Below are positions 1 to 64,000 of a stretch of DNA of 64,000 bases, piece after piece. The notes under the pieces were generated by a model. That model made no database searches. It saw only the letters and a program-made list of their open reading frames with translations, and was not told where the DNA came from. The position numbers and the translations under genes were made by a program. Positions within the stretch are counted from its first letter, which is position 1; the number at the start of each line of letters is the position of its first letter. Source of the stretch: Acidobacteriota bacterium (GTDB taxonomy: Bacteria; Acidobacteriota; Terriglobia; Bryobacterales; Bryobacteraceae); the NCBI GenBank assembly GCA_025353165.1, contig JANXRE010000116.1, forward strand, positions 1 to 64,000, written 5' to 3'.

Positions 1-210
1 CACTCGAGCCGCGACCGCAGTCACTCGAGCCACGACGGTAGTCACCGGGCCGCGACCGTAGTCACTCGAGCCGCGACCGTAGTCACCGAGCCACGACGGT
101 AGTCACTCGAGCCGCGACCGTAGTCGCTCGAGCCGCGACCGTAGTCACTCGAGCCGCGACCGTAGTTACTGAGCCGCGACCGTAGTCACCGGGCCGCGAC
201 CCTAAGGGAG
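1..210. repeat. Minisatellite, about ten 20-21 bp units
   Basis: Head-to-tail units of the form CACTCGAGCCGCGACCGTAGT, with variants starting CACCGGGCC or CACCGAGCC and a CGACGGT alternative. The array runs off the left edge, so its full length is unknown. The last unit changes into GGGCCGCGACCCTAAGGGAGCGGG at 191-214, and a similar GGGCCGCGACC sequence lies at 7711-7735, so the array may be an expansion of a dispersed element. There are no unique spacers, so it is not a CRISPR array. Confidence 0.85.
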
Positions 211-219
211 CGGGTTTCC

Positions 220-507
220 TCAATCTTCGGATCGCTCGATCAGGAATCCGCATTCGATGTGCTGCCGGAGAATGCGTTTCCAGGCCACGATGGCGGTGCC
301 CGAGCAACCTTCGATCTGGAAGCTCACTCGTTCCCCGGCCACCAGATCCGGATCCAGATGCGCCAGTCGAAAGCCCCGCGAGGATCGATCCTGCAGGGTG
401 CCCGCGATGGTCCTCGGGACCGGTTGGCCCGCGATCACGGATGCCGGAGTTCCTGGTGCCGGGACGCGGGGCTCCGACCGGCGTTCGTCTTGCGTGAATG
501 TGTTCAT
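220..507 (-). CDS. PilZ-domain protein
   Basis: A 95-residue protein that looks like a lone PilZ domain. It has the RRSEPR-type basic motif near residues 9-14, where c-di-GMP would bind, followed by a beta-rich part with DRSSRGFRL and CGFLIE. Known PilZ domains bind c-di-GMP through an RxxxR and a D/NxSxxG motif; here the RSSRG segment corresponds to the second. The ATG at 507 overlaps the TGA of the upstream activator (ATGA), so the two are probably translationally coupled. It is the last gene of the minus-strand group before the minisatellite. Target process unknown; assignment to the fold is fairly secure. Confidence 0.75.
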   Translation of the reverse strand: MNTFTQDERRSEPRVPAPGTPASVIAGQPVPRTIAGTLQDRSSRGFRLAHLDPDLVAGERVSFQIEGCSGTAIVAWKRILRQHIECGFLIERSED

Positions 508-1508
508 AACGCCTCGTTCATGCAGGCCTGTTCCGAATAGGCCTTCAGTTTTCTGCTCAAAGTGCGAGTGGAGACTCCCAACATCGCCGCGGCCCGCATC
601 TGGTTTCCCGCTGTGATCCCCAGCGTCTTGAGGATCAGCATCTTTTCGGCGGCCTCCAGGAGGCCTCCGGTTCCGTTGTCCCCCGCCGCCGTGGCGGCCG
701 CTAAATGCATCAGGTCCGAGACTGGCGTCGCCGGCTGCGCGCTTCGCCGGAGAGCGGCGGGGAGGTCCGCCACGCCGATTTCCGGCCCGGTCGCCTCGGC
801 CGCGCAGCCGATGACGACGTTTCTCAGTTCGCGGACATTCCCCGGCCACCCGTACCGCAGCAGGGCTTCCTCGGCCTCTCGCGAGAAACTAGCTTCCAGG
901 TGGTGCTTCTGCCGGAAGAACTCCGCCAGCGGGAGAATGTCTTCGCTTCGCTCCCGCAGGGCCGGAACATGCAGCCGGAGCTGCACCAGCCGGTAATAGA
1001 GATCCTGCCGGAAGCGGCGCTCCTCCATAGCCTTATCCAGGTCCCGATTGGTGGCCACCACGATGCGGCCATCGATCTTGACTTTCTTCGTCCCGCCGAG
1101 CCGGAAGAACTCCCCGGAGTCCAGTACCCGCAGGAGCTTGGCCTGCAGCCGCGGGTCCAGCTCGCCGATTTCGTCCAGGAACAGCGTTCCGCCTTCCGCC
1201 AGTTCGATCAGGCCCGGCTTCCTCGCGTCGGCGCCGCTGAATGCCCCCTTTTCGTAGCCGAACAGCTCGCTCTCCAGCAGGTTCTCCGGCAGGGCCGCGC
1301 AGTTGATGTCCACCCACGGTTTTGCGGCTCGCGGCGAAAAATGATGGAGGGCGCGGGCGGCAATTTCCTTCCCGCTGCCGCTCTCGCCGTCGATCAGGAC
1401 CACCTCGTCCAACCGGGCGAGCCTCTGCACTTTTCGGAACAGTTCATCCATGGCCGGACTGGCGTAAACCGCCGTCATGCCCAGGAGCGTGTACGTTTGG
1501 ACAGGCAT
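504..1508 (-). CDS. Sigma-54 interaction AAA+ transcriptional activator
   Basis: A 334-residue bacterial enhancer-binding protein. Visible motifs: Walker A GESGSGKE (41-48), the sigma-54 contact loop as GAFSGA rather than the usual GAFTGA (88-93), Walker B GGTLFLDEIGEL (106-117), and a C-terminal Fis-type helix-turn-helix (about 286-325). It lacks any N-terminal receiver, GAF or PAS domain: the AAA+ module starts almost at once, so activity is probably set by another protein or by expression level. It lies 77 bp downstream of the ABC importer ATPase gene and overlaps the PilZ gene by ATGA. Regulation of the importer or of a motility/surface function is an inference. Confidence 0.88.
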   Translation of the reverse strand: MPVQTYTLLGMTAVYASPAMDELFRKVQRLARLDEVVLIDGESGSGKEIAARALHHFSPRAAKPWVDINCAALPENLLESELFGYEKGAFSGADARKPGLIELAEGGTLFLDEIGELDPRLQAKLLRVLDSGEFFRLGGTKKVKIDGRIVVATNRDLDKAMEERRFRQDLYYRLVQLRLHVPALRERSEDILPLAEFFRQKHHLEASFSREAEEALLRYGWPGNVRELRNVVIGCAAEATGPEIGVADLPAALRRSAQPATPVSDLMHLAAATAAGDNGTGGLLEAAEKMLILKTLGITAGNQMRAAAMLGVSTRTLSRKLKAYSEQACMNEAL

Positions 1509-1585
1509 CGGACCTACTGATCCTAACGGCGGTATTGGCCTCCGTCGTGCGCCGGATCTTACTTAGTTGGCACGGATGAAATCCC

Positions 1586-2488
1586 CTAGTCCGGCGTGGC
1601 GCACGCACTCGTGCGTGCCGCGTCGGCACTCATGCCGACGCTTGGCGTTTCCAGAGGGCTGGACAGCGCCTCCAACTGCATCCCCAACCGATACAACCCG
1701 GCCGGCTCCGGCTCCTCGAGGCGCGGCAAGGCCGCGATCAGCCGTCGTGTATAGGGATGCTCGGGCCGCTGAAGGACTTGGGCGACGGGCCCGGATTCCA
1801 CCACCCCGCCTTCGTGCACGATGCCGATCCGGTGACAGAGACTGGCCGCCGCCACCAGGTCGTGCGTGATTAACAGGATGGATACACCGAACGACTGGTT
1901 CAGCCGCCGGAACAGCCCTAGCACTTCGGACTGCGTGATCAGGTCCAGCGCGCTGGTAGCCTCGTCCGCGATAATCAGCTTCGGACGGTGCAGCACCGCC
2001 ATGGCGATGAGCAGCCGCTGCGCCATCCCGACGCTGAGCTCCCTTGGATATCGCCGCAGGAACGCGTCGTCCGGGGGCAAGCTGACTTCTGCCAGGGTCT
2101 CGAGGATCCGCTCCCGCCCGTCCTCGCGCCCCGTGCGGTGCGCGTGCCAGGCTTCCCGCAACTGCGTCCCTATCCGCAAGCGAGGATTCAGCGCAGCCAG
2201 CGGGCTTTGGAGCACCAGCCCGATCTCCTTCCCGCGAATACTGCGCATCCTCCGTTCGGAGAATCCAAGCAGATCCTCGCCGCCGAAACGGAGCGAACCG
2301 CTGACCGTCACGCGCGCCGGATCCAGCAGCCGCAGCGTGGCCAGCGCGAAGGTGCTCTTGCCGCAGCCGCTCGGGCCCGCCAGGCCGAAGATTTCGCCGG
2401 GCTCCATCTGTAACCGGAAATCTCGCAGAACCGCGCCCCGATGGCGGTACTCCACCCCGATGTCGGCGTCCAGCAGCGGCGAGGCCAT
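1586..2488 (-). CDS. Oligopeptide/dipeptide ABC transporter ATP-binding protein
   Basis: A 300-residue ATPase of the Dpp/Opp/nickel family. Walker A GPSGCGKST (38-46), Q-loop Q94, Walker B LIIADEATSALD, H-loop THD and the oligopeptide C-terminal HPYTRRLIAALP segment are all visible. The ABC signature reads LSVGM (151-155) instead of LSGGM, a substitution in a normally invariant glycine position. Only one ATPase gene is present although the family usually uses two (DppD plus DppF). An alternative ATG lies one codon upstream at 2491. The last 14 or so residues, ending SACATPD, are encoded by a dispersed palindromic repeat (1595-1641). Last gene of the importer operon. Confidence 0.85.
   Translation of the reverse strand: MASPLLDADIGVEYRHRGAVLRDFRLQMEPGEIFGLAGPSGCGKSTFALATLRLLDPARVTVSGSLRFGGEDLLGFSERRMRSIRGKEIGLVLQSPLAALNPRLRIGTQLREAWHAHRTGREDGRERILETLAEVSLPPDDAFLRRYPRELSVGMAQRLLIAMAVLHRPKLIIADEATSALDLITQSEVLGLFRRLNQSFGVSILLITHDLVAAASLCHRIGIVHEGGVVESGPVAQVLQRPEHPYTRRLIAALPRLEEPEPAGLYRLGMQLEALSSPLETPSVGMSADAARTSACATPD
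1595..1641 (-). repeat. REP-like double-palindrome element, copy 1
   Basis: Two adjacent hairpins: GGCGCACGCA/TGCGTGCC and GTCGGCA/TGCCGAC. The same design recurs at 22447-22493 and 42648-42694. Here it forms the 3' end of the ABC ATPase reading frame. Confidence 0.8.
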
Positions 2489-2495
2489 CATGCGT

Positions 2496-4133
2496 TCACC
2501 GCGACGCTGTCTTCGTTCTCGCGTCGAGATAAATTCGCTCCGCATTCCACAGCGTTTGCGGCCGCAATACGGAGGCGTCGACATTGCGGACGCCCGGAGC
2601 CACGGCCACGGCGGCATTCGGGTAGACCAGGTAAATGAAAGGAGCCTGCTCCACGACAATCTGCTGCACCCGGTCGAAGGCCGCCTTCCTCGTCTTGTTT
2701 GTGGGGTCGAGCGCGGAGGCCTGCTGCTGCATTAACCGGTCCAGTTCGGCTTCCCAATCGGTCGCCGGCTTCTTCTGACTCGGGTTCCACTGATGCTGTC
2801 CCGCGGAACTGGGCCAGACATTCATCTGTTCGTTGGGGTCGAGTTCGCTGGCCACCATCCCCAGCAGGCAGGCCTCGTAATCGAAGCTCTGCGTAATCCG
2901 GTCGATCAGAGACGGGAAATCGAGAGCCGCCACCGACACCCGGATGCCGGTTGCCAGGAGATCCTGTTGGATCATCGCCGCCATGCGCTGCCGGGATTGG
3001 TTCCCGGAGTTCGTTACGATGGTGAACTGCACGGGATTGCCGGACGGGTCGTACAGCCACTGGCCGCGCATCCGGAAGCCGGCGTGCACCAGCCGGCTCA
3101 GAGCCGCTTTTGCGTCCGCCGGTGCCGGCCGCAGCGCCGCGTTATGCCAGAACAGATTGGCCGGGGACACCGGGCCGCTCGCCGGGGTAGCCAGCCCTTT
3201 ATACACCACCCGCGCGATGTCGTCGCGGTGGATGGCCTGCGAAACAGCGAGCCGAAAATCGCGCGACTGGAACCATTGTTTTTTGTGCGCCGGGACCGGG
3301 CCCCCGGGCGCCTGATTGAACCACATCTGCTCGGAATCGAGCGACACGCCCAGTTGGCGAACGGTCGACGGCATCTCGGCTTTCAGCTTCTCGAACGAGT
3401 CGGGACTCAGGTTATTGATGAGGTCGAAATCGCCGCTTCGAAAGCGCAGCAATTCGAAATCGCGGTTGCGCTGAATCTCCAGCCGAATGGAATCCAGGTA
3501 CGGCAGTTGCCGGCCCTCGGCATCGCGCTTCCAATAGCGCGGGTTTCGCCCCAGCAACAGATACGCGCCGGCCTTCTGCCCGGCGATCAGGAACGGGCCC
3601 AGCGAGGCCTTGTCTTTCTGCGCCGAGCGCGCCGAAAGGATCGGTACTCCATCCCACAGGAGCGCGAATCCGACCCGCGGCGCCGGCAGGACCAGGGTCA
3701 CGGCGTCGGCCCGATCGGCCCGGCAAACCAGTTTGCCTTTTTCAAAACGGATGGCGTCGGCGATCATCGATTCGGCGCCCGGTTCCAGGATCCGGTCGAT
3801 GGTGTAGCAGACGTCCTGGGCGGAGAACGGCGTCCCGTCCGAGAAGGTGACGCCGTTCCGCAATCGGAAGGAGATGCGGCGTCCGCCCTCGCCGACCTTC
3901 CACGAGGCCGCTAACTCCGGCTCCAGCGTCTGGGTCGCGCGATTCAGGCGAATCAGCACGCCGGTCGTGAGATAGCGGACCAGCGACGACGGTTCGTCGG
4001 AGGCCAGCAATGGATTCAAGGTCTTCGGCTCCGCCTGGATAGCGAGCCGCAACTGCCCCCCCATCCGCGGCGATTCCGCGGACCACGCGGTGAGCGCCGC
4101 GCCGGCGGCAAGCCACAGAACAAGTTGTTTCAT
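2496..4133 (-). CDS. Peptide/nickel-type ABC transporter substrate-binding protein
   Basis: A 545-residue SBP_bac_5 family periplasmic binding protein. The N-terminus MKQLVLWLAAGAALTAWSA is a Sec signal peptide; there is no lipobox cysteine. Family hallmarks follow: AEPKTLNPLLASDEPSS, an LEPELAASWKV segment and the FRLRNGVTFSDGTPFSAQDV block. The start at 4133 is favoured because its ATG overlaps the TGA of the upstream permease (ATGA at 4130-4133); longer versions would run over the permease gene. The ligand cannot be read from sequence, though oligopeptides are the usual substrate. Third gene of a permease-permease-SBP-ATPase operon. Confidence 0.9.
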   Translation of the reverse strand: MKQLVLWLAAGAALTAWSAESPRMGGQLRLAIQAEPKTLNPLLASDEPSSLVRYLTTGVLIRLNRATQTLEPELAASWKVGEGGRRISFRLRNGVTFSDGTPFSAQDVCYTIDRILEPGAESMIADAIRFEKGKLVCRADRADAVTLVLPAPRVGFALLWDGVPILSARSAQKDKASLGPFLIAGQKAGAYLLLGRNPRYWKRDAEGRQLPYLDSIRLEIQRNRDFELLRFRSGDFDLINNLSPDSFEKLKAEMPSTVRQLGVSLDSEQMWFNQAPGGPVPAHKKQWFQSRDFRLAVSQAIHRDDIARVVYKGLATPASGPVSPANLFWHNAALRPAPADAKAALSRLVHAGFRMRGQWLYDPSGNPVQFTIVTNSGNQSRQRMAAMIQQDLLATGIRVSVAALDFPSLIDRITQSFDYEACLLGMVASELDPNEQMNVWPSSAGQHQWNPSQKKPATDWEAELDRLMQQQASALDPTNKTRKAAFDRVQQIVVEQAPFIYLVYPNAAVAVAPGVRNVDASVLRPQTLWNAERIYLDARTKTASR

Positions 4134-4939
4134 TGGGAATACTCCGGGCCGAACAGGACGTGGACCGCCAGAACCGTCATCAGCAGCAGGGCCACGGGCG
4201 CCAGCAGCCAGCAGTGAGCCAGTAGATTGGCGGATCCGGTAACCTGCCCTTCCAGGTCTCGCAGCAGCGATCCCCAGCTCGGCAGTGGTTCGGCGACGCC
4301 CAGCCCCAGCATCCCCAGGTTGGCCTCCGCCAGTATGAAAACCGGAATCGAGGTCCAGAACTGGGCCGACAATACCGGCTTCAGGTTGGGGAGAACATGC
4401 ACCAGCAGCACGCGCGTCCGCGGCAGTCCGCGGCTGAGCGCAGCCAGCACATAATCCGCCGACAGGATCTCGCGGGCGGCCGTCCGGATGACTCGCGCCG
4501 GCCCCGCCCATCCGAGGATCCCGAGCAAGGCAAACGTAAGACAAACCGAGGCGGCGGGCGAAACGTCCAGCGGTAGAAGAGCCCGCACGGTAAGCAGGAG
4601 GAACATCCAGGGCAAGCTCATCGTGAGATCGAAAGCGCCGAGGAAGGCCATCTCGGGAACGCCGCGCGCCAGCGCCGCCGCCCCGCCCGCGGCCGTTGCC
4701 ACCGCCACCGCCAGCGCCGCCGCGGCGGGGGCCAGCAGGAGGGAAGTCCGGCTGCCATACAGCAGGCGGGAGAGCCGGTCCCGGCCCAACTCGTCCGTCC
4801 CCAGCCGGAACGTCCGCGAGGGCGCGGCGTTGGGGGAATCGCGGAATTGCCGGGCGTAGGAGGAAGGCGCGAGGAGCGGAGCGCCAAGCGCGCTCAGGAA
4901 CACCGCTGCCAGGAATACGGCGCACAACGCCCGGATCAT
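4130..4939 (-). CDS. ABC transporter permease, DppC-like
   Basis: A 269-residue inner-membrane permease. It begins with a TM helix, then the OppC-type N-terminal segment with LGTDELGRDRLSRLLYGSR, several TM helices, and the cytoplasmic EAA-loop region around AALSRGLPRTRVLLVHVLPN, which docks onto the ATPase. Start at 4939 overlaps the TGA of the preceding permease by ATGA, which decides it over longer in-frame starts. Confidence 0.9.
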   Translation of the reverse strand: MIRALCAVFLAAVFLSALGAPLLAPSSYARQFRDSPNAAPSRTFRLGTDELGRDRLSRLLYGSRTSLLLAPAAAALAVAVATAAGGAAALARGVPEMAFLGAFDLTMSLPWMFLLLTVRALLPLDVSPAASVCLTFALLGILGWAGPARVIRTAAREILSADYVLAALSRGLPRTRVLLVHVLPNLKPVLSAQFWTSIPVFILAEANLGMLGLGVAEPLPSWGSLLRDLEGQVTGSANLLAHCWLLAPVALLLMTVLAVHVLFGPEYSQ

Positions 4940-5817
4940 GCCGCACCCGCCGCATCCCGATGGACGCGCGCGCCGGACAGGTCCGCCAACAGATTGGCCG
5001 CTGTAACCGCGAGGCTCATTAGAAAGGTGATGGTCACCAGCAGCGGCAGGTCCCGGCCCAACGCCGCTTGCCACGCCAGTTGCCCCAGCCCCGGGACATC
5101 CAAGACCATTTCCATCGGGATCGTGGCGCTCAACGCGAGGCTGACGGAGACGCCGGCCAGTGACAGCAATTGCGGTCCGCAGGCCGGCAGAACGTGCCGC
5201 GCCAGGATCCAACGCGCACGGACGCCGCGGGCGCGCGCGGCTTGCACGTGCGCGGTCTGGTAGGCTTCCCGAAGTATATTGAGCGCGAAGTATACGATCC
5301 GCGGGCACAGCGCCAGCGCGACCGCCAGGCCGCTGGCGAGCGCTCCCCGGGCGCCCAGGCAGAACAGAAGCAGCGCCGTCACCGCCGCCGGAAGACACTG
5401 CAGCAGCGCTGCCGGCGCGACGGCGCCGGCGGCCGCCAGGCGCCAGCGCGTCCGGACGGCGGCTAAAGCCATCGCCAGTCCGGCCATCCAGCCCACGCCC
5501 AATCCCGTCAGCACCCCAAACGCGGTGGGTATCGCCCGCTCGCGCAGCAGCTCCGCCACCGGCTTGTGGAACAGGCTGGACTCGCCCAAATCGCCCTGCG
5601 CGCAGCGTTTGAGAAACCGGCCGTAGAACGCAAGGACATCCCCGTTTACCTTGCGCGCGTCCCGCAGCCGCTGGCGGCTTTCCTCGCTCCGGCGGGCATC
5701 CAGTTGCTCCTCATCCACCTCGAATCCCGGGGCCAACCGGACCAGCACGGCGCACAGCAGTCCTCCCAGCAGGGCGGTGGCCGCCAGACGCCGGACGAGG
5801 TGTAGCGCTCGGATCAT
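4936..5817 (-). CDS. ABC transporter permease, DppB-like
   Basis: A 293-residue permease with an N-terminal TM anchor (MIRALHLVRRLAATALLGG), a periplasmic stretch, and a C-terminal six-helix core with the EAA-type ARARGVRARWILARHVLPA loop. It should pair with the downstream DppC-like subunit. The start at 5817 (MIRALHL) is preferred because it begins directly at the first TM helix; an alternative ATG at 5904 would add 29 residues. No strong Shine-Dalgarno is visible at 5817. First gene of the importer operon; it diverges from the subtilase gene at 5956. Confidence 0.85.
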   Translation of the reverse strand: MIRALHLVRRLAATALLGGLLCAVLVRLAPGFEVDEEQLDARRSEESRQRLRDARKVNGDVLAFYGRFLKRCAQGDLGESSLFHKPVAELLRERAIPTAFGVLTGLGVGWMAGLAMALAAVRTRWRLAAAGAVAPAALLQCLPAAVTALLLFCLGARGALASGLAVALALCPRIVYFALNILREAYQTAHVQAARARGVRARWILARHVLPACGPQLLSLAGVSVSLALSATIPMEMVLDVPGLGQLAWQAALGRDLPLLVTITFLMSLAVTAANLLADLSGARVHRDAAGAA

Positions 5818-5955
5818 GCTCTTAAGGAGAAGATCGGCCAATCGGCCTCCGGAGTTTAGCCGCCGCCCTTTTTCGGTTAAATCGGGAATTGTGTCGAAAT
5901 TCATAAAGTTTATGGCGAAATATCCGATGGGATAGGAAGGAGATTTTCCATAAGC

Positions 5956-7659
5956 ATGTCCAGAAATTCGTTTTTTGCTCTCATCGCGCTTCTGCCGGCG
6001 GCATTAGCCTTCGGCGGCGCGCCCAAAATCGCCCGGGACTTTCCCGGCGCGGATCCCGAGGCTCGCGTGGATGTGATCGTGCAATTCAGGCATCCGCTGG
6101 CCGCTTCGCAACAAAACAAAGTCCTCGCCGCCGGCGGGGCGCGGAAGCAGGACCTGGGCGCGATCAATGGCGGCCTTTACACAATGTCCGCCAAGGCCGC
6201 GATCGCGCTGGCGAACGATCCCGATGTCGCTTACATTTCCGCGGACCGGCTGGTTTACGCCACCACCTTTGAATATGGCGTCCCGGTGGTCAACGCGCCG
6301 TCCGTCTGGCAGGCCGGCTGGACCGGCGCGGGCGTCGGCGTGGCTATAATCGACAGTGGAATTGCCTCCGGGCTGGAGGACCTTTCCAATTATTGGCGGT
6401 CGCGTGTGGTCTACAGTGAGTCTTTTATTCCCAACGACAGCTCGACCTTCGATTCCTACGGGCACGGCACGCATGTGGCCGGCATCCTCGCCGGGAACGG
6501 CCGGGAATCCACCGGCCCCTGGTTTACGACCACCTTCCGGGGAGTCGCGCCGGCCGCGAATCTCGTGAACCTCCGCGTCCTGGACGCGAACGGACTCTCC
6601 ACAGACTCCCAGGTGATTGCCGCGCTTCAGCGGGCGATTCAGCTCAAGTCGCAGTACAACATCCGGGTGATCAACTTATCTCTCGGACGGCCGCCGGTGG
6701 AGAGCTACTCGCAGGACCCGATCTGCCAGGCCGTGGAAGCGGCATGGAAAGCGGGCATCGCGGTGGTTGTCGCGGCCGGAAACGAGGGGCGGAACAACAG
6801 CTTTGCCAACGATGGGTATGGCACCATCCTGGTTCCCGGAAACGATCCGTATGCGATCACCGTCGGGGCCATGAAGACCCTGGGGACGCCCACCCGGACG
6901 GACGATTTCATCGCCAGTTACAGTTCGAAAGGTCCCACGTTATTCGACGATATTGTGAAGCCGGACATCGTGGCCCCCGGCAATCGGATCGGGTCCCTGC
7001 TGGTCCGGCAGGGCTACTTCGCGAAGACCTACCCCGAGAACGCGATCCCATTCTCGCAGTACACGATATTCAAGAACAACCCGTGGATCGGCGATTACTT
7101 TGAACTGAGCGGGACGAGCATGGCAACGCCGCTGGTGAGCGGCACGGCCTTACTGATGTTGCAGAAGGATCCCAGCCTGAGTCCCGACATGGTGAAGGCG
7201 CGGCTGATGAAGACCGCCTCGAAGACCTTCCCGCAGTACAGCACCGCGACCGATCCGATCACCGGCCAGACCTACATCAGCCAGTACGACATCTTCACCA
7301 TAGGAGCCGGCTATCTGGACGCGTGGGCCGCGGTCAGCAACACGGATGTTGCCAACGGATCCGCGCGTTCGCCCTCCACCGTCTATAACAGCGCGGACGG
7401 CCAAGTGTATCTGGTCTTCGCCAACGGAGCCGCCTGGGGCACGGGAGCAGCCTGGGGCACCGGCGCGATTTGGGGCAACGGAGCCGCCTGGGGCACCGGT
7501 GCGGTGTGGGGTACCGGAGCCGCCTGGGGCACCGGCGCGGCCTGGGGTACTGGAGCGGCCTGGGGTACCGGCGCAGCCTGGGGTACCGGAGCGGCCTGGG
7601 GTACCGGCAGCACAGCATCGCCCGCATCGATCCTGGTATCGATTGTCGGCGAGAACTAA
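5956..7659 (+). CDS. Secreted S8 subtilisin-like peptidase with WGTGA-repeat tail
   Basis: A 567-residue secreted serine protease. A signal peptide (1-18) is followed by an I9-like propeptide (about 35-100) and a catalytic domain with D133 (IIDSG), H170 (GHGTHVAG), oxyanion N276 (AAGNEG) and S388 (SGTSMATP). The C-terminus (about 485-550) is a run of hexapeptides [18 protein letters not shown], roughly twelve units. Similar tails occur in acidobacterial and actinobacterial subtilases, with unknown function. A GGAAGGAG ribosome-binding site (5936-5943) supports the ATG at 5956. All catalytic residues are intact, so it should be active. A strong hairpin follows the stop. Confidence 0.93.
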
Positions 7660-7668
7660 GCGTGGAAA

Positions 7669-7697
7669 CCCGGCAGGGGCTCGCTGCCCCTGCCGGG
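7669..7697 (+). terminator. GC-rich hairpin after the subtilase gene
   Basis: CCCGGCAGGGGC (7669-7680), a TCGCT loop and GCCCCTGCCGGG (7686-7697) form a perfect 12-bp stem nine bases after the stop codon. No T-run follows, so it may be a factor-dependent terminator or an mRNA-stabilising stem. Confidence 0.6.
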
Positions 7698-7710
7698 ACT
7701 TGCGTTCCCC

Positions 7711-7735
7711 GGGCCGCGACCGCAACGGAGCGTGT
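7711..7735 (+). repeat. GGGCCGCGACCGNAA element
   Basis: GGGCCGCGACCGCAACGGAG matches the tail of the left-edge minisatellite at 191-214 (GGGCCGCGACCCTAAGGGAG). Seen as a second, unexpanded copy of that element. Confidence 0.5.
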
Positions 7736-7927
7736 ACCGGCCATGCGATCAGGCCGTTTGCAGGCTCGCGCCGAGCAGCGGGCCTATAGAGCAGGAAGAA
7801 CGTCACATGCGGCAATACTCTGCTCCGTCATGTAGCGCTTTGCTTGCTTTGACCACCGTTCTTCAGACTCGGGAAACGGAGCCGCGGACCGTTTTATCGT
7901 GGGCCATTGTCCGGGGCCAGGTTAACT

Positions 7928-8330
7928 CTACTGCCTGTAGCGGTCGTAATAAGGATCGCGATATCCGCCGACATCTTTCAAGTGGTTTAGGTAGGTCCAC
8001 CTCTGTCCGCGCCCCGGCTATTTCTCGACCGCTCTTCTGGCTATCCATCTTGACCTCCAAAGGTCCGAAGACGGCTCCTGGGGGATCGACCGATAGGCAA
8101 CCCGACGGTATCTTTTTGGTCTTGAAATAATAATCTGCAGACCCGCGAATTGCGTCGAGATCATTGCACAAGAACGTATCCCCATCGACCTCGTTTGGAA
8201 TGCGCCCGGTGCGGACGGTAGGACGCTCGATTTTGGGAACCGGCTTTGTTTGGGCAGGCCGTTACGAGCAGGGCGAGTACAACCAACGCTGATTGGAGCA
8301 CGGCTTCATTGTGTCTCCGGGAAGTGGTAG
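7928..8330 (-). pseudogene. Small secreted lipoprotein, two frameshifts
   Basis: Reading the minus strand, a lipoprotein-like signal SALVVLALLVTAC is in one frame. The mature part, beginning TKPVPKIERPTVRTGRIPNE and running through YYFKTKKIPSGCL, is in a second. A natural-looking C-terminus RWTYLNHLKDVGGYRDPYY is in a third, ending at a TAG at 7928-7930. Joined, these would give a protein of about 120 residues. The likely start is a GTG or an ATG-AAG near 8320. No family recognised. The 7736-7927 stretch beyond it shows nothing convincing. Confidence 0.45.
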
Positions 8331-8363
8331 GGCGGGGAAGTCTGGACCAAAACACTTAAGAAG

Positions 8364-8441
8364 TGGTGCGCCCGAGTGGATTCGAACCACTGGCCTTTTG
8401 CTCCGGAGGCAAACGCTCTATCCAGGCTGAGCTACGGGCGC
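8364..8441 (-). tRNA. tRNA-Arg (anticodon CCG)
   Basis: Full cloverleaf on the minus strand: acceptor GCGCCCG/CGGGCGC, D-arm GCTC...GAGC, anticodon stem TTTGC/GCAAA around loop CTCCGGA (anticodon CCG), T-arm AGTGG-TTCGAAT-CCACT, discriminator A, and an encoded CCA at 8364-8366. It would read CGG arginine codons. Confidence 0.96.
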
Positions 8442-8469
8442 ACAATAAAGAACGACACCTTATTCTAAC

Positions 8470-9048
8470 CTAACCCGCCCGCTTGTGAGCCGCCGCCACG
8501 ACCGTTTTCTTCGTACCGGCCGCGCCACGCGCCACCGGCTCCTTCAACAGCTCCTCGATCTTGCCGCGCAGCCACGCCTCGTTCTGCACCTCTTCCGCGC
8601 CCAGCGGCGGCGTCTGGTACCGGATGTTTCCCTTGCGATCAATCAGCACCATCTGCGGAACCACCCACCGCTCCATCATGCTGATCCCCAGAAAATCCAG
8701 CGCCCGTGCCTGCTCGTTAAAACCCACCGGGAAATTCGCGCCGGTCTCTTTCACGAAGTCGGCCACCAGCATCCCCGCCATTGGGTTAATTGCGACCCCG
8801 ATCGGTTGAAAACCCTTCGGCCCGAGTTCGTTGTTGAGCTTGGTGATCAACGTCGCCTCGTGCTTGCAGTGCGGGCAAGTGGTGAACAGGAACTCCAGCG
8901 CGCACACCTTGCCCCGGTACTGGCTCAGGAGAATCTGCTTTCCGCCGACGCTCCCAACAACGAACTCCGGCGATGGGCGTGGAACGGCGGGGGCGGCCGC
9001 AAAGGCGAACGCGGCAAATCCCAGAGTGAGCGCGGCAACCAGTCGCAT
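8470..9048 (-). CDS. TlpA/AhpC-like thioredoxin-fold protein
   Basis: A 192-residue exported thiol-disulfide protein. The signal peptide MRLVAALTLGFAAFAFAAAP is followed by a redoxin fold with active site C58-P-H-C61 in FLFTTCPHCKHEAT and the cis-proline region WVVPQMVLIDRKG. Such proteins act in the periplasm in disulfide reduction or cytochrome maturation. The start at 9048 is chosen because it opens with the signal peptide and lies 5 bp after the upstream gene's stop. A basic tail (GTKKTVVAAAHKRAG) follows the domain. Probably co-transcribed with the metallopeptidase-like gene. Confidence 0.87.
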   Translation of the reverse strand: MRLVAALTLGFAAFAFAAAPAVPRPSPEFVVGSVGGKQILLSQYRGKVCALEFLFTTCPHCKHEATLITKLNNELGPKGFQPIGVAINPMAGMLVADFVKETGANFPVGFNEQARALDFLGISMMERWVVPQMVLIDRKGNIRYQTPPLGAEEVQNEAWLRGKIEELLKEPVARGAAGTKKTVVAAAHKRAG

Positions 9049-9053
9049 ATTGT

Positions 9054-10286
9054 TTAGTGTATCTCGCCTTCCGGCAGTCCTTCCACGCCGGTTACCCGCG
9101 CGCCGTCCCGCCGTAGGATGAACGCGCCCCGGTCGCCCATCCCCTTCAACTCGGCCGCGCTTCTGGCCCGCACGTCGAGCCGCTTCCACTTGCCGCGAAG
9201 CACTCCTTCATACGCCGAAAAGTACGCCTTCGCCGATTCCTCTGAATCCCACAGCGAAGTGAACGCCAGCACCGGCCGCCGATCCCGCCTCGATTCCAGC
9301 AGCCGGAAAACCCCGCCCCGCCATTTCGCCGCCAGCCGCTTGGCTTCCGGCTCGCTTCCGTACTGCCGCAGCAGCACGTACTGATCGAATTCCCCGAGCG
9401 TTCCATCCGCCAGCTTGCGATACCGGCGCTCTTCCGGGACCGGCGGCGGCTGCGGAACCGGGAACTCGCGCCCGGCCAGATACTCCTCGGGATGCAAAAT
9501 CTCCCGCGTGCTGGCCGGCGGCCGCTTGTACACCTCGGTGAAGCCCCGCTGCCCCAGTTTCCGGAACACGGCGTCCTGGAACGCCAGCCCTTTCGTGTAC
9601 GGGAACAGCAGCGATTCCCGCATGTACAGTGGCGCCTCCGTGAGCGCGGGATACTGCGCGGAACTCGTCTCGGCCAACTGCTCCATAGCGAGCGTCGCCG
9701 CTGCGCCGACCCCGGTTTCCCCACCGGCCAGGTGGTTCACATACGCCCACATCAGCCAGGTCGCCTGGCCTTCCACCACCGCCTGCCGGGCCGTCTCCGA
9801 GTCGTCGTTCTCGCCGCCCCTGCGGATGTACCGCTCGATGTGAAAATGCTGATCGGCGATGGCGTGCGCCAGCTCGTGAATCAGAGCCGCCCGCTGTTCC
9901 ATGCCGGATTGCCCCGGAGCTTCAATGATGGAGAGCTTCTTCTTCCGGGGATCGTAAAACGCGGCCGCCTGTTCCGAGACCAGCTCGATGGTGGTTTTCC
10001 TCAAGTCGAAATCGTCCGGCACAAGCCCGAACATCCTCAGCGTCAGCTCCTCGATACGGATGTCTTTCGGCCGCACCTCTTCGCGAATGCGCCGTTCGAC
10101 AAACTCCCGCAACCGGTCCTTGCCGATGAACTCCGCGGGAACGGACCGCCGGACGCTCCATCCGGTGATCTCCGACAGGTCCTTGAGAATCCCGCCGATA
10201 TCGCCGGCGCTGAACGGCGTCCCGGGCAGCAGCCACAGGAACATCAGCGCGCAGAGTATACGATGCGGTAAAATCGTGAGTGGCAT
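9054..10286 (-). CDS. Secreted HExxH metallopeptidase-like protein
   Basis: A 410-residue exported protein. After an N-terminal hydrophobic segment (about 8-25) it has HELAHA with H137, E138 and H141. E172 in VVEGQATW is a plausible third zinc ligand, so a gluzincin arrangement is likely. The remainder has no recognisable domain. The reader-level identity (a conserved acidobacterial protein of unknown role) is an inference; the zinc motif is directly visible. It shares a promoter region of about 16 bp with the divergent small gene at 10303, and it precedes the TlpA-like gene by 5 bp. Confidence 0.75.
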   Translation of the reverse strand: MPLTILPHRILCALMFLWLLPGTPFSAGDIGGILKDLSEITGWSVRRSVPAEFIGKDRLREFVERRIREEVRPKDIRIEELTLRMFGLVPDDFDLRKTTIELVSEQAAAFYDPRKKKLSIIEAPGQSGMEQRAALIHELAHAIADQHFHIERYIRRGGENDDSETARQAVVEGQATWLMWAYVNHLAGGETGVGAAATLAMEQLAETSSAQYPALTEAPLYMRESLLFPYTKGLAFQDAVFRKLGQRGFTEVYKRPPASTREILHPEEYLAGREFPVPQPPPVPEERRYRKLADGTLGEFDQYVLLRQYGSEPEAKRLAAKWRGGVFRLLESRRDRRPVLAFTSLWDSEESAKAYFSAYEGVLRGKWKRLDVRARSAAELKGMGDRGAFILRRDGARVTGVEGLPEGEIH

Positions 10287-10302
10287 TCGAGGAGATCATC
10301 AA

Positions 10303-10437
10303 TTGGCCAACGACAAAGTGTACAGTGCGATTTATGTGGGCAGCGGCACCTTCATTATCAGCAAGCCTAAGCGCAAGGATCGCAAGCGCCGCTTGACCAA
10401 GGTGCGGAATCCCCAGCGCGGCGCCCGCAACGGATAG
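10303..10437 (+). CDS. Small basic protein with TTG start
   Basis: A 44-residue protein: an N-terminal beta-like half (DKVYSAIYVGSGTFIISKP) and a strongly basic C-terminal half (KRKDRKRRLTKVRN). The TTG at 10303 is preceded by GAGGAG at 10289-10294 with normal spacing, and codon use looks coding. The basic tail suggests nucleic-acid or ribosome binding, but no family is recognised. Confidence 0.55.
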   Translation: MANDKVYSAIYVGSGTFIISKPKRKDRKRRLTKVRNPQRGARNG

Positions 10438-10474
10438 TTAACCACTTCCTCAGGTCGTGGCTCAGAATTAACGC

Positions 10475-10506
10475 TACCGAGCCGCGCGCGTCAGCAAGCG
10501 GTTTCA
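10475..10506 (-). repeat. LADARGS-type dispersed repeat, copy 1
   Basis: On the minus strand this reads AAACCGCTTGCTGACGCGCG followed by CGGCTCGGT, which translates as KPLADARGS in one frame. A near copy lies at 21290-21319 inside a gene. It sits immediately downstream of the beta-barrel gene. Confidence 0.75.
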
Positions 10507-12297
10507 GAAGACAAAGCTCAACCCACCGCGCACGGATCGCGGCGAGTTCGTCAGCAGCAGCGACCGTCCGCCTGAGCTGAACGGCAAATACCCCTGGGCC
10601 AGCGCGTTCCTGACCTCGCCCACCGCCTCGAAGCGTCCCGGCAATCCACCCGACGGAATTGGCTGGCGAATCGACAGGTTCAAGCCCGGCTCTGGCCCCG
10701 TCATCTGCGTCAGGGAAATCCGCGCCGGCATCAACGTGCCTGTATCCATCCACCCGTAACTGGCGATGAACCGCGTTCCCGCCTTGGGTGCCGTACCGGA
10801 AAGCCGCGTCGTCGCCCAATTCCGGCCACTCATCCGCATAGAAGACCGCAGTCCGTCCCCGGGGTCGCCCCCCGTCAGGTTCTGTTGAACGGTGGTGAGC
10901 GCGCCCGTCCGGCCATATGCCAGCGAAACGTCCAGCCTCTCCGCGAAGACCTGGCTGACCGATGCGAGATAGCCCCAGCGATAGAAAGTGCCCGCGTCGA
11001 AAACCGAACTGCGCGATCCCAAGTCCGGCAGCACGTCCGTCATTCCCGCGAGACCCGGATCGCCGGCTATCGTCAGGATGGCGTCCTTCAAGTGCTCGCG
11101 ATAGGCGCCGAAACTATAGGTCCGCGAACCGGCAACCTTTTTATATCCGATCTCCATCGAATCGCTGCGTTGCACGCGCGGATGGCCGTCGCGCAAGGAA
11201 ACCAGCGGCAGTGTCGCGAGCGCGGCCAGATCCTGGTTCAACTCCTGCTCGTGAATGACGCGGCGCTCCGTGGGGCGCTGCGCGAGTTCCACCGGAGGCG
11301 CGCCGGCGCTGTAGGCCAATTGCAACAGCCCGCCCCGGCCCAGGTCGAGACTCAGCCGAGCGAACGGACTCAGCGTGTTCAGTTTCTCGATCATGGAAAC
11401 CGTGTCCAGCGAAATTCCGTAGTCCAGCCGCAGGTTATCTAAAATCTGCGCTTTGTCCGCCAGCGTTGCCGATATGGTGCGCAGCGCGGGTACGCCATCC
11501 GTCGTCTCGAACCCGTTTCGCGACGGCAGGTAGACCTGCCGCATGGTGACGGTAATCTCGGGCGTCGCCAGCGAATCGCCATTTCGGCTGTAGGTGGCCC
11601 GGAACCCGGCCGTGGGCAATCCGGCATGGGCGGAATATCCGACATTCCCGCTCACCTGCACCTGGTTCGATCCGAACAGCGAGGTCACCAGAGCGAAAGC
11701 CGTGCCCAGATCGGGCTGCGCTCCGGCACCGGAGTACCCGCCATCGCCGGCCAACACGCGAAACACGCCGCGCGTGTCCGAGAACACGCTGGAGCGGGAT
11801 GCCTTCTCGCGCGGCTCGCGATAGATCACATCGCGGAAGCGAAGCACCGGCCGCGTCGATTGCGACGACCGCAGCACCCACTTCCAGTCGTCGCTCATCA
11901 GCGCGCCTTGCGGCGGCGCGGTGTACACCAGTTCGATGGAGCTGAGCACGCCCGCGAGATTGATGGTGAGCAGGCTTTGCAGTCCGGGCGTGACTCCGAT
12001 GTTCTTCTTCAGCGCCGGAACGAAGCTGGCCAGCGTCACGCGGACGGAGTAGACATCGGGAAGAAGCGAGTCGAACACGAACGACCCTTTTTCATTCGTC
12101 AGCTCTTGCCGCAGCACTCGGTCGTAGCGATTGAACAGGATGACGGTGGCGCCCATCTGGGCTACGCCATCGGGGTTTTGTACTGCGCCGGCGATGCTGC
12201 CCGTAAGGCGCGCGGAAGTCGCAGCTATAGCAGCAGGAGCCAAGCTCAGCAGCCCGGCGATCCAGATGCCTGCGATCCTAAGACCACAATGCGTCAC
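10504..12297 (-). CDS. Outer-membrane beta-barrel protein with carboxypeptidase-regulatory domain
   Basis: A 597-residue protein with a signal peptide, then a carboxypeptidase-regulatory-like (SdrD/Cna-type) domain at about 30-110 (GSIAGAVQNPDGVAQMGATV, YSVRVTLASFVP). A long beta-strand-rich region follows, ending in an aromatic residue (SVRGGLSFVF), as expected for an outer-membrane barrel. This is the layout of the expanded TonB-receptor-like proteins of Acidobacteriota. At under 600 residues it is shorter than typical members, and no plug domain is obvious. The GWxTD gene lies 12 bp upstream, so the two are likely one transcript. Confidence 0.75.
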   Translation of the reverse strand: MTHCGLRIAGIWIAGLLSLAPAAIAATSARLTGSIAGAVQNPDGVAQMGATVILFNRYDRVLRQELTNEKGSFVFDSLLPDVYSVRVTLASFVPALKKNIGVTPGLQSLLTINLAGVLSSIELVYTAPPQGALMSDDWKWVLRSSQSTRPVLRFRDVIYREPREKASRSSVFSDTRGVFRVLAGDGGYSGAGAQPDLGTAFALVTSLFGSNQVQVSGNVGYSAHAGLPTAGFRATYSRNGDSLATPEITVTMRQVYLPSRNGFETTDGVPALRTISATLADKAQILDNLRLDYGISLDTVSMIEKLNTLSPFARLSLDLGRGGLLQLAYSAGAPPVELAQRPTERRVIHEQELNQDLAALATLPLVSLRDGHPRVQRSDSMEIGYKKVAGSRTYSFGAYREHLKDAILTIAGDPGLAGMTDVLPDLGSRSSVFDAGTFYRWGYLASVSQVFAERLDVSLAYGRTGALTTVQQNLTGGDPGDGLRSSMRMSGRNWATTRLSGTAPKAGTRFIASYGWMDTGTLMPARISLTQMTGPEPGLNLSIRQPIPSGGLPGRFEAVGEVRNALAQGYLPFSSGGRSLLLTNSPRSVRGGLSFVF

Positions 12298-12309
12298 GTG
12301 CCCTCCCGG

Positions 12310-13974
12310 CTATTGTACCGTAAACGTCGCGGTCGGCGTGATCGTCTGTTTGCCTACCTTATCTTCCACCTTCATCCTCAAGGTGTAAAGCCCGGGCTGG
12401 AGGGTTTTCAGCGGCAGCAGCTTCTCGATGGTCATCTGCGTGGCCGAACCCTTCAACTTCGAGATGTCCTCGGAATAGGACAAAACCTTCTCGTTCGACC
12501 CGTTCTTCGTAATCTCGTATTCCACCGAACCGCTCGGCTTGTGCGTTGTCTCGTCGGCCTGGAAATTATACAACTGGCAGTAAATGCCCAGCTTCTCATC
12601 GCGTCGGAACATGTCGCTGACCCGCGGCCGCACCTTGGATGCGCCGATCACGAAGGGACCGGTGCCGATGCTCTTAGTGGGAACCGGCTCGATCAGATCG
12701 GCCAGAATCACCGAGCTCGTGCTCAGCTTCTCCTCGTCCATGTGGGGCACTTCGAGCGCTACTTCGTAATTGGTCATGTTGCCGCCGGTGACGTCCTTGG
12801 CGACGATGTTCAAACGAAATTTGCCCGGCGGCAGCGGCACGATCTTCTGGTACACCGACGATCCCGCCATCGCCTGCTGCAGCAGTTCGCTCGGCACCTC
12901 GACGGCGACCACGTCTTCAAACGTGTTTACGTTCCGGCGCGCCATGTTGGTGATTCGCGCGAACATGTTCACGGTGCCTTTCGCGATGCCGTTCTTTTGG
13001 GCGTACTGCAGATCCTTGCGGTCGAACTGCACCGTAATTACGGCGAAGATCGACGAGGGCGTGATCGGGATGTAATCCACGCGCACTTTCATCGGAAGCG
13101 TATTGAAGCGAATGGTGGAATTAACGGAAGCTTCCAGATCCGGGAATTTAATCTTCGGCGGCTTTTGCAGCGCCGCGAACCGTTCCAGGCGCGAGAACTC
13201 GTTCATGCTCTCCGGCAGCGGACTGTTCCCGGTGCCCAGGTGCGTGCCGTCGGTGCGGGTGAAGCGATCGTTCTTGCTCCCCATGCCCATCTGCTCCATC
13301 TGAGTCAGCCCGGCGTTCGGAACATACAGCAAGGCGTCCTTTTCCGACGGGTCCATGGTGAGCCGGAACTCGCCGCTCATGCTGGGATCGACGAACTCGA
13401 TCTCGATGTTGGTGCCGATGCCGTCGATGTATCGATAGCGCCACTTCTCGAAGGGGTACGTCGAAGTCGTTCCGCCGCCTTCTTCCATGGGCCGCTCGTA
13501 GGTGCCACCCGAGGGATGCTCGTCGCGTTCATCCGGCGGGCCGTACATTATATAGATACGGCCGCGATCGGCCTTCCATCCGGGAATGCCCGAGGCGAAC
13601 CGCTCGTTGGCGTACGCGATGCGCCGGTAGTGCTCTTCCTTAAACTCGTTTTCCTCGGTGTCCGGCGTGGGATCGCGGCGGAGCCAGAACTGTTCGACGA
13701 ACTGCTGCCGCTCCTCGTCGGTACTCATGCTCTTGAAGGCCCGCCGCTCCTCGTCCGTGATGATGTAGGCGACGTCGATGTTCAGCCAGTTCCTGTAAGG
13801 AGTTTCCAGCTCCTTGCGCAGCTTCTCCTCGCGCTTCTTCTTTTCTTTCGCCGACATGGGCTTGGCGATGGTTTCGCCCTGCGTAGGCTTGCCCTTGTCC
13901 TTCTTGGTATCGTCGCCGGCCTGAAGCGCGACAACGCCGGCGCAGCACAAAACGAGCAAAAGGCTGAGTTTCAT
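12310..13974 (-). CDS. GWxTD domain-containing protein
   Basis: A 554-residue exported protein. A signal peptide (MKLSLLLVLCCAGVVALQA) and a lysine-rich linker are followed by the GWxTD domain: YRNWLNIDVAYIITDEERRA, then FVEQFWLRRDPTPDTEENEF, ERFASGIPGWKADRGRIYI and YGPPDE. The C-terminal half is beta-rich. The role of this acidobacterial family is unknown. The start at 13974 has an AGGAG about ten bases upstream and begins at the signal peptide. Confidence 0.88.
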   Translation of the reverse strand: MKLSLLLVLCCAGVVALQAGDDTKKDKGKPTQGETIAKPMSAKEKKKREEKLRKELETPYRNWLNIDVAYIITDEERRAFKSMSTDEERQQFVEQFWLRRDPTPDTEENEFKEEHYRRIAYANERFASGIPGWKADRGRIYIMYGPPDERDEHPSGGTYERPMEEGGGTTSTYPFEKWRYRYIDGIGTNIEIEFVDPSMSGEFRLTMDPSEKDALLYVPNAGLTQMEQMGMGSKNDRFTRTDGTHLGTGNSPLPESMNEFSRLERFAALQKPPKIKFPDLEASVNSTIRFNTLPMKVRVDYIPITPSSIFAVITVQFDRKDLQYAQKNGIAKGTVNMFARITNMARRNVNTFEDVVAVEVPSELLQQAMAGSSVYQKIVPLPPGKFRLNIVAKDVTGGNMTNYEVALEVPHMDEEKLSTSSVILADLIEPVPTKSIGTGPFVIGASKVRPRVSDMFRRDEKLGIYCQLYNFQADETTHKPSGSVEYEITKNGSNEKVLSYSEDISKLKGSATQMTIEKLLPLKTLQPGLYTLRMKVEDKVGKQTITPTATFTVQ

Positions 13975-14188
13975 GGACGAGCAACTCCTGGACACACTTG
14001 GGACCACTTTAATCTTAAGGCGGTTAGCGGCACCCGTCAAGGTTGAACGGAAGTTCACTGAGGACTTCGACGCGTTCCGGGCGGCCAGGGTTTCACCAAG
14101 CGCTTCCGATCCGCTTCACGGCGACCAGCCTAGGGTTTACCTCGCCCGCGGTGGTGGGCGGGTCGGAGCATGCGGGGTCGACGACCGA

Positions 14189-14746
14189 TTACCTGCGGAA
14201 CTTGCGGCGACCGAATGCGGCGAGCAGTGCGAGACCGGCCAAGCCCAGGCTGGCCGGCTCGGGCACCGCCGCCGCGCCTTGCACGCTAACGACATCCAAG
14301 CCCCAGAACGAGGGGTCCTGCCGGAAGTAGAACTGCAATTGGGTACTCGGTCCCGGCGCCACCACCGTAAACGAGTAAACCGTGCCCGAGAACGGTCCGA
14401 CATTCACCAAATTAGATCCCGGCACCAGAACGCCTCCCCAATTCACGCCAAAATCGTCCGGCGGGTTGCCAACATTCTCAACGGCATAGCTGAGGGTGTA
14501 GGTCTGTCCTGTAACGGTTGGGAGAATTTCAGACAAAAAACCGTCGCTGCCGATCGATCCTAATTTTGCGCCGTAAGTCCCTTGATACGCAAAATTGGGG
14601 TCGACGGCCGTATTGCTTGTGTTGCCCAACAGGGTCCAACCGGTAAAATCGCCGGTTTCAAAACCGCCGTTGACCACCAGTTCCGCAGCCGGGGCAAGCG
14701 CCGCCACAAGCAAGACTGTGGCTAGTCCGAGAACAAATCTATACAT
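14189..14746 (-). CDS. PEP-CTERM sorted protein, copy A
   Basis: A 185-residue secreted protein: signal peptide, a beta-sandwich-like domain starting ELVVNGGFETGDFTGW, and a C-terminal PEP-CTERM signal VPEPASLGLAGLALLAAFG plus an RRKFRR cluster. PEP-CTERM proteins are processed by exosortase; no exosortase gene is in this window. Tandem paralogue of the next gene. Confidence 0.9.
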   Translation of the reverse strand: MYRFVLGLATVLLVAALAPAAELVVNGGFETGDFTGWTLLGNTSNTAVDPNFAYQGTYGAKLGSIGSDGFLSEILPTVTGQTYTLSYAVENVGNPPDDFGVNWGGVLVPGSNLVNVGPFSGTVYSFTVVAPGPSTQLQFYFRQDPSFWGLDVVSVQGAAAVPEPASLGLAGLALLAAFGRRKFRR

Positions 14747-14778
14747 GGAAAGGGATTTCCTCCTAATCACCGATAGTT

Positions 14779-15399
14779 TTAATATAGTCTCGTTCTTCGG
14801 GCGAAGCAAGTTTTAAAGCGTACTCTGAATTGCTGGCGAAACTTGCGGAAACTGACAACGGCGAGCAACCCCAGGCTGGCGAGCGCCAGGCTGGACGGCT
14901 CAGGCGAGGCGCTGCCCTGAACGCTCACCACATCCAGGCCCCAGTAGCCCGGATCCTGCCGGTAGTAAAACTGCAGCTCGGTGTTCGGTCCCGGCGCGGT
15001 CACCGTCAATGAAAACAACTGACCGCTGAATGCGCCGGAATTCAGGAAGTCCGAGCCCGGCACCAGTACTCCTCCCCAAAGGACGCCAAAATCGTTCGGA
15101 AAAACGTTCCCGTCCGTATCGGCGACATTCTCCAGCGCATAAGAAAGCGTATACGTCTGGTCCCCGATGGTGGGGAGGATCTGGGATAGGTATCCGTCGG
15201 CGCCGACCGGAGCCAAGGAGGCGCCGTAAAACCCGTCATACGCGAAATTCGGGTCGACGGTGGTGTGGTCGGTGGCGCCCGTCAAAGTCCAACCGGTGAA
15301 GTCGCCGGTTTCGAAGCCGCCATTCACAACCAGTTCGGCCGCTGGGGCGGCACCGGCCAGAGACAGAGAGAGGGCAAGAGCCAAAACCAATTTACGCAT
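14779..15399 (-). CDS. PEP-CTERM sorted protein, copy B
   Basis: A 206-residue paralogue of copy A with the same opening (AAELVVNGGFETGDFTGWTL) and closely matching body (LLGVVSVQG-type WGLDVVSVQGSA segment). Its signal is SPEPSSLALASLGLLAVVSF followed by RKFRQQ and about 15 extra residues rich in Arg (VRFKTCFARRTRLY). That is longer than usual after the basic cluster and may have been gained by loss of an earlier stop. The pair clearly arose by tandem duplication. Confidence 0.88.
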   Translation of the reverse strand: MRKLVLALALSLSLAGAAPAAELVVNGGFETGDFTGWTLTGATDHTTVDPNFAYDGFYGASLAPVGADGYLSQILPTIGDQTYTLSYALENVADTDGNVFPNDFGVLWGGVLVPGSDFLNSGAFSGQLFSLTVTAPGPNTELQFYYRQDPGYWGLDVVSVQGSASPEPSSLALASLGLLAVVSFRKFRQQFRVRFKTCFARRTRLY

Positions 15400-15481
15400 G
15401 AGACTTCCTCCGAGAGCCTCAGTATAAAGTTATATTCAGAAAAAACAGTCTGGTACTCTGGTTCTGGCCGTACCGGTACTT

Positions 15482-16924
15482 TTACTTCCCGGGCCCCATG
15501 CCTAGATCCGCGAGCACTTTCGGGCTGGCTTCGTCCATGGCCAGCAGCCCGTGGCACGCATTGCAGTCCTGCGATATTTTGTTTCCGCTCGCGGCGGCGT
15601 GATTGTCGTCGTGACAGCGGAAACAGCCGGGGAAATCGGTGTGGCCCAGATTGTTCGGGTAGCCGCCCCATTGCACCTTCATCTCGGGGAACACGTTACG
15701 GCGGTAGACCGCCAGGATTCCCTTGGCCGCCGTTTCTATTTCCGCCTTCTTCGCGGCGTAAACATCGGGATGTCGATCGCGGTAGATCTTTGCGAATACG
15801 GCGGGCAGCCGGCTCGACGCGTCGTCGCGCGAAGAGTAGGATGCCTTCAAGACTTCGAGTCCGTGCTTCTTCACCCACGGCACCGACGCGGGGATCTCGC
15901 CGGCGGCGAGGGCCAGGTTCATGGCTCGTTCGGGCATCTGGTAGGCGTGGCTCGGACGGTTGTGGCAATCCATGCAATCCATCGCGCGCCACTTCGACGG
16001 ATCGTTCGCGGCCTTGAGAGCTTCGGGCTTGGCGTCGGCCGCGACGAAGCGCGTGGTCTGTCCACCGGTGGTGCGCTCCACGATGGGAATCGTCTGCCGG
16101 CTTTCGTCCGCCGGAAGGTAGCGCATAGTTACGCCCGTTCCAAGATGCACGCCGTGAATGCCGGGAGTCAGCCCCGCGCCCCCGCCGATGTGCATCATGA
16201 GCACCGTCTTGGTGAGCGTGTTGGCTTGGTCATCCGCGTAGTTGGAAATCACGCGCAGCCTTTCGCCGCTGAATTTTTGCGGCCAGTGGCAGGTCTCGCA
16301 GGTTTCCCGCGCGGGCCGCAGGTTGTGCACCGGAGTGGGAATCGGCCGCGGGTAATTGTTGAGCGCCACCGCGATCACTTGGCCGACGCCGGAGAGTTTG
16401 CTGCGCACGAACCAGCCCGCGCCCGGTCCGATGTGGCACTTCACGCACTCCACCCGCGAGTGCGGCGAGTTCTGATAGGCGGTGAACTCCGGCGTCATTA
16501 CCGTATGACAGGTCTGGCCACAAAACTCCACCGAGTCCATGTAATTGACCGCGCCGTAGCTCAATTGCCCCGCGATGATCAGGTTGACGATGGTGGTCAC
16601 TCCGACGAAGAAAATCAGGCGCCGGAATTCGGTGCTTTTCAAATCGAGCGGCGGAAACGTTGCGGGCATGTCGGCCCGCTTGCGCCGGAACCAGATGCCG
16701 AGCGGGATCAGCGCCAGACCGAAGAAGAACGCGCCGGGCAACGCCATGAACAGCAGGATGCCCATGTACGGGTTCCCGATCGCGCCGGACCAGAGTGTTG
16801 GCAGCCAAGCGAACCAGGAGACCGACGCGGCTGTCACCAGCACAACTCCGATCAGACTGATCGGGTTGTTAGACAGATACACGATGGGGCGCACCCACGC
16901 CAGCAACCGGGAAAGCATAATCAC
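15482..16924 (-). CDS. NapC/NirT-type multihaem cytochrome c
   Basis: A 480-residue membrane-anchored cytochrome. Three hydrophobic segments lie in the first 130 residues. Haem-binding motifs follow: CGQTCH (a CX3CH spacing), CVKCH, CETCH, CMDCH, CFRCH and CNACH, i.e. six sites. The first motif is in CGQTCHTVMTPEFTAYQ, as in related acidobacterial and deltaproteobacterial quinol dehydrogenases. It probably passes electrons from the quinol pool to a periplasmic acceptor. No partner reductase is adjacent. Confidence 0.88.
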   Translation of the reverse strand: MIMLSRLLAWVRPIVYLSNNPISLIGVVLVTAASVSWFAWLPTLWSGAIGNPYMGILLFMALPGAFFFGLALIPLGIWFRRKRADMPATFPPLDLKSTEFRRLIFFVGVTTIVNLIIAGQLSYGAVNYMDSVEFCGQTCHTVMTPEFTAYQNSPHSRVECVKCHIGPGAGWFVRSKLSGVGQVIAVALNNYPRPIPTPVHNLRPARETCETCHWPQKFSGERLRVISNYADDQANTLTKTVLMMHIGGGAGLTPGIHGVHLGTGVTMRYLPADESRQTIPIVERTTGGQTTRFVAADAKPEALKAANDPSKWRAMDCMDCHNRPSHAYQMPERAMNLALAAGEIPASVPWVKKHGLEVLKASYSSRDDASSRLPAVFAKIYRDRHPDVYAAKKAEIETAAKGILAVYRRNVFPEMKVQWGGYPNNLGHTDFPGCFRCHDDNHAAASGNKISQDCNACHGLLAMDEASPKVLADLGMGPGK

Positions 16925-17106
16925 CTATCTGGCGTGCAAGTACACAGCCAATGCTAAGTGCCACGAAATCAACCGGGGATCCCGGAGAAATGCTCCTCAA
17001 TGGGGGATATGCCCGAAAGCCGACCCACAACAGAAGCGGTTGGGTGTACACGGGCGGGTGGTCCGGGCAAGGTCTGGGGGTGCCCTGCTTCTCACCTTGT
17101 TGCTCA

Positions 17107-17759
17107 TGAGCGTCGTGTTCACCGCGATGTTTCCGATGGCCGTTCTACTGTTGGTTCTGGGGACCGGTTCCGCTTTGTACCTCCCGGTCCAACTTGTGCT
17201 CGCAAAGGGCAGAGTCTGGAGTGCTCAGGAGGTCTCGCTTTGGAATGGGTTCATGAAGCTTGTCTCCTGGAATCCAAACGACGGAGTTCTCTTCCTCAAG
17301 AACAAGCAAATTGACTACGTCGACAACGACCCGCACGACGGCGGCGGGATTAGAGTCGTTTACCAACTTCTCGGCGAGGAGATCGCTCTTCGAATTCCGC
17401 TAGAAATACAAACACCAAGTTTTGTAGATACAGAGGTGCTCACAAGGGAGTATCTGCCTTTGACCATACAGGGCACAATCTACTGGAAAGTGGTCGACCT
17501 CAATCTGTTTTATCTTCTTATCAGCAAGGAAATTCATTCTGCGAACGATACGGGAGCGCATAGCATCAAAAGATCGGGTGGCAGACCTCAATTCGAGGTG
17601 GCGGAATATTGGTTGCGCTCGATGGCAGAAGAGAAGACCACAGCTTCAGGCCGAAGCCGATGTTATTGGCAAGGATGCGGTGGGTCTGAAGGGAAATCGC
17701 GGCGAGTATCCCTGCGCTTGCCTTCCAAGAATTCCGGTCTCCTCTGTTCCGGGGCTTAA
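17107..17759 (+). pseudogene. SPFH/band-7 family protein, 3' half frameshifted
   Basis: The first part is a good SPFH protein: an N-terminal TM segment (FPMAVLLLVLGTGSALYL), then FGNxx-like LTREYLPLTIQGTIYWKVVD, FYLLISKEIHSAND and EYWLRSMAEEKT. After that the family sequence continues only by changing frame (LQAEADVIGKDAVGLK, then EIAASIPALAFQEF), so at least two indels are present. SPFH proteins normally scaffold membrane microdomains. The upstream 16925-17106 stretch shows no other gene. Confidence 0.65.
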
Positions 17760-17836
17760 ACAATAGGAGAGCGGCTGGGACAAGGTGACGGTTTTCGCCG
17801 CTGCGCGCACGAGCCTGTCCTCGGGCGATTCCGACT

Positions 17837-19138
17837 TTAGGATTGCGGGCCGGCTTGCCGCGCGGGATCCAACAATTCGGCCAGCTTCTGTTCGGGAAGT
17901 CCGCTTTTCTCCCGGGCCACTTCGCGGATGGTGCGCCCTGTTTGCGACGCTTCTTTCGCGATTCCGGCCGCCCGCTCGTAACCGATCTCCGGCGCGAGAG
18001 CGGTGACCAGCGCGAGCGATTGCTCGAGGTAGCGCTCGATTCGTTCGCGGTCCGCTTCCAGCCCGCGAACGAGTTTCTCAATGAAGTTGCGGCTTGAGGC
18101 CGCGAGCAGGCGGATGGAATCGATCAGGTCGTACGCCATCACCGGCATCATGACGTTCAATTCGAAATTGCCGGCGGCGGCGCACCAGGCGATGGTCGCG
18201 TCGTGCCCGATCACCTGCGCACAGGCCATCACGGCGCTTTCGGCGATCACGGGATTCACTTTGCCCGGCATGATGCTCGAGCCGGGCTGCGTCTCGGGCA
18301 AGCGGAGTTCGCCGAGCCCGCAGCGCGGTCCGGAGCCGAGCCAGCGAATGTCGTTGGCGATTTTCGTGAACGCGACCGCGTAGGTGCGCAGCGCGCCGCT
18401 GAGAAAACACACGGCGTCTTTCGCGGCCTGCGCTTCGAAGTGATTGGCGGCTTCGCGAAAGGGCAATCCCGTGCGCTTTGCGAGCAGACCGATGACGGTG
18501 CGTGCGAACGCGGGATGTGTATTGAGGCCAGTGCCGACTGCTGTTCCTCCGAGTGGAAGTTCGTAAATGCCGTCCAGGGCCTGTTCGATGCGCCGGGCGC
18601 AGGCCTCCACCTGATGCGCGTATCCTCCGAATTCATCGCTGAGCCGTATCGGAACCGCATCCTGCAAATGGGTGCGGCCGATCTTGACGATGCCGCGGAA
18701 CTCCTCCGCTTTCTCTTCGAGGCCCCGCGCGAGTTCGCGCATCGCGGGCAGCAGACCGGTGTGGATCGCGATCGCGGCCGAGACGTGCATCGCGGCGGGA
18801 ATGACGTCGTTGCTGGATTGCCCGCGATTCACGTCGTCATTCGGATGCGCTCCCGCGAGGTGGGCGATCACCTCGTTGGCGTTCATGTTCGTTGAGGTGC
18901 CGCTGCCGGTCTGATAGACGTCCACGGGAAATTGGGAATCGTAATCGCCGCGGGCGACGTCGTCCGCCGCCTCGGCGACCTTCTCCGCGAGGCGTGGTTC
19001 AAGTTGTCCCAACTGGCCGTTGGCCCGCGCCGCGCAGGCCTTGATCATTCCCAACGCGTGGATGAACTCGGGAGGCAGACGCAGCGAGCTGATGGGGAAA
19101 TTTTCCACCGCCAGCTTCGTCTGAGGGCCGTAGAGCAT
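17837..19138 (-). CDS. fumC: Class II fumarate hydratase
   Basis: A 433-residue fumarase of the TCA cycle, converting fumarate to L-malate. The family signature GSSIMPGKVNP is present, along with GSGTSTNMNANEVIA, SSNDVIPAAMH and KIGRTHLQDAVPI active-site regions. It starts abruptly at MLYGPQTKLAVENFPIS. Usual members carry about 15-20 residues before LYG, and no matching sequence is found upstream in frame. That N-terminal arm is thus missing or lost, though no catalytic residue lies in it. The gene begins 10 bp after the M20 peptidase stop. Confidence 0.93.
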   Translation of the reverse strand: MLYGPQTKLAVENFPISSLRLPPEFIHALGMIKACAARANGQLGQLEPRLAEKVAEAADDVARGDYDSQFPVDVYQTGSGTSTNMNANEVIAHLAGAHPNDDVNRGQSSNDVIPAAMHVSAAIAIHTGLLPAMRELARGLEEKAEEFRGIVKIGRTHLQDAVPIRLSDEFGGYAHQVEACARRIEQALDGIYELPLGGTAVGTGLNTHPAFARTVIGLLAKRTGLPFREAANHFEAQAAKDAVCFLSGALRTYAVAFTKIANDIRWLGSGPRCGLGELRLPETQPGSSIMPGKVNPVIAESAVMACAQVIGHDATIAWCAAAGNFELNVMMPVMAYDLIDSIRLLAASSRNFIEKLVRGLEADRERIERYLEQSLALVTALAPEIGYERAAGIAKEASQTGRTIREVAREKSGLPEQKLAELLDPARQAGPQS

Positions 19139-19148
19139 GACCGAGGTC

Positions 19149-20489
19149 TTACGCGCCGAGCTTCCGGAAGTACGCGCACATCGCGTCCACTCCCCGATAG
19201 ATATTCGGCAGATGCATCTTCTCGTTGGGCGCGTGCAGGTTGTCGTCCGGCAATCCGAATCCCATCATGACGCTCGGCGCGTGCAGGCTCAGATCGAAGA
19301 CGCCGACGATGGGAATGGATCCACCGGAGCGAATGTACACTGTCGGCTGCCCGAAGATTTCGGCCATCGCTTCCGCCGATTTTTCGATGTACAGGTTGTC
19401 GGGATTCACCAGCGACGGCGCGGCGGCGTGGATCAGCTTGAACTCCGCGGTCACGCCTCGCGGGCAGGCGGCGGCCACAGCCGTTTTGATTTTCTCCACG
19501 GCGGCAACGGGGTCCTGGTCGGCCACCAGGCGCGTACTCACTTTCGCGACGGCTTTCGCGGGGATCACGGTCTTCGCGCCTTCGCCGGTGAAGCCGCCGC
19601 GGATGCCGTGGACTTCGAAGGTCGGCCTAGCCCACAGGCGTTCGAACAGCGGCACGCCGGGCTCGCCTACCAGATCCTTCACTCCTACTTCTTTCGTCTT
19701 GTAGTCCTCGACATCGAAGGGCAGCCGGGCCCACGCCTCGCGCTCCTTTTCGCTGGGCGGCGTGACGTTGCCGTAAAAACCGGGAATGAGGATGCGGCCA
19801 TCCCTGTCTTTTAGCGCGCAGATGATTTCCGCGACGGCCTGCATGGGATTCGGAGCTGCGCCGCCGTAGACGCCGGAGTGCAGGTCGTGGTCCGCGCCTT
19901 GCACGTGAATCTCGCCGTAGACGATTCCGCGCAAGCCCACGCACAAGGTCGGCATGCCGGGCGCGAACATCTCGGTGTCGCAGATGACGGCGGCATCGCA
20001 CTGGAGACGGGCGGGGTTGGCTTGCACGTAGGAGTCGATGTGGTCGCCGCTGATTTCCTCCTCGCCTTCAATGAGAAACTTGATGTTGACGGGGAGTTTG
20101 CCGTCCTCGCGCATCAATCGCTCGACGGCTTTAATTAGAATGATGACCTGCCCCTTATCGTCGGCCGCGCCGCGCGCGTAAATGTTGTCGCCGCGAACCT
20201 CGGGCTCGAAGGGCGGGGACTTCCACTCGTCGAGCGGGTCGGGTGGTTGGACGTCGTAGTGCCCGTACAAGAGGATGGTGGGCTTGCCCGGGGCGCCGGT
20301 CCACTCGGCGTACACTAGCGGGTTGCCCTGGCCTTCGATGAGTTCGGCGTTGGGGAGTCCTGCCTTTATGATGGCGGCGCGAACCCATTCGGCCGCGCGG
20401 CGGACGTCGGCGGAGTGATCGGGATCGGTGCTGATGCTGGGGATGCGGAGGAATGTTATGAGTTCTTCGAGAAGCGTGTCGGCTGTCAT
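19149..20489 (-). CDS. M20 family dipeptidase
   Basis: A 446-residue zinc peptidase of the ArgE/DapE/CNDP class. Metal-binding motifs are visible: YGHYDVQP, ARGAADDKGQ, EGEEEISG and CDTEMF; a late histidine (DNLHAPNEKMHLPNI) completes the site. No signal peptide, so cytosolic dipeptide or acyl-amino-acid hydrolysis is likely. Upstream of and probably co-transcribed with fumC. Confidence 0.9.
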   Translation of the reverse strand: MTADTLLEELITFLRIPSISTDPDHSADVRRAAEWVRAAIIKAGLPNAELIEGQGNPLVYAEWTGAPGKPTILLYGHYDVQPPDPLDEWKSPPFEPEVRGDNIYARGAADDKGQVIILIKAVERLMREDGKLPVNIKFLIEGEEEISGDHIDSYVQANPARLQCDAAVICDTEMFAPGMPTLCVGLRGIVYGEIHVQGADHDLHSGVYGGAAPNPMQAVAEIICALKDRDGRILIPGFYGNVTPPSEKEREAWARLPFDVEDYKTKEVGVKDLVGEPGVPLFERLWARPTFEVHGIRGGFTGEGAKTVIPAKAVAKVSTRLVADQDPVAAVEKIKTAVAAACPRGVTAEFKLIHAAAPSLVNPDNLYIEKSAEAMAEIFGQPTVYIRSGGSIPIVGVFDLSLHAPSVMMGFGLPDDNLHAPNEKMHLPNIYRGVDAMCAYFRKLGA

Positions 20490-20536
20490 GCCAATACTAT
20501 ATCCCGCCGGTTAGTACAATTAAGGAACAATTCACC

Positions 20537-20896
20537 ATGACGCTATACTGGCTGAGATTTGCGTATGCTGTCGAGCTGCTGCTTGCGGTGCCGGCGGTCT
20601 TTACGCTGTGGAGCCAGGTCGGCGGACAAGGCCACCTCGATCTCATGCCCTGGTACTACAAACTGCTGCTGGGCGGCGGGATGAGCATCGCGTGCGTGCT
20701 GGCGACGGCGGCGGTGGTGGAACGCGATCGTTTCCCGAACGGCCGGTTTCTCGGCTGGGTCGGCGCAATCGTTCTGATCGGGGCCGTGATGGGCGCGGTC
20801 ACGTATTATTACCACCTGCACGAAAGCTACGACGAGACCGACGAAGAACAACCGGCCAGCGCGGCGATGAGGTTCAAGGTAGAGAGCCGGGCGTGA
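20537..20896 (+). CDS. Small three-TM membrane protein
   Basis: A 119-residue protein with three predicted TM helices (about 5-25, 40-60, 72-90) and an acidic cytoplasmic or periplasmic tail (ESYDETDEEQ). No family recognised. It overlaps the next gene by GTGA and diverges from the M20 peptidase over a 47-bp gap. Confidence 0.7.
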   Translation: MTLYWLRFAYAVELLLAVPAVFTLWSQVGGQGHLDLMPWYYKLLLGGGMSIACVLATAAVVERDRFPNGRFLGWVGAIVLIGAVMGAVTYYYHLHESYDETDEEQPASAAMRFKVESRA

Positions 20897-21837
20897 CGCG
20901 CTGGAGCGCGGCGGAGACGTCGATCAGCATCGACTACTCGCAGGAGCTGATGGAAGCGATCCGCGGCGAAGCCGGCGGAGCGCTGTTCGGGATTCGCGAA
21001 AACAAGCATGTAACGCTGCTGGCGTTCCGCGCGGGGGCCATCGACGAAGCGCTGGCCCGCTCGCATGAAACGGACCCGGAGTTGAAGGGCATGATCCCGG
21101 TGGGCTGGTTCGTGCCGCACGCGCGGGCGGCGACCGTTTCGATGACTGCCGCCGAGGAAGCGATCTTCCAAAAGTTTTTCCCCGGGCGGTGGCAGGTGAC
21201 GCTGGTGGCCGGCGCGGCACGCGGCGGGTTTTTTATTTATGAACCGGGTGGGTCGGTGCGACGGGAGAAGAGCTATCGAGAGTTTGAGTTGAAACCGCTT
21301 GCTTACGCGCGCGGCTCGGACAAGGCGCAGAAGTTTGGCACATGGGGGTGGGCGGCGGCATTATCCTTTGTTCTTGGCGCGGGCGCGGCGGCTGCGTTTT
21401 TTCTGTTTTTCTGGAAGCCGGCTGTTCCGCCGCTGGGGCTGACGGTGGGCGAAGTGGAAAAGCAATTATTGATCTGCTGGAATCCGGCTGCGATCGCCAA
21501 CGCCGACAGCGCGACGATTGAAGTGAAGGAGCCGGAGAGTTCCCGGCTGCTGAATTTAAAAAGACAGCAATTGGCGCGCGGCGCGTATCCGCTGGAGTAC
21601 ACCAGCGGCGATTTGAATCTGCGGATGACCAGCTACGGGCGGGACGGTTCCATCCTGTTGCAGGAGGGCACTCATTATTTGGGACACCCGGTGGCGGCAT
21701 CCCGGGATCTATTGGAGGCGGAGCGGCTCCGGGCAGAGAACGTGAAGCTGCAGGCTGATCTGAAGAATCAGACGGCGCGTGTCCGGCAGTTGGAGCAGCG
21801 GGTGAAGGCGTTGACGCAACCTCCCGCCGGACCTTAA
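20893..21837 (+). CDS. Membrane protein with degenerate MPN/JAMM-like domain and coiled coil
   Basis: A 314-residue protein starting at a GTG that overlaps the upstream TGA. Residues 10-125 resemble an MPN (JAB) fold: EAIRGEAGGALFG, GWFVPHARAATVSMTAAEE and FFPGRWQVTLVAGAARGG parallel the E, HxH and S...D regions of JAMM proteases. The second histidine and the aspartate are missing, so it should be non-catalytic. A TM helix (about 155-177), a beta-rich domain (LGLTVGEVEKQLLICWNP) and a terminal leucine/charge coiled coil follow. The linker KPLAYARGSDK is encoded by a dispersed repeat. Fold assignment is tentative. Confidence 0.7.
   Translation: MTRWSAAETSISIDYSQELMEAIRGEAGGALFGIRENKHVTLLAFRAGAIDEALARSHETDPELKGMIPVGWFVPHARAATVSMTAAEEAIFQKFFPGRWQVTLVAGAARGGFFIYEPGGSVRREKSYREFELKPLAYARGSDKAQKFGTWGWAAALSFVLGAGAAAAFFLFFWKPAVPPLGLTVGEVEKQLLICWNPAAIANADSATIEVKEPESSRLLNLKRQQLARGAYPLEYTSGDLNLRMTSYGRDGSILLQEGTHYLGHPVAASRDLLEAERLRAENVKLQADLKNQTARVRQLEQRVKALTQPPAGP
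21290..21319 (+). repeat. LADARGS-type dispersed repeat, copy 2
   Basis: TGAAACCGCTTGCTTACGCG followed by CGCGGCTCGG; matches copy 1 at 10475-10506 and is carried in frame as KPLAYARGS in the MPN-like protein. Confidence 0.75.
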
Positions 21838-21847
21838 CCGGCGCAGG

Positions 21848-21908
21848 AAAATGGGGACAGCAGAGTCAGCGGGATACGTCCGCGGAAAAGGTGTCTGTCC
21901 CCATTTTT
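21848..21908. repeat. GGGGACAG inverted-repeat element, copy 1
   Basis: AAAATGGGGACAG (21848-21860) pairs with CTGTCCCCATTTT (21895-21907). The right half GGAAAAGGTGTCTGTCCCC is shared with 25734-25822. It fills the gap between two convergent genes and could also end transcription. Confidence 0.75.
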
Positions 21909-21909
21909 C

Positions 21910-22530
21910 TTAACGGGCGATCTCCAGTTGGTTGTCGACGGCGAAGACGCCCGAGACTCCGTTCGCCTGGAGGCCGGCAATGTTCTTGTCGCCTTCGTTG
22001 TCCACTACGCCGGTCAAGGTCACGCGTCCGCTGTTCACGATGATGTGAATGGAGGGGACCGCCGCCAGGGCGTACCGGTTCAGCGAGGGGAATCCGTAGA
22101 TGGCGCGGTATTCCGCTCTGCGGATTGTATCGTCGTTGGGCGAGGGCGGCAATACTTCAATGGTGTTGATGACACGGTCCACACCTTCGATTTTTTTCAC
22201 CACGTTTTCGGCGTCCGCCTTGAGCGTGGGCCGGGTCGCGTGGCCGAATAGCGTAACGGTCTTGCCGTCGACGCGGTAGGCGAGATTGTCGAACACTCCG
22301 TAGTACGGCAGCATCACCAGCTCGTGACGGACCTCGCGGCCCAGGCGGTCTCCCGACAATGGCGCGACCGGGGTTTTAATTGCTACTTTCTTGTCCGCGC
22401 AGCCGACGACTCCGAGCGAGGCGATCAGCGCTACCACGAAAAAGAGGCGTCGCCAGGAGTGGCGACGCGGCACGCACGAGTGCGTGCGCCACGTCGTGGG
22501 GCGGCACAGGAGTGCGGATTCGTTTGTCAT
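21910..22530 (-). CDS. BON-domain lipoprotein
   Basis: A 206-residue envelope protein. The lipobox LGVVGC is preceded by an unusually long n-region because a REP-like palindrome (22447-22493) encodes WRTHSCVPRRHSWRR just before the hydrophobic core. Two BON domains follow: VRHELVMLPYYGVFDNLAYR with VTLFGHATRP, and IHIIVNSGRVTLTGVVDNEG. BON domains bind membranes or other envelope partners. The ATG at 22530 overlaps the TGA of the M2 peptidase (ATGA), supporting this start. Confidence 0.85.
   Translation of the reverse strand: MTNESALLCRPTTWRTHSCVPRRHSWRRLFFVVALIASLGVVGCADKKVAIKTPVAPLSGDRLGREVRHELVMLPYYGVFDNLAYRVDGKTVTLFGHATRPTLKADAENVVKKIEGVDRVINTIEVLPPSPNDDTIRRAEYRAIYGFPSLNRYALAAVPSIHIIVNSGRVTLTGVVDNEGDKNIAGLQANGVSGVFAVDNQLEIAR
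22447..22493 (+). repeat. REP-like double-palindrome element, copy 2
   Basis: GCGTCGCCA-GGAG-TGGCGACGC and GCACGCA-CGAG-TGCGTGC, two perfect hairpins side by side, lying inside the signal region of the BON lipoprotein. Confidence 0.85.
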
Positions 22531-24326
22531 TTGGTCCATCCTATGGGTTTTCCGGCGTTTTGTTCGTCGAGCCACTTCTTCAGCGGCGCGAAATAGTCAA
22601 TGATCGCGGAGGCGTCCATGGCGCGCTGTCCCGTCATGGACTCCAGGGCTTCCTGCCAGGGCCGAGACACTCCCATGCGAAGCATTGCATTCAGTTTAGC
22701 TCCCGCGGCCGCATTTCCGTAAATGGAGCAGCGATTCAGGGGACCGACGCAACCCGCCTCTTTGGCGAGCGCGCGGTGGAATTGAAACTGGAGGATGTCG
22801 GCGAGGAAGTAACGCATGTACGGCACATTCGCGGCGACGTGATACTTGGCGGCGGGATCGAAATCCGCCTCGATGCGCGGCGAAGGCGGCGCGACGCCCT
22901 GGTATTTCAGCTTGAGATCCCACCAGGCCTTGTTCATTTCGCCGGGAGGGATCTGGCCCGAGAACACCTTCCAACGATATTGATCGATAAGCAGGCCGAA
23001 GGGCAGGAACGCGACCTTCGCCAGCGCGCGCCGCAGGAGCAGGCCGGTGTCTTTGGAAGGATCGGGGGCCGTTTGCAACAGCCCGATCTTCACTAGGTAT
23101 TCGGGCGTGACCGAGAGCGCGATGGTGTCGCCGATAGCCTCGTGGAAGCCGTCGTTGGCGCTGTCGCGGAACAGGAAGGGCTGAGCGTTATAGGCGCGCT
23201 GATAGAAATTGTGGCCGAGCTCGTGGTGGATGGTGGTGAAGTCCTCGCTGGTGATGTCGATGCACATCTTCAGGCGGACATCGTCAACCAAGTCGACGTC
23301 CCAGGCGCTGGCGTGGCAGACGACGTCGCGGTCGCGCGGCTTCACGAACAGAGAGCGTTCCCAGAAGGACGGCGGCAGCGGCGCGAAGCCGAGCGAGGTG
23401 AAGAAGCGCTCGCCGTAGCGCACCATCTGCAACGGCTCGGTGTGGCGGGATTTGAGAATTTGCGTGAGGTCGTAGCCGGGATCGGCGTCCTTGGGCGCGA
23501 CTAGGGGATAGATGTTGTCCCACTCCTGCGCCCACATGTTACCGAGCAGATGGGCGGGAATCGGGCCGTCCGCGGGCACGACGGAATCGCCGTATTTTTC
23601 GCGCAGCCGGTTGCGAACGTAGGCGTGCAGGGAAACGTAGAGCGGCTTGACCTGCTCCCACAGGCGGTCGATTTCCTTAGCGAATTCATCCGGGGGCATG
23701 TCGTATTTCGAGCGCCACATGGCGCCCATGTCGGCGAAGCCGAGCTCGCGCGCTCCCTTGTTGGCGAGGGTGTTGAAGCGTTGGTAGGGCTGACGCAAGG
23801 GTTTCGCGATGGCGTGCCAGCCGTTCCAGGCCTCCGCCAGCTCCTTCGGGTCGCGGCTGTTCGCCATGATCCTGCCGAGGTCCTCGAGGTCCAGGCATTT
23901 GGAGGGCTGGGGACAGTACTTGCCCTTGCCGTACGCGCCTTCGAGGCTGGTGGCCAGGCGCGTGACCTCGGCCGACTCGGCGGGATCGGACGGAGTGGCG
24001 AGCGTCAGGGAATTCTTGAGGAGTTGGATCTTGCGCCGCTCGGCGGGCGGAAGAGCGAGGCGGTCGAACAGAACCGATTCCTTAGCGAATCTCACGGTCG
24101 CGTCGATCTGGGCCTGGTCGAACTTGGCGGCGACGGCTTCGGAATCGTCGATGATGTACGTCGACTTAATCCAGTCGGCGCGGCTGGCGTCGATGGAGAG
24201 CGCGAGGAGTTGAGTCTCGGCTTTCTTGAGGAACGCTTTGGCATCGGCGAGGGTTGGATTCCGGGCGGCGATGGCGGTGGTGACAAGGATAGCGGCGCTC
24301 GCGAACAGGGGGAGACGCAGATTCAT
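22527..24326 (-). CDS. M2 family (ACE-like) peptidyl-dipeptidase
   Basis: A 599-residue secreted zinc metallopeptidase. The signal peptide MNLRLPLFASAAILVTTAIA is followed by the M2 fold with the HHELGH zinc motif and the downstream glutamate in ANDGFHEAIGDTIALS. Other conserved blocks are KYDMPPDEFAKEIDRLWEQV, NMWAQEWDNIYPLV and VAFLPFGLLIDQYRWKVF. Family members remove C-terminal dipeptides, as in angiotensin-converting enzyme. Its start lies 20 bp from the divergent queC start. Confidence 0.93.
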   Translation of the reverse strand: MNLRLPLFASAAILVTTAIAARNPTLADAKAFLKKAETQLLALSIDASRADWIKSTYIIDDSEAVAAKFDQAQIDATVRFAKESVLFDRLALPPAERRKIQLLKNSLTLATPSDPAESAEVTRLATSLEGAYGKGKYCPQPSKCLDLEDLGRIMANSRDPKELAEAWNGWHAIAKPLRQPYQRFNTLANKGARELGFADMGAMWRSKYDMPPDEFAKEIDRLWEQVKPLYVSLHAYVRNRLREKYGDSVVPADGPIPAHLLGNMWAQEWDNIYPLVAPKDADPGYDLTQILKSRHTEPLQMVRYGERFFTSLGFAPLPPSFWERSLFVKPRDRDVVCHASAWDVDLVDDVRLKMCIDITSEDFTTIHHELGHNFYQRAYNAQPFLFRDSANDGFHEAIGDTIALSVTPEYLVKIGLLQTAPDPSKDTGLLLRRALAKVAFLPFGLLIDQYRWKVFSGQIPPGEMNKAWWDLKLKYQGVAPPSPRIEADFDPAAKYHVAANVPYMRYFLADILQFQFHRALAKEAGCVGPLNRCSIYGNAAAGAKLNAMLRMGVSRPWQEALESMTGQRAMDASAIIDYFAPLKKWLDEQNAGKPIGWTK

Positions 24327-24346
24327 ACTTCCTATAATAAGGATGC

Positions 24347-25039
24347 GTGCAGGATTGCAAAACGGCGGTCTGTCTGTTGAGCGGCGGGTTAGATTCATCG
24401 ACGTGCCTCGCGTATGCGCGGCGGCAAAGGTTCGAGTGCCACGCGCTTTCGTTCGACTACGGGCAGCGGCATCGGATCGAGCTGGACGCGGCGCGGCGCG
24501 TGGCGGCGGCGCTGGGGGCGCGGCGGCATGTGGTGATGCCGATCGATCTGCGGGTGTTCGGCGGCTCGGCCTTGACGGGCGACATCGCGGTGCCGAAAGG
24601 GCGCGGCGCGGAAGAGATGGCACAGGGCATCCCGGTGACGTATGTGCCGGCGCGCAATACGATTTTTCTCTCGCTGGCGCTGGCGTACGCGGAGACGCTG
24701 GAGGCCGCGGACATTTTCATCGGCGTGAACGCGATCGATTATTCCGGTTATCCGGATTGCAGGCCGGAATTCATCGCGGCGTTCGAGCGCATGGCGAACC
24801 TGGCGACTAAAGCCGGGGTGGAGGGCCGGACCAGCGTGCGGATACACACTCCGCTGTCCAAGTTGTCGAAAGCGGAGATCGTCCGATTGGCGGAAGAGCT
24901 GCATGTCGATTTCGGGTTGACGCATAGTTGTTACGATCCGGATCCGGCGGGACGCGCGTGCGGCCAGTGCGATTCGTGCCTGTTGCGGCGGAAGGGGTTC
25001 GAAGAGGCCGGAATCGCCGATCCGGTGGAGTACGCATGA
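24347..25039 (+). CDS. queC: 7-cyano-7-deazaguanine synthase
   Basis: A 230-residue PP-loop enzyme that converts 7-carboxy-7-deazaguanine to preQ0 in queuosine synthesis, using ATP and ammonia. It has the P-loop [11 protein letters not shown], the [11 protein letters not shown] block, [16 protein letters not shown], and the zinc cysteines CGQCDSC plus the upstream C in THSCYDPDP. The start is GTG at 24347. A TATAAT (24333-24338) sits just ahead, so transcripts could be nearly leaderless, or AATAAGGA may serve as a weak ribosome-binding site. The stop overlaps the queE start (ATGA). Confidence 0.95.
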
Positions 25040-25731
25040 CGGACGCGCTGCGGATCGCGGAGATTTTCTACTCGCTTCAGGGGGAGGGCGCGCTGGTTGG
25101 CGTGCCGTCGGTTTTCGTGCGCGTGAGCGGGTGTAATTTGCGGTGCTCGTGGTGCGACACTCCTTACACGTCGTGGGTTCCCGAAGGCGATGCGATGACG
25201 CTCGTCGAGATTGTGAACCGGGTTCGCGAATACGGCGCGGCGAAACACGTCGTGATCACGGGCGGCGAGCCGATGATCTTCGAGCCGATCGCCCGGTTGA
25301 CGCAACTGTTGCGCGAGCATGGGTACCACATCACGATTGAAACTGCCGGGACGGTCTATCTGCAGGTGGCCTGCGATCTGATGAGCATCAGCCCGAAGCT
25401 GGCGAACTCGACCCCGTGGGATCGCGACGAGCGGCTGGCGGCTCGGCACGAGGAGGCGCGCTATCGTCCGGAGGCGCTGCGGCGGTTGATGGCGGAGTAT
25501 TCGTACCAGTTGAAGTTCGTGGTGGCACAACCTGGAGACGCGGACGAGATCCGGCGGATGGTGAGGGACTTGGGCGCGGATGCGGAGCGGACGCTGCTGA
25601 TGCCGGAGGGCAGGGAAGCGGCGGCGCTGGCGGAGCGGGGGCGATGGATTGCGGAGTTATGCAAGCAAGAGGGGTGGCGCTACACTCCGCGGCTTCAGGT
25701 AGATCTGTGGGGGGATCGGCGGGGGTGTTAG
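25036..25731 (+). CDS. queE: 7-carboxy-7-deazaguanine synthase (radical SAM)
   Basis: A 231-residue radical SAM enzyme, the step before QueC, contracting CPH4 to CDG. The cluster motif is [13 protein letters not shown] (CX3CX2C), preceded by [28 protein letters not shown] is the SAM-contacting GGE motif, and SISPKLANS follows. Coupled to queC by ATGA. No queD or folE homologue is adjacent. Confidence 0.95.
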
Positions 25732-26224
25732 GGAAAATAGGGGACAGACAGCCTTTTCCGCCAGAGTTCGACCTCAGACTCAATCGGTCGCAGTCCGGAA
25801 AAGGTGTCTGTCCCCCATTTTCGGCGTGGTGGGGTTGGTGGCCGGAGGCTTCGGCGCTGAGGCGGTAGCGGTCGCGGTTAAGGTGGTCGAGGGCGCCGAG
25901 GGCGCGGTAGTACATGCGCTCGGCCTGGGCGCGGCAGCGCAGGTGGGCGCGGAACTTAATTTCCTTTTCCTGGACGAGGGCTTCGGCAATGCCGGATTCT
26001 CCGCGACCGTAGTGGCCTCCGAGATAATCCCAGAACTCCTTGTCGATGCGGCGGACGCGGAGCAGTTCCCAATACGAGCTGGCGAATTCTTCGACGAGGA
26101 TTCGCTCGTGGGCGTTCTCGGGCTGGTGGGCCTCGACGAGGCCGCGGCGGAGGTTTTCTAAGTCCCGGGGGTTTTCGCAGGAGAGCGTGTAGAGCGCGGC
26201 GGCGTGGCGATGTTTCGTGGACAT
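25388..26224 (-). CDS. Hypothetical helical protein whose frame runs through a repeat into queE antisense
   Basis: From ATG 26224 a helical, charged domain of about 130 residues (MSTKHRHAAALYTLSCENPR ... LDHLNRDRYRLSAEASGHQ) looks genuinely coding. It somewhat resembles acidobacterial proteins of the NAxKHG group, which often sit near mobile elements. Beyond about 25825 the frame enters the GGGGACAG repeat (NGGQTPFP, GGKGCLSPIF). It then runs antisense to the last third of queE as low-complexity Pro/Ala/Ser until a stop at 25388. The native stop was probably lost when the repeat inserted; the real protein likely covers only 25820-26224. Confidence 0.5.
   Translation of the reverse strand: MSTKHRHAAALYTLSCENPRDLENLRRGLVEAHQPENAHERILVEEFASSYWELLRVRRIDKEFWDYLGGHYGRGESGIAEALVQEKEIKFRAHLRCRAQAERMYYRALGALDHLNRDRYRLSAEASGHQPHHAENGGQTPFPDCDRLSLRSNSGGKGCLSPIFPNTPADPPTDLPEAAECSATPLACITPQSIAPAPPAPPLPCPPASAASAPHPRPSPSPSAGSRPRLQVVPPRTSTGTNTPPSTAAAPPDDSAPPRAEPPAARRDPTGSSSPASG
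25734..25822. repeat. GGGGACAG inverted-repeat element, copy 2
   Basis: GAAAATAGGGGACAGACAG at the left and GGAAAAGGTGTCTGTCCCCC at 25797-25816 on the right flank a CCTTTTCCGCC/GGACTGCGACC internal part. Shares its right half with copy 1 (21848-21908). It lies between queE and the convergent gene ending here. Confidence 0.75.
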
Positions 26225-26310
26225 GTATTTCTCCTTTCGCCCAACTTGTACCACGGGGTTGAGGGCGACTCCGAAATTGAAAATTTCAAGTTGTTGAAAA
26301 GAGGCTGCTT

Positions 26311-26400
26311 GTGGGTTTCATTTTGGTGTCACTGGGAATTTGGCTGTGAGCGAAAATTTCGGGACCCGAAAAATCCGAACGGATAAGCTGCTTGGAATGA
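26311..26400 (+). mobile_element. IS end remnant, copy A
   Basis: TTTCATTTTGGTGTCACTGG followed by GAATTTGGCTGTG, then a shorter matched block CGGATAAGCTGCTTGGAATG. The same order occurs at 32703-32786, where it leads into the start of an IS256/mutator-like transposase. No transposase follows here. Confidence 0.65.
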
Positions 26401-26416
26401 GGGGCTTACGCCGTTA

Positions 26417-26980
26417 TTGGCGTTACGTGAATTGCCGCAGGCTGACGTACAGACGTTACCGCGGTGTGCCCGGCTCGAGTGCGGCCTGGGTGACGGCCCG
26501 CACTGGAACTACTTTTCCAATCCCAGACTGTGGAACAAGCTCGTCGCGCTGTTGCGAGCCTGTCCCGATCACGACTACGAGGTCTACCACCGCGAGATCG
26601 CGGACGATGCGCTCGACCCGCAGGAGCAGCGCGAACTGCTGGCCCTGCAAGTCATCACCGGACTCTCTATAGTCTTTGCACCGCTGGCACTCCTGACGAC
26701 CCGGACTCTGTACCTCAGCTATCTATTCGCGCCGGATGCGCGATTGGTTTTAGGGCCGACGCTCACTACGGATTTACGGTACGTGCTGGCGGCGGCCGTA
26801 GGTATCGCCACGCTGCACATTGCCGCCATGCTGAAGGTGATCTTCGCCTGCTGGATACGGACGAGAGACCGGCAGCGGATTCGCTCCCTCCGATTCTGGC
26901 GCCTCCCCCTGATTGCCCTGCCGACTCTCCACCTGGCATTCGTGGCTGTCTCAGCCGAGCTTATTTATTGGCGTTTGTAG
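26417..26980 (+). CDS. Hypothetical membrane protein
   Basis: A 187-residue protein with an N-terminal soluble half (HWNYFSNPRLWNKLVALLRA) and three TM helices (about 82-105, 120-145, 165-183). No recognised family. The exact start is uncertain because the IS remnant lies directly upstream; an ATG at 26417 is used. The first 20 or so residues may be fortuitous. Confidence 0.5.
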   Translation: MALRELPQADVQTLPRCARLECGLGDGPHWNYFSNPRLWNKLVALLRACPDHDYEVYHREIADDALDPQEQRELLALQVITGLSIVFAPLALLTTRTLYLSYLFAPDARLVLGPTLTTDLRYVLAAAVGIATLHIAAMLKVIFACWIRTRDRQRIRSLRFWRLPLIALPTLHLAFVAVSAELIYWRL

Positions 26981-27351
26981 CTTGCCCAGAGTAAATCTTC
27001 GCTGGTTATTGGGTGCAGCGCTATGATCTGATGCAGGCGCCACCTTCAATATTATCGCGAGGAGCATGGTTCAAGCCCGGCTGACTGACCCTTTGAATTC
27101 ATTGCAAGTCGTGGAGGCGAGCAATGTGGCGCCGGTGTCACGGGCTGCTTCGTCCGCATCGTCCGCTACTGGTACAGTGCTGGCCCCAAACGGCGAGGAG
27201 ATCACGCCCACGCTTCCGCCAACGGGACTTCGGGCCAGCGCGGAGAATCCGAGCATTTTCCGGGTAGCGCGTCATCCGCCCGGAACTGCTCACACCCCAT
27301 AAACATCCACATATGACAACCGGCATTGCAGGATCAGTCATAGAGACTGCG
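26981..27351. other. Intergenic stretch without a convincing gene
   Basis: A plus-strand frame from 27066 to 27302 exists (rich in Ala/Ser/Thr/Pro) but shows no domain and only an ill-spaced AGGAG. It may be a relic. Confidence 0.4.
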
Positions 27352-29244
27352 CTACTTATGCGCTTTCTTTGAGGATGGAAAGAGTCCGGACCTTGGAATG
27401 TCTGGATTCGCGGTGAAATGCGTCGCCTTCGGAATGAACGCACGAGGCGGGTCTGTATTGTCAACAATGAATATCTGATCTTCGCCGGCAAATACCTCCA
27501 AATATTCGTAGAAACGTCTCTTCAGGTCTGTCCCTGCGATACCTTCATCGTCGGCCTTCGGTTCCTTATACGCAATCAAGGGCGAATCCAAAATGACAAG
27601 GCCGGGATGCGGCATCTTCCGTGATCGGCAAAACTCGAAAAGGGCTAGCGTGAATGATGAATATGTGATGGCGCACAGTCCAGCGCCCCTGCTTCCACGA
27701 AGGCGACCACCGATTACAACGTCCCGATTCGTCTCGTCAAAGGACACGTCCGTCGAGTCGGGGAAATGCCATTCCGTCAGAATGGCGCCGACGGTTTGAG
27801 AGAACTCACGCAAAACGGACTTCGGAATGTACTCTTCAACCTCGGGCGTTTCGTCCGGCTCCGCCACCTTGACTTGCTTTGGCGTGGGAGTAGGTTCATC
27901 GAGACGCCGTCGCAGGCTGCGAATTTTCTTGTAAAGCACATCCGCCTGCCGAATGTTTGCGCGCCGCTCGATCAGCGCTCCATGTTGTTCCCGAGCGGCC
28001 GTAAAATCAGGCGATAACGCGTGCTCGATCTCCCTCTGATACTCTCGCCACTGGACCGCGAGCGTTTTCTGCTGCAGCGCTCCCTCGGTCCGTTCATTCG
28101 CGAGTGCCGCGACCGTTCCCTGCAGTTCAGACTGCAACACTCTGATTTTTGCGATCTCGGCTTTAGCTGCTTGCGTCACGGCCGCGACGTTGCCATCGCA
28201 CGCTGCATCATGGTTCTGCCCCTCGGGCTGTGCCCCGCAAAGCGGGCAAGCCATCGGCTCGCGTAACACGAAGAACTGACCCGATTCTTCGATGGCAACC
28301 AGGCGCTTGATGTCATTCGTGTACTGCGCGTCCAGCAGTTTAAATCTTTCCAGCAGCTCCGTGATCTCGCTTACCCGCACGCCGAAACGGTTGTAGGTTT
28401 CATAAACCGTTTTGCGCTGTTGACTCGTTTGCGAAATCCGCCCTTCCATATTTCGGATAGAGCCTTGCAGTTTTTCGACCTCCTCTTCGATAGCGGTCTC
28501 CTCCGCGTCGATCTTATCCGGATTATCCGTCAGCTTTGCGAGTTCAACCTCGTAATCCTTGATCATCTCGGCGAGCGTGTCAGGCGAAATCGATGGTCTC
28601 TCCGGCGGCATCTCCGGCGCAACGACGATTTCTCCTTCCGATGTGACCGCAGACTCGTCCACGCCCGTTAGCAGGAAACGGAACACGGCGTATTCGCGGG
28701 TACGCTCGGTCCACTGACCGCTCAGGATTGGGCTTTTCGAGGTGGTGATTCTTGGGTACGGAATGATGCACAGATGTGCAAGAACACGGAATCCTAATGA
28801 CTTTGTCGCCCCCTTCTCTGCACTGTAAAGAATCTCCGCGTTCTTTACCCCGATCCCGTGCAATAACCAGTTCGGCAGATTCTTGAGATTGTCCGCGTTG
28901 TTCCCGGCGGACAGCTTCGTCCCGGCCTTCGGGTCTTGGGGCAGGTCCTGCAGTAATCCATCGAAAAGCCGAAAAGCCCCGAGATTGATACTTCGGTGAA
29001 GTGTGTAGTTCTTCCCCGCAACCGTCAGGCCCAAAAGCACGCGATCATATCCGACGCGCTCGGGAATGTCTTTCAGCGCATCGCCCGCACCGAGCATGAA
29101 ATCAATCGCCTCAACGAGAAACGTCTTCCCCGTGTCGCTTGACCCCCAGAGGATGTTTAGGCCCTTCGTGAAAGTAAATTCGGCAGGCTCCTTGTTCGGA
29201 CCCAGGAACCGTATGAAGTGAAGGCGAAGCGGGCTAAATGCCAT
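27352..29244 (-). CDS. ABC-3C system SMC-like ABC ATPase
   Basis: A 630-residue Rad50/SMC-type ATPase. Walker A GSSDTGKTFLVEAID lies at about 34-48. A long central coiled coil (about 230-480) carries a zinc-hook-like CPLCG. The C-terminal part has AITYSSFTLALFEFCR (signature region) and Walker B with D-loop GLVILDSPL. This is the motor of ABC three-component (ABC-3C) conflict systems described from comparative genomics. Its start overlaps the stop of the middle component (TGATG), so the three genes form one operon. Confidence 0.85.
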   Translation of the reverse strand: MAFSPLRLHFIRFLGPNKEPAEFTFTKGLNILWGSSDTGKTFLVEAIDFMLGAGDALKDIPERVGYDRVLLGLTVAGKNYTLHRSINLGAFRLFDGLLQDLPQDPKAGTKLSAGNNADNLKNLPNWLLHGIGVKNAEILYSAEKGATKSLGFRVLAHLCIIPYPRITTSKSPILSGQWTERTREYAVFRFLLTGVDESAVTSEGEIVVAPEMPPERPSISPDTLAEMIKDYEVELAKLTDNPDKIDAEETAIEEEVEKLQGSIRNMEGRISQTSQQRKTVYETYNRFGVRVSEITELLERFKLLDAQYTNDIKRLVAIEESGQFFVLREPMACPLCGAQPEGQNHDAACDGNVAAVTQAAKAEIAKIRVLQSELQGTVAALANERTEGALQQKTLAVQWREYQREIEHALSPDFTAAREQHGALIERRANIRQADVLYKKIRSLRRRLDEPTPTPKQVKVAEPDETPEVEEYIPKSVLREFSQTVGAILTEWHFPDSTDVSFDETNRDVVIGGRLRGSRGAGLCAITYSSFTLALFEFCRSRKMPHPGLVILDSPLIAYKEPKADDEGIAGTDLKRRFYEYLEVFAGEDQIFIVDNTDPPRAFIPKATHFTANPDIPRSGLFPSSKKAHK

Positions 29245-29726
29245 CAGAATAACCCCGGCTGCTCAGGCATCTGAAACTCACGGGACCACTGATCGTATAT
29301 CTGGCTGAGCATGACGCGGATGTCGTGATCGCCCATTCCGCTGAAACGATCAACAACCCAAACCGCCCGGTCCTTCAGATCGCTGAGATATTCCGCCGTC
29401 AGAGAATCCAGAAAGGGTCCCGCATCGTCCTGCGCATAGTACATGAAGCCATTTTGGGTTGCGCTGCGACCTACAAGTCCGCGGCTGATCATCAGCAGCA
29501 ATCCTCGCTCGATCAATTGCCGCCGGACAAGGAGCTCGCCCGAGCGCAACGGCAGCTTCGGGTGTATGCTCGCCGGTCCATCCACGTCGCCCGTGTGCAC
29601 GAGGATGTAGTCGAATTCGAGGATGCGCTGCAGATCCAGTTGATCGGGGTATGATTCCGCAAGAAGAATAAGCGCGCGCACACCCGTCTCGATGGGGCTG
29701 TTGAACGTCTGAACCGCATCAGGCAT
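29244..29726 (-). CDS. ABC-3C middle component
   Basis: A 160-residue helical protein matching the ABC-3C middle-component type: MPDAVQTFNSPIETGVRALI opening, LDLQRILEFDYILVHTGDVD, PSIHP-like ASIHPKLPLRSGELLVRR, and a C-terminal WVVDRFSGMGD segment. These small proteins bridge the ATPase and the effector. Start overlaps the effector stop by 8 bp; its own stop overlaps the ATPase start. The exact middle-component subfamily (probably MC2) is not certain. Confidence 0.8.
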   Translation of the reverse strand: MPDAVQTFNSPIETGVRALILLAESYPDQLDLQRILEFDYILVHTGDVDGPASIHPKLPLRSGELLVRRQLIERGLLLMISRGLVGRSATQNGFMYYAQDDAGPFLDSLTAEYLSDLKDRAVWVVDRFSGMGDHDIRVMLSQIYDQWSREFQMPEQPGLF

Positions 29727-30816
29727 TTTTCTTTACCCAGATGAACTTGCCTTCGTTCGCCAAATGGTGACACAGTCCCTGTTTGTCCTGCGTCTGAACC
29801 CGAATGCACAAGGCATTACACTTTGGGGAGAGCATACCCGCATGGCCCACCGTCGTTCTGATGCGGGTTAAGCCGTCCTTGTAGTCCATGTCGTAGATGT
29901 CTACGCACCCATGATAAATCTCCTCACGAATTGCATCGAAGGCACCCGGATCGACGCTATCACGCGGAAAATTCCGCAGCGACTCCGCGTGGTAGAAGAC
30001 CTCGCGTGAGCGATTGAAATGCTCCTCCATCTCGGGGTATTTCGCCAGATGGGAAAATTCGCTAAGCTGTACCGCCAGCCTCTCTGAGTACGCCTCGAAC
30101 AACTGCTTTACATAACGGCTCTCGCCCGGCTGGACCTCAGTCGGAGGCGCAAGAACCGGCGGACGCTCGGGAAAACTCGCCGTACCAAAACGGCGAGCAT
30201 AGAAAACGGTGTTGGCATGGTCCCTGATCATCTGGGCAACGGGGATCATCTTGAAAATACTGAAGTCGAACTTGTCAAGATAGGAGTCCCCTTCGAGCGG
30301 AATCTCTTTCGTATCGGTTATTTTCGTCCTGCAATAGCCGTCCCAATTTTCGATCAGCTTCGCCTTCAGTTTCTTCGGCTTGGTAAGCAGCTTCTTCAGC
30401 TTCAGGCCGAGGCCCTTCGATGCAGCGAAGTAATAGGTCCGAGGGGGCGGGTACTCCCCCATGAACGAGTAGTAGATGATTTTGCCAAGCTCCACCCACA
30501 CCTGCGTCGGCTTCAGCTCACAGGCATAGCGCTTGCACTGGACGTTATCTTATGGGCCTTCAAAATTTTTCTTTGTTTCAAAGCAGAGGATATCGAGCCC
30601 CATGTCGCCTGAACCCGCATAACGAACGATCTCGGCGTATTTCTTTTGTTGGGAGTATGCCCACTCTTCGGTGAAATCCTCCCACACTTCGGGTTTGAAC
30701 GTCTGGATCAGGTCGGCGACCGGAAACGCCATGCCCGAACCGACCTGCGTGGCGGTTCCCCCGGCGGCGCCGAATTTCAATTTTCGCGAATTGCCTATTA
30801 TTTTCTTGGCGTCCAC
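29719..30816 (-). pseudogene. ABC-3C effector: Mrr-like nuclease plus C-terminal domain, interrupted by an in-frame TAA
   Basis: One continuous frame encodes 365 residues except for a single TAA at 30550-30552 (codon 89). Before it: residues 1-88 end with WEDFTEEWAYS, YAEIVRYAGSGDMGLDILCF. After it: DNVQCKRYACELKPTQVWVE and the ABC-3C C-terminal domain. This is a PD-(D/E)xK restriction-type nuclease with D75 in GLDIL and QCK at codons 93-95, so the stop separates the catalytic Asp from the QxK. No frame change occurs: one substitution would restore the protein. A GTG at 30501 could restart the C-terminal part alone. Either an inactivated effector or one needing readthrough. Confidence 0.8.
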
Positions 30817-30930
30817 GCGGTTCCAACCAGACGGCTACCCGCACATCAAATTCGAACAAACCTGCCTAAAAATGTTCCGGTCCGAAGGACTGAGCATATC
30901 AAATATGCAGCCCCATCCGCTCTCCGACGA

Positions 30931-31002
30931 CGCATCAGTGCCGATCAGCAAAAAGATGATCTGGCGCGAAGTCGTCCGATCGAGTACCTGGAAGATTTCT
31001 AA
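30931..31002 (+). pseudogene. HigB/RelE-like toxin, C-terminal remnant
   Basis: The last residues read QQKDDLARSRPIEYLEDF and a TAA, resembling the usual ending of HigB-type toxins next to the antitoxin below. The rest of the toxin is missing. Evidence is position plus a short match. Confidence 0.4.
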
Positions 31003-31020
31003 GGAAAGGACGCGAAGCAC

Positions 31021-31323
31021 ATGAGAGACAAGTCCAGGATCTCGAATGACGAAGCCATGGCCCGGGAGCTACGCGAGAACCGGATTTCGCCGCGGAATAC
31101 TTGAGAGCGGCGCTGGAAGACGAAGCCGAACCCCGGGTGCGGTTGGTGGCCCTACGCCGGGTAGCGGAAGCCCGCGGCCATACCCCAAGTGGCCAAGACC
31201 GCCGGCGTCGAGCGCGAGAGCCTCTGTCGGGCACTTTCGCCGCGTGGCAATCCCCGGTTGTCTACGCTCGCCGCCGTTGCCAAGGCGATGGGGTTGAAGC
31301 TGACATTCGAATCCGGACGATAG
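31021..31323 (+). pseudogene. HigA-family addiction-module antitoxin, two frameshifts
   Basis: Segments in three frames rebuild the antitoxin: MRDKSRISNDEAMARELREN, then FAAEYLRAALEDEAEPRVRL and VALRRVAEARG, then PQVAKTAGVERESLCRALSP and GNPRLSTLAAVAKAMGLKLT. The last piece is the helix-turn-helix. Single-base changes near 31085 and 31180 break the gene. An AAGGAAAGGA precedes the ATG. With the toxin remnant this was a type II module. Confidence 0.75.
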
Positions 31324-31338
31324 CGCAAGCTCAGCGGC

Positions 31339-32702
31339 TTACGCCGAGCCTCCGCCGCGTCCCGCGGCGGTCGCTGGACCACACGCGCTCAGGCCACCGC
31401 GGCGCAGTTGATTGTGCAGTCCCGGGTCCAGCGGCCGGTGGTCGCGCGTGACGTAGAACACGTCGATTGCTTTGTGGCCTTCCGTGTCGATCAGCACTAC
31501 CTCGATGTTGCACGCTGCCGCCGATAGCGTCGATCCGAGATCGTATAGCAGCCCGGGCCGGTCCTCGGCCACGATCTCGATCAACGTCGACGACGGCGAA
31601 GCGTTGTTGTCAAATCTGACCCTCGGTTCCAGACTCCCCGGGCGCAGGCGCGGCAAGGGACGGCGCTGCAACAGGCGGCGAACATCCTCCTTGCCCAGCG
31701 CGACCCGCGCTAACATGTATTCCAGCCGCTCGGACTCCTGCGGGTTCAGGTCCAGCGTCCGCAGCGGATCCGCCAAGACGAAGGTATCGAGGATTGTGCC
31801 GGCGCTATTTGAGAACGCCTCGGCTTTGAGGATGTTGAAGCCGAAAGCCGCGAGCGCGCCGGCAAACGAGGCGAACAACCCGTACCGGTCCTTCGCCGCG
31901 ACCACTACCTGGTAAAACCCATTCAACCGCTTCACCTGGACGGCCGCCCCGGAAGCTTGAGCGCGGGTTGCGAGTTCCAGGTGGGCATCCATCTGAACGC
32001 GAGTGTGCGTGCGCTGATAGCGCTTTGGAAAGCCTTCCAGAAAATCCGCCAGTTCCGGACTCGCGTCCGGCAAATCGTGGATGCGCTGGGTGGCGAGTTC
32101 GCGCGTCAGTTCCTCGTACCCCGCCAAATACGCCCGCCAGAGCTGTTCGGCGCGCCAAGGAGTCATCGCCGCCGGGTGAACGGCGGTTATGTCCGCGCAG
32201 GTGAGCAGCGTCAGCAATTTCAGCCGCTCCACCGTGCCCGCGCTCCCGGCGATGTGGCGGGCCGTGGCGCGGGGTCTGCCAAATCGCGCGAGGTCATCAC
32301 CGCCGACAGAACCAGATGCTGATCGATCAGAAACAGCACGGTGTCGAAGTCCAGGGGCGGCAATTCCGCGCGGTTCCCGATGGCGCGCGCCAATTCCTTC
32401 GAGAGCGGAACGTGATCCCCCGATCCTTTGCCGATGTCATGCAGCAGGAGCGCAAAGCGCAGGACGTCCGGCCGGTCGATCTCGGCGAACAGGTCGCGGA
32501 AGCGGGCATCCTCGATGAATTCGAGCGACTCGATGGCCACCAGCGTGTGCTCGTCCACCGTGTAGCGGTGGTAGAAGTCGCGAACCACCAGGCATTCGAC
32601 GCGGCGCCATTCCGGAATCCACGCCGCCAATGCCCCGGTGTTCTGTGCGGCGCGAAGTCCGGCGGAGGCCCGCTGCTGGAGGAGGATCGAGCGCCAGGCT
32701 GG
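31339..32702 (-). pseudogene. Second, truncated copy of glnD
   Basis: Matches the C-terminal 57% or so of the full glnD at 51579-53975 nearly residue for residue, from the WIPEWRRVECLVVRDFYHRY stretch through the HD motif LLHDIGKG and both ACT domains to the stop. The N-terminal nucleotidyltransferase is absent: homology stops at 32702, where the IS end begins. A frameshift near 32260 (DLADPAPRPATSPG instead of DLADPATARQIAES) further breaks it. The intact copy is 20 kb away on the same strand. Confidence 0.88.
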
Positions 32703-32786
32703 TTGTGAATTTCATTTTGGTGTCACTGGGAATTTGGCTGTGGGCGGAAACAGAATGCAAGCGGATAAGGTGCTTAGAATGTGTGG
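32703..32786 (+). mobile_element. IS end remnant, copy B
   Basis: TTTCATTTTGGTGTCACTGG plus GAATTTGGCTGTG as at 26311, followed by GCGGATAAGGTGCTTAGAATG. It directly abuts the cut glnD copy. Confidence 0.7.
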
Positions 32787-32851
32787 ATTACCACATAAAT
32801 TCTATTTTAAGCTTTGTGAATTGACCTGAATCGTTAGTGGGGGAGGTGGTT

Positions 32852-32945
32852 ATGGGAGGGATTGCCCGGAAGATCGTCAAAGGGAACCCGGCCGTGCAAT
32901 TGGTGCTGCCGATGGCCGAGACGTTGGGCTGGCTACGAGATCAAA
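32852..32945 (+). pseudogene. IS256/mutator-like transposase, N-terminal remnant
   Basis: Reads MGGIARKIVKGNPAVQLVLP MAETLGWL in two pieces, the characteristic start of a mutator-type transposase family, with GGGGGAGG as ribosome-binding site. After about 30 codons the match ends and unrelated sequence follows. Family assignment rests on recall of that N-terminus. Confidence 0.55.
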
Positions 32946-33006
32946 AAACTTATGTATGCGGGGGTGTAATCGAACGTGGCCGCACGCATCCCGGGCAGGT
33001 GGCGCT

Positions 33007-33870
33007 TCAGTTGAACTGCTGCAGGCTGACCCGCGACTTTTGGCTCTCGGCGCCATGAGTGTTTTTTCGATGCCAGTGCGAGCCGACCGGATGTAGACGT
33101 AGCTTTGGTAATACAGCCGCCAATGACCGGCTTCCCGCACGCCAAGAACGGTGGTGTATTGGGATGTAGTTCCTACTACGTCGACGCGTTTCTTTCCCGC
33201 CCTTGCATTTTCCGCGTCCTACTTGAGCTGATCGGCGGTGGCCCGATACGTGTCCTTCTTGAGCGAGGCTGTTTTCGCGAAGCCCGGGATCTGGTTCTTG
33301 AGACCCTTCATGTACTGATTGGAAATTGTTGGCCGCGTCCAACGTCAGGGCGTTGGCATGGCAGACGACTTGCTGTCCATTCACCGTGCCGGTATAGATC
33401 TTGCATCCGGTGAGCGGATCGGTAAACATGAGATCCGGGCCGCCGGCGGCGGGAAGCGCCAGCAACGTGATCTGGTTGGCGCGCGCGGGAAGGTACAGCA
33501 CGGGAAAGTAGCCGCCTTGCTGGTCGGGCCGTACCCAGGCGTCGTAGTAGTCGGGCTTCCTGTCCGTGGGTATATAGGGCGACCCGGCATAGAGCTCCAG
33601 CGCGAGATAACACGTCGGCGGATTTCGATGGGAGATCGCGGTGACCTCGAGACAGTCGTCCGGAGTGATTGGAACGCCATTCAGATCAAATGCCGCGATT
33701 TGGTTCTCGAGGTGTTCTTGGCGACTAGACCGCCCCCCAGCGACTGCCACGTCACTTCCGGTCCGATGGTGATATAGCCTTTGATTTTCACGAAGTTCTT
33801 GTTTAGGAAGCCGCCGGGATTCGTTCTGCCCCGGATCGGTTCAGTGTACACCCGGGGCGGCGGGGTTGTT
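33007..33870 (-). pseudogene. Decayed gene of unknown family
   Basis: At least three frames carry protein-like text: IKGYITIGPEVTWQSLGGGL (about 33800), then NQIAAFDLNGVPITPDDCLE, YYDAWVRPDQQGGYFPVLYL and GQQVVCHANALTLDAANNF (33300-33750), then MKGLKNQIPGFAKTASLKKD, then TTSQYTTVLGVREAGHWRLY. The order is collinear, so this is one gene broken by several indels. No family recognised. Confidence 0.45.
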
Positions 33871-34144
33871 TAGAAGTGACAGATTCGCAAATATGACAAA
33901 CAGGCAGGGAAATATAAGCGTAGGGAGTACGTCAGACTGAGCGAACTGCAAGGGAGTGGTGTGCCGGGGGTGATTCTAAAGAAAGGGCATGAGGTTTCGC
34001 TACTTTCGCGTTTTACGGGGGGCACCTGCACGGCGATGAATCGGGTTCCGTGTCATGCGCCGACTCCAGGTACCGGCGTGATAAGTCCGCACTTGCATGG
34101 ATTGATAGGGCTGCGGTTCCCGTTGACTTGAGGAAGTGTTGTAG
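33871..34144. other. No gene seen
   Basis: No convincing coding frame, RNA or repeat on either strand. Confidence 0.4.
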
Positions 34145-34288
34145 ATGACGTTAGTAATCGATGATGACGACAATCTTCAGGACACCATTGGGCTGATGAT
34201 CGAAAAGGAGGACTTTCGGCCTCTGCGGCGGATAAGATCTCACGCGGTGTTCTCTAAACTCTTTCGGAATTCATCCGCCTGCATCTGA
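34145..34288 (+). pseudogene. Response-regulator receiver fragment
   Basis: MTLVIDDDDNLQDTIGLMIE is the first strand, acidic pocket and helix of a receiver domain, with AGGAAG upstream. After about 29 residues the frame runs into antisense of the photolyase gene and stops. The regulator was cut at about 34231. Confidence 0.55.
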
Positions 34289-35766
34289 ATCGCAGTTTTC
34301 TTTTGGGAACTAAGCCTATCCACATTGCGCATTTGCAACGCCATGCGCTGATTTGCCCGCAGGCGCTCGTCATGCCGCATAAGGAAGTCCCAATACAGCA
34401 TCGTGAAAGGGCAAGCGTTTTCACCCGTGGATTCAGCTGGATCGTAGCGGCAACCGGCACAATAGTTGCTCATTCGCTGAATGTACTTACCGGTTGCAAC
34501 ATAAGGCTTCGATGCCATAATGCCGCCATCAGCAAATTGCGACATACCGAGAGTGTTCGGCAACTCCACCCATTCCACCGCATCGACGTACACGGCCAGG
34601 TACCACTCGTGTATCTGTCGAGGCTCCACACCCAGCATCAACGCAAACAAACCAGTCACCATCAGCCTCTGGATGTGATGCGCGTAGCCGTAATCAAGAG
34701 TCTGTTCAATGGCGGCTCGGAGGCACTGCATGTCTGTCTGCCCCGTCCAATAGAATCGCGGTAACGGATGATGCGCATCGAGCTCGTTCTTCTCTGCATA
34801 ACCTGGCATGTACAGCCAATAGATCCCACGTACGTATTCCCGCCAACCGAGAATCTGACGGATGAATCCCTCCGTTGAGGCGAGCGGTGCCTTGCCGCTT
34901 CGATAACGCTCCTCAGCCGCCGCGATGACGCGCCGCGGATTGATCAGCTTCAGATTCAAGGCGACCGATAGACGCGAATGATATAGGAACGGCTGTCCGG
35001 TCCACATGGCATCCTCATACTCCCCAAAATCCGGTAACCGATTGTCGAGGAAAGCTTGCAATGCTTCTTCGGCTTGGACCGGCGTTACCGGCCAATCGAA
35101 ATGGTCCAGTGTTCCCGGATGGGAGGCGAACAGTTCGTTCACCAGTGTCAGAACCTGGCGGGTCAATTTGTCCGGCGCGAAGGACGCTGATTGTGGAACG
35201 AGACCTGGTCCCCGCTTGCCAAAGGTCCCCCGATTTTCTGAATCGTAGTTCCACTCCCCTCCCACAGGTGCCGTGCCATCCATCAGAACTTGATAGCGGC
35301 GGCGCATTTCCCGATAGAAGAACTCCATGCGGAGTTGCTTCCTGCCCTCGGCATGATGCCGAAAATCCTCAATCCTGCAGAGAAAGTGGGTGTCTGCAAC
35401 AACGTCAATGCTGGGACAAACCTCACGTAACGATTGTGCCACGCGATAGTCGCCCGGCTCGACAACCCGCACTCGTTGGGGCCGTAGTTGGCCAATTGTC
35501 TGATTTAGTTCACTAGCGAGCGTCGTGGGCTGAGAATCAATCTCGCGGTAGTCCACGGTCCAGCCTCGAGAGCGGAGTTCGTCGCGTAAATGACGCATGG
35601 CGCTCAAAAAGACGGCGACGCGCGCCTTGTGGCTCCAGACATGCGTTGACTCTTCAAGCACCTCTGCCATCCAGACACGGTCGAGCCGGGAGTCGAAGCT
35701 CTCGAATAGAGGCGACTCGCGGTCGAGTTGGTCGCCGAGTATAACGACGAGGTCGCGAATAGGCAT
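34240..35766 (-). CDS. Iron-sulfur bacterial photolyase/cryptochrome (PhrB-like)
   Basis: A 508-residue protein of the FeS-BCP family, which repairs (6-4) photoproducts with FAD and a 4Fe-4S cluster. An N-terminal alpha/beta domain (MPIRDLVVILGDQLDRESPL) precedes the FAD domain (TEGFIRQILGWREYVRGIYW, HHIQRLMVTGLFALMLGVEP, EWYLAVYVDAVEWVELPNT). Cluster cysteines occur in NYCAGCRYDP and GENACPF. The start at 35766 gives the family's usual length; an in-frame ATG at 35997 would add 77 unrelated residues. Nothing else is evident in 35767-36063. Confidence 0.92.
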   Translation of the reverse strand: MPIRDLVVILGDQLDRESPLFESFDSRLDRVWMAEVLEESTHVWSHKARVAVFLSAMRHLRDELRSRGWTVDYREIDSQPTTLASELNQTIGQLRPQRVRVVEPGDYRVAQSLREVCPSIDVVADTHFLCRIEDFRHHAEGRKQLRMEFFYREMRRRYQVLMDGTAPVGGEWNYDSENRGTFGKRGPGLVPQSASFAPDKLTRQVLTLVNELFASHPGTLDHFDWPVTPVQAEEALQAFLDNRLPDFGEYEDAMWTGQPFLYHSRLSVALNLKLINPRRVIAAAEERYRSGKAPLASTEGFIRQILGWREYVRGIYWLYMPGYAEKNELDAHHPLPRFYWTGQTDMQCLRAAIEQTLDYGYAHHIQRLMVTGLFALMLGVEPRQIHEWYLAVYVDAVEWVELPNTLGMSQFADGGIMASKPYVATGKYIQRMSNYCAGCRYDPAESTGENACPFTMLYWDFLMRHDERLRANQRMALQMRNVDRLSSQKKTAIQMQADEFRKSLENTA

Positions 35767-36063
35767 AGACGTTAGGAAAACTATCAACAGAGGCGAATCA
35801 GCGGCGAGAACGGACTGCGAATCGATTCGGCTTCTTGAAACCTGGCGGTGGCGCCCGACCCAGGATTCAACTAGCGCGAGAACGCTTGGTCTGCGGGAGT
35901 GCCCGTGATACTCAAGCAACCTCAACGTCGCCCGTGAACAGCCGCTAACCAAGACAGCGGCTCCCACGTAGTCGTCCAGCGCGTTTGCCGGTTTCACTCA
36001 GCGTGCTCTGCTGCACCAAGCCTCGCGGCGGGCGCAACCGCCGCCGCGAGGCATACTCTACTC

Positions 36064-36477
36064 TTACTTAGGCATTACAACGGAGTCAATCACGTGAATG
36101 ACTCCGTTGGTGGACAGGATGTCCGTCTTGATCACCTTGGCGTCATTGATCATCACCGATCCGTTTGAAGCTTTGACCGTCAGTTCCTGGCCGTTGACGG
36201 TCTTCGCCGTCTTCAATGTCGCGACGTCCTTCGCCAACACCGTGCCCGGCACGACGTGGTACGTCAGGATCCCTTGCAGCTTGGCCTTGTTTTCCGGTTT
36301 CAAAAGGTTCTCTACAGTGCCGGCCGGCAGCTTTGCGAAGGCCTCATCGGTGGGTGCAAAAACGGTAAAAGGCCCCGTGCCTTTCAGGGTGTCAACCAGT
36401 CCGGCGGCCTTGACAGCGGCCACTAGTGTTTTGAAGGATCCGGCGGCTACAGCCGTATCCACAATATCGTGCATCAT
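36064..36477 (-). CDS. Fasciclin-domain protein
   Basis: A 137-residue single fasciclin (FAS1) domain: [54 protein letters not shown] and [16 protein letters not shown]1 domains mediate adhesion. No signal peptide is present from ATG 36477; the strong AAAGGAG upstream supports that start, so it appears cytosolic or exported in an unknown way. Confidence 0.9.
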
Positions 36478-36779
36478 GTGAGCGTTCTCCTTTATTTCGA
36501 GTCTAAAAATGGTCGATCCGCCTCTGCGCCCGTTCTGGTAACGTCCAACCGACAGATCGACACTAATTTGACTTCGGGTATTGCGCAGAGGACGTAGAAA
36601 ATCTTGCAGGCTCCGTCTGCTTGTGCGTGGGTGTTGGTAATGGCTCCGAGGAAGCCCCGGTATGCTCGCGCGACGCTGTCGCGGCCGAAAACGCATCGGC
36701 ACATTAATGGAGGCATCTGACAAAGGTAACGTGACACGCGGAACTAAACATCGCACTGGCCCAAAGAAGTCAGGACGAA

Positions 36780-37079
36780 GGGGCGCTACTGCTCAAATGC
36801 GATTCGCGCCGACGAGGACCTGCTGTATCGGAACACAAGAAAGTACCAGTGGAATGTCGCCGGGCCGCACTTCCAGGAGCTGTACAAGTTCTTCGAGGCG
36901 CCCGCGGGAGTAGCCGGAAGGATATCCGGAAGCCCGGCAAAAGCTAGATGAGCTGATGGCCGACCACGAAACGGTTGGTTAAAAACTGAGAGCGGTTGCG
37001 ACACTTGTACTGACACGTGCAGCGCGATTTGGGAAGTGCCGATTTCCTCGGCGGGCAAATGGAGATGTTTGGCTGATGC
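36780..37079 (+). pseudogene. dps-like ferritin, multiple indels and internal deletion
   Basis: SNAIRADEDLLYRNTRKYQW and NVAGPHFQELYKFFE match the first helix of Dps (including the HWN-type region as QWN). After about 30 disordered codons KLDELMADHET, then a short piece GSADFLGGQMEM in another frame match later helices. Most of the central helices are missing. Remnant of a DNA-protecting ferritin. Confidence 0.6.
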
Positions 37080-37181
37080 GAAACAGATTTCCAGCCATCA
37101 TTGCCAACTGCACCCCCATCCACACTGGCCGCATTTCTTACGCCGGATCGCCGATGCACTATTCGTACTGGAAGGGGTCAG

Positions 37182-37301
37182 CTAGTCCTTCTTGTGGGCC
37201 TGCTTGACTAATCTCCGCATTTCAAGGAAGGTAAACGTCAGACCGCCAGCCACCAAGAGAGAAGTAAACAACCCCACTACGAATATTGCTGTATCGGACA
37301 A
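37182..37301 (-). CDS. 39-residue single-TM protein, TTG start
   Basis: Reads MSDTAIFVVGLFTSLLVAGG and then LTFTFLEMRRLVKQAHKKD: one TM helix plus a basic tail. The TTG start directly follows the TAA of the gene below with no gap, and GGAGG lies inside that gene's end. No family recognised. Confidence 0.6.
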   Translation of the reverse strand: MSDTAIFVVGLFTSLLVAGGLTFTFLEMRRLVKQAHKKD

Positions 37302-37481
37302 TTAGCGCCTCCGAGCCACGTGAAAATAGACAGCGGTACAAATGATCGAAGGTACCCATAGACCGACGAAGATGCCGGCGTTCTTGTTAACAGACATTCC
37401 GAATCCGAACCACAGTGATACCGAAAATAGGAAGGACAGGAATGCTGCCAGGAGAATCAGGAGGTCGCCTTTACTGAACAT
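37302..37481 (-). CDS. 59-residue two-TM protein
   Basis: MFSKGDLLILLAAFLSFLFS, then VSLWFGFGMSVNKNAGIFVG, then LWVPSIICTAVYFHVARRR. Two TM helices with a short loop and an Arg-rich end. First gene of a two-gene operon with the 39-residue protein. Not matched to a named family. Confidence 0.65.
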   Translation of the reverse strand: MFSKGDLLILLAAFLSFLFSVSLWFGFGMSVNKNAGIFVGLWVPSIICTAVYFHVARRR

Positions 37482-37635
37482 GAGAAGTTGCTCCGAAAGT
37501 ATTCATACTCCATTAGATGCGGTTGTGAGGCAAAAGACTTGAAACCTTTTTTGACCGGATCGCGCAGCGTGAGCGTCCGGTTGAAGGTTAAAGCCTAGAC
37601 GATTGGTGGAAACCGGCCAGGCTCGCGGCTCTACT

Positions 37636-38592
37636 TTATCGGCCAGCAATGATCCGCTTGGCCACAGCTAACCCAGACAGGAATGCCCCTTCGATGCGGG
37701 GTCCCCCGAACGCATCACTAGCCAATGCTAGAGGTGCAGGGTCGAGCGTGAAAAGGTAAGGCTCGGCAAGTGTGGCGACTGGCTGGCTATATCTCCAACG
37801 GTGCAGCTGCCAGGTCAGCAGTTGGCTTCCGAGCCAAGGCTTGGCCGCGTCGAGGAGCAGTTGAGCCACCTCGTCCTGCGGAGCTTCAAAATAGGATCGC
37901 GTAAAATCCGCCTGCGCATGGATGGTCAGGGCTGCGTTCCCGAACGAAATTCCCTTTTGCGTATTGTCCGCGATAAACGCGATTGGTCCGCTATCCAATT
38001 TAACGCAACCGGGCGGTGGAACCTGGCTCGGTCCCCCGAGCGTCGCCAACAGGGCGAAGCAGGGATTATAAGCGATGTTGTTCAGGCTGGAGACAATGTC
38101 CGCTGGTAAGCAATCCACACAATGGGCAAGTAAAGCCATCGACTGCGGCGCGGGTGGCGTGAGCAGTAGAGTGCCCGCGCTAAACTCTTGTCCCGCGTCT
38201 GTCAGAATTCGCCAGCCCTTTTCCGCAGGCTCAACCCGCTCTACGGTTGTTTGGCTCCTAAGGTCGAGCGGCCTCGCGAGCTCATTCACGATGCCGCTCA
38301 TGCCTTCGACTCCGCGATAGCGAACATGTCCCGATTCAGTAAACCAGGGCTTTGCCCATCCGGAAGCTTCCCATCGTTCGACCGCCGCTTGGAACCTGGA
38401 GTCACGCACAGTGAAGAATTGCGCACCATGGTCGAGCCGGCTCTGTCCAATCCGCCGCGTCGCCATCCGACCACCGGCGCTGCGACCTTTCTCGAGCAGT
38501 ACAACTTCCCAACCGCTCTGGCACAGAACGTCTGCTGCGGTCAGGCCGGCTATGCCCGCTCCAACGATCAGGCAGGAACTCGTTTGACCCAT
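37636..38592 (-). CDS. Renalase-like FAD-dependent oxidoreductase
   Basis: A 318-residue flavoprotein. The N-terminal Rossmann motif CLIVGAGIAGLTAADVLCQS and the GRMATRR motif (SAGGRMATRRIGQSRLDHGA QFF) are typical of the renalase/NAD(P)-binding amine-oxidase group. The C-terminal end GPRIEGAFLSGLAVAKRI is the second FAD-contacting motif. Substrate unknown. ATG 38592 fits the family start; ten residues more are possible. Confidence 0.88.
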   Translation of the reverse strand: MGQTSSCLIVGAGIAGLTAADVLCQSGWEVVLLEKGRSAGGRMATRRIGQSRLDHGAQFFTVRDSRFQAAVERWEASGWAKPWFTESGHVRYRGVEGMSGIVNELARPLDLRSQTTVERVEPAEKGWRILTDAGQEFSAGTLLLTPPAPQSMALLAHCVDCLPADIVSSLNNIAYNPCFALLATLGGPSQVPPPGCVKLDSGPIAFIADNTQKGISFGNAALTIHAQADFTRSYFEAPQDEVAQLLLDAAKPWLGSQLLTWQLHRWRYSQPVATLAEPYLFTLDPAPLALASDAFGGPRIEGAFLSGLAVAKRIIAGR

Positions 38593-39299
38593 ACTTTCAT
38601 CTTGACGCGTACTGGCTACCATTGCCAGGCCGTATTTTACTGGCCCCCCTCGGACCTGGCACGCCTTGTGGTGCCCCTCCTATTGGAAGTGGCGGCAACA
38701 CCGCGCTTGCCCAGTTAACCAAAAACGCAGTACGTGGAGGAGAGGCTGAGAAACTCGGCCGCACCTTAACCGGCTCTGCGCGAGAATTCGAAGAAGTGGG
38801 CAATTGGCGGAGACTTCAGCGTTTTGCCCTTCTTGGGATTTCCGGCACCTTGGCTCAGGTCCTGAGCTCGCTCTGTGAGCTGGAAGACTGCTGAAACTGC
38901 CCAATCTCCGAGGGCCCGAACCCTTGGATCAGTGGGGCCGACACGAGAGCCGATGGTGGCCGTAACGTAATTGAGTAAAAAGGGCGTGTTTGTGTTTCGG
39001 CTTCATTCTGGGGCGTGCGGTTCCAGCAGTCGGACCCGTCCAAGTCCGCCGGACTCGGCGGGTTGGGCAGCCCGTATGTCGACCAGGGCGGGCAATGGCT
39101 AGATGTATGGAAGCACGAAAAACTGAGCGCTTTCAGTTGGCGGCGGTGATGGATCGCAGGAGGGCGCCAAGAGCCAGTGAATATTGGCGACCAAATAGGG
39201 TCACATCAGCAACGGTTGTTTTTGGGAGAGCAGCGGCTTTTCAATCATCGCCGAACGGCCATCCAGATGCTTCACTATTTCGGTGACTCCTCCTGCGGG
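38593..39299. other. No intact gene seen
   Basis: Neither strand shows a convincing frame. The sequence before 39300 is presumably the lost front of the GlsB-like gene. Confidence 0.4.
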
Positions 39300-39449
39300 A
39301 GCGTCGGAGCTGTGATCGGCGCATGGATGTTCAGCACCTTCGGACAGCCGGGAGTAACGGGAGTAAATCCTTACAGCCCTGTAGTGGCTGTAGTTGGATC
39401 GGTTGTAGTTTTGGTGGCCTATCACGCCCTCTTCCGGCGCTCTGCTTAG
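39300..39449 (+). pseudogene. GlsB/YeaQ/YmgE family protein, C-terminal part
   Basis: VGAVIGAWMFSTFGQPGVTG, then VVAVVGSVVVLVAYHALFRR: the second and third TM helices of the transglycosylase-associated (GlsB/YeaQ) family. The first helix is not found upstream in frame. Confidence 0.6.
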
Positions 39450-39483
39450 GCCCGATTAAAGTACGAAACAAAGGACTATCAAA

Positions 39484-39879
39484 ATGGAACTAACAGCATC
39501 ACCCAATCGTGGCGACAGGGCAACCGATACCGGCGCGACTCTTGTCGAACAGGCATCCAAAGCGGCGTCCCAGTTGAAGGAGAAGGTTTCCGATCTGGGG
39601 CAATCTGCCGTCAACAAGATTGACGGGAGTCGCGATTCAGCAGCCGGTGGGTTGGAAAGCGCGGCAACCGCTCTGCGTGGTAACGCCGAGAAAGTAACAG
39701 GCATTGCTCATTCAACCGCGGACAAGCTCAGGTCGACGGCCGACTACCTCCGGGGGCACGATGCGAAGGCAATGATGGCGGATGTTGGACAGCTCGTCCG
39801 AAGGAACCCGGGTCCTTCGTTGATTGCCGCCACCGCGTTGGGATTCCTGATGGCGCGGGCGTTTCGCAGGAACGACTAG
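39484..39879 (+). CDS. DUF883/ElaB-like membrane-anchored helical protein
   Basis: A 131-residue protein. An amphipathic helical body (TLVEQASKAASQLKEKVSDL) and repeats of Ala/Glu/Lys lead to a C-terminal TM anchor (NPGPSLIAATALGFLMARAF). Resembles DUF883/ElaB proteins that tether ribosomes to the membrane in stationary phase. Its stop overlaps the next start by one base. Confidence 0.65.
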   Translation: MELTASPNRGDRATDTGATLVEQASKAASQLKEKVSDLGQSAVNKIDGSRDSAAGGLESAATALRGNAEKVTGIAHSTADKLRSTADYLRGHDAKAMMADVGQLVRRNPGPSLIAATALGFLMARAFRRND

Positions 39880-40232
39880 TGCCGGAAAGAGTGAACATGC
39901 CTGGCAGCGTTCGCTCGGTATCCGATGTCCTGCGGGACATTATCGGCAACGTTCAAGAGATCGTGCGGTCTGAGGTTCGCCTCGCCAAGGAGGAACTCCG
40001 CGAGGAGGCGCGCCAAGCAAAACCCGCAGGTCTGCTACTCGTGCTTGGCGCCCTCGCTGCGGCCTTTGCGATTCTCTTTTTGCTGCTGGCGATCGTCTAT
40101 GCATTGTCAATCATTATTCCGAATTGGGCAGCAGGGTTGGTTGTGGCCATGAGCCTGGCAATCGTTGCCGGTGGAATGCTGAGCGCTGGGCGGAAGTGGC
40201 TTGGGCAGATCAACCTAAAACGTAAACTGTAA
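39879..40232 (+). CDS. Holin-X/phage-holin-family membrane protein
   Basis: A 117-residue protein: amphipathic N-terminus (VLRDIIGNVQEIVRSEVRLA), then two TM helices (LLLVLGALAAAFAILFLLLA; AAGLVVAMSLAIVAGGMLSA). This layout is the putative Actinobacterial Holin-X family, common in stress gene clusters; no phage genes are near. GTG 39879 overlaps the preceding TAG; ATG 39897 is an alternative start. Confidence 0.75.
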   Translation: MPERVNMPGSVRSVSDVLRDIIGNVQEIVRSEVRLAKEELREEARQAKPAGLLLVLGALAAAFAILFLLLAIVYALSIIIPNWAAGLVVAMSLAIVAGGMLSAGRKWLGQINLKRKL

Positions 40233-40254
40233 ACAGTCTGAAGGAGAACGTGGA

Positions 40255-40704
40255 ATGGGTACAACAGCGCACCAAATAGCGTCCCACATTGAACGCACTC
40301 GCCATGAGTTAGGTTCGAACATCAATGAGCTGGAGCAGAAGGTCAAATCCGTCACGGACTGGAGGCGCCAATTTGAGGCCCACCCAATGACACTCCTTGG
40401 ACTTGCCTTTGGTGGTGGAGTGCTTCTAGCCTCGATGTTCTCTGGCGGCAATGGTTCCCGCACAAAACGTCGAGTGAACGACTCTGATACGACCCACGGC
40501 GATCGGCGGAATAGCAGAGCGAGCGATGCGTGGGATGGGATCAAAGGCGCTCTCATTGGGGTAGCTGCCAGTCGTTTGATGGATTTCGTTGACGGAGTTC
40601 TACCCGGTTTTAAAGAGCACATGCCGGCTCAAGGCGGGCCTGCGAAGTCCGCGTCAAACCAGCGGGCCGGATTGTCCTCTGAACGATTGCCCGACCGAAT
40701 GTGA
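40255..40704 (+). CDS. DUF3618-like protein
   Basis: A 149-residue protein. HIERTRHELGSNINELEQKV is the DUF3618 N-terminus; a short TM-like segment (LLGLAFGGGVLLASMFSGG) and a second (GALIGVAASRLMDFVDGVL) follow. Usually found next to DUF883 and Holin-X genes, as here. Ribosome-binding site GAAGGAG precedes the ATG. Confidence 0.75.
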   Translation: MGTTAHQIASHIERTRHELGSNINELEQKVKSVTDWRRQFEAHPMTLLGLAFGGGVLLASMFSGGNGSRTKRRVNDSDTTHGDRRNSRASDAWDGIKGALIGVAASRLMDFVDGVLPGFKEHMPAQGGPAKSASNQRAGLSSERLPDRM

Positions 40705-40762
40705 AAAGGAGCCCTACCGTACATATCCGAGCCGAAACATTCGATAGATTCGTGGCGAACGG

Positions 40763-41255
40763 GTGGTCGGTTGCTGGGCCAGCGCCGTTGTCATCTTGCT
40801 CCTTGTTGTTGCATCAGGTTGCGCGACGAAGCCGAGTCCTGCTCGGGCGGACCAAAGCCCCCAACGACAGGCCGGACCGACAGTCGGTGCCAGTGGGTAT
40901 TTTGCCGATACTCTCTTTCGTTCCAATCAGGTGCGTACTGACGGGAGTATTTCGGTGACTCCAAAAGCTGGGCGAAGCCTTTCGAATACCCTCATCCAGA
41001 ATGATTGCCGTCGGCAGACAAGACGTACCTAGGACAACTGGTTGCTGCCAGGACCGGGTTTAGCCAACCCGATTCAATTCCGGAAAACGGGTTACGGAAG
41101 TTGTCGCGGCGGCCCGGCAAGCTGCGGATACGGTCCGCAAAGCCGCAGCGCATCTGCTGCTGTGGTTCTTTGTGGCTTTGTTGATCGGGGCGTTTTGCGC
41201 TAGCTATGCGGCAACCATCGGTGGTCGGCAGCGAGATCACGTTAAGGCGGTTTGA
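40763..41255 (+). pseudogene. Envelope protein broken by indels
   Basis: The N-terminal frame from 40763 has a TM segment (VVILLLVVASGCATKP) and DTLFRSNQVRTDG. A second frame has LPSADKTYLGQLVAARTG (about 41000-41060). A third ends VTEVVAAARQAADTVRKAAA and LLLWFFVALLIGAFCASYAA to TGA 41253-41255. The three join into one plausible protein of about 160 residues; the ends match a membrane-protein family common beside DUF883 genes. Confidence 0.55.
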
Positions 41256-41560
41256 AACGGGAGGACGTTATCCGGTTTAATTCTCTCTATATTATATGCT
41301 TGGAATCCCAATTCCGATCATTATTCTGATCGCCCTATTGTTCGCTAAGGCGTCGCGGAGGCTGGAAGCTCCGTCGCCGTTGTTCCCAGTTCGGGCCGTC
41401 TGCTCGGGAGGGTGTCGCTTGGGTGGCCCGAATGGATGCCATTCAGCGAATGACTCTGGATGCCGCGGCTGGCTGGGAGGTCGTGGCTTGCGCCGCGGTC
41501 GGCGCGTTAAAAAGACGTAGGCTCTGCCTACAGTACCAATCTAAAACCCTGGAAAATAGA

Positions 41561-42028
41561 ATGACTACAACCAAACGAGACATCACAAGAGAAAAGCTGA
41601 TCGAGGCACTGAACGAAGATTTGTCGCGCGAATATCACGCGATCATATCCTACGTGAACTACTCACAGGTGCTCAAGGGAGCCGCTTACATGAACATCGC
41701 CGACGAGCTCGCCATTCACGCGGCCGAAGAGTTAGCGCATGCCCTACAGATTGCAAATCACGTCGACTATCTCGGGGGCATGCCGTCCGTTACCCCGAAG
41801 CCGGTAAAGACTTCGGAAAAAGCGGAGGACATGCTGCGCTTCGATCTCGAGAGCGAGAAAATAACGATTGCCCACTACCGTCGTCGCGTGAAGCAGGCCG
41901 AGCATCTGAATGAATATGCGATTGCTGAAAGTCTGCGTACGATCCTGATGCAAGAGCAGGACCATCTAATCGCGCTGGCAACCGCGCTGGGCATCGACGC
42001 GCCCAATCCTGGGATCGCGGACGAATAG
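41561..42028 (+). CDS. Ferritin-like/bacterioferritin-type protein
   Basis: A 155-residue four-helix protein: LIEALNEDLSREYHAIISYV, IADELAIHAAEELAHALQIA, RFDLESEKITIAHYRRRV and LRTILMQEQDHLIALATALG. The E-xx-H and EELAHA residues form a diiron site. Likely iron storage or oxidative protection. ATG 41561 begins at the family start; an upstream GTG frame is unrelated. Confidence 0.85.
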   Translation: MTTTKRDITREKLIEALNEDLSREYHAIISYVNYSQVLKGAAYMNIADELAIHAAEELAHALQIANHVDYLGGMPSVTPKPVKTSEKAEDMLRFDLESEKITIAHYRRRVKQAEHLNEYAIAESLRTILMQEQDHLIALATALGIDAPNPGIADE

Positions 42029-42442
42029 AGCCCACTCGCATCGAAGGAAGGGCGCCCCAAGGCTGGACCCGAGGAAAACAAGGAACTGAGCGGAAGCTCG
42101 CTCCTTTGGTCTTAAATAAACAGGATCGTCGGCGCGATTACGACGGTCCCGAATCATTTGGTTGAACGCGTCGACTTTGGACGGATCGCCGTCCTGAGCG
42201 GGAGTAAGGCTTCGCATCGGAGCCTTTAATCCCGCGATGGACACTCGGCCGTCAGACAGATTGCGGGGATAGCCGATACCAATTCACTTGGCCGGAGGGC
42301 GGCCATCTCAGTGATGTGCGTTCCCTCGCAACACACCTATCGCCGTAATGAGTCCGGGCTACTGAAGAGCCCCAGCGGCTCGTCAACGCACCGTCCAGCA
42401 GATCCTTGTCTCTCACCGGGGCGCAGTCTAAGAAGAACTGCC
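42029..42442. other. Mostly empty; possible small frame on minus strand
   Basis: A minus-strand frame beginning near 42244 (SIAGLKAPMRSLTPAQDGDP) looks partly coding but has no start signal or recognisable family. Confidence 0.3.
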
Positions 42443-42600
42443 CTACCACGCCGCAGGCAGGTCCCAGCCGGGGGTCCAGGCGACGCGGGATTTTGTGTTG
42501 TAGGCCTTGTTGGTTATGAAGCAGGCGATCTCGATGTCGGTGGGGAAGGACTTTTGCAGGGTCTTGATGAAGTAACGGCCGCGGCCCGCCGGTTCCGATC
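42443..42600 (-). pseudogene. C-terminal fragment of unknown protein
   Basis: RYFIKTLQKSFPTDIEIACF then ITNKAYNTKSRVAWTPGWDL and PAAW before TAG. Looks like a protein end with no start; the upstream part reads in another frame. Confidence 0.35.
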
Positions 42601-42647
42601 ACGACGACGCGGATGCAAAGTATACAGTCGAATATCCAAATGCATGG

Positions 42648-42694
42648 GCGTCGCCAAGAGTGGCGACGCGGCACGCAGGAGTGCGTGCGCCACG
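42648..42694 (+). repeat. REP-like double-palindrome element, copy 3
   Basis: GCGTCGCCA-AGAG-TGGCGACGC plus GCACGCA-GGAG-TGCGTGC, same orientation as copy 2. It sits in the gap after the HD-GYP gene and could stabilise or end its mRNA. Confidence 0.85.
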
Positions 42695-42707
42695 AGCCCG
42701 AAGCGGC

Positions 42708-43793
42708 TTACTTCTTCAGTTCGCGGATGAGATTCGCCAGCGACGCGGGGATGCTGTCGCGCTCCAGGGAGGCCCCGGCGATCTCCGCGAATACGGATGT
42801 CAGATCCGGATCGCGCCAGCCTTTTTGAACTTCTTGCTCCATGGTGCGCAGGGCATCGGCGTGAGAGAGGGCGTGCTTGTAGGACCGGGCAGTCGTCAGC
42901 GCGTCGTAGATGTCCGCGGTCTGGAGGATGCGCGCCAACAGTGGAATCGCTTCGCCGCGCAGGCCGTCCGGGTATCCGGTTCCGTCCCAATGCTCATGAT
43001 GGCTGCGAATGATCGGCAGTACGGGGGCCAGAGATTTCATGGGACGGCAGATCGCCTCTCCGCGCACGGTATGCGTGCGCATGATCTCCCATTCGTCCGC
43101 GGTCAACTTTCCCGGTTTGAAGAGGATGTCGTCACGAACCACGATCTTACCGATGTCGTGCAGATAACCGCCGCGGTAGAGGACGACCAGATCCGGACGC
43201 GTCAACCCGAGCGCGTTCCCAAGCGCCACGCTGTATGCCGAAAGCCGGGCGCAGTGGCCGCCCGTGTACTCGTCGCGGCTTTCGATGGCCTGGCCGAGCG
43301 CGAAGATAATCGCTTCGGCCTCGTCGAGGGAATCGATGAGCGCCTTGTTCCGCAGCATGGCCCGGACGCGCGTGCGCACGATGGCGGGATGCAATGGTTT
43401 CGTCAGGAATTCGTCGGCGCCCGACTCAATCCCCGCGACCTCGTTCTCGATGCCCGGGACGCTGGTGACGATCAAAATGGGAACCAGCCGTGTTTCGCGG
43501 CGATGTTTCACCAGCCGGCAGAACTCCAGCCCGTTCATCTCCGGCATCACCAGCTCCGTGATGATCAGGTCGACGCGCTCGCGCTCCAGTATCGCGAGCG
43601 CTTCGGATGGACGTTTCGCCTCCAGGATGTGGTACGGCGCGGTCTTAAGAACCGCCCGCAGCAGGCGGCGATTGATGTCGGCGTTGTCCAGGAGCAGGAC
43701 GGTGCGGCAGGACTCCTCCAGCAGGTCGTCCCATTCTGCCGGGACCACGCCAGCCGCGGATGTCTCGTCAATCTGAATCTGATGAGCCGGCAA
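42708..43793 (-). CDS. HD-GYP regulator with a phosphosite-altered receiver
   Basis: A 361-residue protein: receiver domain (about 30-145) and HD-GYP phosphodiesterase (about 160-350). The HD-GYP motifs are present: HDIGK, HHEHWDGTGYPDGL and the GHCARLSAYS start. In the receiver, the usual phosphoacceptor Asp is Glu80 (DLIITELVMP), while the acidic pocket D36 and the late KPL lysine remain. HD-GYP enzymes degrade c-di-GMP; the Glu might mimic the phosphorylated, constitutively on state. Divergent from der, 80 bp away. Confidence 0.9.
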   Translation of the reverse strand: MPAHQIQIDETSAAGVVPAEWDDLLEESCRTVLLLDNADINRRLLRAVLKTAPYHILEAKRPSEALAILERERVDLIITELVMPEMNGLEFCRLVKHRRETRLVPILIVTSVPGIENEVAGIESGADEFLTKPLHPAIVRTRVRAMLRNKALIDSLDEAEAIIFALGQAIESRDEYTGGHCARLSAYSVALGNALGLTRPDLVVLYRGGYLHDIGKIVVRDDILFKPGKLTADEWEIMRTHTVRGEAICRPMKSLAPVLPIIRSHHEHWDGTGYPDGLRGEAIPLLARILQTADIYDALTTARSYKHALSHADALRTMEQEVQKGWRDPDLTSVFAEIAGASLERDSIPASLANLIRELKK

Positions 43794-43873
43794 AGCTTCG
43801 ATCGCCCTACTTCAAATATCGGCGGATTGGGCGGTGGTGTTTAGATCCCGGCCGCGAATGTTAGCGTAGGAAC

Positions 43874-45169
43874 ATGGCAGAACTCCCGGTCGTCGTCATC
43901 GTCGGACGGCCGAACGTCGGCAAATCGACACTTTTCAACGCGATCACCGGCCAGCGGCGCGCGATTGTCGGCAACGAGCCGGGCATTACTCGCGACCGGC
44001 TGCACGGTGCCGCCGAATACGCCGGGCGCCGGTTCGAGCTGATCGATACCGGCGGCATCATCGTCGCCGACGATGAGATGATCCCCGCCCAAATCCTGAA
44101 GCAGGCGCGGGTGGCGCTGGCGCGCGCCGCGGAAATCGTCTTCCTCATCGACGGCCGGACCGAGATCACCGGCGCCGACCGCGATCTGGCCGCCATGCTG
44201 CGGAAACTGGGGAAGCCGGTCGCGGTGGCGGTCAACAAGATCGACCCGCAGTCGCGCGATCTAACCATCGACGAGTTTCGCTTGCTCGGGTTCGCGGATG
44301 TGTTCCCGGTTTCGGCCGAGCACCGGCTGGGGCTCAACGACCTGCTGGATCACGTCACCCGCGAGTTCCCGGAGGTCGAGGCGGAGCCCGAGGCCGAAGG
44401 AGACCAGCCGAAGACCATCTCGGTGGCGATCATCGGGCGGCCCAACGTGGGAAAGTCCACGCTGCTGAACGCGCTGGTCGGATCCGAGCGGGCCATCGTG
44501 TCGCCGGTGGCGGGCACCACGCGCGACGCGATTGACGAAACGGTGGAGGTGGACGGCAAGAAGTTCACGTTCGTCGATACGGCCGGCATTCGGCGGAAGG
44601 CCAAGACGCGCGAGATGGCGGAGAAGCTCAGCGTGGTGATGGCGCGGCGGAATATCCGCATGGCCAACGTGGTACTGCTGGTGCTGGATGCGTCGGAGGG
44701 CATCGTCGGCCTGGACGCGACCATCGCCGGATATTCGCATGAAGAGGGCCGGTCGCTGGCGATCGTGGTGAACAAATGGGACGCGGCGGTGGACAAGAAC
44801 CAGGCGCGGTTTCGGGAGAAGGTGCAGGACGCGCTGAAGTTCCTCGACTACGCCGCCATCGCTTTCGTTTCCGCTAAGCAGGGTCGCGGCATCCGGCCTC
44901 TGTTCGGTCTGATCCGGAAGGGTTTCGAAGCCGCGTCGCGACGGATCAGCACGGGCGAGCTGAACCGTTTTGTCGAGCGGATTCCCCACCACCAGAACGT
45001 CAAGATCTTCTATATGACTCAGGCGTCGGTGCGGCCGCCCGTTTTCGTGGTTTTCACGGACCGGGGCAGCCACCTGCACTTCTCGCAGGAACGGTTTATC
45101 GTCAATCAGTTGCGGAAGCGGTTCGGTTTCGAGGGCACGCCCATCGAACTCAAGACGCGGCGGCGATGA
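43874..45169 (+). CDS. der: Ribosome biogenesis GTPase Der
   Basis: A 431-residue double GTPase with two G1 motifs (GRPNVGKST at 11-19 and again at about 195-203), two DTGGI/DTAGI G3 motifs, NKID and NKWD G4 motifs, and the KH-like C-terminal domain (FYMTQASVRPPVFVVFTDRG). Essential for 50S assembly. Convergent with the FAH gene with a 20-bp overlap of 3' ends. Confidence 0.97.
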   Translation: MAELPVVVIVGRPNVGKSTLFNAITGQRRAIVGNEPGITRDRLHGAAEYAGRRFELIDTGGIIVADDEMIPAQILKQARVALARAAEIVFLIDGRTEITGADRDLAAMLRKLGKPVAVAVNKIDPQSRDLTIDEFRLLGFADVFPVSAEHRLGLNDLLDHVTREFPEVEAEPEAEGDQPKTISVAIIGRPNVGKSTLLNALVGSERAIVSPVAGTTRDAIDETVEVDGKKFTFVDTAGIRRKAKTREMAEKLSVVMARRNIRMANVVLLVLDASEGIVGLDATIAGYSHEEGRSLAIVVNKWDAAVDKNQARFREKVQDALKFLDYAAIAFVSAKQGRGIRPLFGLIRKGFEAASRRISTGELNRFVERIPHHQNVKIFYMTQASVRPPVFVVFTDRGSHLHFSQERFIVNQLRKRFGFEGTPIELKTRRR

Positions 45170-46010
45170 CCGGATTGCGCAGTTCGCCGATCCCTTCCAC
45201 GCGGATGACGACGTCGTCGCCGGCTTGGAGATAGCGCGGCGGCTGGCGCGCAAAGCCGACGCCCGCCGGCGTGCCGGTGGAGACGATGTCGCCCGGTTCG
45301 AGTGTAAACACGCTGGACAGGAACGCGATCAGTTCCGGGATCTTGAAGATCAGCTCGCGGGTATTCGAGTTTTGGAGGGTCTCGCCGTTGATCTCGAGGC
45401 GGATGTCGAGCGCGTGCGGATCGGGGATCTCGTCCGACGAGACCAGGTACGGGCCCATGGGCGCGAACGTGTCGAAGGTCTTGCCCATCAGCCATTGCGA
45501 GGTGGCCATCTGGAAATCGCGGGCGCTGACGTCGTTCACGATGGTGTAGCCGAACACGTGATCGCGCCAGCGATCGGCGGGAATGTGGCGGCCGCCCTTG
45601 CCGATGACGAATGCGAACTCGGCTTCGTAGTCCGGCTGGGTGGAGTTCTTCGGCAGCACGATGGATTCGCCGGGTCCGATAACGCTCGACGAGAATTTGC
45701 TGAAGATGGTGGGGACCTTCGGGATCTCCATCTTCGATTCGGCGGCGTGGTCGCGGTAGTTCAGGCCGACGCAGATGAACTTGGGCGGGCTGGGAATCGG
45801 CGCCAGAAGGTGCACCCCGGATAGCGGTTTGCCCGCTCCCTCCGGTACGGAACGAAGCCATTCCGTAATTCGCCTCACGGCTTCGCTGCCCAGCCGTACC
45901 AGAGAGATCAGGTCGGCAAATCCACCGGAGGAGAGACCGACCACACGGTCTCCGCGGAGAACACCCGCGGCGGCGCGGCCCGCGCCTTCGCGATAGGTAA
46001 CGAATTTCAT
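45150..46010 (-). CDS. Fumarylacetoacetate hydrolase family protein
   Basis: A 286-residue enzyme with the FAH core: ICVGLNYRDHAAES, the metal ligands in PDYEAEFAFVIGK (D/E residues) and IVNDVSARDFQ, and the C-terminal DIVSTGTPAGVGFA. Members cleave C-C bonds in 2-oxo-acids or act as decarboxylases. Substrate not determinable here. The 3' end overlaps der by 20 bp. Confidence 0.9.
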   Translation of the reverse strand: MKFVTYREGAGRAAAGVLRGDRVVGLSSGGFADLISLVRLGSEAVRRITEWLRSVPEGAGKPLSGVHLLAPIPSPPKFICVGLNYRDHAAESKMEIPKVPTIFSKFSSSVIGPGESIVLPKNSTQPDYEAEFAFVIGKGGRHIPADRWRDHVFGYTIVNDVSARDFQMATSQWLMGKTFDTFAPMGPYLVSSDEIPDPHALDIRLEINGETLQNSNTRELIFKIPELIAFLSSVFTLEPGDIVSTGTPAGVGFARQPPRYLQAGDDVVIRVEGIGELRNPVIAAAS

Positions 46011-46058
46011 GGGTGCAAAGTCCTCAATGCAAAGGTAGCAGAGGACTATCCCCGAAAA

Positions 46059-46320
46059 CTAAGAACCCGTGCCAGAGAGCGGGACCGTTTGCGGGCTTGC
46101 TCCGCCGGTGCCGGTGATCGATAGCAAACTTCTCTGAAGCCCTGTGGCGTTGGGCGTGAACGTCACCATTACGTCGCAGGAGGCTCCGGCAGCGAGGCTC
46201 GTGCCGCAGGTGTGGGTCTGTGCGAACTGAGTGGAACTATGGATCCTCGTGATCTGCACCGCGACCGAGCCGACGTTCTTGAGGGTCACGGTTTGGTCGC
46301 CAGCTTCCTGGCCTGGCGAT
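46059..46320 (-). pseudogene. Choice-of-anchor/ASPM-like Ig-domain protein, 3' fragment
   Basis: QTVTLKNVGSVAVQITRIHS then HTCGTSLAAGASCDVMVTFT then SLLSITGTGGASPQTVPLSG is one Ig-like (HYDIN/ASPM type) repeat and the terminus of a secreted protein. The 5' side is replaced by unrelated cytochrome sequence. Confidence 0.6.
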
Positions 46321-46329
46321 GACCGGCAT

Positions 46330-46560
46330 GGTGCTGAAGTTCTCCTATGCCTGGTCGGCCATACCTTGCGGACAGCACGGTTGCGATCTGGGAGTGGCAC
46401 TTGGTTCAGGTTTTGGCGATGTTGTGCTCGGCGATGGAACAGGTCCTCGCCGTGGATGCTGCCCTGTAGTTGCCGAGGATGTTCTCCCTGCGGGATGTTG
46501 CGCATCAGGCTGACGGGGTGCCTTCGCGGTGGCAGCCGCCGCACAGTTTCGGGATTTCCG
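46330..46560 (-). pseudogene. Multihaem cytochrome c fragment
   Basis: IPKLCGGCHREGTPSA is a haem-binding CxxCH motif, followed after a frame change by MRNIPQGEHPRQLQGSIHGE and later KCHSQIATVLSARYG. The SIHGE motif is typical of multihaem c-type cytochromes. Several indels; no ends preserved. Confidence 0.5.
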
Positions 46561-46561
46561 T

Positions 46562-47020
46562 GGTCGTCACGGAGTTCTGGCGCCGTTGGCACATTTCGTT
46601 CTTCAACTGGCTACGCGATTACCTCTGGTTTCTGCTCGGGGGGAATCGGCACGGTTCGCTGACCACCTACCGGAATCTGATGCTGGCCATACTGCTGGGC
46701 GGGTTGTGGCACGGCGCGAGCTGGAGCTTTGTCATCTGGGGCGGTTGGCAGCGGGCCTTGCTCTGGGTGGAACATGCGGCGGGCGTGAGTCCCGGACGCT
46801 ACCGGCGCCGATGGCTCGCGCCGCTCCGGGTTCTGCTCACCTTCCTCTTGGTTTCAATCGGCTGGGTTTTCTTCCGCGCGAGGACTCTTGCGGACGTCAC
46901 ACAGGTGTGCAAGCAGATCATTCGTAAGGGCGGTGGGCTCCCGATCTGCCCGCCGTGGCCATGCTGCTCTTCGCGGCGAAGCCCTTGGCCGCGCATGCCA
47001 CGGTTCCTTTCGTCTATTTT
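46562..47020 (+). pseudogene. MBOAT (AlgI-like) acyltransferase, internal fragment
   Basis: VTEFWRRWHISFFNWLRDYL, LGGNRHGSLTTYRNLMLAIL and GGLWHGASWSFVIWGGWQRA are the conserved MBOAT O-acetyltransferase core, including the catalytic His in LWHG. The N-terminal helices are missing and the C-terminus shifts frame near 46940. Confidence 0.7.
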
Positions 47021-47114
47021 TAATGTTGAATTCACCGTGCAAAAATTGCGTCGTCTCGATAACGAGTACACTAAGGTGCTGCCGCTTCCTTCTTGACGAA
47101 ATCAGGAGAGTTCC

Positions 47115-48740
47115 ATGCCGATAGTTCAATACAGCACAACCCCTCGCTTCATCCTGCAGTACGACGACGCGATTGCGCCCGCGCGCCAGCTTGCCGAGAC
47201 ACTCAGTCACACCATCGAACAAGATTTCTTTTTCATGCGCAGATATCTGCCAAACGACCAAGGTGCATCGCCAGATACCTTCCAGCGCTACCTCACTGTT
47301 GTGATGTTTATCGATGCGAGCAGTAAGACGGCGCTCCATCTAAGCGACCAGGATGCCGCTGCCATACCAGGGCGCGGGGGTGCGAGAAATCATGCCCGGA
47401 AGCCTGGCAGGGGCGGCACAATCTGGCTCAACGCCTTCGGCGCGACGAATCAGCCGCTGACGCCCGATTTCGCGCGCTTCCTGTTTATAGCGGAGATGTC
47501 GGAGCAGCTCATGGATGCCTATGGGTGGGACCCTGGTTCCAGCCGAGGTGAATCGTTGTCCCGCGTTCTTGCGGAGGAGTTCTTTCCCCGAGCCGGTTAC
47601 GCGCCTGAGTGTATCTCCATAGCCCCCTGGTGCAACGACTGGCTCAACTCCTCGCCCCGCTTCGATTATCTGAATCAGAATCCTTCCCCCACTCCGGCCA
47701 ATAAAAATCTTGGGACCGATCTCGACGGGTTGGGCTACGGTTGCGGGATCCTCTTCATCAACTACCTGCGATTCCAACTGGGTTATCCCTTGGACGCAAT
47801 TTGCCAAGCGGGCGGGCCCACTTTCGTTGACGGCTACAAAAATCTCACCGCCCGCACCGACGACCCGTTGGCCGCTATGAATGACCTACTTGCGAAGCAC
47901 TACGGGAAAAGCTACATTAATTTACTGGATAACAATCCGTTCCCGTTGCTCGACGCCAAAGACCGGCGCGTTACGGTGGGCTTCGAACGCTCCGTTAAGG
48001 ATGTCCCCACACAGGAGCCCCGGTTCGGTCACGTTGCCCACGTCTCGCCCTTTCTTACCTGTCCCGTCAAGCGCTATCATTATCACCGATATTTCCAAGC
48101 CGTGACACAGACGTTCACCGCGACTGCCATCGGCTTTGCTCGTCCGATCTTCACATGGAGATTCCACGGCAACCTGCTTCTTTCGTCGGCCGGTGCGAGA
48201 GACGAGGTGGTGACCTTCGACGTCCCCGATCCGGATCATCCCCGGGTTCCTACGTCGGCGTCCGGCAAGGCGCGCTTCGACTGGACATACACTACCCGGT
48301 CGGCCGCCGGCGAGTTACCGGAGGGAGTGCTGGTGGTTACGAATGACTCTTTCGACGGCGTGTACCATCTGGACGTAAAAGTGGAAGTGGCTGAAACCTT
48401 CGACGGCGATACAACGGTGTCGGCCGACGTTACGCTCGATTTCGAGTCCGTGCAAATCGTTTATGAACCTCAGTTTTACGAGGACCTCAAAGTCTGTGAA
48501 GGGCGTTTCCAGTCGGCTGTGGCAAAGTTGCACAAGGAAGTAGACTTGGTGCTCGACCGGCCCGACCCTCCGAGAGGCCGACCGTTGGAAGAAACAATTA
48601 AAGCAGTAGACGCGATTCGGATTGAAATTGCGCAAATTCACCAGCGGGACCCTCAACTTGGGAAACAAGCCATCGAGTATGCCGCGACTCGACTTCAAAT
48701 CGACCCCAAGCTCCTGGTTCCGTCGAAAGTGGTCAGCTAA
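47115..48740 (+). CDS. Unknown 541-residue protein
   Basis: An apparently intact gene with ribosome-binding site AGGAGA ten bases before the ATG. There is no signal peptide or TM segment. Residues 30-330 are alpha/beta (TIEQDFFFMRRYLPNDQG; ARFLFIAEMSEQLMDAYGWD; LGYGCGILFINYLRFQLGYP), then a beta-rich domain (about 330-455) and a helical end. No domain recognised. The surroundings are gene fragments, so it may be an isolated acquisition. Confidence 0.6.
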   Translation: MPIVQYSTTPRFILQYDDAIAPARQLAETLSHTIEQDFFFMRRYLPNDQGASPDTFQRYLTVVMFIDASSKTALHLSDQDAAAIPGRGGARNHARKPGRGGTIWLNAFGATNQPLTPDFARFLFIAEMSEQLMDAYGWDPGSSRGESLSRVLAEEFFPRAGYAPECISIAPWCNDWLNSSPRFDYLNQNPSPTPANKNLGTDLDGLGYGCGILFINYLRFQLGYPLDAICQAGGPTFVDGYKNLTARTDDPLAAMNDLLAKHYGKSYINLLDNNPFPLLDAKDRRVTVGFERSVKDVPTQEPRFGHVAHVSPFLTCPVKRYHYHRYFQAVTQTFTATAIGFARPIFTWRFHGNLLLSSAGARDEVVTFDVPDPDHPRVPTSASGKARFDWTYTTRSAAGELPEGVLVVTNDSFDGVYHLDVKVEVAETFDGDTTVSADVTLDFESVQIVYEPQFYEDLKVCEGRFQSAVAKLHKEVDLVLDRPDPPRGRPLEETIKAVDAIRIEIAQIHQRDPQLGKQAIEYAATRLQIDPKLLVPSKVVS

Positions 48741-49214
48741 GCAGGGCATGCTTTAGATAAATGATCCATGGCGGCTAATGAGGGGAGTAATCCGAAGCAA
48801 ACGAGTACCTCTCACCTGAACTAATCAGGGATCGGCCCGTTGTTTACGGAAAGAATTCATCGCCGATTCCAAGCCGCCCTTTGAGTGGGCTACTTCAGTG
48901 AAACGTAGCCGATCAGCGCTCCTTTCAAGCTATCCAGGCCGATTGCCTCCGCGATTGCAGGCAAAGCTTCCTGAATCGTCACTTCGATGCAGGCCCGCTG
49001 CACCTTGACTTGTTTTCGAAAAGCCACCGAGAGTAGTTACCTGCCCTCTTCTGAAGACTCTCGAGTTGCCTGATTTGCAGCGTGGAGTTTCGCCCACCCC
49101 AGCGGCGACCCGTGCTGGAGCTGGCATCCTCATTCTTTGGGAGGCCACCCCGAAAGGTTTTGAATCTCTTGAACGGCATTTTGCATCGCGCGAGATGTGG
49201 AGTTCACCCCGTCA
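48741..49214. other. No convincing gene
   Basis: Short minus-strand frames near 48979-49179 (LQIRQLESLQKRAGNYSRW) have some protein character but no start or family. Probably relic sequence. Confidence 0.35.
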
Positions 49215-51035
49215 ATGAATATTCGAATCACGTCCTGCGTAACCTGCGCCTGTCTGCTCGGTACGCTCGCAACCGTTGCGCTCGCGCAAACCCCGGCACC
49301 CAACGTCTACGTTGTGCATAACCTTGTTTCCGATCTACCCGGCATAGCGGATAAGCAGGACGCCAACCTGGTCAACCCTTGGGGGAATGCCTTGGTCCCG
49401 GACCGTTCTGGATTGCGAATAACGGCACAGGCACCTCCACTCTTTATGACGGCACCGGGACGGCGACGCCCTTGATCGTCAAGATTCCTTCTGCCAGTTC
49501 TGCGGCAGGAGGCCCGGTGACGGGAATTGTTTTCAATTCCTTCAACGCCTCCCCGAACGTGCTGAATGTCGCTGCCGGTAAAACCGCTTTGTTCCTGTTC
49601 TGTTCGGAGGATGGCGTGATCAGCGGCTGGAACTACGGCGTGGACGCAACAAACGCGAAGATCCTCGTGAATAATTCCGCGTCGGGCGCAGTCTACAAGG
49701 GATGCGCATTAGGGGGGACTGCCGCAGCGCCTCTCTTTTTCGCAGCCAACTTTAATAGCGGTAAGGTAGACGTGTTCGATGGCAAATTTCTGCCGGTCAG
49801 CTTGACAGGCGCTTTCCAGAACCCCATGATTCCGGCAGGCTTCGCGCCTTTTAACGTTCAGGTGATCCAGGGCCGCGTGTTTGTGACGTATGCGCGGCAG
49901 AATGCCGCTAAACACGATGACGTCGCCGGGGCGGGCAGCGGCTTCCTTGCCACATATGACTTGAACGGCAATCTGATGAGTAACCTCGTGGCGCAAGGCG
50001 TGTTGAACTCGCCGTGGGGCATCGCTCTTGCGCCGGCCACCTTCGGCGCGTTCGGCGGAGACCTGCTGGTGGGCAATCTCCGCGATGGTCGCATCAATGC
50101 CTTCGACCCCAATACCGGAGTACTGCTCGGAACATTGCAGGATCCGCAAGGCAATCCGATCAAGATCCCCGGACTGATGGTCGCTCATCTTTGGCAATGG
50201 CACGCGCAACAAAGATGTCGGCACGCTCTATTTCGCAGCAGGCATCGGCGGCGGCCCGGAGTATGGATCTCTCGAAACCCATGGCCTGTTCGGCAGCATC
50301 CAGGCACCTGCGGCTTTCCAGACCAGCAATGTCGTGAACGCCGCCAGTTTTCTCGCCGGCGCCATCGCGCCGAACACCTGGACGGCCATCACCGGAAATG
50401 GACTCTCCGCCATGCAGGGCGCCTGGAATGTCACAAGTAGCGCGCTGCCGACGCAATTGAATAACGTTACGGTTACCGTGAACGGCGAAGCGGCTCCCAT
50501 CAGCTACACCAGCAACACGCAAATCAACTTCCTCGTACCGGCCGACATTCAACCCGGCACGCCGGCCAAGATCCAGATCACGAACAACGGTCTGCCGAGC
50601 GCGGTGATCTCGGTTCCCGTCAACGCACTCGCGCCGGCATTGTTTATCATCGGCACCGGCCCCAACGGCAACAACTACATCGCCGCGACACATTTGGATG
50701 GTACGTTGATCGGCCCCACGGCAGTATTGAAGACGGCGACTCCAGCGAAACCGGGGGAGACGATCGCGTTGTATGCGACTGGTTTGGGTGTAACCAGCCC
50801 TGGCATTCCCAATGGTCAGACCATCACAACTCCGCTCGCATTACCCGTGTTGCCAACGGTAGTGATCGATGGGCTGCCGGCGACGGTGCAGTACGCGGGA
50901 CTCACCGGCACTGGTTTGTACCAGCTGAACGTCACGATTCCGATGGGCGTGATGACCAACTCGGACGTGCTTGCCGTCGCGCTGCTGGGCAATGGCGACA
51001 CGCAGTCCAACGCCTTTCTCACCATTAGCCAGTAA
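49215..51035 (+). pseudogene. TIGR03118-type secreted protein with TIGR03437-like C-terminus, two indels
   Basis: Signal peptide MNIRITSCVTCACLLGTLAT then NVYVVHNLVSDLPGIADKQD and ANLVNPWGN, in frame 1. After a one-base loss near 49393 frame 2 continues with PGPFWIANNGTGTSTLYDGT and a beta-propeller-like body to GNPIKIPGL. After a one-base gain near 50178 frame 3 continues with SLIFGNGTRNKDVGTLYFAA and the C-terminal domain TSNVVNAASFLAGAIAPNTW ... ETIALYATGLG. Without the two indels it would be a complete secreted protein of about 600 residues. Confidence 0.75.
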
Positions 51036-51578
51036 AACGAACCGAGCAGGTTGCGAACGGGGTTTTCGCGGCCTGCTCTGACCGGCGAGTGCTTTCACTT
51101 CCACTTGCCCAGGTTTTCGGGCGCTGTGACACTGCACTCCGGCAAATTCGTCATCACCCCGGCCCCTGCACGCTGATGTTCATCGCCGGTTCTACATCCC
51201 GAATACTTCGGATACTTTACGCGGCGCGGAACCTCGCTTTCCTGAGCATGCGGTGCCAATGTCGAACCTGACCGAACTACCGGAGCGGTAGCTTTATTGT
51301 TTTTCTTGTTTGAGCGGATTGGCGGGCCGCATCAAGAATCTCGCTCACTATCATGTTGGTGTGTAACGATGAACGCCGTCGCCTTCGCTGATGTCTCCTC
51401 TGATTACGGATGCCATGAAGTGGAGGGGATCGTCGTACGGGGCATTGATGTGAACCGCTTCGCTAATTTGGCCGTCAGAGTCGTGCTGGGAACCATACAT
51501 TGATCCGCACTTTGCGGAGAAGGTAAGCGGCTGTTCTGGGGCAGATGGTGCCGTTCGGCTATTAACGCGCGCGGCGAC
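51036..51578. other. No convincing gene
   Basis: No recognisable coding frame, RNA or repeat. It separates the broken secreted protein from glnD. Confidence 0.4.
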
Positions 51579-53975
51579 TTACGCCGGGCCTCCGCTACGG
51601 CCCGAGGATGCACTGGCCGCCGGACCGCATACGCTCAGGAGATCGCGGCGCAGTTGGTTGTGCAGTCCCGTGTCCAGCGGGCGTTGGTCGCGCGTGACGT
51701 AAAACACGTCGATCGCTTTGTGGCCTTCCGTGCCGATCAGAACTACCTCGATGTTGCACCCCGCCGCGGACAGCGTCGATCCGAGATCGTATAACAACCC
51801 GGGCCGGTCCTCGGCGACAATCTCGATCAATGTCGCAGACGGCGAAGCGTTGTTGTCGAATCGGACCCTCGGCTCGAGACTCCCCGGGCGCAGACGGGGC
51901 AACGGCCGGCGCTGCAACAGGCGGCGCACATCCTCCTTGCCCAGCGCCACCCGCACCAGCATGTATTCCAGGCGCTCGGATTCCTGCGGGTTCAGATCGA
52001 GCGTTCGCAGCGGGTCGGCGAAAATGAACGTGTCCAGGATTGTGCCCGTGCTGTTGGAAAAGGCCTCGGCTTTGAGGATGTTGAAGCCGAAAGCCGCGAG
52101 CGCTCCGGCAAACGAAGCGAACAGCCCGGCGCGGTCCTTGGCCGCTACAACTACCTGGTAAAAACCGTTCAGTTGTTTCACCTCGACGGCCGCGCCGGAA
52201 GCCTGGGCGTGGGTTGCGAGCTCCAGGTGGGCTTCCATCTGGGCGCGGGTGTGAGTGCGCTGATACCGCTTCGGGAAGCCTTCCAAAAACTCCGCCAGTA
52301 CCGGGCTCGCGTCCGGCAAATCGTGGATGCGCTGGGTGGCGAGTTCGCGCGTCAGCTCCTCGTACCCCGCCAGATACGCCCGCCAGAGCTGCTCGGCGCG
52401 CCAGGGAGTCATGGCCGCCGGATGAACCGCGGTGATGTCGGCGTAGGTGAGCAGCGTCAGCAGTTTCAGGCGCTCCACCGTGCCCACGCTCTCCGCGATC
52501 TGGCGCGCGGTGGCCGGGTCCGCCAGGTCGCGCGAGGTAATCATGGCCGACAGAGTCAGATGCTGATCGATCAGAAACAGCACCGTGTCGAAGTCCAGGG
52601 GCGGCAATTCCGCGCGGCTCCCGATGGCGCGCGCCAGCTCCATCGAAATTTGCACGTGATTCCCGGACCCCTTGCCGATGTCGTGCAGGACCAGCGCAAA
52701 GCGCAGGAGGTCCGGCCGGTCGATCTCGGCGAACAGGTCGCGGAAACGGGAGTCCTCGATGAATTCGAGCGACTCGATGGCCACCAGCGTGTGCTCGTCG
52801 ACGGTGTAGCGGTGGTAGAAGTCGCGAACCACGAGGCATTCGATGCGGCGCCATTCCGGGATCCACGCGACCAGCGCCCCGGCGTTCTGCGCGGCGCGCA
52901 GTCCCCCGGAGGCGCGTTGCTGGAGAAGGATCGAGCGCCAGCCGGGCCATTTTGGGGCTGCGCTTTTCGTTTTTGCGAAGTGCTCGGAGAGACGCGCTTC
53001 CGTGTCCGCGGCTAACTCCAGTCCGTGACGGCCGAGGAACGCGAACAGGCGAACCGGCAAATCCGGATCACTCTCCAACTGGGCCGGCGTTCGCAAGTAA
53101 ACGCGCTCCCGGGAGACCGTGAAATCCTGGTTCGACAAGCGCGAGCGCCAATCGCGGAACTGATCGAGCAGCGACGCATTGCGCTCTTCCGCCGACTGCA
53201 GACGCCGGTTCGTCTCGGTGAGAATCGCCCGGGCGTGGCGGTAATACCCGCGCATCGTCTCGCCGGGACGCTCGCCGATCTGCTCCTGCGCATCGAATTC
53301 AAGTACGTTCTGGTCCCGGCCCACCCGCTCGTGCAGGAAGAAACGCAGCGGCGCGAGGAAGCTCATCGGCCCGTCGGAATCGAAGCCGGATTCCGATCCG
53401 AGCAGGCCGCCGAGCCAGTGGATCACGTGCAGGTCCCGCAGCCCGCCGGGCGAATCCTTGATGTTCGGTTCGAGCTGGAAAATCGTATTGTGAAACTTCG
53501 CGTGGCGCTCGCGAGTCAGCTTCGCCAGATTGCGCGCCAGATCCTTCCCGCGTGAACGGAGGAACTGCGGCCATCCGCGCTCGAGGTCGGACCAGGCCGC
53601 GGCCGCCCCGCACAGGAACCGGCGATCCAGCAGGCTGGTGTTCAGCTCGGCGTTGGCGTCGTGCAGCGTCAGGCATTCGTTCACGTTCCGCACGGAGTGG
53701 CTGAGGCGCAGGCCGTCGTCCCAGATCTGCTGAACGAACGAGCCGACCGGCGCGCGGCAGGACTGCAAATCGACGCTGTCGGGCAGCAGCACAAGGACGT
53801 CGACATCCGATTGCGGGAAGAGCTCCCGCCGCCCGAACCCGCCAACGGCCAGGACGGAGGCGGCAGGAATAGCGGCCGAAAGGTGCGCCTCCCAGGCCGC
53901 GATCACACGCGCGTTGACCTCCGCAGTCCTGCGCTGCAGGCGGGCGGCGGCTTCCATTGAAGTCAGGAGCGGCAT
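51579..53975 (-). CDS. glnD: Bifunctional uridylyltransferase/uridylyl-removing enzyme
   Basis: A 798-residue PII-modifying enzyme. Nucleotidyltransferase motif GGFGRRELFPQSDVDVLVLL (about 45-64), the HD domain with LHDIGKG (about 445), and two C-terminal ACT domains (GFYQVVVAAKDRAGLFASFA; LIEIVAEDRPGLLYDLGSTL). It uridylylates PII when nitrogen is low and removes UMP when glutamine is high. Operon order amt-glnB-glnD, 6 bp after glnB. Its last two thirds are duplicated as a pseudogene at 31339-32702. Confidence 0.95.
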   Translation of the reverse strand: MPLLTSMEAAARLQRRTAEVNARVIAAWEAHLSAAIPAASVLAVGGFGRRELFPQSDVDVLVLLPDSVDLQSCRAPVGSFVQQIWDDGLRLSHSVRNVNECLTLHDANAELNTSLLDRRFLCGAAAAWSDLERGWPQFLRSRGKDLARNLAKLTRERHAKFHNTIFQLEPNIKDSPGGLRDLHVIHWLGGLLGSESGFDSDGPMSFLAPLRFFLHERVGRDQNVLEFDAQEQIGERPGETMRGYYRHARAILTETNRRLQSAEERNASLLDQFRDWRSRLSNQDFTVSRERVYLRTPAQLESDPDLPVRLFAFLGRHGLELAADTEARLSEHFAKTKSAAPKWPGWRSILLQQRASGGLRAAQNAGALVAWIPEWRRIECLVVRDFYHRYTVDEHTLVAIESLEFIEDSRFRDLFAEIDRPDLLRFALVLHDIGKGSGNHVQISMELARAIGSRAELPPLDFDTVLFLIDQHLTLSAMITSRDLADPATARQIAESVGTVERLKLLTLLTYADITAVHPAAMTPWRAEQLWRAYLAGYEELTRELATQRIHDLPDASPVLAEFLEGFPKRYQRTHTRAQMEAHLELATHAQASGAAVEVKQLNGFYQVVVAAKDRAGLFASFAGALAAFGFNILKAEAFSNSTGTILDTFIFADPLRTLDLNPQESERLEYMLVRVALGKEDVRRLLQRRPLPRLRPGSLEPRVRFDNNASPSATLIEIVAEDRPGLLYDLGSTLSAAGCNIEVVLIGTEGHKAIDVFYVTRDQRPLDTGLHNQLRRDLLSVCGPAASASSGRSGGPA

Positions 53976-53981
53976 GGAGGA

Positions 53982-54320
53982 TTAAAGCGCTGCGTCTCCC
54001 CGGTCGTCATTCCGGATGCGCACGGCTTCCGCTACGTCGTAGACGAACACCTTCCCGTCGCCGATCTTTCCGCTACGCGCGGCACGGACGAGCGTCGAGA
54101 TGACTTCCTCGCAGCGGTCGTCCGGGACGACCAGCTCCAGCTTCACCTTCGGCAGCAGGTCCACCTGGTACTCCATGCCGCGGTACACCTCTTTATGTCC
54201 CTTCTGCCGGCCGTGGCCGCGGGCCTCGAGGATCGTCATGCCATCGACGCCGATGCCCTTTAGCGCTTCCTTGACCTCTTCGAGCTTGTGCGGCTGAATG
54301 ATCGCTTCGATTTTTTTCAT
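53982..54320 (-). CDS. glnB: Nitrogen regulatory protein PII
   Basis: A 112-residue PII protein, starting MKKIEAIIQPHKLEEVKEAL. The T-loop with uridylylated Tyr51 is in KEVYRGMEYQVDLLPKVKLE; the B-loop and C-terminal signature (TLVRAARSGKIGDGKVFVYD) are intact. It senses ATP/ADP and 2-oxoglutarate and gates the ammonium channel. Between amt and glnD. GlnK is an equally fitting name given the amt linkage. Confidence 0.95.
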   Translation of the reverse strand: MKKIEAIIQPHKLEEVKEALKGIGVDGMTILEARGHGRQKGHKEVYRGMEYQVDLLPKVKLELVVPDDRCEEVISTLVRAARSGKIGDGKVFVYDVAEAVRIRNDDRGDAAL

Positions 54321-54329
54321 AGGGTTCTT

Positions 54330-55709
54330 CTACGACTCGAGATTGTAGCCTTCCTCGCCGTGCATGGTGATGTCGAGACCTTCGATTTCCTGCTCGCGGC
54401 TGACGCGCACACCCAGAAGGAGGTCGCAGATCTTGAGGATTACGAGCGTTCCAACCACCGCGAGAACGCAAGCGATCACAACTCCGGCCGCTTGATTCAG
54501 GACTTGCATCGGATGGCCATCCACCCATCCGAGCGGGAGCGCGTGGCCGGCGGCATCCTTGAATCCGTCGTTCACCAGGTTGGTGGCGAAGACTCCGGTG
54601 AGCAGGGCGCCGAGCGTCCCGCCGATTCCGTGCACGCCGAAAGCATCCAGCGCGTCGTCGTAGCCCAGCCGGCTTTTCACCACCGCGACCATGAAGTAAC
54701 AGACGATGCCGGCCGCGAAGCCGATGATCAGCGCGGGGAAGGGTTTCACGAAGCCGGACGCGGGCGTGATCGCGACCAGCCCCGCGACGGAGCCCGATAT
54801 TGCGCCCAGCATGCTGGGCTTGCCGCTTCGCAGCCATTCCGCCAGCACCCAGCCCAGGGCGGCCGCGGCGGCGGCGAAGTGCGTGGCCACAAAGGCGCTA
54901 GTTGCCAGGCTGGAAGCCGCGAGGGCGCTGCCGGCATTGAATCCGAACCAGCCCACCCAGAGAAGGCAGGCCCCCACGGAACTAAGCACCAGGCTGTGGG
55001 GCTTCATCGGCTCGACCCTGTACCCCTCCCGCCGGCCGAGATAAAGCGCGCAGACCAGCGCCGACACTCCGGAAGTGATGTGAACCACCGTGCCGCCCGC
55101 GAAATCAAAGGATGGGATTCGGCCGCCCAGGAAGGCGTTCAGAAAGCCGCCCTTGCCCCACACCATGTGCGCCATCGGAAAGTAGACCACGAGCGCCCAT
55201 AAAACGGTGAACAAAAGCATGGCGCTGAACTTCATGCGCTCGGCGAACGCGCCCGATATGAGAGCCGGAGTGATAATCGCGAACATCAACTGGTACACCA
55301 TGAACGTCTGCTGAGGTATGGTTGCCGCATAATCGCCGTTGGGCGCGGCGCCCACGCCGTTCAGGAATGCGTACCGCAGGTCTCCCACGAAAGCGTTTCC
55401 TTCTCCAAAGGCCAGACTGTAACCGACGACGGCCCACAACACCGTGACGACCGCCATCAAAATAAAGCTGTGCATCATCGTCCCGAGCACGTTCTTGCGG
55501 CGGACGAGCCCGCCATAAAACAGCGCCAAACCCGGTCCGGTCATCATGAGAACCAGGGCCGCGCTCACCAGCATCCAGGCGTTGTCGCCCGCGCTCTGCG
55601 CGTTTTTCACCGCTCGCTCGAGATCGGCGAGCTTTTGATCCAGGTTCGGCGCGGCCTGGGCCAGGGCCAGCGCCGGTACGAGTAGACCGGTCGCCAAGAC
55701 TGTATTCAT
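54330..55709 (-). CDS. amt: Ammonium transporter
   Basis: A 459-residue Amt/MEP channel with a signal-like start, a short extracytoplasmic helix and the 11-TM core. DNAWMLVSAALVLMMTGPGL, ALFYGGLVRRKNVLGTMMHS, FAGGTVVHITSGVSALVCAL and DDALDAFGVHGIGGTLGALL include the twin-histidine pore (the H in FAGGTVVH and in FGVHG). First gene of the nitrogen operon; a 175-bp leader separates it from the next gene. Confidence 0.96.
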   Translation of the reverse strand: MNTVLATGLLVPALALAQAAPNLDQKLADLERAVKNAQSAGDNAWMLVSAALVLMMTGPGLALFYGGLVRRKNVLGTMMHSFILMAVVTVLWAVVGYSLAFGEGNAFVGDLRYAFLNGVGAAPNGDYAATIPQQTFMVYQLMFAIITPALISGAFAERMKFSAMLLFTVLWALVVYFPMAHMVWGKGGFLNAFLGGRIPSFDFAGGTVVHITSGVSALVCALYLGRREGYRVEPMKPHSLVLSSVGACLLWVGWFGFNAGSALAASSLATSAFVATHFAAAAAALGWVLAEWLRSGKPSMLGAISGSVAGLVAITPASGFVKPFPALIIGFAAGIVCYFMVAVVKSRLGYDDALDAFGVHGIGGTLGALLTGVFATNLVNDGFKDAAGHALPLGWVDGHPMQVLNQAAGVVIACVLAVVGTLVILKICDLLLGVRVSREQEIEGLDITMHGEEGYNLES

Positions 55710-55885
55710 CTCCTCTCCTGTGGGAGGCTGGTTCCCGTTGTTCGCTGCGTCGCGAGGGTTGGCCAGACCTGCGGGGTTGAAACAGAGGTAATCCTGATTA
55801 TAGAGAACGGAACGGGGTTGGAAGAACGGAAGTTTTTAATAGGGGGTATCAGAGATTTCTATCGAGAACATCAAAGTTGGAGTGC

Positions 55886-57556
55886 TCAGTTTTGAGCCAG
55901 CACCAGATTGATGCCCTCTAGAACCAGCCGGCCTTCGCGGAGTAGGGCGTCTCGGTACGGTTCTACCGATGCGGTCATATCGTCCGTGACCCGCGCAAAA
56001 CCGAAGAGCCGGCAGACCGCACTGGGCACCTCCTCAGGAACGATGCCGCAGGATGCCTGCACCACGATGAGGATCGCGCCTCGGATCTCCTCCGGCGCCA
56101 CGAATTCAAATTTACGGGATGCCGTCGGCAGTTCGCTTCTGTCGCGCACGGGCGGTCGTTGCATCGCCGGACTCCACAGGAAGTCGTCGCGTTTGACGAA
56201 GAGCCGGCGCCCCACACCCAGCCGGACCGCATCTCCAAAAGCTTGCTGTATCCTGCTTCCGAAGCGCTGGATACCGGCGCCACTGACAACGCGGCGAGCC
56301 GCTTCCGCCCAGTGCACTGGGCTTTCCACGTTCACTACCTCAGCGAGTAGGTTCGCCAGTTGCGAGCGGTCGACCAGGTGCATCTCGACGCCGCCGAGCC
56401 GAAGTCTCACTTGCGCGCATTGGTACGGAGGCACCATCCCACTCTCCGGGCGGGATGGCGGGCCTGGTTGTTCAGGCTGCGGAGTTGGTCGCGTCGGGTC
56501 CGGCTCGCGCACACGCGGAGGCGGCGATACCGGGCCAACAGTTTTCGCCGTCTCGATTGCCTGCACCACTTTTCGCAGCTCCTGATCGGGGTTATGGAAC
56601 CAGTCGGTGGACCAGATGCGGTGGATGCGCCATCCCAATCCTTCCAGCACAGATGACGTCGCGATTCCGGAGCTGATCGTCGAGCAAACGGTCTTCGCTG
56701 TAGTTGGATGAAGCCGGTTGAAATCCATCCCCGGCTAGCAGGGACTGGAGTATCCCGTGACCAAAGAATGGCGTCTGTCGCCGGCCAAGTTTTCGGATCC
56801 AGATCCCGGTACATTAGGAATTTCGCGAAGGAGAAGAACCCAAGGGCTATCGCATCCGTGTCTACCGTCCAACCTGCCCGGCCGATGACGGACCGCTGCA
56901 CTTTTTGGAAATAGTCGTCAACGTCTACGTCATCGGCTTCCGGCAAATCCGGAAATTCCTTGATGCCGAAGCTCTGCTTGAGCTTCTCAGCAAGGGAAAC
57001 ATTCTCGCCCAACTCCTCCCCCGTGTATTTCAGGTGAAAACGGTCGCGCGCGTCGCTCCGCCCGAGTTCCACCGGGATGAGAATCAGCGGCGCTCTCGAG
57101 AACTTGTCGTTATTGTCTTCTTCGCGCCAGGACAGCATGCCCAGCGCAAGATACAGCGTGTTTACGCCTTGCTCCTCCATCGATGTTCGCGCCGCGTGGT
57201 AGGTAGCCAGGAGCCTGCTCTGGAGCTGAGTGGACGGATAAGTGGTCTGCAGACGTGAATCCGAATGCTTGGCCGCGATATCGCGCTCATCCCCTGGTTG
57301 CGCCAGTTGGCCTTCCGCGCGATTTCCGTTTCCAGCCAGTGCTGCCGCGTCGCCTGGCAGAAACGTCACCGTCTTTTCTTCGCGGACCAGAAGCCGGAAT
57401 ATCTCTCGCGGCTTTTCATCGACTACCGCGACGCCCTTTGGCGCGCAAGGGGCGATAGTTCAAGAGTGTGTTGCGGAGTCCGAGATCGAGAAGGTCGCGG
57501 CGGGCGATCTCCAGGGTATCAGGGAGTGCATCGTTGCTAGGTCTGGTGGGCGGCAT
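55886..57556 (-). pseudogene. DUF4011 helicase-nuclease, helicase core deleted
   Basis: From MPPTRPSNDALPDTLEIARR at 57556 the DUF4011 region is readable (DLLDLGLRNTLLNYRPLRAK; EQGVNTLYLALGMLSWREED; RAPLILIPVELGR; GILQSLLAGDGFQPASSNYS), with frame changes near 57450 and 56780. At about 56650 the text passes directly from LLDDQLRNRDVI to LEGLGWRIHRIWSTDWFHNP, i.e. the C-terminal MTES_1575/Vsr-like nuclease and DUF3320 region (to 55886). The whole superfamily-1 helicase between them is absent. Complete members are far longer (typically over 1400 residues). The architecture matches the DUF4011-helicase-Vsr defence protein (Hhe). Confidence 0.75.
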
Positions 57557-57980
57557 CCAATTCCGTGGTACCGACCTGACGATATCAAAGTGATGGCGCT
57601 TTTGGCAGCAAAGCGGTCCCGCTCAAGTCCGTCAACGTTGCGATGTGCGCGATCGCCACTCCGGTCCTCATTCCGTCTAAATTCCGAATGGCGCGCACGG
57701 GGAGGAGAATGGGAGCCCCGGCACTGGGATGCCGGGGCTTCCTCCCTTCGCATCGCGCGAAGGGCTTAGAGGGGCGGGCGACTAGCTGGGACTAGCCGCC
57801 GGATGCAATAAGTCATTGGAGACTTATGAATTACCCTTTCAAAAGCACGTCTCGTGCCAACATTTTTAATTGAACAATCAATGACTTAGGAGAGACGCCG
57901 AGGGGCAAATTGCGCTTCTGTGGGTGAAAGTACTCACCCAACGAGACCCGATTATCGGAAACCGCCGGAGGATCCGGACT
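57557..57980. other. No gene; contains one strong hairpin
   Basis: GCCCCGGCA (57715-57723) and TGCCGGGGC (57730-57738) form a perfect 9-bp stem with a CTGGGA loop, followed by TTCCTCCCTT. It may terminate transcription. Nothing else recognised. Confidence 0.45.
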
Positions 57981-58976
<996 letters not shown>

Positions 58977-59032
58977 ATTTTCATTAGAGCACTGTAAACT
59001 GGAAGGAGTCCTCTGGAGGAATTTCCACTCGA

Positions 59033-59365
59033 ATGTACAGAAAAACCGCCGTTTCCGCCGCGATGATTGCGACCGCCCTGGCGGGGTCTCTCCTGTCGGC
59101 CGGCCAGCCGGCCGACGCGGAGAAGGGCAAGGCCGACTTTGAAGACAACTGCCTTGTGTGCCACAACGTCTCGACCGATGAGAAGAAGATGGGCCCGTCG
59201 CTGAAGGGGCTTTTTAAGCGCGCCACGCTGAAGAACGGCAAGAAGATGACCGACGCGAACGTGCTGGCGGTGATCAATGCCGGCGGGAACGGCATGCCGG
59301 CCTATGCCGACATGCTGAACGACACGGAAAAGGCCGACGTTATAACTTACTTGAAGACGCTATAG
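59033..59365 (+). CDS. Small class I cytochrome c
   Basis: A 110-residue periplasmic electron carrier. Signal peptide (1-29), haem motif CLVCH, and axial Met in GNGMPAYADML. The closing DVITYLKTL helix is typical. Ribosome-binding site GGAGGAA lies upstream. Its end overlaps the antisense PEP-CTERM pseudogene. Confidence 0.93.
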   Translation: MYRKTAVSAAMIATALAGSLLSAGQPADAEKGKADFEDNCLVCHNVSTDEKKMGPSLKGLFKRATLKNGKKMTDANVLAVINAGGNGMPAYADMLNDTEKADVITYLKTL

Positions 59366-59721
59366 CCCTTTCGCAGCAAGCCGAACCCAAGCGATTCAGC
59401 AGAGATCAGCGCGACACTGGACGGCTCCGGAACCTCCGACACGGAGATTCTGACCGTGGTACCACTGGTGCCGGTCCCAGGGGGAGTGGTCGTGCCTGCC
59501 AACTGGTCCGCCTTAAAAGGGACGCCCAGTTAAATGGCTAATGTCATCATTCCAGGGCGGACGGGATCATCGGTAAAGCCTTGGAAATGGTTGTATACGA
59601 CTGCTGAAGTTGTTTCCCCGTAATCAACCCGCTGCCGGTAGTAACAATCGCTGTCACCCTTCCGGTTCCAACCCGGAAGCCCAGCCGTCCCCACAAGGGC
59701 CAAAGCAGTAGCCCCCGGCAC
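59347..59721 (-). pseudogene. PEP-CTERM protein with in-frame TAA
   Basis: YNHFQGFTDDPVRPGMMTLA is followed by a TAA at 59530-59532, then in the same frame LGVPFKADQLAGTTTPPGTG and the sorting signal EVPEPSSVALISAESLGFGL LRKGY. The body is short; the start is unclear. The last 19 bp overlap the cytochrome c gene. Confidence 0.55.
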
Positions 59722-59818
59722 CGCAGGCTGTCATGCTTCCGCAGACAGCCACCGGGGCGGCTCTCAGTTGCGTGGCACCGGATAGCGCGAGAACCAGGAC
59801 GCACGGATCGTTTGAGCG

Positions 59819-59848
59819 TTGACGCGCGGGCGTTGACAACGCTAGACT
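59819..59848 (+). promoter_or_regulatory. Probable sigma-70 promoter of tRNA-Glu
   Basis: TTGACG (59819-59824) and TAGACT (59843-59848) with an 18-base spacer, about 44 bases before the tRNA. Confidence 0.4.
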
Positions 59849-59891
59849 AAGAGAGGCTTCAGTCCGCGGAAGTGCACCGGCCGTCCGTACC

Positions 59892-59969
59892 GTCCCCATC
59901 GTCTAGCCCGGCCTAGGACACCACCCTTTCACGGTGAGAACGGGGGTTCGAATCCCCCTGGGGACGCCA
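59892..59969 (+). tRNA. tRNA-Glu (anticodon UUC)
   Basis: Acceptor GTCCCCA/TGGGGAC, the typical tRNA-Glu D-arm TCGTCTAG-CCCGGCC-TAGGA, anticodon loop CTTTCAC (UUC), T-arm GGGGG-TTCGAAT-CCCCC, discriminator G and encoded CCA (59967-59969). One mismatch at the base of the anticodon stem (C-A). Confidence 0.96.
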
Positions 59970-60080
59970 AATCTCTTTCCCTCCCAGTCAATTTCTTAGC
60001 GACTATATTTCTGGAATTAGCGAATGTATATTTGGAATTTGATATACTCGCCAGCGTAATTCTTGCTGGGAGGCTCAATA

Positions 60081-62129
60081 ATGACTTTTCATTCGGTGCT
60101 TATTCTCGCCGCTTTTGCAGCGATCCTGCCGGTTGCCCGGCCGCAGATGGCTCCACCAGCCCAAGATCGGATCCGCAACTGGTCCACGCCGCCCTATTGG
60201 CAGGCGCCCATTGTGTCCGATGGGCCGTCGCATGAGGGAAAGGGAGGCGTTTCCGCCAAAGCCGCAGCGAAGAAAGCGCCGGTGATTGCCGCGACTCCTG
60301 CGGTATTCATAGCCGTCACTCCCTGCCGCCTGGCCGATACCCGTTCGACTCAGAGTTTCACGGGAGCGTGGGGACCGCCCGCGCTCAACGCATCCGATCC
60401 CCGGAACTTCGATATCCCGACGAATCCGACTTGTGGCATTCCCTCCACGGCGCTGGCTTACTCGCTCAACTTTACGGTCGTGCCGACCGGGCCGGTGTCT
60501 TACTTCAGTGCGTGGCCGGAGGGCCAAGCTTATCCCTATGTCTCGACCCTGAATAGTCCAAATGGCGAAATTATCGCGAACGCTTCCATAACGCCTGCGG
60601 GAACGAACGGCGGGATCACCGTAATCGCCGGCGATCCGACGGACCTGATCATCGACATCAATGGGTATTACGCGATCGGGCCGACGGGACCGCAGGGGCC
60701 AGTGGGCCCAATGGGTCCGATCGGGTTGACAGGCCCGCAGGGCGTCACAGGTGCAACTGGAGGGCAGGGAACGCCGGGCGCCACGGGTGCAATCGGACCG
60801 CAGGGCGTCCCAGGCGCGACAGGTGCAATCGGACCGCAAGGCGTCTCAGGCGCGACAGGCGCAACCGGAGTGCAGGGCCCCACGGGCGCAATCGGACCGG
60901 CAGGGTTGACGGGTCCAGCGGGGGCAATCGGATCGACGGGGCTGACGGGCGCGGCTGGCCCAATCGGACCGCAAGGGGTGCCGGGCGCAACGGGCGCAAC
61001 CGGATCGACGGGGCTGACCGGCGCGGCTGGCCCAATCGGACCGACTGGGCTGACGGGCGCGACGGGCACCACGGGTGCCATCGGGCCGCAGGGGCTGGCG
61101 GGCACCACGGGCGCGGCTGGCCCAATCGGACCGACCGGGCTGACGGGCGCGACAGGTCCAACCGGACCGCTAGGATTGACGGGGCCGCAAGGTGGGATTG
61201 GGCCGCAAGGGATCGCCGGTCTGACGGGTCCGCAGGGAGTTGCGGGACCTGCCGGCCCAAATACGCTGAACATCGCGCTGAAGAAGTGGTTCCCGGGCTA
61301 CAGGAGCGCCAACGTCTTTGGAGTGGGAGCGAGTCCCTTCGGCGTGGTCTTCGATGGAGCCAACATTTGGGTTTCGAACGGCAGTGGCGCCGTTAACAAG
61401 CTGCTGGCCGCGGACGGTTCGGTTGCGGGCAACGTTACCGCCGGCAACGGGGCGGCCGGTATGGCCTTCGACGGCGCTAAGGTCTGGGTGGCGAATTTCA
61501 CCGACAACACCGTAACCGTACTGCGGGCCGGAAGCGGCGCCGTCATCACCACGGTGAATGTGGGAACCGGGCCGGTTGGAGTGGCGCTCGATGGAACCAA
61601 CGTGTGGGTGGCGAATCAGGGCAGCAACAATTTGACCCAGTTGCGCGCCAGCGACGCATCGGTCCTCAACACGTTTTCAGTGAGTCCCGGCTTGGGGCCA
61701 ACGGGCGTGGCGTTCGATGGCGTCAGTCTCTGGATAACGAATCAAGGAACCAACAACGTCACCAAGATGAGCGTCGCCGGTGTTGTCGAGGGCACGTTCG
61801 CCGCCGGTACTTCGCCGGCAGACATCGTCTTCGATGGCGCCAACGTCTGGGTGGCGAACAACGGAAGTGGCAACGTGACCGAACTGCGCGTCAGCGACGG
61901 CTTTGTCGTCGGCACGTTCCCCGCGGGAAACGGCCCCTCGGGCATCGGCTTCGATGGGACCAACATCTGGGTGTCGAACCACACGGACGGAACCGTCACC
62001 AAACTCCGGGCCAGTGACGGGTCCAACCTGGGCCTCTTCACCGTGGGACTAGGGCCCCGGGGCGTGGCCTTCGATGGCGCCAACATTTGGGTGGCGAACC
62101 AGACCGACGGCACGTTGAGCAAGCTCTAA
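60081..62129 (+). CDS. Secreted protein with collagen-like and beta-propeller regions
   Basis: A 682-residue surface protein. After a signal peptide, an N-terminal domain of a type common in Acidobacteriota has [31 protein letters not shown] and [13 protein letters not shown]. Residues of about 195-390 form a collagen-like run of Gly-X-Y triplets ([19 protein letters not shown] style). From about 415 seven or eight YVTN/NHL-like blades repeat the text [18 protein letters not shown], making a beta-propeller. GGGAGG precedes ATG 60081. A fibrous stalk topped by a propeller is an inference. Confidence 0.88.
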
Positions 62130-62141
62130 CGCAGCAGGGTC

Positions 62142-62330
62142 TCACTCGATCACTACCAGCAGATCCTTAGATTCAACAGTGTCGCCCACCTGCACCAGGC
62201 GCTGCAGGATGCGGCCGCTTATCGGCGCTTGGATCGTGGTCTGCATCTTCATCGCTTGCATGACCAGCAGACGGTCGCCCTTCTTTGCCTTTGCGTTCAG
62301 TTCGGCCGAAATGGCGGTGACAGTCCCGGG
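62142..62330 (-). pseudogene. Biotin carboxyl carrier (BCCP) domain, C-terminal fragment
   Basis: TVTAISAELNAKAKKGDRLL then VMQAMKMQTTIQAPISGRIL and VGDTVESKDLLVVIE, then TGA: the last biotinyl domain of a carboxylase (QAMKM in place of EAMKM). The rest of the enzyme is gone; upstream sequence loses the frame around 62330. Confidence 0.7.
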
Positions 62331-62530
62331 ATCGGAGCGCCTTCCTGTCTCAGTCTGGCCGGGGCCCGCCTTCTCTCCCGTGGGAACCGCCGGTGCAGCG
62401 CCTTGTCGCGCACTGATCTGATGGCTTCAGGACATTTTTGCCGTGCGGCCTGATGCGTATTGGGGGCAAGCAGATCCGTAGTAGATGTACTCACGGACGA
62501 TATATATTCAGATCTCGAGATCCTAAATAG

Positions 62531-62800
62531 GTGTTTGCGTTTCGCGTCTTTGCTGGCCGCTATGGCAGCACTTACGTCGGCTTCCCACGCGCAGATTGCG
62601 CCACCGCCCCCAGATCAGGTCCGCAACTGGCCCGCGCCGCTGTATTGGCAGCCGCCAGCCGCGTCCGGTGTGGGCAAGAGGAGCCTCTCGATCTGCTCGG
62701 CACGGTCCTCGCGAACGCAGCCATCGTGCCAGCGGGAACGCCGAACGGCGGGATTGCGGTGGTCGTGGGCAACCCGTTGGTGCATAGAGAGAACTCCGCA
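62531..62800 (+). pseudogene. Degenerate paralogue of the collagen-like gene
   Basis: LRFASLLAAMAALTSASHAQ then IAPPPPDQVRNWPAPLYWQP copies the start of the gene at 60081. In the next frame GTVLANAAIVPAGTPNGGIA and VVVGNP copies a later segment, so a deletion and a frame change lie between. No collagen or propeller follows. Confidence 0.7.
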
Positions 62801-63181
62801 ATGCATCGTCTATCAGCGCACCAGATGGCTGTCACAAGACCTACGGTTCTAGAGCCTCCAGGTCCTTGGAGAATCCGCTTGCATCTGGTGTCCGTAATGG
62901 ACTACGTTCGGGGAAGTGCGGAATGGCGAACGGAAATCGGCTTCTCGCAAGGCAGGGTATGTCGGAGTCCAATTCGGCTAAAGAATGCTGATCCCCGTCC
63001 TTCCCCACCACCGTTCTCTGCTGCAAGTCCGAGCCTACCGCGGGCTGTTAATTGTTAAATAAATTACAAATGTTGGCTTCTAGGCAGTCCTAGGGCTAGA
63101 TCCCGACTTCGGAGCGATTTGATTAAAGGGTTTCAATTTCCTAGCATTAGGGACGCCACTTCAACAAGGGCTCCTACCGAA
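62801..63181. other. No convincing gene
   Basis: No recognisable frame; A+T content rises after 63050. Confidence 0.4.
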
Positions 63182-63210
63182 AAGCATCATCCTTCCGATG
63201 GGTGATGCTT
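63182..63210. repeat. Hairpin AAGCATCA/TGATGCTT
   Basis: Two 8-bp arms around CCTTCCGATGGG-type loop; just upstream of a probable promoter. May end transcription entering from the left. Confidence 0.45.
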
Positions 63211-63241
63211 CCCCCAACCAGAACTTTCTTGAGTTTTTGCC

Positions 63242-63271
63242 TTGACTTTACTTTCCAATTCAGCTTAATAT
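63242..63271 (+). promoter_or_regulatory. Probable sigma-70 promoter
   Basis: TTGACT (63242-63247), 18-base spacer, TAATAT (63266-63271). It points to the haloperoxidase-like gene and would give an unusually long leader of about 135 bases. Confidence 0.5.
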
Positions 63272-63388
63272 CTAAAAGCTTCGACCTTCTTGCCTGGATG
63301 TTTTCGCGGTTCCCATGGGCGTTAGCCGCTGGTCTAACTCTCATCGCGGCCCGCGGTGTGTCTCCATGTGAGGATCCCGAAGGAGGTT

Positions 63389-63418
63389 ATGTGTGACAAT
63401 CCGGGAGGGGAAAATTGA
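63389..63418 (+). CDS. Possible 9-residue leader peptide
   Basis: ATG at 63389 with a strong AGGAGG (63381-63386) opens MCDNPGGEN and ends at TGA 63416-63418, overlapping the TTG start of the next gene. Could couple translation or act in attenuation. Confidence 0.35.
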   Translation: MCDNPGGEN

Positions 63419-64000
63419 GCTTGTTTAGATCTTCAACATTTTCGCGGCTTACGTCTGGGCGCGCCGTTGCGCTTCTGGCGGTCGCGTTGACTCCGGCGCT
63501 GTCCTGGTCGCAGGTTACGCCCAATGTCATTATCCAATGGAACAACGCGCTGCTACAGGGAGTGCGCGATTCCAAAATAGGCCCGCCGATGGTGGCGCGT
63601 GCCTTGGCAATCGCCCACACCTGCATGTTCGATGCGTGGGCTTCGTACGACTCGAAAGCAATCGGAACGACATGGTCCGTAACCGGAAACCTGCGGCGCC
63701 CGGCCATAGAGGACAACGACATCAACCGCAATAAGGCGATCAGCTATGCGGCCTATCGCGCGGCCATAGACCTGTTTCCCGCGGATCAGGCGTCGGTCTT
63801 CGATCCTCTCATGACTTCTCTCGGGTACTCCACATCCGACAATTCCCAGGACGTGACCACGCCCAGTGGGATCGGCAATGTCGTCGGCGAGACGGCTACG
63901 AGCCTCCGGCACAACGACGGTTCTAACCAGTTGGGAACTCAGGGCACCTGTGGAAAACCTTATTGCGACTATACCAATTTCGTGGCTCTGAACCCGGCCA
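63415..64000 (+). CDS. Vanadium-dependent haloperoxidase-like (PAP2 superfamily) protein, 5' part
   Basis: The gene runs off the right edge. A signal peptide (ALLAVALTPALSWSQ) precedes QVTPNVIIQWNNALLQGVRD, PPMVARALAIAHTCMFDAWA, NDINRNKAISYAAYRAAIDL and TSLGYSTSDN. This is the N-terminal helical part of secreted vanadium-haloperoxidase-type proteins. The catalytic vanadate-binding region would be beyond the window. TTG 63415 is used, with GGGAGGGG (63403-63410) as ribosome-binding site. Confidence 0.75.
   Translation, partial: MSLFRSSTFSRLTSGRAVALLAVALTPALSWSQVTPNVIIQWNNALLQGVRDSKIGPPMVARALAIAHTCMFDAWASYDSKAIGTTWSVTGNLRRPAIEDNDINRNKAISYAAYRAAIDLFPADQASVFDPLMTSLGYSTSDNSQDVTTPSGIGNVVGETATSLRHNDGSNQLGTQGTCGKPYCDYTNFVALNPA

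Follow-up and report, generated by a model that had tools for sequence, protein, structure and literature searches.

A probable recent pseudogene of a single-gene DUF4011-helicase-nuclease defence system, lacking its helicase motor, in a Bryobacteraceae contig

Related systems and an intact homologue

The closest described relatives of the locus are large single-gene proteins in which DUF4011, an SF1 helicase motor with Walker A and the further helicase motifs, a complete MTES_1575/Vsr-like nuclease with the motif ECDGxxYH and a C-terminal DUF3320 (winged helix) are read in a single frame of about 1550–2000 aa; these are the features of PDC-S37, a family that PADLOC lists as a phage-defence candidate and to which the NCBIfam family NF058533 (anti-phage protein ProA) stands near. 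The MTES_1575-like giants, with the layout HEPN-transglutaminase-SF1 helicase-Vsr-wHTH (PMC3710099), have the order of helicase, Vsr-type nuclease and DUF3320/wHTH in common with this gene type. A search of the open literature gave few papers naming DUF4011 or MTES_1575 and none on ProA or PDC-S37. The ARMADA/YprA paper was set aside as a precedent, as it concerns another helicase family.

An uninterrupted homologue of 1591 aa was found by a public genome scan on a contig of a "Candidatus Solibacter" metagenome-assembled genome (L024:6017–10789) and served as reference. Pfam places DUF4011 at residues 22–192, the helicase pieces AAA_11 at 306–371 (this being the better of its two stretches) and AAA_12 at 1020–1217, with motifs spread over 306–1217, the MTES_1575 nuclease at 1264–1361 and DUF3320 at 1418–1464. 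ECDGxxYH lies at residue 1307 and can be made out in the majority of the listed full-length relatives. Neither HEPN nor transglutaminase was found by Pfam in this protein, in which it differs from the giants. It scores 1464 bits against NF058533 (cut-off 1500) over positions 356–1903 of 1903, lacking the first 355, and 1007 bits against Hhe (NF042953; cut-off 2000 bits). From this domain content, the helicase of the intact protein would most likely translocate on invading DNA, the Vsr-like nuclease would most likely cut it and DUF3320/wHTH would most likely serve DNA contact; a similar role has been proposed for the related giant proteins (PMC3710099). Near the homologue, at L024 positions 770–1510, 2454–5165 and 10818–12213, are genes that by eye resemble a phage-type integrase, TniQ and a nucleotidyltransferase/XRE pair, surroundings that suggest a mobile defence island, the genes being named by eye.

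Anatomy of the locus and its lesions

The 64,000-nt stretch analysed here (the window) carries, on the minus strand at 55886–57556, a locus whose positions 57556–55889 match both ends, and only both ends, of the intact reference protein, with about 70–76% identity in the retained parts. Lesions were mapped by tblastn of the 1591-aa reference on the window. The native ATG at 57556 is kept and is followed in a first frame (57434–57556) by the first 41 reference codons with the start of DUF4011 (residues 1–41, 76% identity); near 57440 a +1 frameshift leads into a second frame (56764–57450) with the main DUF4011 segment (residues 36–264, 76% identity; PF13195, E 8.1e-32). A second frameshift (56763–56765), where a DNA alignment shows a short T run to be one T longer than in the reference, opens a third frame (56652–56768; residues 263–301, 69% identity), which runs to the edge of a deletion. 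At the joint (56652–56659) about 3.08 kb are absent relative to the reference, corresponding to residues 302–1328 (1027 residues), and the first frame is resumed in the C-terminal remnant (55886–56653), which holds the end of the nuclease, the linker, DUF3320 and the native stop ending at 55886 (residues 1329–1580 at 56653–55895, 70% identity). Reference residues 1–301 and 1329–1580 are thus retained in four frame segments instead of one frame, and the homologous segments of the remnant are free of premature stop codons.

The deletion comprises the whole SF1 helicase and nuclease residues 1264–1328. This bears out the main claims of the first-pass annotation, which from the letters and open reading frames had described a DUF4011-helicase-Vsr-like-DUF3320 gene within the same limits, its entire motor removed and DUF4011 joined directly to the C-terminal region at about 56650 by one clean internal deletion, with two small indels (now two 1-nt frameshifts) in addition. 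Its further statement that two domains from a known anti-phage layout survive was upheld for DUF4011 and DUF3320 and not for the Vsr-like nuclease, which is without ECDGxxYH, the surviving pieces moreover lying in different frames. As the deletion took about two-thirds of the length of the nuclease domain together with this motif, the nuclease is decapitated and no working nuclease domain remains.

The family matches of the remnant are far above chance. The open frame at 56407–57369 (320 aa) gave the Pfam DUF4011 match (PF13195) cited above, and that at 55886–56728 (280 aa) matched DUF3320 (PF11784, E 8e-13) and, over the last 39 positions only (58–96 of 96), MTES_1575 (PF18741, E 1.9e-10). 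Against PDC-S37 (1550 positions), the window pieces matched only positions 58–252 (E 1.2e-69) and 1306–1540 (E 4.1e-58); both ends are therefore shared with this family, DUF4011 being present though twice frameshifted, whereas positions 253–1305 (helicase and start of the nuclease) are lacking and the frame is broken in three places. NF058533 was matched at 431–603 and 1669–1903, far under its cut-off, and Hhe (NF042953; PADLOC Hhe) matched the DUF4011 and nuclease ends weakly, with scores far lower than those of PDC-S37 and ProA. Relative to the giants, the window gene lacks the helicase and the nuclease core.

On this evidence the locus is, with high probability, a pseudogene, inactivated recently, of a single-gene anti-phage helicase-nuclease (PDC-S37, near ProA and related to Hhe); the intact ancestor would, by its family label, have been a putative defence protein. 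Through the deletion codon 301 runs straight into codon 1329, in another frame, and two 1-nt insertions shift the frame of the N-terminal part; a ribosome starting at the native ATG would meet a stop after about 46 codons. With its pieces in different frames the locus cannot yield one product; this copy can supply neither ATPase nor nuclease activity, and the remnant is presumed functionless.

Origin and age of the break

Short repeats at the deletion edges, for which the first-pass annotation had proposed to look, did not exceed chance. In the reference, both edges contain the 7-mer ATCGCGA, but chance alone gives about 0.4 such matches for a pair of 80-nt stretches; the joint is ambiguous by about 2–7 nt only, microhomology amounts to a few bases, and none of the direct repeats of 12 nt or more in the region flanks the joint. 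The deletion would probably have arisen by illegitimate end joining or slippage, with microhomology of a few bases at most. For the same reason, a repeat-driven collapse during assembly is not expected.

It was nevertheless considered whether the genome carries the full gene, the deletion and/or the frameshifts being errors of assembly or of strain mixture. Such a reading would agree with an assembly in 200 contigs, with frameshifts of single bases and with retained segments that are under normal purifying selection and show no lineage acceleration. Against this, the missing segment (1025 aa), used as a query, had no match at E ≤ 1e-3 elsewhere in the 98.4% complete assembly, while the same query gave strong matches in two positive controls (E = 0 in G058; 2e-112 in the same-genus genome G001), so the search itself works. 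In addition, no repeat beside the joint is of a length that could misdirect assembly, and one gene has three separate lesions, two of them frameshifts independent of the joint, while its neighbours GlnD, GlnK, AmtB and MoxR are intact. Taken together, an artefact of this kind was judged unlikely.

Selection was assessed on the retained codons relative to the reference, which gave pN of 0.146 and 0.164 against pS of 0.682 and 0.622. When L083 served as outgroup, the window had 13 amino-acid changes specific to its lineage and the reference 8 in the N-terminal part, and 13 and 17, respectively, in the C-terminal part (26 and 25 in total). The retained halves therefore show purifying selection and the window lineage is not accelerated; the gene was selected until recently and, compared with the split from the reference, the break is young. 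The lack of stops and of excess changes would fit a very recent break, and also an assembly error or residual selection; of the first two, the recent break is the likelier, and the loss then happened recently enough that the surviving parts of the gene still look selected.

Recurrence among relatives and genomic surroundings

In the order, 35 of 257 genomes have DUF4011 and 27 have DUF3320, and intact relatives of the gene occur in a minority. In 21 other loci with both domains on one contig, their spacing (read from tables) was 4.08–7.6 kb, as compared with about 1.05 kb in the window, and 20 of these 21 consist of one open frame of 1553–2037 aa. The exception, and only other split copy, is that of G258, where the gene (L098; G258:C1:1088000–1099000) is divided into frames of 847 and 727 aa by two inserted open frames; to judge by sequence resemblance, one looks like a reverse transcriptase of group II intron type and the other like a transposase. 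This is an independent broken copy, so that decay of the gene has occurred elsewhere in the bacterial family as well. The helicase-less layout is unique to the window among the 257 genomes; since all 21 other linked loci are long-spaced and none has the short spacing, a subfamily of helicase-less forms was ruled out.

The same comparison bears on whether the DUF4011 and the C-terminal DUF3320/wHTH fragments act as two small proteins, for example as a decoy, regulator or dominant-negative partner. The 320-aa and 280-aa open frames keep recognisable domains, the latter is translatable in principle, and pN is well under pS in the retained codons; low pN is, however, accounted for by selection before the break, the last part of the 320-aa frame is read out of frame, and the start of the 280-aa frame is likewise out of frame, with no nuclease motif in what follows. 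A reduced form is seen in none of the 21 other linked loci, and the genome encodes no relative of the missing part that could serve as a partner helicase. A functional reduced form is accordingly very improbable, and the remnant is most likely an ordinary dead gene rather than a new compact defence protein. Taken alone the locus matters little, as one example of the loss of a large, patchily distributed single-gene defence system; it serves as a warning that hits to DUF4011 and DUF3320 alone would falsely call a defence system in this genome.

The gene order on the minus strand is MoxR, remnant, AmtB, GlnK, GlnD. The adjacency to MoxR, to which the first-pass annotation had pointed, says nothing on defence: MoxR is present at high identity in 56 of the 61 related genomes searched and belongs to the core genes of the bacterial family, so that its position next to the remnant is incidental, and MoxR was discarded as a defence partner. 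In several other genera among the relatives examined, MoxR heads an apparent MoxR-DUF58-VWA operon. The MoxR gene of the window (57981–58976) is parted from these usual DUF58/VWA partners, the closest DUF58 relative in this genome lying on another contig (C48). In the same-genus genome G001, too, MoxR has no DUF58 gene after it; the cytochrome c neighbour is kept, an unrelated transporter-like gene lies downstream, and AmtB and MoxR are on different contigs. By these sequence comparisons the remnant occupies a spot that is variable within the genus, as would be expected of a defence gene gained by horizontal transfer.

The 381-nt gap that separates the remnant from MoxR occurs only once in the genome, and the idea that it holds a mobile element or repeat was therefore rejected. 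This gap contains, at 57716–57737, a perfect inverted repeat with 8-bp arms (CCCCGGCA-N6-TGCCGGGG), the sole such match in the window and possibly a terminator-type hairpin. Farther along, 60063–62129 encodes a probable surface protein of 688 aa, in which collagen-like GxxGxx repeats (PF01391, E 1.4e-27) precede beta-propeller-like repeats (YVTN-like by eye).
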